Positions 1 through 24,844 of a stretch of DNA of 24,844 nt are shown here, in pieces (positions within the stretch are counted from its first letter, which is position 1; every line of letters starts with the position of its first letter). The stretch lies in IMG/VR virus record IMGVR_UViG_3300012351_000027, positions 1 to 24,844 of that record; one strand, 5' to 3'. Source of the stretch: a virus. The notes beneath the pieces were generated by a model. The model made no database searches and was not told the origin of the DNA. It saw only the letters and a program-made list of their open reading frames with translations. Made by a program: the position numbers and the translations under genes.

Positions 1-600
1 CACAAACTTATCATCAAAGAATATCCGACAACTGGTGCTGGCTCAACACATTTTCGACACCTCATTCATGAACTCAAACTAAAAAAGAACTTCATTCCTG
101 ATATTGTCTATATAGATTATATTAATATCTGTATGAGTTCTAGGTTACGTCTTGGAAATTCTATCAATAGTTATCTTTATATCAAATCAATCGCTGAAGA
201 ATTGAGGGGATTGGCTGTTGAAACAAGTCTTCCTATTATCACTGCTACTCAGACCAATCGTGAAGGTGCTGGAGATAGTGATTTCGGTATGACTTCTGTT
301 AGTGAATCTTTTGGTCTTCCAATGACTCTAGACCTCATGATTGCTATTCAGACAAGTGAAGAATTAGCAGATTTGGGTCAATATCGTTTCAAGCAGCTCA
401 AGAATAGGTACAATGACGTTAACAAGTTTCGAAAATTTGACGTTGGGGTAGATTATACAAAGATGAGACTTTTCAATATTTCTGAACATAAGCAGGAATA
501 TAATGAAAAAGGAGATATTAAGAATGATGCTCCTGTACTAGGAATGCAAACAAGTCCTAGTGACAAATTCAATAAAACTAGGTTCCAGGGTTTTGGCTAA
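1..600 (+). CDS. 41: Replicative DNA helicase, T4 gp41/DnaB type (C-terminal part, 5' truncated)
   Basis: The frame is open from base 1 to the TAA at 598-600, so about 199 C-terminal residues are present and the start lies left of the window. The protein would be the hexameric RecA-fold helicase that unwinds DNA at the fork and works with the gp61-type primase encoded at 10012. Seen in sequence: a Walker B-like strand reading DIVYIDYINICMSSR, then ITATQTNREG, a sensor segment, followed by an SESFGLPMTLD stretch and LKNRYND near the arginine-finger region. This order is typical of the DnaB/gp41 ATPase domain. The Walker A motif must be upstream and is not in view. The gene directly precedes a late promoter word and virion-type genes, so it probably ends a replication block. 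Confidence 0.9.
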   Translation, partial: HKLIIKEYPTTGAGSTHFRHLIHELKLKKNFIPDIVYIDYINICMSSRLRLGNSINSYLYIKSIAEELRGLAVETSLPIITATQTNREGAGDSDFGMTSVSESFGLPMTLDLMIAIQTSEELADLGQYRFKQLKNRYNDVNKFRKFDVGVDYTKMRLFNISEHKQEYNEKGDIKNDAPVLGMQTSPSDKFNKTRFQGFG

Positions 601-602
601 TC

Positions 603-609
603 ATAAATA
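603..609 (+). promoter_or_regulatory. Candidate T4-type late promoter (ATAAATA)
   Basis: ATAAATA sits just after the helicase stop codon and 26 nt before the ATG at 636. T4 late promoters are a single -10-like element, TATAAATA. The same seven bases recur in the short gaps upstream of several other genes in this window. Confidence 0.65.
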
Positions 610-635
610 AAAGATCATTTACCTAAGGAGATATC

Positions 636-1586
636 ATGGAACCTCTATACTTTCAAAAAGATCCAGAAAAGCAAGATAAACTTGCTCAGACCTTTAGAAA
701 GGTTATGGAATCTCATATCACCGAAAAGCTTACTGATGAAGCAAAAAAGAATATTAAAACTGCTACTGGTGGTACCACCCAAAGTGGTGGTAAAAGGTTT
801 AAAGCAACAAAAGCTTTAATTAAATTAGCAAAAAGTAATGCAAAGAATTTTGTCACTAAGGAAGAACAAGAATTTATTGATGAACTCAACACTAGCACTT
901 TAAAGAGTTATGTAGCTAAAGCTTCTGTTAATGCTGCAGCTAAAAAATCTGCTGGAAAAACAGCAGAATTATCTTCTTACGGTAACGCATCCACTGGTAA
1001 AAAACCAGATAGAAAATTATATGCGCATGGTAATAAGCTTCAAACACAAGCCTCTACCAGATCCCAAAATGTCACTTTAGCAAAGGAAAAGATTGCTAAG
1101 AAAGAAAAGGTTTCAGAAGAAGTTTTAGAAGCTAAGGAAGATAATCGCAATCAAGCAGAAGCTGATGCTGGTCAAAAGTCAGTTCCTTATAAGAGACCAA
1201 AAGGTATGGGTCTTATGGGTATTAAAAAGAAACCTGAATTAAATAAAATTGAACCAGGTTCTGGTTTTCGACAACAAATTAAGGATATTGAACAAAAACG
1301 AAAAGATCGGGCAATGAAGGAAGAACAAGACTTCATTAATGAACTCAACACTAGTACTTTAGCTAGTTATGCTAAGAAAGCTAGCGTCGATGCTGCTGCA
1401 AAGACTGCTGCTGGTAAGTCAGCTGAGAAGGCTTCCTATGGACAAGTAACAAATGGTGTAGTGGTCAAGAAACCAAATGCTACATTATATGCGGCTGGTA
1501 ACAAACTTCAAACCCAGGGATCCACCAGATCCCAAAATGTTACCTTAGCAAAGGAGAAGATTGCTAAGAAAGAAGCAGCTAACTAA
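636..1586 (+). CDS. Lys/Ala-rich phage protein with an internal duplication, probably virion-associated
   Basis: 316 aa, very rich in Lys, Ala, Ser and Thr. The start is supported by AAGGAG six bases upstream. Two copies of an ~83-residue unit are visible at about residues 76-157 and 229-313; both share ELNTSTL.SY..KAS, KLQTQ.STRSQNVTLAKEK and IAKKE, separated by a basic linker. Motifs like DELNTSTLKSYVAKA occur in structural or head-assembly proteins of marine T4-like phages (recollection of the family, not searched). A late promoter word precedes it and a membrane protein is coupled downstream (TAATG), which favours late expression. Function is unknown; an internal head or scaffold-like role is a guess. 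Confidence 0.7.
   Translation: MEPLYFQKDPEKQDKLAQTFRKVMESHITEKLTDEAKKNIKTATGGTTQSGGKRFKATKALIKLAKSNAKNFVTKEEQEFIDELNTSTLKSYVAKASVNAAAKKSAGKTAELSSYGNASTGKKPDRKLYAHGNKLQTQASTRSQNVTLAKEKIAKKEKVSEEVLEAKEDNRNQAEADAGQKSVPYKRPKGMGLMGIKKKPELNKIEPGSGFRQQIKDIEQKRKDRAMKEEQDFINELNTSTLASYAKKASVDAAAKTAAGKSAEKASYGQVTNGVVVKKPNATLYAAGNKLQTQGSTRSQNVTLAKEKIAKKEAAN
861..1106 (+). repeat. Intragenic repeat unit, copy 1
   Basis: First copy of the duplicated segment (residues 76-157). DNA similarity to copy 2 is high at both ends, for example GAACTCAACACTAG and GATCCCAAAATGT, but the middle has diverged. Confidence 0.75.
1320..1574 (+). repeat. Intragenic repeat unit, copy 2
   Basis: Second copy (residues 229-313). 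It has about three extra residues around the VVKKPNATLYAAG region relative to copy 1. Confidence 0.75.
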
Positions 1587-1834
1587 TGTTTACTGCTATC
1601 ACATTAATTATTTATCTTGCTACCCTTGCCCTTTGTGGTATTCTCCTTTGGTATTTCATTGATTTTCTTCCAATGCCAGAGAATATGAAGAATGCTTCTC
1701 ATCTGCTATTAGCACTTATCCTAATACTTTATGGAATAGGTGCAGTAGTTGGAACTTATGTGTCACCTGCTCATGGTGAGTATCAAGGTCAAACAATTCC
1801 AATTCCTAAAGGTCCGGCTAGTATAATGAAATAA
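1586..1834 (+). CDS. Small two-TM membrane protein
   Basis: 82 aa. The ATG overlaps the previous stop codon (TAATG), so translation is probably coupled. There are two hydrophobic stretches: residues ~4-25 (ITLIIYLATLALCGILLWYF) and ~38-60 (SHLLLALILILYGIGAVVGTY). The tail is short and hydrophilic with several Pro and Lys. No family is recognised. A rho-independent terminator follows 30 bases after the stop, so this is the last gene of its transcript. A role in envelope or lysis cannot be shown from sequence. Confidence 0.65.
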   Translation: MFTAITLIIYLATLALCGILLWYFIDFLPMPENMKNASHLLLALILILYGIGAVVGTYVSPAHGEYQGQTIPIPKGPASIMK

Positions 1835-1863
1835 GAGTCCTGTGTAGTGTAGCGTGAGAGTAG

Positions 1864-1887
1864 CCCCGGCCGAAAGGTCGGGGTTTT
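1864..1887 (+). terminator. Rho-independent terminator
   Basis: CCCCGGCC, a GAAA tetraloop, then GGTCGGGG and TTTT. The eight-pair stem is GC-rich with one G-T pair. It lies between the membrane protein gene and the next late promoter word at 1901, cleanly separating two transcription units. Confidence 0.9.
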
Positions 1888-1900
1888 CACTGAGTGTGCC

Positions 1901-1907
1901 ATAAATA
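1901..1907 (+). promoter_or_regulatory. Candidate T4-type late promoter (ATAAATA)
   Basis: ATAAATA follows the terminator by 13 bases and ends 18 nt before the ATG at 1926. Its position directly after a terminator makes it one of the strongest late promoter candidates in the window. Confidence 0.7.
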
Positions 1908-1925
1908 ACTAATCCTTTACAAATT

Positions 1926-3863
1926 ATGTTTGGAAGAACCATAGTGGCATTAGAAGTACATAAGCTCAAGCATTTAGATCATGTAGAAGACCTCCCTATT
2001 CGCCACGGTAGAGAAGGGTTCGAACACGCCCATAAAACACTTTTGGCTACTCATGATCACCTTACCGGTAAAAAGCCAGAGAAATTCAATATCACCACTA
2101 AGTATGACGGCTCACCGTCAATTGTATTTGGTCATCACCCAACTACCGGAAAGTTCTTTGTTGGATCTAAGTCAGTATTTAACAAGAACGCCAAAATCAA
2201 TCACTCGCATGAAGATATTGAAAAAAATCATGCGAAAGCGCCGGGCCTTGTAACTAAGCTAAAGCATGCTTTTGATCATCTTAAGGATAACATCCCAAAG
2301 AAGGGTGTATATCAAGGTGACTTGATGTATTCTGGTGATGATGTCAAGAAATCTGGTAGTCATCTAAAATTTCAACCAAATACTATGGAGTATGGTGTAA
2401 ACAAAGATACACCAGAAGGTCGCCGTGTCGCAGATTCTAAGATGGGCATGGTGGTTCATACTGAGTATAAAGGTAACGGTATTGAAGATATGAAAGCGTC
2501 ATTCAATCCTGATACTTCAAAATTCAACCATAAGGGTCCTGTGAACTTCATTGACCCAAAGGTAAGCCCTCACGTCAAATATACTCCTGAACAAGAAAAA
2601 GAATTTACTTCTAATCTCTTTAAAGCACGTCAGCTCAGCACCGAAATCCATAAATCAAAGGTATATGATCTAGCTAAGGATCAAGAACCACTTCTACTAG
2701 GATATGCAAATGACTCAGTTAAGCAAGGCAAGCCTGTTTCTACTTCGGGTTATATGGCATTCATTAATAACCGATACAAAAAGGCAATGGAAGATCTTAA
2801 GTCTTCCGGTGGTAAAGAGAAGAAACAATTAGAAATTGACTCACTATTAAAGACAGTAGCTGACAACAAGAATGGCTATGATAAGCTATTCGACCTTCAT
2901 AAGACTATGGCGGCCGCCAAAAAGCCATTGGTGGACGCTCTATCGAGTCATTCACATTTGAAGACATCCATAGGTGGTAAAGAGACCAAGCCTGAGGGCT
3001 TTGTTGCAACTCATTCTGGAATTCCTTCCAAGTTAGTTGATCGCGACGAATTTTCTCGGGCGAATTTCGATTGGAATGAGAAAGCCAATCCAGAAGATAA
3101 TCCCATGGTTTTTTCGTTTGGTCGGATGAATCCACCAACAATGGGTCATGAGGTTCTGGTGAACCGCGTTCAGGACTTGGCTCGTCGGATGGGAGCTTCT
3201 CACCAAATTGTAATGTCTGGTTCTCAGGATCCAAAGAAGAATCCTCTTTCTCCGGATGAAAAGTTGGATTATGCAAAATCAGCGTTTCCTTCTACTAATA
3301 TTACAGTTGCAGGTAAAGACGATGCTACAGTCATTCATCAGCTCAAAAAGATTAATGGAAGAGGTGTTCGCCACCTCACCATGGTTGTTGGTGATGATCG
3401 AGTAGCTAGTTTCACTAAATTACTCCATGATTTGAATGGTAAAGAGTTTCATTTCAAAAAGATCAAAGTTGTATCAGCAGGTGCTAGAAATGCTGATGCT
3501 GATGATGATAGTGCTGAAGGCATGAGCGCTTCGAAGATGAGGAAAGCTGCTGCAGAAGGTGATTGGGAATCTTTCAAGAAAGGTGTTCCTTCACAAATGC
3601 CTGATGATAAAGTGCACGGAATGTATAAAGCCCTTCGTAATAAGATGGGTGTTAAAGATATTAAACCTGATGATAACGGCATGGTTATGACTGGAGTAGA
3701 AACTCGAGGTAAGCCTCTTCCTAAATCAGATGTAAAGATAGGAAAAGATACTCCTAATATTTCACTACAACGATATGCTACACGAGATAAGAAAGATTTA
3801 ACCGGTAGGGCAGCACGGATTGAGATTGCCAAGAGAAAACAACAAGGAAAGTGGACTGGATAA
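1926..3863 (+). CDS. Fusion: ligase-like nucleotidyltransferase domain + NMN-adenylyltransferase-like (cytidylyltransferase) domain
   Basis: 645 aa. The N-terminal part (~1-230) has a KYDGSP motif at K59, like the lysine-adenylating motif I of RNA/DNA ligases. It is followed by GVYQGDLM (~127-134) and KMGMVVHTEYKG (~172-183), which resemble later nucleotidyltransferase motifs. A helical middle follows. From ~394 comes a Rossmann nucleotidyltransferase domain: FSFGRMNPPTMGH at ~396-408, a GxxxPPTxGH signature with Thr for the first His, and GMSASKMR (~531-538), matching the ISSTKIR loop. Known family behaviour: such domains join NMN or similar to ATP. The joint function and substrate are unknown. 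ATG 1926 has no clear Shine-Dalgarno; GTG 1944, preceded by GGAAG, is an alternative start. It sits among late genes. Confidence 0.8.
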   Translation: MFGRTIVALEVHKLKHLDHVEDLPIRHGREGFEHAHKTLLATHDHLTGKKPEKFNITTKYDGSPSIVFGHHPTTGKFFVGSKSVFNKNAKINHSHEDIEKNHAKAPGLVTKLKHAFDHLKDNIPKKGVYQGDLMYSGDDVKKSGSHLKFQPNTMEYGVNKDTPEGRRVADSKMGMVVHTEYKGNGIEDMKASFNPDTSKFNHKGPVNFIDPKVSPHVKYTPEQEKEFTSNLFKARQLSTEIHKSKVYDLAKDQEPLLLGYANDSVKQGKPVSTSGYMAFINNRYKKAMEDLKSSGGKEKKQLEIDSLLKTVADNKNGYDKLFDLHKTMAAAKKPLVDALSSHSHLKTSIGGKETKPEGFVATHSGIPSKLVDRDEFSRANFDWNEKANPEDNPMVFSFGRMNPPTMGHEVLVNRVQDLARRMGASHQIVMSGSQDPKKNPLSPDEKLDYAKSAFPSTNITVAGKDDATVIHQLKKINGRGVRHLTMVVGDDRVASFTKLLHDLNGKEFHFKKIKVVSAGARNADADDDSAEGMSASKMRKAAAEGDWESFKKGVPSQMPDDKVHGMYKALRNKMGVKDIKPDDNGMVMTGVETRGKPLPKSDVKIGKDTPNISLQRYATRDKKDLTGRAARIEIAKRKQQGKWTG

Positions 3864-4537
3864 TGATGATGTTTGAAACAAAGCTTAGAGAGAAAACCTT
3901 TAATAAAAATCCAGTTGAAGATCTTCAAGATTGGCTCTGGCCTCTTCTCGATCATGGTTCTTGGGGTGCTGAAAATGACGGACCTCTTGGGGATTGGTTA
4001 AATAATCATCAACATAAGTGGTTTAATCATATCAAAAGATTTGGTACTGCTGTTCAAGCAGGAGGTAATATGGGAATGTATCCAAGACTACTTGCTGAAC
4101 GATTTGAGCGCGTTTATACATTTGAACCTCACCCCCTTTCTTTTCATTGCTTAGTACAAAATTGTCAAACAGAAAATATTGTAAAAATTAATGGTGCACT
4201 TGGCCCTGAAGCTTCTTTCATAGAGAACATGTTTACAATTCAAGGTGCTGATAATATGGGAATGAATACTGTTTCAAAGAGCGAAACAGGGCGCAACATT
4301 ATACCTCTGTTTGCTTTAGATTCATTCAACCTACCTCATTGCGATCTCATTGCACTAGATATAGAAGGTTTTGAATATAATGCTCTTTGTGGTATGATGA
4401 GAACCATTATAGAGCATCGTCCAGTACTTATCATAGAAAATGGGCGATCTGAGGTTATTGTTGATTTTCTACAAAAAATTGATTATTCTCCAGTAGACCA
4501 ATCAGTTTCAGATACAATCTTCACTTCCAATATATAA
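3863..4537 (+). CDS. FkbM-family SAM-dependent methyltransferase
   Basis: 224 aa from the ATG that overlaps the previous stop (TAATG); ATG 3866 and 3869 are also possible. Seen: the SAM-binding loop VQAGGNMGMYP at ~64-74, the acidic VYTFEPHP strand (E88), and DLIALDIEGFEYNAL followed by HRPVLIIE. These match the class I methyltransferase fold and the FkbM subgroup, which usually O-methylates sugars or other small groups. The family is common in large phages, but the substrate is unknown. It is coupled to the fusion enzyme upstream and followed by a late promoter word, so it may act on a virion or cell-surface glycan (inference). Confidence 0.85.
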   Translation: MMMFETKLREKTFNKNPVEDLQDWLWPLLDHGSWGAENDGPLGDWLNNHQHKWFNHIKRFGTAVQAGGNMGMYPRLLAERFERVYTFEPHPLSFHCLVQNCQTENIVKINGALGPEASFIENMFTIQGADNMGMNTVSKSETGRNIIPLFALDSFNLPHCDLIALDIEGFEYNALCGMMRTIIEHRPVLIIENGRSEVIVDFLQKIDYSPVDQSVSDTIFTSNI

Positions 4538-4543
4538 TAAATA
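4537..4543 (+). promoter_or_regulatory. Candidate T4-type late promoter (ATAAATA)
   Basis: Overlaps the TAA of the methyltransferase gene and ends 31 nt before the ATG at 4575. The flank AATAAATAAAAGAT closely matches the candidate at 603. Confidence 0.6.
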
Positions 4544-4574
4544 AAAGATACAAGATAGCCCCAGGGAAACCTTG

Positions 4575-5096
4575 ATGACTCCTCAATTAGACGAAGCGCG
4601 ATCTCAGAATCGTAGCATGGATAAGATTAACTTTCTAATACAGAATGGTCTTGGATCAGATGTATCAAGAATGTCTTATTACCGTCAGATCATCCAAAAT
4701 CCTCAGCAAGCTATTCAAAGTGTCATTATGCGCAAGTATGCAGGCGAAATACTGAACAATCTTCTAGGATTTGTGTTCAGTGATTCTGTCATGTATAATC
4801 GCCTTCGACAATTACTGATTTCATCTGGCAAACATATGGCTAAGATGAAACCTTCTGCTTTCGAATCTATTATGACGAAAGCTCTATCCAATGGGGTTGA
4901 ACTTGAAACCTTGATTGAAGTATATGAAATGGGTTATGAAGACGAAAAGCGTCCTACTTGGCTCTCAAAAGAACAACATGCCTTCAACAGCGTTAATTCT
5001 TTTATTGCAGGTGAACGAAAAGAAATTATTAAAGAAGTAACTTCACCTACAGTACAAACAATCAGAAGAATTGTTAAGAGGACACACCATGGTTAA
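4575..5096 (+). CDS. Hypothetical phage protein
   Basis: 173 aa from ATG 4575, preceded by AGGGA at a suitable distance; an upstream in-frame TTG (4572) is less likely. Predominantly helical and soluble, with no Cys, no signal peptide and no membrane segment. It contains MSYYRQIIQNPQQAI and LLGFVFSDSVMYNRLRQLL stretches. No family is recognised. It sits between late promoter words and overlaps the next gene by eight bases, so it is probably expressed late with the zinc-ribbon protein. A head or tail role is possible but unproven. Confidence 0.7.
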   Translation: MTPQLDEARSQNRSMDKINFLIQNGLGSDVSRMSYYRQIIQNPQQAIQSVIMRKYAGEILNNLLGFVFSDSVMYNRLRQLLISSGKHMAKMKPSAFESIMTKALSNGVELETLIEVYEMGYEDEKRPTWLSKEQHAFNSVNSFIAGERKEIIKEVTSPTVQTIRRIVKRTHHG

Positions 5097-6546
5097 ATAT
5101 AGATCACTTGAGCATACTATCATAGGCACAATGCTTTCTGAAAAGTTTCCTGATAAGAAAAAGAAAACAAGTTCAGTAAAGGATGCCCCACAAGATGACA
5201 ACAAAGATCCAGCGCAAGAAGATCAAGGAAGCGCGCAGCCTAAAAAAGATGCTGGCCCTCCTCAACCCAACGGCCAACAGCAACCCATTGTTAAAGCCCC
5301 TCCTGTTAAAAAGGTAAAGGATCCTCAAGGTGAGAAGATGGATGCAGGTGATGAACCTGTTAAGCTTGGTCAAGGTAATGCTATTGATTTGAAGCCAGAA
5401 CTTGAAACACCTGATCAGCGAGATAAGCCTGTACAGGAAGGTCGTATTCCTTCAGGACAATGGACGTGTAAAGGTTGCGGGGCTTCTCAAATTAGAAAAG
5501 AAAAACATGTTTCTCATGAGTCATGTAGTAAATGTGGATATTATGCTATTCAACCTGAAAAGAAAACTGGCAAACATATTAAAAAACCTGTTAAAGAAGG
5601 CATTAACATTTCTAAATGGTGGATCAAGAGTAATCCAGTTAGGAATGTTGATAAATCTCAAGAACAACATCTTGAAACAATGAAAAAACATGCTCGTATT
5701 GCTAAGGGGTATGATGATCAAGCTAACAATCCCCCAATGGGATTAAAGCCTGCACAGCACAGGATGCATGTAGATAGCAACAAAAGAATGGCTGATATGC
5801 ACCACCGTCAAGCTGGAAGTTCTCTAGGATGGTACCTTAAGAATGATTCTAGTAAAGAAGGTGCAATGAAGGCCTACAAGGCTCTTCGAGAAGATTGTGA
5901 AATGTCTGAAGAATGTATTGATGAATTATATGGTAAAGGATCACTTCCAAAAATTCAAAAGAGTTTAGAAAAACGAGCTGATAAAGTTTGGGATAGGCAT
6001 CATAAAAGTGGTTATGCTGAAAGGGGATCAGCTAATGGGCCTATTGCTGATACAGCTAGAAGCATTGATAATAGAGCAACCGATGCACGATTACTTCAAA
6101 AGAAAGTTAAGAAAGAGGAAACCGATATGACTGCACTTCAAAATGTAAAAACCATCCTTGAAGCTCGTCACCGTGCAGGTGGTGGAGCTAAGGGCGTCGG
6201 CCGTACTGTAAAAGATGGTTATGGAAAAACCATGCAGGTCAATTCTAAGGGTCAAGATACTGAAGGTGATGATCATATCATCAACCAACTTCGTAAAGCA
6301 TCTAACCTCAGGGATCACAGCATCACCTTCAAGAATAAAGAAAAGGCCCATGTTCCATCTCACCATGCAAAGAAAGCACTTGAGATCTACAGTGGCTTGA
6401 AAACTTCACAAGAAAAGTCCCATATGGCTAGCCGTATGCACTCTTCTCACAGTGCTTTCAAAGATGCACTAACAGGTAAAGTAGCACCACCAGCAGGAAA
6501 GAAGAAGATTACTCTTCCAACCACACCTTTCGACTGGCGTAAGTAA
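5089..6546 (+). CDS. Large basic protein with a CxxC-CxxC zinc ribbon, probably virion- or DNA-associated
   Basis: 485 aa from ATG 5089, with AAGAGGA eight bases upstream and an overlap with the preceding stop. Residues ~22-120 are Pro/Lys/Gln/Asp-rich and look disordered. A zinc-ribbon-like knuckle follows: C127-x2-C130 ... C146-x2-C149. The middle has a His- and Met-rich helical stretch, then MSEECIDELYGKGSLPKIQ, a motif seen in phage structural proteins that reminds one of the DELNTSTL motif at 636. The C-terminal ~125 residues are basic, rich in Gly, His and Lys, ending in LPTTPFDWRK. It may bind nucleic acid. No catalytic family is recognised. Confidence 0.7.
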   Translation: MVKYRSLEHTIIGTMLSEKFPDKKKKTSSVKDAPQDDNKDPAQEDQGSAQPKKDAGPPQPNGQQQPIVKAPPVKKVKDPQGEKMDAGDEPVKLGQGNAIDLKPELETPDQRDKPVQEGRIPSGQWTCKGCGASQIRKEKHVSHESCSKCGYYAIQPEKKTGKHIKKPVKEGINISKWWIKSNPVRNVDKSQEQHLETMKKHARIAKGYDDQANNPPMGLKPAQHRMHVDSNKRMADMHHRQAGSSLGWYLKNDSSKEGAMKAYKALREDCEMSEECIDELYGKGSLPKIQKSLEKRADKVWDRHHKSGYAERGSANGPIADTARSIDNRATDARLLQKKVKKEETDMTALQNVKTILEARHRAGGGAKGVGRTVKDGYGKTMQVNSKGQDTEGDDHIINQLRKASNLRDHSITFKNKEKAHVPSHHAKKALEIYSGLKTSQEKSHMASRMHSSHSAFKDALTGKVAPPAGKKKITLPTTPFDWRK

Positions 6547-6560
6547 GCACTAGAAATCTA

Positions 6561-6567
6561 ATAAATA
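6561..6567 (+). promoter_or_regulatory. Candidate T4-type late promoter (ATAAATA)
   Basis: ATAAATA ends 21 nt before ATG 6589, which itself has a strong AAGGGAG ribosome site. Strong spacing and a virion-type gene downstream support a late promoter. Confidence 0.7.
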
Positions 6568-6588
6568 AAAAATAAGGGAGAAATTACT

Positions 6589-7455
6589 ATGCCATTGTGG
6601 AAAAATACTGTAGACTCTGCTAATTCTGCTAAATTTGCCATTGTTCAAGAGCAAAAAGCATCAGGAAAAGCTAATATTGCTGCTAATAACCTTTCGATGT
6701 TTAACAACACTTCGATGGGTGTTATCAGGGGCAATCAAATTGTTGGTCAGTTTGGAGCACAAGCTTCGACTAAAGCTAATACCTCAGGTGAGGGTCGAAA
6801 AATTAATCATGCTGGTTGGCAGCTTCGAACTCAAGGAATGGGTCCGGTAACAGGTTTTACCGTTAACGCTGCTGCAGCATCATCCGGATTTGTCACAGGT
6901 GAGACTGGTGTGATATCCGGTGGTGCTCCAGGTGGTAATGGTGTTTTTGTTGCAACTGCTAACGCAACAGGTAACCTTGCCTCTGTTTCAATTGCTCGTG
7001 GTGGTGTATTTGCCAACGCAGGTCAGGTAGTTGTAGCATTCAATCGTGAAAAGTATCTCGCTTCTATTACAGTAGGTGGTACTCCAACAGGTTACAGCAA
7101 CACCGATTTGATCACTGGTACAGCCGTAAACAATTTCGTTTCAGCAACTGCTAACGTGAACACAAACTCTACAGGTGGATTCGTTTCTGCAAACGTTACT
7201 GTTATTAACAAGGGATTGTTTGGTAATGGTTCTGTTGCAGCTAACATTACCTTTACTGTAGCTAACAGCACCGGTGGAGCAACAGCTGGTTCAGGTGCTA
7301 CATTTACTGCAGTCCTTGCTAATAGCGCTGGTGGATCAATCCTTACTCCAACACTAGGTGGTCGTGCAGGTCGTGTTCATTATGAAACACTTGTCTCCAT
7401 GAGATCACTTAAGCCAGGAGCAGGTTCGAATACTGTACAGCTTCCTATCACCTAA
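6589..7455 (+). CDS. Gly/Ala/Asn/Thr-rich virion structural protein
   Basis: 288 aa. The first ~85 residues include GEGRKINHAGWQLRTQGMG, and the last ~35 include GGRAGRVHYETLVSMRSL. In small virion proteins of other T4-like phages these two blocks lie nearly next to each other (family recollection). Here ~180 residues rich in Gly, Thr, Asn, Ala and Val separate them, with repeated short units such as TANVNTN, TVANSTGG and TGGATAGSG, which suggests beta-structured, fibre-like or decoration domains. No Cys. A strong ribosome site and a late promoter word are consistent with an abundant late product. The exact location in the virion is not known. Confidence 0.75.
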   Translation: MPLWKNTVDSANSAKFAIVQEQKASGKANIAANNLSMFNNTSMGVIRGNQIVGQFGAQASTKANTSGEGRKINHAGWQLRTQGMGPVTGFTVNAAAASSGFVTGETGVISGGAPGGNGVFVATANATGNLASVSIARGGVFANAGQVVVAFNREKYLASITVGGTPTGYSNTDLITGTAVNNFVSATANVNTNSTGGFVSANVTVINKGLFGNGSVAANITFTVANSTGGATAGSGATFTAVLANSAGGSILTPTLGGRAGRVHYETLVSMRSLKPGAGSNTVQLPIT

Positions 7456-7473
7456 TTTTGAGGTATTTTTATT

Positions 7474-7746
7474 ATGGCAGATCAAGGCGTCCGTGTTCTA
7501 GACTTAGTTTTAAAAGCTAATACAGCACTAACAGATCAGGTTGTGATGGTATGGAACGCAGGTTCCAATACCGCCCAAACTGTTTTGGTAAGTGTTGCTT
7601 CAGTTACAATAGTTCCCCTTATTACAGATCCAGCTAATAGTAATGCTCTTGTATGTGCACAAGGGCAGGAATTTCGGTCGAATTCTTTCTTCTATGTAGC
7701 TACAGCAAATAATCATGTTAAAAGGGTGGCGCTAGCAGACTTCTAA
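7474..7746 (+). CDS. Small beta-rich protein, probably structural
   Basis: 90 aa, with GAGG upstream of the ATG. Composition (Val, Ala, Asn, Thr, few charged residues) resembles the preceding virion protein, and both lie in one presumed late transcript 18 bases apart. One Cys (VCAQGQEF). No signal peptide or membrane segment. A small head-decoration or tail-associated protein is likely, but no family is recognised. Confidence 0.65.
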   Translation: MADQGVRVLDLVLKANTALTDQVVMVWNAGSNTAQTVLVSVASVTIVPLITDPANSNALVCAQGQEFRSNSFFYVATANNHVKRVALADF

Positions 7747-7759
7747 AGCGAAAGATATT

Positions 7760-8146
7760 ATGCAAATTTTGACTACTAAGAATTTTCTTATTTATGCTGC
7801 CCAACACTACGAGAACCCCACATGTCAATCGACTGAGGAGTTTCAGGAGGATCTTAGAAGAATAAAGTATATCAAGAAACTCATTACTAAATATATAGAA
7901 AGTGGTGAGTTAAAAGAGCGTTTGATTCTAAATCATTTGATTGTTTTGAGTAATGTATATAAACCCATTCCACTCTGTAGAATTTTGTTTCTAAAGATGG
8001 AAGAATATATGAAGTTTACTAAACCGTTCCTTATGTTTATTGGGGTATGGCAAGAGCGATTATATAATATTAAAAAGGAAGGAATTATCGATACAAGTTT
8101 GATACCCATGGATCAGCTTATCATCGAAAAATTAAGGAATGTATGA
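7760..8146 (+). CDS. Conserved T4-like phage protein of unknown function
   Basis: 128 aa, helical and basic. The patterns NFLIYAAQHYENP, STEEFQEDLRRIKYIKKL and GELKERLILNHLIVLSNV recall a conserved family of ~100-130 aa proteins found near structural genes in marine and alphaproteobacterial T4-like phages (memory, not searched). No catalytic motif, membrane segment or signal peptide was seen. The stop overlaps the next start codon. Function unknown. Confidence 0.75.
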   Translation: MQILTTKNFLIYAAQHYENPTCQSTEEFQEDLRRIKYIKKLITKYIESGELKERLILNHLIVLSNVYKPIPLCRILFLKMEEYMKFTKPFLMFIGVWQERLYNIKKEGIIDTSLIPMDQLIIEKLRNV

Positions 8147-8346
8147 TGGTTAAGTCATCTATCACAAATCAAAAACTTGTAGAAGATGCCCCAACCAATT
8201 CTATGGGAGCGTCCTCCTCTGGTACAGGAACTAGTGGAATTAATACATTTGATCCTTTATTGAAAACGAGCAAAAAGAAACCCCGTGTTTTAAAAAGGTT
8301 CAAGGACTTTAAATCAAATGATAAACGACTTCGAAGCACCAACTAA
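8143..8346 (+). CDS. Small hypothetical protein, low complexity with a basic C-terminus
   Basis: 67 aa. TAAGGA lies five bases before ATG 8143; ATG 8146 is an alternative. The N-terminal half is Ser/Thr/Gly-rich (APTNSMGASSSGTGTSG), and the C-terminal half is strongly basic (KKKPRVLKRFKDFK). The PTNSMG word recurs in small phage virion-region proteins (recollection). It overlaps both neighbours. Function unknown. Confidence 0.6.
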   Translation: MMVKSSITNQKLVEDAPTNSMGASSSGTGTSGINTFDPLLKTSKKKPRVLKRFKDFKSNDKRLRSTN

Positions 8347-8725
8347 AGAATTATTAGCAAGGGTTGATGAGCGTACTAAAGCAATTCAAACAGACATTGC
8401 TAAGTTTAGAGATGATTTAAAAAATTCTTTTTATTCTTTGTCAGATAAAATTCGTGATACAGAAACCCGTGCTGTTGCTAAGTATGATGATAATAAAAAA
8501 GATATTGAAGAAATTAAGCGAATGCTTGACAAAGATTATACAAAGAAAAATGAATTTGATCCTATTAAGAAAATTGTTTATGGATTTGTGGGATTTCTTT
8601 TATTATCAATTGGTGGTATGTTCATAGCAGTTATAGCTAGGCCACAACAATTTCCAACTGAAAAAGCACTTAGTGCAACTGCACCACCTAATGTACCTCC
8701 TTCAATGCTAGAAGGCAAGAAATAA
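8318..8725 (+). CDS. Coiled-coil protein with one C-terminal membrane segment (XhlA/holin-accessory-like)
   Basis: 135 aa. Residues ~8-80 are charged and helical with heptad character. A hydrophobic segment follows at ~86-110 (IVYGFVGFLLLSIGGMFIAVIA), then a Pro-rich tail. This coiled coil plus TM layout resembles XhlA-type membrane proteins linked to phage lysis, but there is no signature motif. The start overlaps the preceding gene by 29 bases in another frame, and the stop overlaps the next start (TAATG). It is the first of three envelope-directed genes. Confidence 0.65.
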   Translation: MINDFEAPTKELLARVDERTKAIQTDIAKFRDDLKNSFYSLSDKIRDTETRAVAKYDDNKKDIEEIKRMLDKDYTKKNEFDPIKKIVYGFVGFLLLSIGGMFIAVIARPQQFPTEKALSATAPPNVPPSMLEGKK

Positions 8726-9504
8726 TGCAATGGTTTTTTAAAAAAATAATACCTATTGTACTTCTAACACCATTTTATTTGATTTTAGGTGTTTTTATTT
8801 ACTTTGCTATTTTATCAGAATTTCCTCCTGTAGAAGCTAAAGTTATTGATTGGCAACCTAAAACACTTGCAGCAGGTGATGAAATTAAAGTAACATACGA
8901 TGTTAAGCATTATCGAGATTGTGCATATCATACAATTAGAAAAATGATAAAAATAGAACCAAATAATGTTAAGGGAAATATAATAACCATTGGGTATGTA
9001 GAAAGATATATTAAAGCTGGGGAACAAGAGGGGCCTCAGGAAGTAGTATTTTCTATTCCTTTAATTATTAATGATGGCGTTTATGATCTCTACGCTGAAA
9101 TTCAGCCAGTATGTAATTTTTATGATTATATCATAAACAAAACTTTACCCATCATACCACTCAGAGTTACTATTAACAATATGCCTGCTGAAGTTGTGAG
9201 TATGACGATCTCTAAAGATAAATTAAAAGTTGGTGAAGATCTTAATATTGAAAATACTGTGAATAAAAAGCGAGCATGTAACGCTACCATTGACACTTTC
9301 GTTACTTTGCGCGATAATACGATAGTGACTAAATTCTCACGACCTGGTGCCGTTGGTTCTTTGGGCATTCATACAACCAAAGAAATATTGGATCCAGGTG
9401 TCCCCCCAGGAGAATATCTTCTAAAGAGAACCCTCTCTTATGATTGTCCTTTAAGGGCTTATCAAATATCATATGAAGATATAAAATTCGAGGTACTTCA
9501 CTAA
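8725..9504 (+). CDS. Membrane-anchored protein with two tandem Ig-like extracytoplasmic domains
   Basis: 259 aa. An N-terminal TM anchor (~8-30, basic KK on the cytoplasmic side) is followed by two similar ~110-residue beta domains. Domain 1 (~35-150) has C66 and C130; domain 2 (~155-258) has C185 and C241. Each domain begins with a V.....PK.L..GD/E pattern and ends with a Cys-containing strand after a G-V/E-Y-x-L turn, suggesting one disulfide per domain. No enzyme motif. A single N-terminal TM plus a large periplasmic domain recalls the topology of T4 holin T, but no sequence kinship was seen. It is coupled to 8318-8725 by TAATG. Confidence 0.7.
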   Translation: MQWFFKKIIPIVLLTPFYLILGVFIYFAILSEFPPVEAKVIDWQPKTLAAGDEIKVTYDVKHYRDCAYHTIRKMIKIEPNNVKGNIITIGYVERYIKAGEQEGPQEVVFSIPLIINDGVYDLYAEIQPVCNFYDYIINKTLPIIPLRVTINNMPAEVVSMTISKDKLKVGEDLNIENTVNKKRACNATIDTFVTLRDNTIVTKFSRPGAVGSLGIHTTKEILDPGVPPGEYLLKRTLSYDCPLRAYQISYEDIKFEVLH

Positions 9505-9505
9505 A

Positions 9506-9760
9506 ATGTTTCATTATTATATTGTAGTCCTGATCTTTGGTCGGGTAGCGGCTGTTACTGGCCCCATAGACGACCATACAACTTGTAAGGTTCAAGCAGA
9601 AACTAGATATGAACAAATTGTAACAACAGCTAAGGCTAAAGGTGTCAGTTCTATTATTGTTGAAGGAAAAACAGCTACACAAAAAGATCTTAGTGTAATT
9701 TGTAAAGGTGGTACCAATTCTCCTAAAATAACTATTGATATTACAAATATTTCCCAATGA
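9506..9760 (+). CDS. Small putative exported protein
   Basis: 84 aa. A hydrophobic N-terminus (~4-17, YYIVVLIFGRVAAVTG) could be a signal or anchor sequence, followed by a mixed alpha/beta domain with two Cys (~C27 and ~C66). GAGG lies about 12 bases upstream. It follows the Ig-like protein by one base and ends this transcript. A periplasmic partner of that protein is a reasonable inference. No family is recognised. Confidence 0.55.
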   Translation: MFHYYIVVLIFGRVAAVTGPIDDHTTCKVQAETRYEQIVTTAKAKGVSSIIVEGKTATQKDLSVICKGGTNSPKITIDITNISQ

Positions 9761-9767
9761 TCACGAA

Positions 9768-9786
9768 TTGTTACAGTCTGTAACAA
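9768..9786. repeat. Perfect inverted repeat TTGTTACA-GTC-TGTAACAA
   Basis: An eight-base perfect dyad with a three-base centre, eight bases after a stop codon and 36 bases upstream of the -35 box at 9823. No T-run follows, so it is a poor terminator. It could be an operator or an mRNA 3' end hairpin. GTTAC words recur downstream at 9930, 9948 (as GGTAAC) and 9965. Confidence 0.5.
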
Positions 9787-9822
9787 AACCTATATATTAA
9801 ACATCAAACCATGTAATTTATC

Positions 9823-9852
9823 TTGACAGCTGGTGGAAAATAATTGTATAAT
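9823..9852 (+). promoter_or_regulatory. Sigma70-type promoter (TTGACA-N18-TATAAT)
   Basis: Both hexamers match consensus exactly with an 18-base spacer. It faces the primase gene and would start an RNA near 9858-9862, giving a ~150-base leader. It is probably an early promoter used by host RNA polymerase. Confidence 0.85.
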
Positions 9853-9861
9853 AGCGGTACG

Positions 9862-9956
9862 CTGGCGGGCGTTAGCCGCCACGCGCTAGCTTCGAAGAAA
9901 CGTAGTTTCGAAGAACCAGCGCGTTGTTTGTTACCCTTGGGAACATAGGTAACAAA
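9862..9956 (+). ncRNA. Candidate structured leader or small RNA, three stacked hairpins
   Basis: Three local hairpins follow the promoter. (1) GGCGG ... CCGCC at about 9864-9880. (2) A long one at about 9882-9924: CGCGCT pairs with AGCGCG, and inside it CTTCGAA pairs with TTCGAAG. (3) TTTGTTACC (9927-9935) pairs perfectly with GGTAACAAA (9948-9956). The segment is markedly GC-richer than its neighbours and has no convincing ORF. No clear T-run terminator follows, so it may be the 5' leader of the primase mRNA rather than a free RNA. It is not a tRNA: no acceptor or T-arm pattern fits. The rest of the 251-base gap to 10011 shows nothing else. Confidence 0.5.
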
Positions 9957-10011
9957 AGAAACAAGTTACAAAGGTTTCAAGCCTACACCAATGAATAATT
10001 GAGTTTAAATT

Positions 10012-11046
10012 TTGCAATATCTAGATCACAAATACATTGGATTATTATCGTCAAGATTACGCAATTTTAAACGTAAAGGTCCAACTAATTACAATTTCTC
10101 CTGTCCTTTTTGTGGTGACAGCCAAACCGACACCCGCAAAGCCCGCGGGTTTCTTTATGACAAGAAAGGATCTTCTTACTTCTTCTGTCATAATGTCTGC
10201 GGAGGTATGAAGTTTGATACCTTCATTAAGAAACTTGATGCACTTCTGTATCAAGAATGGCGTATGGAAACACTCCAAGCCCAAAGTAAAGCTCCTCAAC
10301 TTGAAAAAGAGATAGATTATGGTACCAACGCCGCCAAAAGATTTGCAATATCAGATGCAATGGCCCTTTATAGTAGACTACCCACCATATTTTCACTTCC
10401 GGGAGAGCATGAAGCACTCAGGTTATTACAAAAGCGAAGAATTCCAGAAGTTATGCAAAAGACTTTCCGATATAGCTCGGGATTCAAAACCTTCGTCAAT
10501 TCCATTTTACCAGGAAAATTCAAAGACGAGAGAACAAATAACGAAGGACGGATCATTATCCCTTTCATTAATGCTAACGGAACTCTCCACGCCTTCCAAG
10601 GACGTTCGGTTAGTCCAGTCGAAAAACAGAAACGTTACATCTCCATCGTCATCGATGAATCCACACCTTGTCTTTGGGGATTGGACAAAGTTGACTTTGG
10701 AAGAAGAGTCTACGTTCACGAAGGAGTAATGGATGCTCTTTTTATTGACAATAGTCTTGCTATTGCAGGTGGCAATTTTGCTTCATTGCAAGGTCTTAAT
10801 GTCAAAGACCTAGTTATGGTTTATGACAACGAAGCTCGTTCGAAAGATACGAAAGCTAAGATGATAGAAGCAGTAGATCAGGGCTTTGGTGTATGTGTAT
10901 GGCCTTCAGGTATTAGTTCCAAAGATATCAATGACATGATTGTTAAAGAAGGATTGACATCCGACTACATTCATTATATAATCGACAATAATATACATCA
11001 TGGTCTTAGGGCTAAAGCTGCTATTACTGATTGGAGTAAGAAATGA
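10012..11046 (+). CDS. 61: DNA primase, T4 gp61 type
   Basis: 344 aa, the usual size of T4 gp61. It makes RNA primers for lagging-strand synthesis with the gp41-type helicase encoded at the left edge. Seen: the opening LLSSRLRNFKRKG and the zinc-binding CPFCGDS (C31, C34) with FFCHNVCGG (C59, C63). The TOPRIM core follows, with YVHEGVMDALF and VMVYDNEARS. An in-frame TAA at 10006 leaves TTG 10012 as the only sensible start, and no good Shine-Dalgarno precedes it. Rare start, weak ribosome site and a structured leader suggest low or regulated translation. It is followed by an overlapping microprotein. Confidence 0.93.
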   Translation: MQYLDHKYIGLLSSRLRNFKRKGPTNYNFSCPFCGDSQTDTRKARGFLYDKKGSSYFFCHNVCGGMKFDTFIKKLDALLYQEWRMETLQAQSKAPQLEKEIDYGTNAAKRFAISDAMALYSRLPTIFSLPGEHEALRLLQKRRIPEVMQKTFRYSSGFKTFVNSILPGKFKDERTNNEGRIIIPFINANGTLHAFQGRSVSPVEKQKRYISIVIDESTPCLWGLDKVDFGRRVYVHEGVMDALFIDNSLAIAGGNFASLQGLNVKDLVMVYDNEARSKDTKAKMIEAVDQGFGVCVWPSGISSKDINDMIVKEGLTSDYIHYIIDNNIHHGLRAKAAITDWSKK

Positions 11047-11216
11047 TTTTTAAATGGTTACAAAGCATTTTTAAGAAGAAGTCAATTGTTCCTACTGATG
11101 GAATGGTCGCTTATAATTTAGGTTTTTTATTAAGAGATAATCCTTTTCCAAAAAATAGCGCTTATCATTCTATTTGGCGTGATGATTGGCTCTTTGCCAC
11201 CGGGAGATTTAGATGA
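11043..11216 (+). CDS. 57-aa microprotein resembling ribosome modulation factor (RMF)
   Basis: Starts at the ATG overlapping the primase stop (ATGA) and ends overlapping the Pth2-like gene start (ATGA), so it sits in a coupled chain. The basic N-terminus (KWLQSIFKKKS) is followed by GMVAYNLGFLLRDNPFP, then AYHSIWRDDW. The spaced pattern G..AY..G....NP(F/Y)......W..(G/D)W is that of RMF-like proteins, which in bacteria bind and silence 70S ribosomes. The similarity is short and the call is tentative. No Cys or TM. Confidence 0.55.
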   Translation: MIFKWLQSIFKKKSIVPTDGMVAYNLGFLLRDNPFPKNSAYHSIWRDDWLFATGRFR

Positions 11217-11641
11217 CAACAAAGAAGGTAAATAAATACATTGGAGCAGAGTGTCCTGTTCTTGTTATTCTTATGCGAAATGACCTGGATTCTTTGAATC
11301 CAGGTAAAGCATGTGCTCAGGCTAGCCATGCTTCTAATCAGATGGTAAAATGTGTAAGTGAGCTTAAATCTCCTTATTGGACACAAAGCCTTCATCGCTG
11401 GTCTCATGAGGCTTTCGGATTTGGTACTTGTATTGTTCGATCTTCTTATTGGAGTGATATAGAAATGTGCCTAGATGAATGGTCTTTCGAGAATGTTATC
11501 AAAGGAAAAGTACTTGATCCTTCTTACCCTTTAAAGGATGGGTTAGTTCTTCATACATTTCCACTTCATACATGTGCTTGGTTGTTTGGAGATCGTTATA
11601 CTCTTCAAGAGGTACAAAATCATTTTGAGTTGATGGCATGA
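11213..11641 (+). CDS. Peptidyl-tRNA hydrolase, Pth2-like
   Basis: 142 aa; GGGAG precedes the ATG. It contains VLVILMRNDLDSLNPGKACAQ and then ASHASNQM, matching the Pth2 signature R.DL..GK..AQ.SHA. Later come FGTCIVRSSYW and the C-terminal TCAWLFGDR. Pth2 is typical of archaea and eukaryotes and releases peptides from tRNA. The protein is a little longer than the usual ~115-120 aa, mainly from an insertion in the middle (~50-65). Whether all catalytic residues are present was not verified. It lies between an RMF-like and a 45-aa ORF and directly upstream of thyX. Confidence 0.75.
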   Translation: MTTKKVNKYIGAECPVLVILMRNDLDSLNPGKACAQASHASNQMVKCVSELKSPYWTQSLHRWSHEAFGFGTCIVRSSYWSDIEMCLDEWSFENVIKGKVLDPSYPLKDGLVLHTFPLHTCAWLFGDRYTLQEVQNHFELMA

Positions 11642-11775
11642 ACGTATATAAGATAGGTGGTATAGATCAAGCTACATTTGAATCTATATGGATATATGCA
11701 ATATCCAAAGGCGTTGTACTTTCTATTGAGGAAAGTCTTTGGCAAACTTGGCATTTTGAAACATTAGGAATGTAA
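11638..11775 (+). CDS. 45-aa hypothetical protein
   Basis: The ATG overlaps the preceding stop (ATGA), and the TAA overlaps the thyX start (TAATG). It contains IDQATFESIWIYAISKGVVL and a Trp-rich end (LWQTWHFETLGM). Coupling at both ends supports a real gene. No family is recognised. Confidence 0.5.
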   Translation: MNVYKIGGIDQATFESIWIYAISKGVVLSIEESLWQTWHFETLGM

Positions 11776-12641
11776 TGACAATTAGCGCATTAGTAATAGC
11801 AGATTCTATTTCTAAAGGAAATAAGAGGATAACGTCTTTACAATTACGTTATCCTCGTTTCGTTCATGCTGAGTTTATGACCCATCGGGTCTTTAGTCGT
11901 AATGCTTCTTCTTCTAGAGCTATTCCAGTAGATCGTTTGATTGCTGATATCATTAGCGATACTGCTATGCCTATTCATTGGGGCAAGAATCAACCTGGTA
12001 TGCAGGCGGATGAAGAGTGTGATGAAAAATTACTTTATCATTATTATGATTATATGATGGGTAAACAATGTAGTCGTTATATAGCTAGAGAAGAAAAATG
12101 GTTCGAAGCAAGAGATAATGCTATAAAAATAGCAAAAGAATTTACTAATCAGGGTTATCATAAGCAAATTGTCAATAGACTCCTTGAACCATTCTCACAT
12201 ATCAATGTCATAGTAACAGCTACAGAGTGGGATAACTTCTTTGCACTGCGTCGTCATAAAGATGCGCAACCAGAAATTCATCAGCTCGCTGATGAAATGT
12301 GGGCTGTTATGCAACTCTCCACACCTAGAGTTCTTAAAGAAGGTGAATGGCATCTACCGTATGTTACCCACACACCTTCTGGTGGTGAAGCAGCATTTTG
12401 GGGTGAAGATGCTATTAAGCTTTCGGTAGCTCGTTGTGCTCGTGTTTCTTATTTGACACATGATTTTAAAATTCCTGATGTAGAACAAGATCTCAAGCTT
12501 TATGATAGATTAGTAGGAAGCGTTCCTCTTCATGCTTCTCCAGCAGAGCATCAAGCTACACCAGATAGGTTTGAATATTATAAAAAACAACATGCTAACT
12601 TCCAGGGCTGGAGGCAGTATAGAAAGATGATTGAATTATGA
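11775..12641 (+). CDS. thyX: Flavin-dependent thymidylate synthase ThyX
   Basis: 288 aa. It methylates dUMP to dTMP using FAD, NADPH and methylene-tetrahydrofolate. The diagnostic motif RHRxxSxxxxSxR appears as THRVFSRNASSSR (H37, R38, S41, S46, R48), with the first Arg replaced by Thr. Further ThyX-like parts are NRLLEPFSHINVIVTATEW, where the first residues bind dUMP, and LRRHKDAQPEIHQLA. The length exceeds the usual 220-250 aa because of a C-terminal region carrying LHASPAEHQATPD. It is coupled to both neighbours and precedes a kinase-like gene and nrdJ, forming a dNTP-synthesis block. Confidence 0.93.
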   Translation: MTISALVIADSISKGNKRITSLQLRYPRFVHAEFMTHRVFSRNASSSRAIPVDRLIADIISDTAMPIHWGKNQPGMQADEECDEKLLYHYYDYMMGKQCSRYIAREEKWFEARDNAIKIAKEFTNQGYHKQIVNRLLEPFSHINVIVTATEWDNFFALRRHKDAQPEIHQLADEMWAVMQLSTPRVLKEGEWHLPYVTHTPSGGEAAFWGEDAIKLSVARCARVSYLTHDFKIPDVEQDLKLYDRLVGSVPLHASPAEHQATPDRFEYYKKQHANFQGWRQYRKMIEL

Positions 12642-13171
12642 TAGAGACAAAATTAATAAATTTATTTGCAGGCCCTAGTAGCGGTAAAACAACAATCGCA
12701 TGTGGGATCTTTCATTGGATGAAAGATAAAAGACTTAATATTGAATATGCTCCTGAATATGCTAAAGACATTATGTGGGATTCTTCTTATCATCTCCTTG
12801 ATGATCAGATGTCTATTTTTGGTAAACAACACCGTAGAATTTATCGATTGTTAAATAAGGTAGAATATATTATCACTGATAGTCCTCTTTTGTTTTCTCT
12901 TGTTTATGGTCGAGAGGCTATGAAAAAGTATGATGACACATGGAGAGATTCTTTTCATAGATTGGTTTTGGATTTACATTATCAATATGAAAATTATAAT
13001 TATTTTGTAGAACGTGGTGATCGAAAATATATTAGGGAAGGTCGCACTCAAGACGTTGATGCTGCAAAAGAAAAAGACCTTCAGATGCATCAAATGTTGA
13101 ATGAAAACAAGATACATTATAAAACGATTGTATCATATGAGGATGTGCTACACGACCTAAATCTCATTTGA
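12638..13171 (+). CDS. P-loop ATPase/kinase, NadR-like (AAA_28 type)
   Basis: 177 aa, overlapping the thyX stop (ATGA). Walker A is GPSSGKTT (residues 12-19), and a Walker B-like strand is VEYIITDSP at ~76-84. The segments EYAPEYAKD and LDDQMSIFGKQ fit the NadR/Ttd14-type P-loop family, whose known members phosphorylate ribosylnicotinamide or related substrates. Many phage copies have no proven substrate, so nucleoside or nucleotide kinase activity is equally possible. The position between ThyX and NrdJ favours a nucleotide role, while the NMNAT-like domain at 1926 leaves an NAD role open. Confidence 0.75.
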   Translation: MIETKLINLFAGPSSGKTTIACGIFHWMKDKRLNIEYAPEYAKDIMWDSSYHLLDDQMSIFGKQHRRIYRLLNKVEYIITDSPLLFSLVYGREAMKKYDDTWRDSFHRLVLDLHYQYENYNYFVERGDRKYIREGRTQDVDAAKEKDLQMHQMLNENKIHYKTIVSYEDVLHDLNLI

Positions 13172-13177
13172 TAAATA
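13171..13177 (+). promoter_or_regulatory. Possible late promoter word (ATAAATA) before nrdJ
   Basis: ATAAATA begins on the last base of the kinase stop codon and ends 39 nt before ATG 13217. The flank GATAAATATTC is less like the other copies, and nrdJ is a metabolic gene, so this is a weak candidate. Confidence 0.35.
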
Positions 13178-13216
13178 TTCAACAATAAAAAATCCCAAAT
13201 CAAGGAAAAAGACCTC

Positions 13217-15199
13217 ATGTCTAACAACGCTGCATCTATGTCGCTGCTACAAGAATACGTATACCTATCAAGATATTCAAGATTTTTACACGACAAAGGG
13301 CGAAGGGAGACTTGGGAAGAAACTGTTGCACGTTATTTTGATTTTTTCACTAACCATCTTAAAGAAAATGTGAATTATAAGTTATCAAAAGACCTTCGTG
13401 AAGATTTAGAAGGGGCTGTTCTTAAGATGGACGTCATGCCTTCTATGAGATGTTTGATGACTGCTGGTCCAGCTCTTGAAAGAGAAAATATTGCAGGTTA
13501 TAATTGTTCTTACCTTTCAATCGATCATACAAAAGCCTTTGCAGAGCTTATGTATATTTTGCTTTGTGGAACTGGAGTAGGATTTTCAGTTGAGCGGCAG
13601 TATGTTAATAAGCTCCCCGAAGTATCTGAAGAACTCTATGATTCTGAGACGACTGTGGTTGTCGGCGATTCCAAATTGGGTTGGGCGAAGAGTCTTAACG
13701 AAATCATCTCGATCCTTTACACGGGTAATATTCCCAGGTGGGATATGTCTAAAGTCCGTCCTGCCGGCAGTATTCTTAAAGTGTTCGGGGGTAGAGCTTC
13801 GGGTCCTGACCCCCTTGACAGGCTCTTCAAGTTCTTGGTCCAAATTTTTAAAGAAGCTAAAGGTCGCCGCCTCACGACCTTAGAATGTCATGATATTTGC
13901 TGTATGATTGGTGAAGTCGTTGTTAGTGGTGGTGTGCGTCGCTCTGCCCTTATTTCACTTTCAAATCTTAGTGATGATCGTATGAGAAATGCTAAGACTG
14001 GACAGTGGTGGACAATTTATCCACACCGTTCTATCTCTAATAACAGTGCAGTTTATACTGACAGACGTCCTACAATGGACACATTCATGACTGAATGGAA
14101 ATCACTGTATGATTCTAAGTCAGGTGAACGTGGAATGTTCAGTCGTTGGGCTGCCTCAAATATTATTGATAATAATACAAAAGTAAGGAAAGAAGTTAAT
14201 GCTGAGTACAGGGTTCGTGATTCCGATTCTGCTTTTGGTACTAATCCGTGTTCAGAAATTATCCTCCGTGATAAAGAATTTTGTAACTTAAGTGAAGTAG
14301 TAGTTCGAGAAGATGATACAGAATTAAGTCTTCTTTATAAAGCTAAATTAGCTGCTATTCTTGGAACTTTTCAATCTACATTAACTAATTTTAAATTCCT
14401 CAGCAAGCGTTGGAGGGATAATACTGAGGATGAGCGTCTACTTGGCGTTTCTATGACAGGTATCATGGATAATGTATTAACTAATTGTTCAGATCCTGAT
14501 GCTACTGCTACAATGATTGAAAAAATTAAACTCAAAGTCATTGAAACAAATTATCAAATGGCTAAAGAGATGAAAATTCCTCAATCAGTAGCAACAACTG
14601 CTGTAAAGCCTTCAGGTACAGTTTCTACATTGGTAGATAGTGCATCAGGTATTCATGCTCGACATTCAGAATATTATCTTCGTTCAGTTCGTTCAGATAA
14701 GAAGGACCCGTTAGCTCAGTTAATGATTGATCAAGGCATTCCTTATGAGGATGATGTTATGCGACCAGCTCATAATTATGTCTTTTATTTTCCTTGCAAG
14801 AGTCCAAAAAGCTCTAAGAAACGCACCGATATCAATGCGATTGAACAGCTAAAGATTTGGAGAATTTATCAGGAGAATTATACTGAACACAAGCCATCAG
14901 TAACAGTGTCAGTGAAGGATGATGAATGGATGGCAGTAGGTGCTTATGTGTATGAACATTTTGACAAGATGTCTGGTATCAGCTTTTTACCGTTTTCAGA
15001 ACATAATTATCAACAAGCACCATTTCAAGAGTTAACTAAAGAACAATATGATATTTGGGTGGCAAAGATGCCAAAGATTGTTGATTGGTCTAAGTTGTCA
15101 ACTTATGAAAAAGAAGACAACACCACCGGCAGTCAAGAATTAGCTTGCTCCGCAGGTGCTGGTGAAGAAGGTGTTGTATCGTTAGGATGTGCTATTTAA
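13217..15199 (+). CDS. nrdJ: Adenosylcobalamin-dependent (class II) ribonucleotide reductase
   Basis: 660 aa, like the monomeric RTPR type but shorter than the ~739 aa Lactobacillus enzyme. It reduces ribonucleotides using a B12-generated thiyl radical. Seen: N-terminal redox Cys C97 (IAGYNCSY), radical Cys C345 in TNPCSEI, and partner C356 in EFCNLSE. The 345/356 spacing equals that known for the Lactobacillus enzyme (408/419). VVVSGGVRRSALISL and AVKPSGTVSTLVDSASGIHARHS are typical barrel segments. The C-terminal redox tail is odd: cysteines C644 and C658 are 13 residues apart instead of the usual CX4C. AGGA precedes the ATG. It converges on the endolysin gene; the stop codons overlap. Confidence 0.95.
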   Translation: MSNNAASMSLLQEYVYLSRYSRFLHDKGRRETWEETVARYFDFFTNHLKENVNYKLSKDLREDLEGAVLKMDVMPSMRCLMTAGPALERENIAGYNCSYLSIDHTKAFAELMYILLCGTGVGFSVERQYVNKLPEVSEELYDSETTVVVGDSKLGWAKSLNEIISILYTGNIPRWDMSKVRPAGSILKVFGGRASGPDPLDRLFKFLVQIFKEAKGRRLTTLECHDICCMIGEVVVSGGVRRSALISLSNLSDDRMRNAKTGQWWTIYPHRSISNNSAVYTDRRPTMDTFMTEWKSLYDSKSGERGMFSRWAASNIIDNNTKVRKEVNAEYRVRDSDSAFGTNPCSEIILRDKEFCNLSEVVVREDDTELSLLYKAKLAAILGTFQSTLTNFKFLSKRWRDNTEDERLLGVSMTGIMDNVLTNCSDPDATATMIEKIKLKVIETNYQMAKEMKIPQSVATTAVKPSGTVSTLVDSASGIHARHSEYYLRSVRSDKKDPLAQLMIDQGIPYEDDVMRPAHNYVFYFPCKSPKSSKKRTDINAIEQLKIWRIYQENYTEHKPSVTVSVKDDEWMAVGAYVYEHFDKMSGISFLPFSEHNYQQAPFQELTKEQYDIWVAKMPKIVDWSKLSTYEKEDNTTGSQELACSAGAGEEGVVSLGCAI

Positions 15200-15975
15200 A
15201 CCCACCTTTTCTTTAATGAATCCCATTCTTCTTCAAACCAGTTGTTAGCAACAGGAGGAAGTGTAAAAGCTGCATTTGCCATCTCAACTGGATCAGGACT
15301 TGAAACACCTGATCCAGGAACTTCAGGAGTCAAAGCAATTGCAGGTGGAACTTCTTCTTCAGCGCCCCAATCTTTTGCTAGCTGTTCGTCAGTATGATTG
15401 TATGAATTGACATCAAGACCGCTACCAAGACCAGGAATGTTGTGGGGGGTTGGACCTATACCGTCACCAGTATACTGCCAAATCCAATAATTATCCCATC
15501 CTGGTGGAAGTTTAGGTGTGTTGGAATATTGAGCAAGCCAAAGTTTATGAGCATTGAAAAATGGGTCTGGATGCTTAAGGGTTTCTTTTATAAGATTACC
15601 AGAATAAAGGACAAGTTTTCTACCAAGAAGATTTTCACCTTCAGTAAGAAATGCTCTTGCACCTTCTAGGTTCATTTGTGATCCTTGATTTGGTTCATAA
15701 TCAAGAGCCATTAAGGTATTATCATCTGGCTTTACAACGTCAAAGAAGTGATGTACCTGTCCGATTGGATCGGTACCATCTGCAAAGTGATATGCACCCC
15801 AAAGCATACCAGCATCAAGGGCTTTAGTTTTTCTATCAGCATATTCATGGTCTACCATTCTTTGGCCTTGAGAAGCTTTGTGAATAATGCCTCTTATACC
15901 AAACTTATATGCGTCTACGAAGCTAGTAGGCGTATTATGGTGAGAAAGGTCCACAACTTTTGGGTTGATGATCAT
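15196..15975 (-). CDS. Endolysin: GH25 lysozyme (muramidase)
   Basis: 259 aa, the only gene on the minus strand. The glycoside hydrolase family 25 domain fills ~1-200: VVDLSHHN (D9), LWGAYHFADG (~58-67), the catalytic LDYEPN (D92, E94), KLWLAQY and YWIWQYTGDG. It cleaves the MurNAc-GlcNAc bond of peptidoglycan. The ~55-residue tail is Pro/Glu/Ala-rich and ends in WFEEEWDSLKKRWV; no cell-wall-binding domain is recognised. There is no signal peptide, so export would need a holin. AGGAG lies six bases before the ATG, and a late promoter word lies 30 nt upstream on the same strand. Its stop overlaps the nrdJ stop. Confidence 0.93.
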   Translation of the reverse strand: MIINPKVVDLSHHNTPTSFVDAYKFGIRGIIHKASQGQRMVDHEYADRKTKALDAGMLWGAYHFADGTDPIGQVHHFFDVVKPDDNTLMALDYEPNQGSQMNLEGARAFLTEGENLLGRKLVLYSGNLIKETLKHPDPFFNAHKLWLAQYSNTPKLPPGWDNYWIWQYTGDGIGPTPHNIPGLGSGLDVNSYNHTDEQLAKDWGAEEEVPPAIALTPEVPGSGVSSPDPVEMANAAFTLPPVANNWFEEEWDSLKKRWV

Positions 15976-16005
15976 CTGAAACTCCTGGATATTAATGAGA
16001 TCCTA

Positions 16006-16012
16006 TATTTAT
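16006..16012 (-). promoter_or_regulatory. Candidate T4-type late promoter for the endolysin (ATAAATA, minus strand)
   Basis: TATTTAT on the plus strand reads ATAAATA on the minus strand, 30 nt upstream of the endolysin ATG. This distance matches the plus-strand copies, and a lysis gene is an expected late target. Confidence 0.7.
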
Positions 16013-16016
16013 GCGC

Positions 16017-16043
16017 TTGACAATGGCGCCGAAAACGTATAAT
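16017..16043 (+). promoter_or_regulatory. Sigma70-type promoter (TTGACA-N15-TATAAT)
   Basis: Both hexamers match consensus, but the spacer is two bases short. It drives the rightward gene block that begins at 16077 and is back to back with the leftward late promoter at 16006-16012. It also rules out the in-frame ATGs at 16011 and 16023 as starts of that block. Confidence 0.7.
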
Positions 16044-16076
16044 ATAACAACATGCGAAATGTTACACGAGGATATT

Positions 16077-16550
16077 ATGGTACTTCATGATTTAGATGGT
16101 GGTGTTTGGGATGGTGATGAAAATTATATAAGTAATTACCTTCGTGGTAAAGCACTTTATCTAGCAGGACCAATCGATCATTGCACTTATGATGAAATTC
16201 ATGGGTGGCGTGAAAGAGCTAAAGCTCTTTGGCCTGGTAAATGTTTTGATCCTTCGGCTCGAGTATTTGATCATGTTACTGGCCCCGCCAATATGAAACA
16301 ATTGGTGGAAGAGGATAAGGTAGAAATTTCTTCTTCAGATGCTCTTCTTGTTCATTATATTGAGCCAAAAGCTGGTTCTCGTATGACAGGTACCACCATG
16401 GAAATTCCTTATGGTTTCGAAAAAGGAAAGTTTGTGGTTGTTGTGACAGATGTTGAATTTCTTTCCCCATGGGTAAGGTATCATTGTCATTATGTCGTTT
16501 CTTCAGTTGAAGAAGGTATTCAAATCATCAAGGACTTTTTTGATAAATGA
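16077..16550 (+). CDS. Nucleoside 2-deoxyribosyltransferase-like protein
   Basis: 157 aa from ATG 16077, chosen because GAGGA lies just before it and upstream in-frame ATGs overlap the promoter. Seen: ALYLAGPIDH (~27-35), the family glycine loop; a W.ERAKALWP helix; FDPS; SSSDALLVHY (D88); and SRMTGTTMEIPYGF with E109 where the family has its catalytic Glu. Known members transfer deoxyribose between bases or hydrolyse nucleoside 5'-monophosphates. Phage forms may recycle nucleotides, and the fold is also related to TIR-like nucleotide-cleaving proteins. It overlaps the next gene (ATGA). Confidence 0.8.
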   Translation: MVLHDLDGGVWDGDENYISNYLRGKALYLAGPIDHCTYDEIHGWRERAKALWPGKCFDPSARVFDHVTGPANMKQLVEEDKVEISSSDALLVHYIEPKAGSRMTGTTMEIPYGFEKGKFVVVVTDVEFLSPWVRYHCHYVVSSVEEGIQIIKDFFDK

Positions 16551-16747
16551 GAGAACTTATTGAGTTTGCAATTGGAGGAATGATCGTAATGATCTTCCTC
16601 GGTATTGCATATACTATAACACATAGTGCAGCACTTGCATATATTTCCTATGTATTAATAGCTATAATGTTGGCAGATGTTGCTTATATTGTAGGAAAAT
16701 TTATAGTTTCAGTACTAAGAACTTCTATTGGACAAAATAAAGAATGA
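16547..16747 (+). CDS. Small two-TM membrane protein
   Basis: 66 aa, overlapping both neighbours by ATGA. There are two hydrophobic segments, ~5-25 (IEFAIGGMIVMIFLGIAYTI) and ~29-55 (ALAYISYVLIAIMLADVAYI), then a short polar tail. No family is recognised. Coupling to the hydrolase downstream suggests joint action at the membrane. Confidence 0.6.
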   Translation: MRELIEFAIGGMIVMIFLGIAYTITHSAALAYISYVLIAIMLADVAYIVGKFIVSVLRTSIGQNKE

Positions 16748-17328
16748 AATATCTACTTATTCATGGATTGGGGGCTTCGAAGTTATCTTTTAAGTCCTTA
16801 ATAAAACAGCTACCTTTTACACCAGAAGTCCTTGAATATGAGCCTTATGATACCTTCTCTGATGTTATCAGTAGGGGTATCGATATGTGTAAAGAACATC
16901 CTAGAATAATAGTTATAGGTCATTCTTTAGGTGGTCTCATTGCTTGGCATTTAGCTAATTCACACCCAAGGATTGTAGGTGGTGTATCGATATCAACACC
17001 TTTTGGGGGATTTGGATTAGCTTCTATTAAACTTCCTTTGTTTTTATTGCCTACCATCATTCCAAATATGTTAATGGAACTTGATAGAAATAGTTGGGTG
17101 TGTCGAGAACCTAGAACTATAGAACTTGATATACCTTGGAAAAATGTTGTTGCTACAAAAGGACTAATCACTGGTTATCAAAATGATGGAGTGTTGACAA
17201 CAAAATCTCAAGATGAATTAAAAGGTGGAAAGAATGTTTCCACTTACGTATTACCATATAATCACTTTGAGATCCCTCATTGTGATGAACTTTATCGAAT
17301 AATCTCAACACTTAATAACGGAGACTAA
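16744..17328 (+). CDS. Alpha/beta hydrolase, lipase/esterase-like
   Basis: 194 aa. The oxyanion loop HGLG (7-10) lies at the N-terminus, the nucleophile elbow is GHSLGG (S61), and D148 (YQNDGV) and H174 (YNHFEIPH) complete a plausible triad. The fold and short length match triacylglycerol lipase or palmitoyl-thioesterase-like enzymes. It has no signal peptide, so it acts in the cytoplasm or on the inner leaflet. It sits between a two-TM protein and an SPFH membrane protein, so a lipid or acyl substrate is the natural inference. Substrate unknown. Confidence 0.85.
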   Translation: MKYLLIHGLGASKLSFKSLIKQLPFTPEVLEYEPYDTFSDVISRGIDMCKEHPRIIVIGHSLGGLIAWHLANSHPRIVGGVSISTPFGGFGLASIKLPLFLLPTIIPNMLMELDRNSWVCREPRTIELDIPWKNVVATKGLITGYQNDGVLTTKSQDELKGGKNVSTYVLPYNHFEIPHCDELYRIISTLNNGD

Positions 17329-17334
17329 TATAAT

Positions 17335-18639
17335 ATGTTTGGACGTATCTTTGCTACAATTGCTCTCTTTGTGGGGAGTGGTATTATTTCAAAACTTGTG
17401 ACTCCGTGGACATCACTTGCCCTAGGGCAAGCAGCAGGAAATCAATTTGCAGCTAGTAATGCTGCTTATATAAGCACCATGTATACCTTTGGTGCTATTA
17501 ATTTGTTTTATGTCGTGGGCGGGATAATATTTTTACTACTTCTAGTTCTTATTTGGTGGAAGCCTCTTAAAGATTTGATGATAAAAATCAATGGAGAATT
17601 GGGTGTATTGCTCTTTGCTCTTGCACTTTCATTATCTTTCATTCCAACTAATGCTAAGGCTTATTATGATAAGCAAGATTGGCCAGAAGTATACCCAATC
17701 CTTCCTAATTGGTCAGCATTTTGGATTCCAAATGTAGGTGATAATAAGACTGATCAGAAACAAATGGATAGTGCTGAATATTTGAATGCGAATAAGGTTC
17801 CTTTGAAGTTTTTTCAAGTACCACATACAAAGCTTCCAGGATCGTCATATTTTTCTGATTATTATATTCCTGCAGGTCGTTTAATCTTGGTTGATCGTAC
17901 AACCTTTACTCATGAGTGGGTAGATAGTACTGATCGTGGAGATAATGCTAAGAAGGAAGGTTTTCCTTGTCAGTCCAAAGAAGGCCTTGATATAGCCGCA
18001 GGTGTTTCAGTTGGCGCCAAGGTAGAAGAAGCTGATGCTGCAAAATTTCTTTACAACTTCGGTGTTGTAACTGATGAAAAGAGTAGTAGGATTGAGGTTC
18101 AAGGTGGTGATTCTCAACATCTTTCAGATCCTAACGTGACATTCAGGGCTCTTTATTACGGGCGTACATTGAAGTCTGTTATGTCTGACGTAGGGCGTAA
18201 GAAGATTCAAACTCTTGTTTGCAATGAAATTGGTTCTCGTACCTTTGATCAAGCAAATGCTGATTATGTAAAGATTATGGATACTATTAGTCAAAAGGCT
18301 ACTGAGTACTTTCATAATGTAGGTATTACAATTAGTTTCATTGGTTGGGCTGATACATTCACTTATGATAGGGAAATTCAGGTAGCTGTCAATCGTGGTT
18401 ACGTTGCAGGTATCGAAGAACAGAATGCGAAACGTCTTGCACCATATGCTGGTACTATTCAAGCACTTGCAGCGGCCGATGCACTTCGTAATTTCGGTCA
18501 GAAGTCTGATGGTAAGTTCCCAACTACAGTCGTTGGTTCAGTACCTGATGTAAATGCTTTGTTTGGTTCTTTCCTTGTAGCACCTAAAGTATTGAGTATT
18601 CCAACACCCGCAACAACTTCAACAGGAGATAAACACTAA
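17335..18639 (+). CDS. SPFH/band-7 (stomatin/prohibitin-like) membrane protein
   Basis: 434 aa; GGAG lies about 12 bases upstream. The N-terminus has hydrophobic segments at ~5-20, ~52-75 (INLFYVVGGIIFLLLLVLIW) and ~88-109. The SPFH-like region follows: YYIPAGRLILVDRTTF, GLDIAAGVSVGAKV, then DVGRKKIQTLVCNEIGSRTF, TISQKATEYFHNVGITISFI and TYDREIQVAVNRGYVAGIEEQ. These are the features of band-7 proteins, which form large ring or cage assemblies in membranes and recruit proteases or shape lipid domains. The extra TM segments and the Gly/Ala-rich C-terminus are unlike plain stomatins. Few phages carry one. A membrane partner gene overlaps its stop. Confidence 0.85.
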   Translation: MFGRIFATIALFVGSGIISKLVTPWTSLALGQAAGNQFAASNAAYISTMYTFGAINLFYVVGGIIFLLLLVLIWWKPLKDLMIKINGELGVLLFALALSLSFIPTNAKAYYDKQDWPEVYPILPNWSAFWIPNVGDNKTDQKQMDSAEYLNANKVPLKFFQVPHTKLPGSSYFSDYYIPAGRLILVDRTTFTHEWVDSTDRGDNAKKEGFPCQSKEGLDIAAGVSVGAKVEEADAAKFLYNFGVVTDEKSSRIEVQGGDSQHLSDPNVTFRALYYGRTLKSVMSDVGRKKIQTLVCNEIGSRTFDQANADYVKIMDTISQKATEYFHNVGITISFIGWADTFTYDREIQVAVNRGYVAGIEEQNAKRLAPYAGTIQALAAADALRNFGQKSDGKFPTTVVGSVPDVNALFGSFLVAPKVLSIPTPATTSTGDKH

Positions 18640-19181
18640 TGTTATTATTCGAAAGCGCACTTTTATTCTGGGGCTTAGTAGCAGCCTTCTTCATTGCAAC
18701 AGAGATTTCTGTTTCATGGAAAAGCCACTTAGGATTTCTTTGGTTAGGAATTCTTTTAGCAGCTTTAACTCTCTTCTCAACATTCAACCCATTTGTGTGG
18801 ATGTGGGCTAATCCTTGGACAGTAGTATTTGCTGCTGTGATTTGGGTAATAGTAGGTATTACCTGGGCATTTGCTAAATGGTATTTCTATCTTAAGGATG
18901 CAAAAGATAAAATTTCTACCGATAAGATGAAAGAGCTTAGAGGATTATACGCTGATCCTGCAAAGACAGCACAATTTCCAACATTCCTTGATTATCTTCA
19001 GGATCGTGGATATGCTCCAACTGCTTATAAAGAAGTAGATCTTATCAGTGTCTGGGGTGCATGGTGGCCTTTCTCGATGTTTGAGTCTGCATTCAATGAT
19101 ATCATTCGTCGCGGTTGGAATGCTCTTGTTAGACGTTATATCAAGACCTTTGATGCCATCACAGCGAGTGTATTCAAGTGA
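18639..19181 (+). CDS. Multi-TM membrane protein, probable partner of the SPFH protein
   Basis: 180 aa, coupled by TAATG to the SPFH gene. Three hydrophobic segments: ~3-24, ~30-50 and ~57-85, rich in Trp and Phe. A soluble C-terminal part follows (YLKDAKDKISTDKMKELRG ... FPTFLDYLQDRGYAPTAY) with a Trp-rich VWGAWWPFSMFESAF stretch. Bacterial SPFH proteins are often paired with NfeD-type membrane partners; the position is analogous but the NfeD OB domain is not visible. No family is recognised. Confidence 0.7.
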   Translation: MLLFESALLFWGLVAAFFIATEISVSWKSHLGFLWLGILLAALTLFSTFNPFVWMWANPWTVVFAAVIWVIVGITWAFAKWYFYLKDAKDKISTDKMKELRGLYADPAKTAQFPTFLDYLQDRGYAPTAYKEVDLISVWGAWWPFSMFESAFNDIIRRGWNALVRRYIKTFDAITASVFK

Positions 19182-19405
19182 AAGGAGATTGTATCTCTGA
19201 GGATTTTATTCCTCTTGTTAAACCCAACCCAATAAACCCTTTTGATGAATTAATTCGCCGAATTGGCAATAATGTTGAAATGTATGATCGAAAGGTAACT
19301 GAAGCTTGGCATGCCTTAGAACAAGCTAAAGTAGTTCTTCACGAAGCTCGAAATATACAATCTAATATTGAGAGCTGGGTTAAAGATTTTAGGCCTAAAG
19401 CCTAA
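19178..19405 (+). CDS. Small coiled-coil protein, end of the SPFH operon
   Basis: 75 aa from a GTG overlapping the preceding stop (GTGA). A soluble helical segment covers ~24-66 (DELIRRIGNNVEMYDRKVTEAW then EQAKVVLHEARN), probably a coiled coil. AAGGAG lies inside the first codons, so the start is not certain. No family is recognised. Last gene before the structured gap at 19406-19540. Confidence 0.55.
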   Translation: MKGDCISEDFIPLVKPNPINPFDELIRRIGNNVEMYDRKVTEAWHALEQAKVVLHEARNIQSNIESWVKDFRPKA

Positions 19406-19408
19406 AAT

Positions 19409-19503
19409 AGTCCAAAAGCCCCTGCGGACTTTAAATGCCCGAGAGGCCGTCCTGAGCACATGAGTACATGTTCCTGGTGACGCTAAACTGCTCACACATT
19501 TTT
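19409..19503 (+). other. Structured intergenic segment, possible terminator or small RNA
   Basis: Several stems in 95 bases: AGTCC/GGACT (19409-19413 with 19426-19430); GCC/GGC (19437-19439 with 19445-19447); ACATG/CATGT (19458-19462 with 19467-19471); and an enclosing TGAGCA/TGCTCA (19453-19458 with 19489-19494, competing at one base). ATTTTT at 19498-19503 follows. The last stem plus the T-run could terminate the operon. No ORF of note. Confidence 0.4.
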
Positions 19504-19505
19504 AC

Positions 19506-19512
19506 ATAAATA
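19506..19512 (+). promoter_or_regulatory. Candidate T4-type late promoter (ATAAATA)
   Basis: CATAAATAA lies directly after the structured segment and ends 28 nt before ATG 19541. Confidence 0.6.
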
Positions 19513-19540
19513 ATCTCATATATAATGGAGATTATTTAGG

Positions 19541-19960
19541 ATGGTTTGGTACTATGAGGGAAGAGAATTTAAAGAGAACGAGATCGGAGAATTTAAAGCT
19601 TTCGTTTATCTTATTACTAATGATGTTTCTGGTCTACAGTATATCGGAAAGAAAAGATTTAGAAAAAAAACAACAAAACCCCCCCTTAAAGGTTTTAGAC
19701 GTAAGAGAGTGTGCTACACCAGCTCCAATTGGATGGAATATTACGGTTCCAATGCAAAGCTACTAGAAGATGTAAAAGAACTAGGCGAGGATCGTTTTAC
19801 CCGAACGATCCTTCGTTTATGTCATACCCTAGGAGAATCCTCTTATTGGGAAGCTTATCATCAATTAATCAATCATGTTCTCCTAAATCCAGAGAAATAT
19901 TATAACAATTTTGTCGGGTGTAAAATCCATAGTAAACACTTGACAAGGCCTAAGAAATAA
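19541..19960 (+). CDS. GIY-YIG-like endonuclease family protein, conserved in T4-like phages
   Basis: 139 aa. FKAFVYLITNDVSGLQYIGKKRF gives a VYLI ... YIGKK pair, a variant of the GIY-YIG nuclease signature. It is followed by the conserved phage patterns PPLKGFRRKR, SNWMEYYGSN, YWEAYHQLINHVLL and FVGCKIHSKHL. Similar ~120-140 aa proteins are widespread in T4-like phages and usually annotated as Seg-like endonucleases (recollection). The Glu expected in the active site may be in YWEAYHQ. Whether it is an active homing enzyme or a domesticated nuclease is not known. No interrupted gene is next to it. Confidence 0.75.
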   Translation: MVWYYEGREFKENEIGEFKAFVYLITNDVSGLQYIGKKRFRKKTTKPPLKGFRRKRVCYTSSNWMEYYGSNAKLLEDVKELGEDRFTRTILRLCHTLGESSYWEAYHQLINHVLLNPEKYYNNFVGCKIHSKHLTRPKK

Positions 19961-19968
19961 CTTATAAT
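19940..19968 (+). promoter_or_regulatory. Sigma70-type promoter (TTGACA-N17-TATAAT)
   Basis: Exact consensus hexamers with the ideal 17-base spacer, starting inside the end of the GIY-YIG gene and pointing at 20008. It is the best host-type promoter in the window and probably serves the small-gene block through the phosphatase and MetAP genes. Confidence 0.9.
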
Positions 19969-20007
19969 CATCATATACATGTCTTTGGAAAAAGGTCTTA
20001 ATATACT

Positions 20008-20214
20008 ATGCTACATAAAGAAGAATATAACGGGCTTACCCTTTACTTCTTGGAAAAAGATGAAAAGGTCTATGCTTCTTGTAGTCAATATTCAAAGAAA
20101 TACGGTCCTCAGTATTGGAGCGAAGTATTTGACGACAAGGTTACTGCTATTCGGACCTTTATGACTCGTGCCCTTAAGCACAAGCGTTTGAAGTATCATA
20201 AGCTAGGACGTTAA
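20008..20214 (+). CDS. Small hypothetical protein, first gene of an early unit
   Basis: 68 aa, charged and Tyr-rich, one Cys, no TM. It begins about 33 bases after the likely transcription start from the 19940 promoter; AAAGG lies 12 bases before the ATG. The C-terminus is basic (RALKHKRLKYHKLGR). The overlapping frame from 19979 was judged less likely. Position as the first gene behind a strong early promoter suggests a host-takeover function (inference). Confidence 0.6.
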   Translation: MLHKEEYNGLTLYFLEKDEKVYASCSQYSKKYGPQYWSEVFDDKVTAIRTFMTRALKHKRLKYHKLGR

Positions 20215-20215
20215 A

Positions 20216-20434
20216 GTGGTTACAGATCCATTCTTCTTGTATTTTGGAGGATTGATTTTCATAGGAGGATGTATGTTTCTCCTTTGGTTATTATGGCTTG
20301 TTATTGAATATAAAATCTTCAGGTGGCTCTTGAGAGATACCTATCTATATGTAACCAAAGAAGAACATGAAGAAGATATTCTTTATGTCAATGAAAAACC
20401 TTATACACTACAAGATTTATTGAGAAAGAAATAA
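20216..20434 (+). CDS. Small membrane protein
   Basis: 72 aa from GTG 20216, with TAGGA eight bases upstream. One long hydrophobic region, ~5-33 (FFLYFGGLIFIGGCMFLLWL), probably one or two TM passes, then a charged cytoplasmic tail (TKEEHEEDILYVNEKP). The stop overlaps the next ATG (TAATG). No family is recognised. Confidence 0.6.
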   Translation: MVTDPFFLYFGGLIFIGGCMFLLWLLWLVIEYKIFRWLLRDTYLYVTKEEHEEDILYVNEKPYTLQDLLRKK

Positions 20435-20529
20435 TGCCACATCCACATAAAAATCGTCCTCGAAAGGGCCGCCGTAAGGTTGGTTCAGGAAAGCGCAAAG
20501 CTCGAGCAAAGAAGGGGAAGAAGTCTTGA
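20434..20529 (+). CDS. 31-aa highly basic peptide
   Basis: Starts in the TAATG overlap with the membrane protein and ends in the TTGA overlap with the phosphatase start. Fifteen of 31 residues are Lys or Arg, after a PHPH N-terminus, with motifs RPRKGRRK and GSGKRKARAKK. Such composition suggests binding to RNA, DNA or ribosomes. Coupling at both ends and a GC-richer, Arg-codon-rich sequence support a real gene. Confidence 0.5.
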   Translation: MPHPHKNRPRKGRRKVGSGKRKARAKKGKKS

Positions 20530-21197
20530 CCCTTACTGTTGTTATGACTGATATTCATGGCTGTTACAATCAACTACTAGAACTTATGGATCAAGTTCAC
20601 ACTTGGAATGATGATCCTAAGAAGTTTATCTTCCTTGGTGATTATGTCGACCGCGGTCCTGATTCTGCTAAGGTCATTCAATATATGATTGATCATCCTG
20701 AATTTACTTGCCTTAAAGGAAATCATGAAGACATGATGCTCCAGGGTGGAAATTTATGGTGGAATAATGGTGGTGGTGAAACATACGATTCTTATAAAGG
20801 TGTCCCAAAAGGAAAAGTTGAAGAGCATCTGGAATGGATTCGTGCACTTCCTCTTTATTATGAAGATGAACATAGGATCTATGTTCATGCAGGACTTCAT
20901 CCTGGTGTTGCTCTAGAAGATCAATCAGAGAATTCTATGCTCTGGATCCGTGAAGAATTTCTTCTTAGCAAACATGATTTTGGAAAGCTTGTTATTCATG
21001 GCCATACACCCCGCCGTCAAGTGGATATTCAATTTAATCGTATTAACCTCGATACTGCTGGGGTCTTTGGAAATAAATTCACAGCGGCTTTCTTTAAAGA
21101 CGATTCCAGGGATTTGTACAAGTATGTCCAAGTTGCAGGTTATGTGAAGCCTGATGAACCTGAAATTCCTCTAATTAAGGGCCTTGTTGAGCAATAA
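20526..21197 (+). CDS. PPP-family serine/threonine protein phosphatase
   Basis: 223 aa from TTG 20526, which has AAGGGGAAG upstream; ATG 20544 would cut into the metal motif region. All motifs of the lambda-phosphatase type are present: TDIHG (D9, H11), GDYVDRG, GNHED, YVHAGLHPG and IHGHTP. These bind two metal ions and remove phosphate from Ser/Thr (sometimes Tyr or His). The length equals lambda NinI-type enzymes (~220 aa). Phage copies may reverse host signalling. The start overlaps the basic peptide and the stop overlaps the MetAP start. Confidence 0.92.
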   Translation: MTLTVVMTDIHGCYNQLLELMDQVHTWNDDPKKFIFLGDYVDRGPDSAKVIQYMIDHPEFTCLKGNHEDMMLQGGNLWWNNGGGETYDSYKGVPKGKVEEHLEWIRALPLYYEDEHRIYVHAGLHPGVALEDQSENSMLWIREEFLLSKHDFGKLVIHGHTPRRQVDIQFNRINLDTAGVFGNKFTAAFFKDDSRDLYKYVQVAGYVKPDEPEIPLIKGLVEQ

Positions 21198-21952
21198 TGA
21201 AATATTCTATTCCTGACTTTCAGCAGCTAAATCATGTTGGGGTGCTTACAGCAAAGTGCCTCTCAGAAATTGAGACAATGATTAAGCCAGGTATCACTAC
21301 TTGAAATATTAATGAAGCAGTAGGTTATTATGCTCTTAGTAATAATCTTATTTGTGCTACAAATGGATATAGAGGTTTTCCTGCTAACTGCTGTACATCA
21401 GTTAACCATGTAGCTTGTCACGGAATTCCTTCAAGGAATAAAGTACTTAAAGAGGGTGATATCATTAGCGTAGATGTCACTTTCATTAATAAATCAGGTA
21501 TGCACGGTGATTCTTGTTCTACATTTTTTGTAGGAGAATGTTCAAAAAAGGCTAAAATTGTTCATGATGCAGCTTTTCAAGCTCTTTGGGTTGGTATTGA
21601 AGCAGCTAAGCCTGGTAATCGTATAGGCCATATTGGTTATGCTATTCAAAAACACATTGAAACAAATACTCCTTGTTCTATTGTTCGACATTATGTTGGG
21701 CACGGAACTGGTAAAAAGTTCCATGAACCACCTGATGTACCTCATTGGTGTAGAGAATCTAATATTGAGAAAACTCCTCTATTAGAACCTGGTATGGTCT
21801 TTACTATTGAACCTATTATTAATTTTGGAGACGACGGTCTTAAGACCCTTAACGATGGATGGACGACTGTAACTAGAGATCGTTCCCTTTCCGCTCAATT
21901 TGAACATACAATAGGTATCAGAGAAGAGGGAGTAGAGGTATTTACACAATGA
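21197..21952 (+). pseudogene. map: Methionine aminopeptidase type I with an in-frame TGA at codon 36
   Basis: Reading from ATG 21197 (TAATG overlap with the phosphatase) gives a complete 251-codon type I MetAP frame broken only by TGA at 21302-21304 in PGITT-stop-NINEAV. Family members commonly have Gly there (as in PGVSTGELD), so GGA to TGA would explain it. Otherwise intact: HVACHGIP, metal ligands in VDVTF and MHGDSC, HGTGKKFHEPP, FTIEPIINF and QFEHTI. It would remove the initiator Met from new proteins. Without readthrough only 35 residues or a fragment from ~21500 could be made. Sequencing error, recent mutation or programmed readthrough are all possible. Confidence 0.85.
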
Positions 21953-22155
21953 GAGAAAATGAAGCGCTAAAAAAGCTTAAGTCTTTAACACTTCACCTAA
22001 GTAAAATCAAAAAGAAATGTCAAACCAACGGTCTTTGGTTATCGGCAGGGTTTGACGGGCTTAAAGATCCCACAGATGAAGCTCAGCAAGGGCCAATGAT
22101 AACAAAGCTATTCCGACAATTAGAAGAAGCAAAAGAATATTTGAAAGGAAAATAA
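21949..22155 (+). CDS. Small hypothetical helical protein
   Basis: 68 aa, overlapping the MetAP stop (ATGA) and the GroES start (TAATG). Charged, Lys-rich and helical (EALKKLKSLTLHLSKIKKK; LFRQLEEAKEYLKGK), one Cys, no TM. No family is recognised. Confidence 0.6.
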   Translation: MRENEALKKLKSLTLHLSKIKKKCQTNGLWLSAGFDGLKDPTDEAQQGPMITKLFRQLEEAKEYLKGK

Positions 22156-22439
22156 TGTTTATACCTAGTGGCGATAAGATGATTATAGATATTTTGGATT
22201 CCTCTATTACTGCAGGTGGAATCATGCTTTCTGAGACTAATGGTGGTACCAAGATGGCTGTTGTTAAGGCAATTGGTCCTGGTCGTTGGGAGCATGGTAC
22301 TCAAATTCCTACTACCGTTAAGGTAGGGGATTCTGTTATTTTTCAACCACAATATGCAGCAAAGCTTCTTGTTAAAGGAAGATTTTATGATATGTTAGAA
22401 GAAAAGAACATCATTGGACATTTTGAAGCCGAGGCTTGA
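22155..22439 (+). CDS. groES: GroES-like co-chaperonin (Cpn10)
   Basis: 94 aa, the normal Cpn10 length. IPSGDKMIIDI at the start, a flexible loop SSITAGGIMLSETNGG (~16-31) matching the GroEL-binding mobile loop, AVVKAIGPGRW, and VKVGDSVIFQPQYAAKLLVKG with the final MLEEKNIIG all fit GroES. T4 uses gp31 for the same job, to fold its capsid protein with host GroEL; here a bacterial-type GroES is used. No GroEL is present in the window. Confidence 0.92.
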   Translation: MFIPSGDKMIIDILDSSITAGGIMLSETNGGTKMAVVKAIGPGRWEHGTQIPTTVKVGDSVIFQPQYAAKLLVKGRFYDMLEEKNIIGHFEAEA

Positions 22440-22440
22440 T

Positions 22441-22848
22441 ATGAACTGGTATACTCCTGTTGCTATTTTAGCGTTTTGTCTATTTTTCTATGGAAATGCT
22501 TACGCTCACGATCCTGAGAATCCAGATCTAAATCAATGGTATGCTTCTTTAATGCAACCAGATAATCCAACAGTATCATGTTGTGGTGAAGCTGATGGAT
22601 ATTGGTGTGAAGATATTCATGTCAAAGAGCTAGTACTTCAAGGTGTTAAACAAAAAGCAACTACTTGTAGAATTACTGATAATCGACCGGATGAACCTCT
22701 TAATAGAATGCATGTGGATATAGGAACTGAAATTATTATTCCTGATCATAAATTGACTTATAAGTATGGAAATCCTACAGGTCATTCTCTTGTGTTTCTT
22801 AGTAAAATGCAATATGTTTATTGTTTTATTCAGACAGGTGGTATTTAA
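22441..22848 (+). CDS. Secreted Cys-rich protein of alphaproteobacterial type
   Basis: 135 aa from ATG 22441, with GAGG seven bases upstream; an in-frame TTG at 22414 would mask the signal peptide. Signal peptide ~1-22 with an AYA-HD cleavage site. The mature part has SCCGEAD, YWCED, TTCRITDNRP and VYCFIQTGG. The patterns WYASLMQPDNP, CCGEAD and GNPTGHSLVFL recall small exported proteins common in rhizobia and relatives (recollection). Five mature Cys suggest disulfides. Periplasmic role unknown; possibly host-derived. Confidence 0.75.
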   Translation: MNWYTPVAILAFCLFFYGNAYAHDPENPDLNQWYASLMQPDNPTVSCCGEADGYWCEDIHVKELVLQGVKQKATTCRITDNRPDEPLNRMHVDIGTEIIIPDHKLTYKYGNPTGHSLVFLSKMQYVYCFIQTGGI

Positions 22849-22876
22849 TACTTGACACCTAGTAAGGAGTATGATA

Positions 22877-23107
22877 TTGTTAGAACTCTATACAAAAGTT
22901 GATTGCCCAAATTGTGATCAAGTTAAAAAATTATTATATGATAATTGCGTACCATTTAATGAATATGGTATAGGTTGGAATATTACAAGAGATGAAGTGC
23001 TTGGAAAATTTCCTGAAGCTAAAGTAGTACCAATTATAATTTTTAATGGTCAACGATTAGGTGGTATTGCTGAACTTACAAAAATTGTAGAACAAGGACT
23101 CATATGA
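22877..23107 (+). CDS. Glutaredoxin
   Basis: 76 aa if started at TTG 22877, which has AAGGAG seven bases upstream; ATG 22871 is only one base from that site and would add two residues. The redox motif CPNC (C10, C13) follows YTKVD. A second half has the cis-Pro VVPIIIFNGQRLGGIAEL, typical of glutaredoxins that bind glutathione. It could reduce the class II ribonucleotide reductase, as T4 NrdC reduces its host-type reductases. It overlaps the next gene by ATGA. Confidence 0.9.
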   Translation: MLELYTKVDCPNCDQVKKLLYDNCVPFNEYGIGWNITRDEVLGKFPEAKVVPIIIFNGQRLGGIAELTKIVEQGLI

Positions 23108-23328
23108 AGAAGAACTTCAAATGTGATGATCAAGTACGTATTCACAGCACCTGTTCTGAAGAGCTTGATGGACAAGTTTGTACTGTCTTGGGTCTTTCTC
23201 ATTCTAATATAACAGACACCTATATTATTTTGTTAGACAAACCTGTAATGTCTGCTAGCGTATATGATGATTTTATGAGGACACATAAAGCTATTACTTT
23301 AACTGAAGCATGCTTGGAGTTAGTATGA
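23104..23328 (+). CDS. Small conserved hypothetical, SH3-like barrel suspected
   Basis: 74 aa, overlapping glutaredoxin by ATGA. The layout VRIHSTCSEELDGQVCTVLGL ... TYIILLDKP ... AITLTEACLELV alternates strands and resembles small barrel proteins of phages. Three or four Cys. No catalytic motif. The stop overlaps the next start. Confidence 0.65.
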   Translation: MKKNFKCDDQVRIHSTCSEELDGQVCTVLGLSHSNITDTYIILLDKPVMSASVYDDFMRTHKAITLTEACLELV

Positions 23329-23537
23329 AAGTATCTTATGCACCATTTGCAGGTCTTTCCCTTGACTTGTTGAAAAAAATAACCGAAAACGAAGCTGATA
23401 TGGTTGAATTTGTTCAACCGGAGATGGTTATTGAAATTTCTGAAATTCTTTATAATCGTTGGTTCGTCCTTTATAATGAAGCTATTGCGTTAAGTCTTGA
23501 ACTAGAAACAATTCACAGAAACCAACACGGAGGCTAA
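23325..23537 (+). CDS. Small hypothetical protein
   Basis: 70 aa from ATG 23325 (ATGA overlap) with GGAG six bases upstream; the in-frame ATG at 23310 lacks a ribosome site. Helical, with EFVQPEMVIEISEIL and NRWFVLYNEAIALSLE; no Cys and no TM. No family is recognised. Confidence 0.6.
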   Translation: MKVSYAPFAGLSLDLLKKITENEADMVEFVQPEMVIEISEILYNRWFVLYNEAIALSLELETIHRNQHGG

Positions 23538-23538
23538 T

Positions 23539-23814
23539 ATGCTAATTGATCCTATCGCTCTCAAGCATGACCTTAAAGGTCAAGTTGTTGAGGTTATTTT
23601 TACCAAATTGAATGGTGAAACTCGAAGGATGAGAGCTACTCTTTCACCACAGTATGTCCCACAAGAAGATCACACTGGAGCAGTAGAACAACTCCTTCTC
23701 AATGAAGAATCTAATGCTCCTCAAGCTATTGCAGTGTGGGATATCGACGCCCGAGGATGGCGTTCTTTCCGAACTGATCGGATTATTTCTGTCCAAGCTA
23801 TGAATGCAATCTGA
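23539..23814 (+). CDS. SH3-barrel phage protein of the WYL_2/DUF2693 type
   Basis: 91 aa, with GGAGG upstream. VVEVIFTKLNGETRRMRATL, followed by QYVP, IAVWDIDARGWRSFRTDRII and SVQ, is the recurrent pattern of a small T4-like phage family (recalled as Sm/SH3-like WYL_2). Known members have no established activity; a nucleic-acid-binding role is suggested by the fold. The stop overlaps the next start (TGATG). Confidence 0.75.
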   Translation: MLIDPIALKHDLKGQVVEVIFTKLNGETRRMRATLSPQYVPQEDHTGAVEQLLLNEESNAPQAIAVWDIDARGWRSFRTDRIISVQAMNAI

Positions 23815-24122
23815 TGCCAATCTGGCGAGTAAGTACTAAGATTTCTTTCAATACTGTATATTATATAGTAGCTGAGGAAATGCCTGATGGCTTAGAAGTA
23901 ATTCAGTTATCCAAAGATGGATACGTTCCAGAGTTTTCTCAGGAAGCTTCTTCAGAAGGCGAACATTTGATAGGAATAGCCGGAGTATCAGAAGGAGAAT
24001 ATCTTGATGCTTGGCATCCCTCTATAACAATTTCTAAAGAAGAGAAAATAGGATTTTTAGTGAATATTGATGTAAAAATGCCTGAAGATTTGTCAGGTGT
24101 TGGTACAGAAGAAACTTTATAA
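23814..24122 (+). CDS. Hypothetical acidic protein
   Basis: 102 aa, very acidic in the C-terminal half (SQEASSEGEH, KMPEDLSGVGTEET), with strands at the start (IWRVSTKISFNTVYYIVAEE). No Cys and no TM. No family is recognised. Coupled to the barrel protein by TGATG; the candidate late promoter at 24119 overlaps its stop codon. Confidence 0.65.
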   Translation: MPIWRVSTKISFNTVYYIVAEEMPDGLEVIQLSKDGYVPEFSQEASSEGEHLIGIAGVSEGEYLDAWHPSITISKEEKIGFLVNIDVKMPEDLSGVGTEETL

Positions 24123-24125
24123 ATA
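24119..24125 (+). promoter_or_regulatory. Possible T4-type late promoter (TATAAATA)
   Basis: The full T4-like octamer TATAAATA is present at 24118-24125, overlapping a TAA stop codon and ending 43 nt before ATG 24169. Confidence 0.5.
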
Positions 24126-24168
24126 AAACTCACAATGGACGTTAATTACTAATAGGGTGTTGTATGAG

Positions 24169-24528
24169 ATGGAAAACAAAATCTGGGGGTGGGAACTAAT
24201 CGTAGATGTAAAATCTTGCCATATGGAAAGATTTACAAAATATAATATAGCTGAATTTATTAGACAGCTAGTAGAAGATATAAAAATGAAATCTTATGGA
24301 AAACCTATTATTGAACACTTTGCCAATCATGATCCTTATAAAGGTGGATACTCTTTAGTACAATTGATTGAGACTTCTAATATTTGTGCTCATTTTGTAG
24401 ACCTGAATGGTGATGCTTATTTTAATGTCTTCTCCTGTCAAGAATTTTCTGAAAAAATAGTACTAAGCTGTATTAAAAAATTCTTTAAACCTGATACAAT
24501 GACTTCTAGGATGATAGAACGAGGATAA
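24169..24528 (+). CDS. speD: S-adenosylmethionine decarboxylase proenzyme, SpeD-like
   Basis: 119 aa from ATG 24169; GTG 24157 and TTG 24160 are alternatives since AGGG is close to them. GGYSLVQLIETSNICAHFV, followed by NGDAYFNVFSCQEF, matches the bacterial class 1b SpeD core. Candidate catalytic residues are S70 (pyruvoyl-forming), H75 and C90. Their spacing of 5 and 20 equals S63/H68/C83 of the Thermotoga enzyme. The residue before the Ser is Thr, not Glu. The enzyme would supply decarboxylated SAM for spermidine synthesis, perhaps to neutralise packaged DNA. speD-like genes occur in T4-like cyanophages. Confidence 0.85.
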   Translation: MENKIWGWELIVDVKSCHMERFTKYNIAEFIRQLVEDIKMKSYGKPIIEHFANHDPYKGGYSLVQLIETSNICAHFVDLNGDAYFNVFSCQEFSEKIVLSCIKKFFKPDTMTSRMIERG

Positions 24529-24844
24529 ATGACTAATAATTGGGATATGATTGAGAATAACGAGCTTAGTAAAAATGCCCAAGGCGGCACGGAGCTCATG
24601 TTGCGTCGGATATATGATGGTTACATTCCTCGAGAGACTTTGGCGAAATTCCAAATTATTCCTTCTCGAGTAAGAAATCTTGATGAAAAGAAGTATCGAA
24701 TTTATATCATCAATGATCTCCCAGGTGATCCTGAAGTAACTGCTGCACTTCAAGACGACGCTTGGAAGAAATTTCATAAAATTGTCTTTGTTAGCCATTG
24801 GCAAGCTCAGCGCTTCATTGAGGCGTATGGAATTGATTGGTCTC
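24529..24844 (+). CDS. Glycosyltransferase (N-terminal part, 3' truncated)
   Basis: About 105 codons to the window edge; GAGG lies just before ATG 24529. KNAQGGTELM near the start (the GGTE loop of GT4-like enzymes), then FQIIPSRVRNLDEKKYRIYII, NDLPGDPE and FHKIVFVSHWQAQRF. These follow a phage glycosyltransferase family known in T4-like genomes. The target could be DNA, a virion protein or a surface sugar. The catalytic C-terminal half is outside the window. Confidence 0.8.
   Translation, partial: MTNNWDMIENNELSKNAQGGTELMLRRIYDGYIPRETLAKFQIIPSRVRNLDEKKYRIYIINDLPGDPEVTAALQDDAWKKFHKIVFVSHWQAQRFIEAYGIDWS

Follow-up and report, generated by a model that had tools for sequence, protein, structure and literature searches.

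A DUF6267 domain with a predicted ligase-like fold, fused to an NMNAT/PPAT-like nucleotidyltransferase domain, in a conserved gene module of T4-like phages

Synechococcus and Prochlorococcus phages are among the commonest viruses of the sea. The protein family DUF6267 (PF19782) is the same as phrog_455 and as T4-GC71 of the T4-like cyanophages. In the literature searched, we found no paper on DUF6267 and no report of an RNA ligase–NMNAT fusion protein in a bacteriophage, and two surveys of a related subject do not name the family in the parts covered. In the S-SM1 record, T4-GC71 is directly followed by T4-GC190, an orthologue of the C-terminal half of the fusion protein described here. The product of T4-GC190, a putative “citidylyltransferase”, was found in S-SM1 virions, as stated in the part of the paper by Sullivan et al. 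2010 covered here (PMC3037559). Likewise, sections of two later papers report an NMNAT in S-SCSM1 virions (PMC9602691) and a cytidylyltransferase, with three unique peptides, in S-CREM2 virions (PMC10665884); in these same sections, the authors of both studies caution that co-purification is possible.

The window (i.e., the whole stretch of DNA analysed) is a 24.8-kb IMG/VR virus record, a fragment. On its plus strand, positions 1926–3863 make up a single ORF with an ATG start that specifies 645 amino acids, and all the motifs cited for this ORF in the initial annotation are present in it. A tblastn search with the whole protein found a match in 531 of 50,697 phage records; with the DUF6267 part as the query, there were 468 matching records, mostly of Synechococcus and Prochlorococcus phages, and with the C-terminal part, 530. 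Residues 15–383 match the Pfam DUF6267 model with 315.8 bits (curated cut-off, 27), and residues 383–581 match the PHROG cytidyltransferase family phrog_3041 (E = 1.2e-55). Given these two matches (E = 6.5e-94 for DUF6267) and the 531 matching phage records, the ORF is not a chance one. One related locus (L001) is 100% identical to the window protein across 621 residues. The features are listed in Table 1, and we are highly confident of the fused domain architecture described there. The best explanation, to which we give a probability of about one half, is that of a late two-domain nucleotidyltransferase, in which a hidden polynucleotide ligase would be joined to a dinucleotide-making partner.

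Table 1. Features of the fusion gene and of its upstream flank (window coordinates; aa, residues of the fusion protein).
Feature	Position	Strand	Evidence
Terminator-like hairpin, 8-bp GC-rich stem, GAAA loop, TTTT; closes the upstream transcript	1864..1887 (about)	+	read in sequence
T4-type late promoter word ATAAATA	1901..1907	+	25 nt upstream of start codon
Fusion protein: DUF6267 ligase-like domain + NMNAT/PPAT-like nucleotidyltransferase	1926..3863	+	ORF, Pfam, PHROG, tblastn, AlphaFold model
DUF6267 (PF19782) domain, aa 15-383, predicted covalent-nucleotidyltransferase (ligase) fold	1968..3074	+	Pfam E 6.5e-94; AlphaFold; VIA-align
Motif I KYDGSP, aa 59-64, predicted adenylated K59	2100..2117	+	end of strand 54-59
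Motif III-like GDLM, aa 131-134, acidic D132	2316..2327	+	within strand 128-136
GMVVHTEYK, aa 174-182, strand 173-182 between motifs III and IV (IIIa position)	2445..2471	+	model secondary structure
Helical insert, aa 221-339, between motifs III and IV	2586..2942	+	AlphaFold model
Motif IV PEGFVA (PEGFV 356-360), acidic E357	2991..3008	+	begins strand 358-363
Motif V SKLVDR, K369	3027..3044	+	strand 366-370
NMNAT/PPAT-like HIGH-superfamily nucleotidyltransferase domain, aa 391-577	3096..3656	+	VIA-align, Foldseek
GRMNPPTMGH, aa 399-408, (H/T)xGH active-site motif, H408	3120..3149	+	alignment A3
SASKMR, aa 534-539, ISSTxxR counterpart, R539	3525..3542	+	alignment A3
C-terminal tail, mostly low confidence (588-626 pLDDT <50)	3657..3860	+	full-length model

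The initial annotation had taken the N-terminal half for a ligase-like domain with K59 as the nucleophile, and had suggested structure prediction of each domain as the way to check it. An alignment of the window protein with 81 further rows (A2), obtained by 5-mer dereplication from 133 full-length matches, yielded an AlphaFold model of DUF6267 with a mean pLDDT of 94.2 and a pTM of 0.91. When the 988 best Foldseek PDB chains were aligned to this model with VIA-align, all 50 entries listed were ligases (Z 9.3–6.0), headed by the RNA ligase of Naegleria gruberi (Z 9.3, rmsd 3.6, 182 residues aligned) and including trypanosome REL1 (TbREL1; Z 8.2), T4 Rnl2 (7.9) and T4 Rnl1 (7.7), while the tRNA ligase Trl1, archaeal RNA ligases and human DNA ligase 1 appear in the list below T4 Rnl1. 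Only 13 chains reach a Z of at least 8, and the tool warns of common arrangements below that value. A Foldseek search of the PDB with the same model returned nothing significant: the best ligase (1xdn) has an E-value of 0.12, and an unrelated CorA channel protein ranks above it. The claim on the fold rests, therefore, on VIA-align and on the motifs. In a viral structure library, the DUF6267 model retrieved its relatives, including a 591-aa protein of S-PM2 named for its cytidyltransferase-like domain; as it aligns to the DUF6267 model across 392 columns, this protein is probably a fusion too.

Sequence comparisons did not reach the known ligases. Searching the PDB with the window protein gave nothing, and searching it with the DUF6267 profile gave only chance-like helical matches (amyloid-like protein 1, E = 0.014). 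DUF6267 is the only Pfam match for the N-terminal half of the window protein, and its model matches all 82 relatives; the T4 Rnl1-type model PF09511 is found in two of these 82, not significantly (best E = 0.015). Alignments of DUF6267 with ligase families by hhalign were not significant (P 0.08–0.52), nor was the one with T4 Rnl2 relatives, which falls on motif IV. With T4 Rnl1 relatives (P 0.08–0.13, not significant), K59 was placed on K99 and, as a second choice, E357 on E227. Among 150 column shuffles of the latter comparison, none placed K59 on K99, five placed some invariant column there and six reached the score. An identity as NAD+-dependent DNA ligase was rejected: the N-terminal half matches DUF6267 only, and PF01653 was positive in none of 14 records.

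The columns invariant in all 82 rows of A2 include K59, D61, G62, K82, E357 and G358. Position 132 is D in 81 rows and E in one; ligases usually have E at the corresponding motif III position. Position 369 is occupied in 79 rows, always by K, and gapped in the other three; fused rows of A2 were cut at 390 residues, and motif V was lost in at least one row (L141). A hand-picked alignment (A4) has 66 rows. In a second set of 16 diverse members (26–46% identity to the window protein, including those of syn9, S-SM1, S-SCSM1, S-CREM2, ACG-2014f and P-HM1), K59, D61, G62, K82, H178, E357 and G358 are invariant, position 132 holds either D or E, and all 15 rows extending that far have K at 369. On the predicted structure, K59, D132, E357 and K369 sit where the ligase motifs are expected. 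The region that holds the helical insert (215–343) measures 123–142 residues in 11 of these 16 members and 73–88 in five cyanophage members. Another stretch, GMVVHTEYK, had been read as a later ligase motif; it was rejected as motif IV since it precedes the insert, and the invariant EG and K follow some 180 residues later, at 357 and 369, so that PEGFV would be the true motif IV and K369 the mark of motif V. There is no ligase-type C-terminal domain after motif V: one helix (373–387) is followed by the NMNAT-like domain or, in split members, by the end of the protein.

By its modelled fold and by the landmarks K59, D132, E357 and K369, DUF6267 is computationally placed as a very divergent member of the ligase/capping (covalent nucleotidyltransferase) superfamily, in keeping with what had been proposed for the N-terminal half and for K59. 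This ligase identity appears to be unreported within the literature searched. We consider it probable that K59 is actively adenylated and, with somewhat less assurance, that a polynucleotide is the substrate of the domain. Alternatively, DUF6267 could retain the ligase fold in a non-catalytic capacity, structural or nucleotide-sensing, as might be supposed of a sequence so distant from all known ligases, with a large helical insert and no C-terminal ligase domain; nevertheless, the residues that are invariant over very diverse members are the catalytic positions, which a dead enzyme would hardly keep, and we regard this explanation as very improbable.

The C-terminal half was modelled as part of the full-length fusion protein (pLDDT 88.1, pTM 0.70). 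VIA-align matched residues 391–577 with PPAT (3pxu; Z 14.9, rmsd 2.8, 153 residues aligned) and with archaeal NMNAT (Z up to 13.6), and Foldseek listed NadD first (E = 1.8e-4), so that the structure predictions of both domains agree with the classes originally named. A sub-threshold Pfam match to a cytidylyltransferase-like family covers residues 398–505, and the profile of the domain found only weak matches in the PDB, to a UPF0348 protein and to PAPS synthetases. In alignment A3, which consists of the window protein and 33 rows picked from 74 (dereplicated from 104), N402, P403, H408, D491 and R539 occur in 34 of 34 rows and R400 in 31; position 405 is T in 27 rows and H in seven, and the SxxK residues before R539 are absent in five. 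As modelled, the C-terminal half has a Rossmann-like fold and clearly belongs to the NMNAT/PPAT (HIGH-superfamily) class with an intact active-site signature. No Nudix or kinase domain was seen in the fusion protein.

The fold and the active-site signature thus bear out an NMNAT-like C-terminal half; NMNAT as the specific activity does not follow, as PPAT folds score as high as NMNAT folds in VIA-align, and neither fold nor family scores separate NMNAT from PPAT and others. The NCBIfam NMNAT models match seven of the 34 relatives weakly (best E-values, 7.4e-5 for TIGR01527 and 2.9e-6 for NF002243), and no NCBIfam model matches the window domain at 0.01. Every phage with NadM also has NadV, according to the part of a survey covered here (PMC9503650). 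NadV (PF04095) occurs in three of 13 DUF6267 records and is missing in 10, some of which are contig fragments of 51–101 kb; its absence from these 10 was counted against an ordinary NMNAT role. It is absent from the five complete isolates with DUF6267, which makes classic NAD salvage (NadV with NadM) unlikely in these marine phages.

The same 13 records were searched for other ligases. PF09511 and PF09414, the models for RNA ligases, and PF01653, the one for NAD-dependent ligases, were positive in none of the 13, several of which are contig fragments, while the T4 control was positive for PF09511 and PF09414. The ATP-dependent DNA ligase model (PF01068) was positive in four, and a simple replacement of that enzyme by DUF6267 is, therefore, not general. 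Absences of ligases or NadV in the fragmentary records mean little; in the genomes of HTVC008M, syn9, S-SCSM1, S-SM1 and S-CREM2, which are deposited as complete and all carry DUF6267, none of PF09511, PF09414, PF01068 and PF01653 was found. The tblastn lists for T4 Rnl1 and Rnl2 do not have Synechococcus among their ten most frequent organism names, a weak and one-sided test. Read as a covalent nucleotidyltransferase, DUF6267 would give marine T4-like phages a candidate ligase where profiles recognise none.

Cyanophages, HTVC008M and Stenotrophomonas phage DLP_6 encode the two halves as separate genes. We collected 140 loci; DUF6267 is matched over more than 300 residues in 135 of them, and 88 of the 135 extend 3 kb downstream. 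The C-domain gene lies on the same strand within 3 kb in 85 of the 88 (the exceptions are L017, L033 and L078), and it starts at least 200 nt away in 33 of the 85. Of the 53 such loci retrieved with DUF6267 alone as the query, 52 have it within 3 kb and 34 within 200 nt; for the 35 retrieved with the fusion protein, the numbers are 33 and 18. In these two sets, the halves are fused in nine of 76 and in five of 59 loci, respectively. As near-identical copies are included, these counts are not those of independent events. On a tree of the 82 rows, the fused/split label needs three changes, at least two by starred branches, so fusion or splitting must have happened more than once. Computation thus shows DUF6267 and the C-domain gene to be a module conserved among T4-like phages, with fusion or separation of its halves on more than one occasion. 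The window and L004 are joined on this tree as long branches, and the join may be false. In the 13 loci from cellular genome contigs, the partner was present in only four of the nine with 3 kb downstream, so that the link is weaker there than among the viral loci; these loci, all in MAGs, are read as phage contigs. The neighbourhoods of the pair also contain additional paralogues of the C-domain gene. In S-SCSM1 and S-CREM2, the DUF6267 and C-domain genes are far apart; hence, their physical coupling is not obligatory.

This bears on the main rival explanation, a ligase and an independent small-molecule enzyme in one late operon: DUF6267 would be a true polynucleotide (RNA or nick) ligase, and its partner an unrelated enzyme (for NAD, CoA precursors or NDP-sugars) that shares with it the operon and, by chance, the reading frame. 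The separation of the pair in S-SCSM1 and S-CREM2, the 33 partners at a distance and the additional paralogues speak for such independence, and cyanophage HIGH-superfamily enzymes have been proposed to make NDP-sugars, in the part of a study covered here (PMC7824862). In our judgement, however, fusion in several lineages and same-strand proximity in 85 of 88 loci exceed the usual drift of operons, and we hold this rival explanation as a whole to be rather unlikely. Functional coupling of the two halves, as the two-domain reading has it, we rate as evenly balanced.

A terminator-like hairpin precedes the fusion gene, where a terminator of its own had been noted: two stem arms, CCCCGGCC and GGTCGGGG, enclose a GAAA loop and are followed by TTTT. 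A mechanical scan, which requires five T, did not list this hairpin. The late promoter word, from which late action had been supposed, is also in place. Of the eight plus-strand copies of ATAAATA in the window, seven stand 25–46 nt before an ORF that was judged to be real (binomial P = 6e-8, with the 38 plus-strand starts in the ORF list being our own choice); the copy number as such is not unusual (11 on both strands versus 9.4 expected). Moreover, 47 of 135 DUF6267 ORFs have the word in the 60 nt before their start, as against 0–6 of about 130 in each of five control bins further upstream. Judged by these signals in the sequence, late expression of the fusion gene is likely. A neighbouring methyltransferase had been brought into the picture as well. 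In the window, an ORF for an FkbM-type methyltransferase does follow the gene directly; because a relative of it is present in only three of the 140 related loci, this adjacency is not a conserved feature, and the methyltransferase was rejected as a component of the system.

Location and virion content bear on another explanation, namely that the ligase-like domain is active with a protein or a virion part as its target, in the manner of a late assembly enzyme such as T4 gp63. T4 rnlA (gp63) is annotated both as RNA ligase 1 and as the catalyst of tail-fibre attachment, and in S-CREM2 the DUF6267 gene (gp87), away from its partner, stands two genes after the long tail fibre gene. These two facts, along with the late promoters before DUF6267 genes, would suit an assembly enzyme. 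Yet, the usual site of DUF6267 is after the gp41 helicase gene (in syn9, S-SM1 and HTVC008M) and not in a tail cluster, and gp87 is absent from the table of 52 S-CREM2 virion proteins, the single virion table checked (PMC10665884), though a catalyst need not remain in the particle. We consider an assembly role unlikely. As for packaging into virions, which the initial annotation had envisaged for the protein as a whole, the reports on S-SM1, S-SCSM1 and S-CREM2 support it for orthologues of the C-terminal half (PMC3037559, PMC9602691, PMC10665884), and the absence of gp87 from the S-CREM2 table means that the support does not extend to the ligase half.

In the two-domain reading that we prefer, K59 would be adenylated, with ATP or NAD+ as the donor, and AMP would be passed from K59 to a 5′-phosphate end to seal it, RNA or nicked nucleic acid being the most probable substrate. 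Marine T4-like phages in which no polynucleotide ligase is recognisable would then have a hidden one in DUF6267. The C-terminal domain would couple a phosphorylated small molecule to AMP (or another NMP) and may supply or regenerate an NAD-like dinucleotide, either used by the ligase domain or consumed by partners. Both domains would act late, and in some relatives the C-domain protein would be carried into virions; the ligase reading of DUF6267 offers a reason for the NMNAT-like partner reported there. A “hypothetical” near-core gene would also become assayable with one lysine mutant.

T4 RNA ligase accepts App-X donors. No paper on this donor chemistry was found in the literature searched. 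On this background, the two activities could be coupled in end-tagging: from ATP and a phosphorylated small molecule, the NMNAT-like domain would produce an A(5′)pp(5′)X dinucleotide, whose AMP or pX part the ligase domain would attach to the ends of RNA (or DNA). This would take place late in infection and would mark or protect nucleic acids, possibly those brought in with the virion. We think this improbable, if a shade less so than the assembly role; if true, it would be a new kind of nucleic-acid modification from a core gene pair of marine T4-like phages.

Compared with the systems described, the fusion is a new, very divergent branch of one known superfamily joined to another known superfamily. 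Its N-terminal half is a plain member of DUF6267/phrog_455/T4-GC71, a family that stands before T4-GC190 in S-SM1 and P-HM1; whereas T4-GC71 is a separate gene in S-SM1, the window member is fused to its downstream partner. With T4 Rnl1 (gp63), T4 Rnl2, the N. gruberi RNA ligase and REL1, the half has in common the predicted fold of the nucleotidyltransferase domain (Z 9.3–7.7) and the motif residues K-DG / D(E) / EG / K in the same order. It differs from these ligases in having no significant sequence similarity to them, a D for E at motif III, the helical insert 221–339 and, in the place of a ligase C-terminal domain, the NMNAT-like domain. The C-terminal half is like NadM, NadD and bacterial PPAT in fold (Z 13.2–14.9) and in the signatures GR-NP-(T/H)xGH and S-(S/T)KMR, and is set apart from them by the lack of an NCBIfam match at 0.01 and of NadV in most of the genomes tested. 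Finally, the T4-GC190 “cytidyltransferase” and the virion NMNAT-like proteins of S-SM1, S-SCSM1 and S-CREM2 are separate proteins, whereas their counterpart in the window is the C-terminal half of a fusion.

At six of the related loci, a second paralogue of the NMNAT-like domain, which forms the C-terminal half of the 645-aa fusion protein in the window, is encoded upstream (coordinates are listed in the table). In the alignment of this domain (the window plus 33 rows picked from 74 dereplicated sequences out of 104), five rows lack the SxxK residues ahead of the conserved arginine, while the H and the R are still there. Many of the C-domain genes carry long C-terminal extensions, the whole protein reaching up to 888 aa, and three of the 34 aligned members match DUF6321.

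Features of the window and of related loci (coordinates are those of each locus)
Feature	Locus	Position	Strand	Remark
DUF6267 gene, S-CREM2 gp87	L230	2391-3275		apart from NMNAT-like partner
DUF6267 gene, S-SCSM1 gp115	L179	7911-8795		apart from NMNAT-like partner
Additional ATAAATA words	window	603, 4537, 6561, 13171, 19506, 24119	+	each 28-46 nt upstream of an ORF
ORF, 316-aa product	window	636-1583	+	late word 33 nt upstream
Long ORF	window	15196-15975	-	sole clearly gene-like long minus-strand ORF; rest plus-strand
C-domain genes with long C-terminal extension (examples; others too)	L006	2936-5368
	L040	4323-6578
	L135	4022-6685
Upstream NMNAT-like paralogues	L011	2226-3017
	L013	4726-5505
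	L026	40-888
	L027	5956-6804
	L054	4245-5138
	L139	1096-1968

The T4-type late promoter words in the window can serve as a map of the late units of this virus. The 316-aa product contains two long, near-identical repeats, read in the sequence (FIDELNTSTLKSY...GNKLQTQASTRSQNVTLAKEKIAKKE, present twice), and its comparison with PHROG gave no match. The product of the minus-strand ORF resembles a lysozyme of the glycoside-hydrolase-25 type, judging by eye.

Where DUF6267, the ligase-like half of the fusion, is separated from its partner, tail-fibre genes are nearby: in S-CREM2, DUF6267 is located two genes beyond the long tail fibre gene, and in S-SCSM1, it follows the short tail fibre gene at approximately 6 kb. 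This proximity is reminiscent of T4 gp63, which both ligates RNA and acts in the attachment of tail fibres.

Follow-up and report, generated by a model that had tools for sequence, protein, structure and literature searches.

A phage operon encodes a fused two-part SPFH protein with split and fused relatives in phages and bacteria

SPFH/band-7 proteins of phages have been listed since 2006, with examples from 44RR, Aeh1 and RB43 (PMC1524935) and one from phage PhiSH19 (PMC3220722). Such genes are common in phages and have long been noticed, yet they have no assigned function, and the papers searched gave annotations only. Proteins of the phrog_200 type, related to the SPFH protein described here, occur in 661 phage records. 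In bacteria, the SPFH domains of HflK and HflC are periplasmic and modulate FtsH (PMC12048511).

Within the window (the whole 24,844-nt stretch of viral DNA analysed), positions 16077-19405 hold six same-strand ORFs spaced by -4, -4, +6, -1 and -4 nt and preceded by a promoter. The features are as follows.

16017..16043, plus strand: sigma-70-like promoter, TTGACA-N15-TATAAT, both hexamers exact
16077..16550, plus strand: nucleoside 2-deoxyribosyltransferase-like (NDT-like) protein, 157 aa (Pfam, phrog_19940, tblastn)
16547..16747, plus strand: 66-aa protein with two hydrophobic segments, no family (ORF with a 4-nt overlap with both neighbours)
16744..17328, plus strand: alpha/beta hydrolase, triad S61-D148-H174 (Abhydrolase_6; triad kept in phage contig L008)
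17335..18639, plus strand: fused 2TM-SPFH protein, 434 aa (Band_7; AlphaFold2 and Foldseek; close homologues L008 and L066-L081)
17335..17592, plus strand: its N-terminal part with two transmembrane segments (2-TM) and a near-invariant Gln37 (codon 17443-17445) in the inter-helix loop (profile homology to a separate 2-TM gene)
17584..17661, plus strand: internal signal-sequence-like segment ending in AKA (17653-17661) before YYD (conserved joint)
17677..18414, plus strand: SPFH/band 7 domain, predicted periplasmic (AlphaFold2, Foldseek; topology from positive-inside counts)
18639..19181, plus strand: multi-TM protein with a WWPFSM motif (homologues in Rhizobium phages and L062-L065)
19178..19405, plus strand: 75-aa protein, final gene of the operon (ORF, 4-nt overlap)

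The six coupled genes that an earlier note had read from the sequence are real coding ORFs: the order of GC content by codon position (1 > 2 > 3) was identical in all six frames, and the SPFH frame runs for 434 codons, whereas no stop-free frame exceeded 152 codons when the region was shuffled 200 times. The promoter that the same note had placed ahead of the operon has exact TTGACA and TATAAT hexamers, and the window contains four such sites (0.07 expected from shuffles), but its 15-nt spacer is shorter than the usual 16-18. An in-frame ATG lies at 16011, upstream of the NDT-like ORF; a start there would overlap the promoter. Rfam and tRNA searches found nothing, and a DNA-level search against phages returned zero matches.

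The identification of the SPFH gene held up, and with it the proposal of a membrane-scaffold gene inside a phage operon. The protein scored 24.3 bits against Pfam Band_7, just over the curated cut-off of 23.6. In the AlphaFold2 model, the SPFH core (pLDDT mostly 85-97) is followed by a long helix, as expected of the SPFH/Band 7 superfamily, and the best Foldseek matches were prohibitin and stomatin (E 1e-8) and HflK/C (2.5e-6). The gene also encodes three N-terminal hydrophobic segments, absent from the earlier note. Positive-inside counts and the signal-like joint favour a location of the SPFH domain on the periplasmic side of the membrane.

The first ~85 residues of the SPFH protein constitute a 2-TM protein, whose Gln is conserved in 55 of about 57 fused sequences. 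The module is split in bacteria from several phyla and in distant phages, Bacillus phage G (gp64-gp65) among them, with a 2-TM gene beside a gene for an SPFH lipoprotein. Using hhalign, the fused and separate 2-TM parts were aligned with a probability of 97.2 and a score of 57.7, compared to at most 24.2 for 100 shuffles and at most 16.2 for reversed and unrelated 2-TM controls. Of the non-fused viral loci in which SPFH has a lipoprotein signal, all 17, representing 16 different proteins, have a 2-TM gene beside the SPFH gene (upstream in 13, downstream in 4), as do 15 of 17 non-fused cellular loci; for comparison, 11% of other large genes in phage loci have a small TM neighbour. Neither L113 nor L119 showed a 2-TM gene nearby, and none was found adjacent to the SPFH gene of L025, whose SPFH part has a plain signal peptide.

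The joint between the two parts is conserved as well. Throughout the alphaproteobacterial and phage fused set, the residue at -1 is Ala and that at -3 is A, S, T or G; the A-x-A form is found in alphaproteobacteria and related phages, including the phage under study, and fused forms of Verrucomicrobiota and Patescibacteria show a lipobox at the matching position. Because the joint of the fused forms is an internal signal sequence, we predict that the fused gene encodes a polyprotein cleaved there by signal peptidase.

Among cellular homologues of the SPFH protein, the nearest (up to 57% identity) are Acetobacteraceae/Rhodospirillales genes. Six of the cellular homologues follow hflK-hflC-degP (hflC and degP matched in all six loci, hflK read in L067); they form one Acetobacteraceae clade and are therefore counted as one event. 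In Nitrospirillum, an extra band-7 gene lies directly downstream. Most cellular neighbours are unrelated: the 50 neighbours scanned included three sigma-54 activators and no universal neighbour. In a quick-search tree, with SH-aLRT as the sole support measure, the window protein and that of L008 are nested among cellular genes in a 26-row clade (SH-aLRT 98). Our best guess is that the phage SPFH assembly is host-derived and faces the periplasm. At the level of sequence, the architecture of the locus (operon, SPFH fold, split/fused homology, conserved joint and bacterial kinship) is well supported.

The two-part SPFH module is conserved, unlike the six-gene set. The hydrolase assigned by the earlier note, with its full triad, was confirmed (Abhydrolase_6, 36 bits, cut-off 26.3; S61, D148 and H174 present) and has no apparent signal peptide. 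Its homologue in L008 (44-45% identity, triad conserved) also lies directly upstream of SPFH; this is the only gene order kept, in the only one of 27 records with SPFH relatives to hold the hydrolase. A search of named phages gave no match to it, and in IMG/VR it was found solely in L008 besides L001, a contig near-identical to the window. The multi-TM gene, which the earlier note had called a partner, was absent from all 27 records (positive controls run). Rhizobium phages carry homologues of it within a ter gene cluster, and others occur in L062-L065; none of those examined adjoins SPFH, and the gene is present in a 208-kb phage contig in which SPFH was not detected. We rejected it as a fixed SPFH partner, since it is found in phages without detected SPFH. 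Nor could it be assigned to NfeD: no Pfam profile matched, and the AlphaFold2 model of the 180-aa protein, all-helical and of low confidence, is too weak to use.

The NDT-like protein fell below the Pfam cut-off (Nuc_deoxyrib_tr, E 7e-4, 20.1 bits against 28.8), which leaves the enzyme call weak; it matched phrog_19940 at 6e-12 and, by tblastn at 9e-10, the annotated nucleoside 2-deoxyribosyltransferase of Edwardsiella phage ZHS, so distant NDT kinship stays likely. Among 14 phage records searched, its gene occurs, besides the near-identical contig, in one (L011, at a distance of over 5 kb from SPFH), and the 75-aa protein has no relative outside that contig. The latter belongs to no family; its sequence is compatible with a coiled coil, which it possibly forms. 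The 66-aa protein gave no convincing Pfam match.

That all six genes form one system, with the NDT-like enzyme, the hydrolase and the scaffold cooperating in lipid remodelling or counter-defence, is therefore improbable. Tight overlaps and the hydrolase-SPFH order kept in L008 speak for such a system, but no other record examined, except L001, holds more than two of the six genes, and no PADLOC anti-phage defence model matched beyond chance level (best 0.015, for the multi-TM protein). The single module proposed earlier has thus not stood, the genes being carried for the most part separately in relatives. Its description as a module without a phage precedent applies to the six-gene set as far as searched, but not to phage SPFH proteins as such. 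The other operon genes are local additions, of which only the hydrolase recurs with SPFH, in a single relative.

We propose that, at its core, the operon carries a phage copy of a two-part SPFH module that bacteria also have and that is as yet uncharacterised. One part would be an inner-membrane 2-TM protein with the near-invariant Gln in a periplasmic loop; the other, an SPFH domain, would lie on the periplasmic face of that membrane. Neighbouring genes encode the two parts in many relatives, where the SPFH part is a lipoprotein, whereas the phage, its close relatives and many bacteria have a single precursor with an internal signal sequence between the parts. Cleavage by signal peptidase I (II in other lineages) would yield the same two products. 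By analogy with HflK/C, the SPFH part, held in place by the 2-TM part, may assemble into a membrane-bound ring or cage. The most likely effect during infection would be altered membrane-protein quality control: the phage proteins would either join or compete with FtsH-HflK/C of the host, the presumed target, or stabilise the inner membrane. We give this explanation as a whole a probability of roughly 0.45. A broader claim is slightly more tentative: that the 2-TM Gln protein and periplasmic SPFH protein represent an undescribed, widespread system, made in several phyla as a polyprotein that signal peptidase cuts at an internal signal peptide of type I or type II, and repeatedly taken from hosts by phages to re-tune quality control of the FtsH/HflKC type.

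The strongest competitor, although itself rather doubtful, is that the third hydrophobic segment is an uncleaved anchor; the product would then be a single 3-TM protein whose SPFH domain is periplasmic, and the A-x-A a mere turn. HflK/C and other anchored SPFH proteins retain their TM helix, an uncleaved third TM helix would account for much of the same sequence, and the AlphaFold2 model has a helix at 88-101 followed by a break. However, the helix diverges, yet position -1 stays Ala and position -3 a small residue; fused forms of other phyla have the lipobox Cys, and split relatives ordinary lipoprotein signals, at that very place; and the plain signal peptide of L025 ends at the same A-x-A.

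What the module does during infection has also been read in other ways. In superinfection exclusion or membrane sealing, SPFH and the 2-TM protein would block DNA entry of a second phage or repair the injection site. T4 Imm is a small 2-TM protein with an exclusion role, SPFH genes occur in many unrelated phages, and a PhiSH19 gene near its SPFH gene is named superinfection exclusion. That name is annotation only, however, and the gene was discarded as the SPFH partner, a separate unannotated 2-TM ORF lying in between, directly upstream of SPFH. The 2-TM proteins match no Pfam family, Imm and exclusion families included, and bacterial chromosomal copies have no need of such a role; exclusion is unlikely. 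A little less likely still is lysis timing, with the module holding or releasing holin, spanin or endolysin at the envelope. A divergent GH25 endolysin gene adjoins the operon; spanin-like genes adjoin SPFH in L025 and, from sequence reading only, in L011; SPFH of Staphylococcus phage 812 lies between endolysin and transglycosylase; and rIIA-rIIB is directly downstream in L026. Among 147 phage SPFH neighbours, however, the commonest known families were ribonucleotide reductase and sigma factor, and RIIB was the sole lysis family in the 25 most frequent, with two members, at least one being the RIIA protein of the L026 locus. A general association of phage SPFH with lysis clusters was thus unsupported by the neighbour scan, and no lysis genes accompany the bacterial copies examined. 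The evidence favours none of superinfection exclusion, lysis timing and counter-defence over the others.

With the two-part module, phage SPFH gains a defined partner, a predicted membrane side and a bacterial counterpart (with hflK-hflC-degP in one clade), and its role therefore becomes testable. If true, joining two membrane proteins through an internal signal peptide, in one type with a lipobox, would be an unusual route to equal amounts of the partners.

Among described phage proteins, gp64-gp65 of phage G represents the split form of the window gene, a 2-TM protein plus an SPFH lipoprotein (31.5% identity); it differs in having two genes and a lipobox instead of A-x-A, and no hydrolase homologue was found in that record. 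The phrog_200 lipoproteins (Klebsiella phage KB57_117, BroderSalsa, phiCbK and phage 812 gp71) are likewise phage SPFH proteins, which the window protein matches at 4.6e-6 only. A small TM gene precedes SPFH in 13 of 28 phrog_200 clusters (against the 11% background); its products mostly carry a P-x-L-x-S motif, and homology to the Gln-type 2-TM part is undetectable. The E. coli QmcA-YbbJ pair (SPFH-NfeD) also has an SPFH gene with a membrane-protein neighbour, but no match to NfeD was found for the 2-TM part or for the multi-TM protein of 180 aa. Bradyrhizobium FbcH (cytochrome b/c1) is a polyprotein cut at an internal signal peptide. Like the fused 2TM-SPFH protein it joins two membrane proteins by such a sequence, but the proteins are unrelated and cleavage of the window protein is a prediction. 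HflK and HflC have one N-terminal TM segment, in contrast to the 2-TM part and internal signal sequence of the window protein, whose split relatives are lipoproteins. The NCBIfam hflK and hflC models matched neither the window protein nor L067, and L126 reached hflK only at E 0.053 (12.9 bits against a cut-off of 159.4). Nevertheless, the window protein shares with HflK/HflC the long helix after the SPFH domain and would share the predicted periplasmic location of that domain, and within one clade of Acetobacteraceae its closest cellular homologues come after hflC-degP.

The six open reading frames (ORFs) between 16077 and 19405 of the 24,844-base IMG/VR virus record are spaced by gaps of -4, -4, +6, -1 and -4 nt, and the SPFH frame runs to 434 codons, compared with a maximum of 152 among 200 shuffles. 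The following promoter element lies upstream:

16017-16043, + strand: TTGACA-N15-TATAAT promoter, exact hexamer pair

Exact TTGACA/TATAAT pairs occur four times on the + strand of the window (9823, 10954, 16017 and 19940; 0.07 expected) and likely mark sigma-70 promoters across the region. IMG/VR contig L001 is the same as the window along 10,204 bases except at two positions; being nearly identical, it is not independent evidence. Relative to L001, a G-to-A change at 21304 of the window converts Trp to a stop and splits a methionine aminopeptidase-like ORF (about 21197-21952); this stop is either a genuine variant or a sequencing error. By reading the sequence, we also located a GroES-like gene at 22155-22439.

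Among the gene identities proposed in the earlier note, the alpha/beta hydrolase with a full triad scored above the Pfam cut-off, and L008, a record with an SPFH relative, retains the triad residues. The SPFH assignment also held: Band_7 scored just above the Pfam cut-off, and the AlphaFold2 model (mean pLDDT 75.6, core mostly 85-97) matched prohibitin, stomatin and HflK/C in Foldseek. The NDT-like protein fell below the Pfam cut-off but showed distant similarity to annotated phage NDTs. Nothing convincing matched the 66-aa and 75-aa ORFs in Pfam and PHROG profile searches.

The same note had taken the six genes for one SPFH/lipase/membrane operon. The ORFs, their spacing and the SPFH frame fit this, but as a module the six genes are not conserved. 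The hydrolase was found in 1 of 27 records with SPFH relatives (L008, directly upstream of SPFH) and the multi-TM protein in none of the 27; the multi-TM profile did recover its relatives in contigs L062-L064, one of which (208 kb) had no detected SPFH gene. An NDT gene was found in L011, more than 5 kb from SPFH, and the 75-aa gene, L001 aside, had no relative among 14 records searched. Given such scattered occurrence, the operon is a set of genes brought together locally around SPFH. What the note observed is real but was wrongly divided; the object of interest is the 2TM-SPFH gene. Relatives of the multi-TM protein sit within a ter gene cluster in Rhizobium phages; in phage RHph_TM30 (L005, 6219-10477), the multi-TM WWPFSM protein comes after a cluster of the tellurite-resistance type, made up of tellurite resistance protein, VWA protein, membrane protein and TerD.

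In phage relatives that are more distant (gp65 of phage G; L026-L047), SPFH takes the form of a plain lipoprotein, about 300-360 aa long, and an adjoining gene encodes a product of roughly 75-110 aa with hydrophobic segments and one invariant residue, Gln. This small Gln-type gene stands beside SPFH in 17/17 phage loci (16 distinct proteins; 13 upstream, 4 downstream) and in 15 of the 17 bacterial loci with split forms; as a rough background, 11% of other large genes in phage loci adjoin a small TM gene. When the first ~85 residues of the fused window protein were compared with the separate 2-TM protein, hhalign gave a probability of 97.2% and a score of 57.7; the controls reached no more than 16.2 (reversed profiles and a different small 2-TM family) and 24.2 (100 local column shuffles). 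Judged by these profiles, the N-terminal part is homologous to the separate Gln-type protein. Gln is conserved in 55 of about 57 fused proteins, three further rows having been called fused solely through a spurious upstream start. We estimate at about 85% the probability that the architecture is a two-part module, fused in the window.

Where alphaproteobacteria and related phages have the fused protein, the window included (PTNAKA-YYD), its third hydrophobic segment closes with A-x-A, followed by Y/F. All such proteins inspected carry Ala at -1, with Ala, Ser, Thr or Gly at position -3; the evidence for Ala at -1 is the sequence listing, the counting pattern itself demanding Ala there. Fused proteins of Verrucomicrobiota, Patescibacteria and one Planctomycetota member have a lipobox with Cys at the matching place, and L025, a relative without the 2-TM part, has an ordinary N-terminal signal peptide, which likewise ends at the A-x-A. 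Because of their position and residues, the segments at the joint are putative internal signal peptides. We infer that the precursor is probably cut, as by a signal peptidase, yielding the 2-TM part and the SPFH protein as separate products, the latter periplasmic. In the window protein, K and R number 1 ahead of TM1, 0 between TM1 and TM2 and 3 between TM2 and TM3; these counts predict a periplasmic location for both the Gln loop and the SPFH domain, the side on which the SPFH domains of HflK/C lie (PMC12048511).

Scanning a single genome for each species yielded 71 cellular loci; the nearest homologues, in Acetobacteraceae and Rhodospirillales, share up to 57% identity in the best segment. 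In a tree of 95 sequences, the window grouped with L008 (SH-aLRT 98) within a clade of 26 rows, 18 cellular and 8 viral (SH-aLRT 98); well-supported branches force at least nine virus-cell changes. Some 'cellular' copies may be prophages, such as Polynucleobacter locus L088, judged from its neighbours, and the sequence of Bradyrhizobium locus L083 equals that of viral record L016; the direction and number of transfers are thus approximate. The tree neighbour of the window and L008 is a gene in the 'LaPlata' MAG (L075, 5992-7323), near a YceG/MltG-like gene and a tRNA methyltransferase gene. In six Acetobacteraceae genomes (L066, L067, L068, L071, L073 and L076), hflC and degP are followed by the SPFH gene, with hflK read upstream in L067; as these loci make one clade, they count as one event. 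The gene that comes next in Nitrospirillum encodes another band-7 protein, and the remaining cellular neighbours are unrelated. No NCBIfam model names the 2TM-SPFH family.

The SPFH fold, the predicted membrane side and the hflKC-degP link make modulation of inner-membrane protein quality control the best-supported guess at function; a reading through FtsH/HflKC is tentative, with the odds somewhat against it. A scan of phage SPFH neighbours found no generally shared one. In a 193-kb phage contig (L031, 5645-8872), the 2-TM gene, SPFH lipoprotein, groES and groEL are consecutive, a single case that fits the quality-control theme; in a 169-kb phage contig (L026, 5774-9929), rIIA and rIIB follow the 2-TM and SPFH lipoprotein genes, a single case pointing elsewhere.

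SPFH/band-7 genes were listed, without function, for T4-like phages as early as 2006 (PMC1524935) and also for PhiSH19 (PMC3220722). The open-access literature searched contained no description of the split/fused family, its partner or the joint, which is weak evidence of absence. By tblastn, the related SPFH lipoprotein type phrog_200 matched 661 phage records. A second small 2-TM family, mostly with a P-x-L-x-S motif, lies upstream of phrog_200 SPFH lipoproteins (L138, L162, L166, L185, L189, L211, L214, KB57, Gekk3-15 and Lak-B6). In PhiSH19 (L059), an ORF lacking annotation, about 69 codons long and with two hydrophobic segments, is located directly upstream of the SPFH lipoprotein gene, between it and a gene named superinfection exclusion; in Pseudomonas phage BroderSalsa (L050, 5478-10231), the SPFH lipoprotein gene is closely followed by genes whose annotations read amidoligase, ligase-like and glutamine amidotransferase. 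In the phrog_200 type, too, a small TM gene often precedes SPFH (13/28 clusters), but profile comparison detected no homology between this small protein and the Gln-type 2-TM part.
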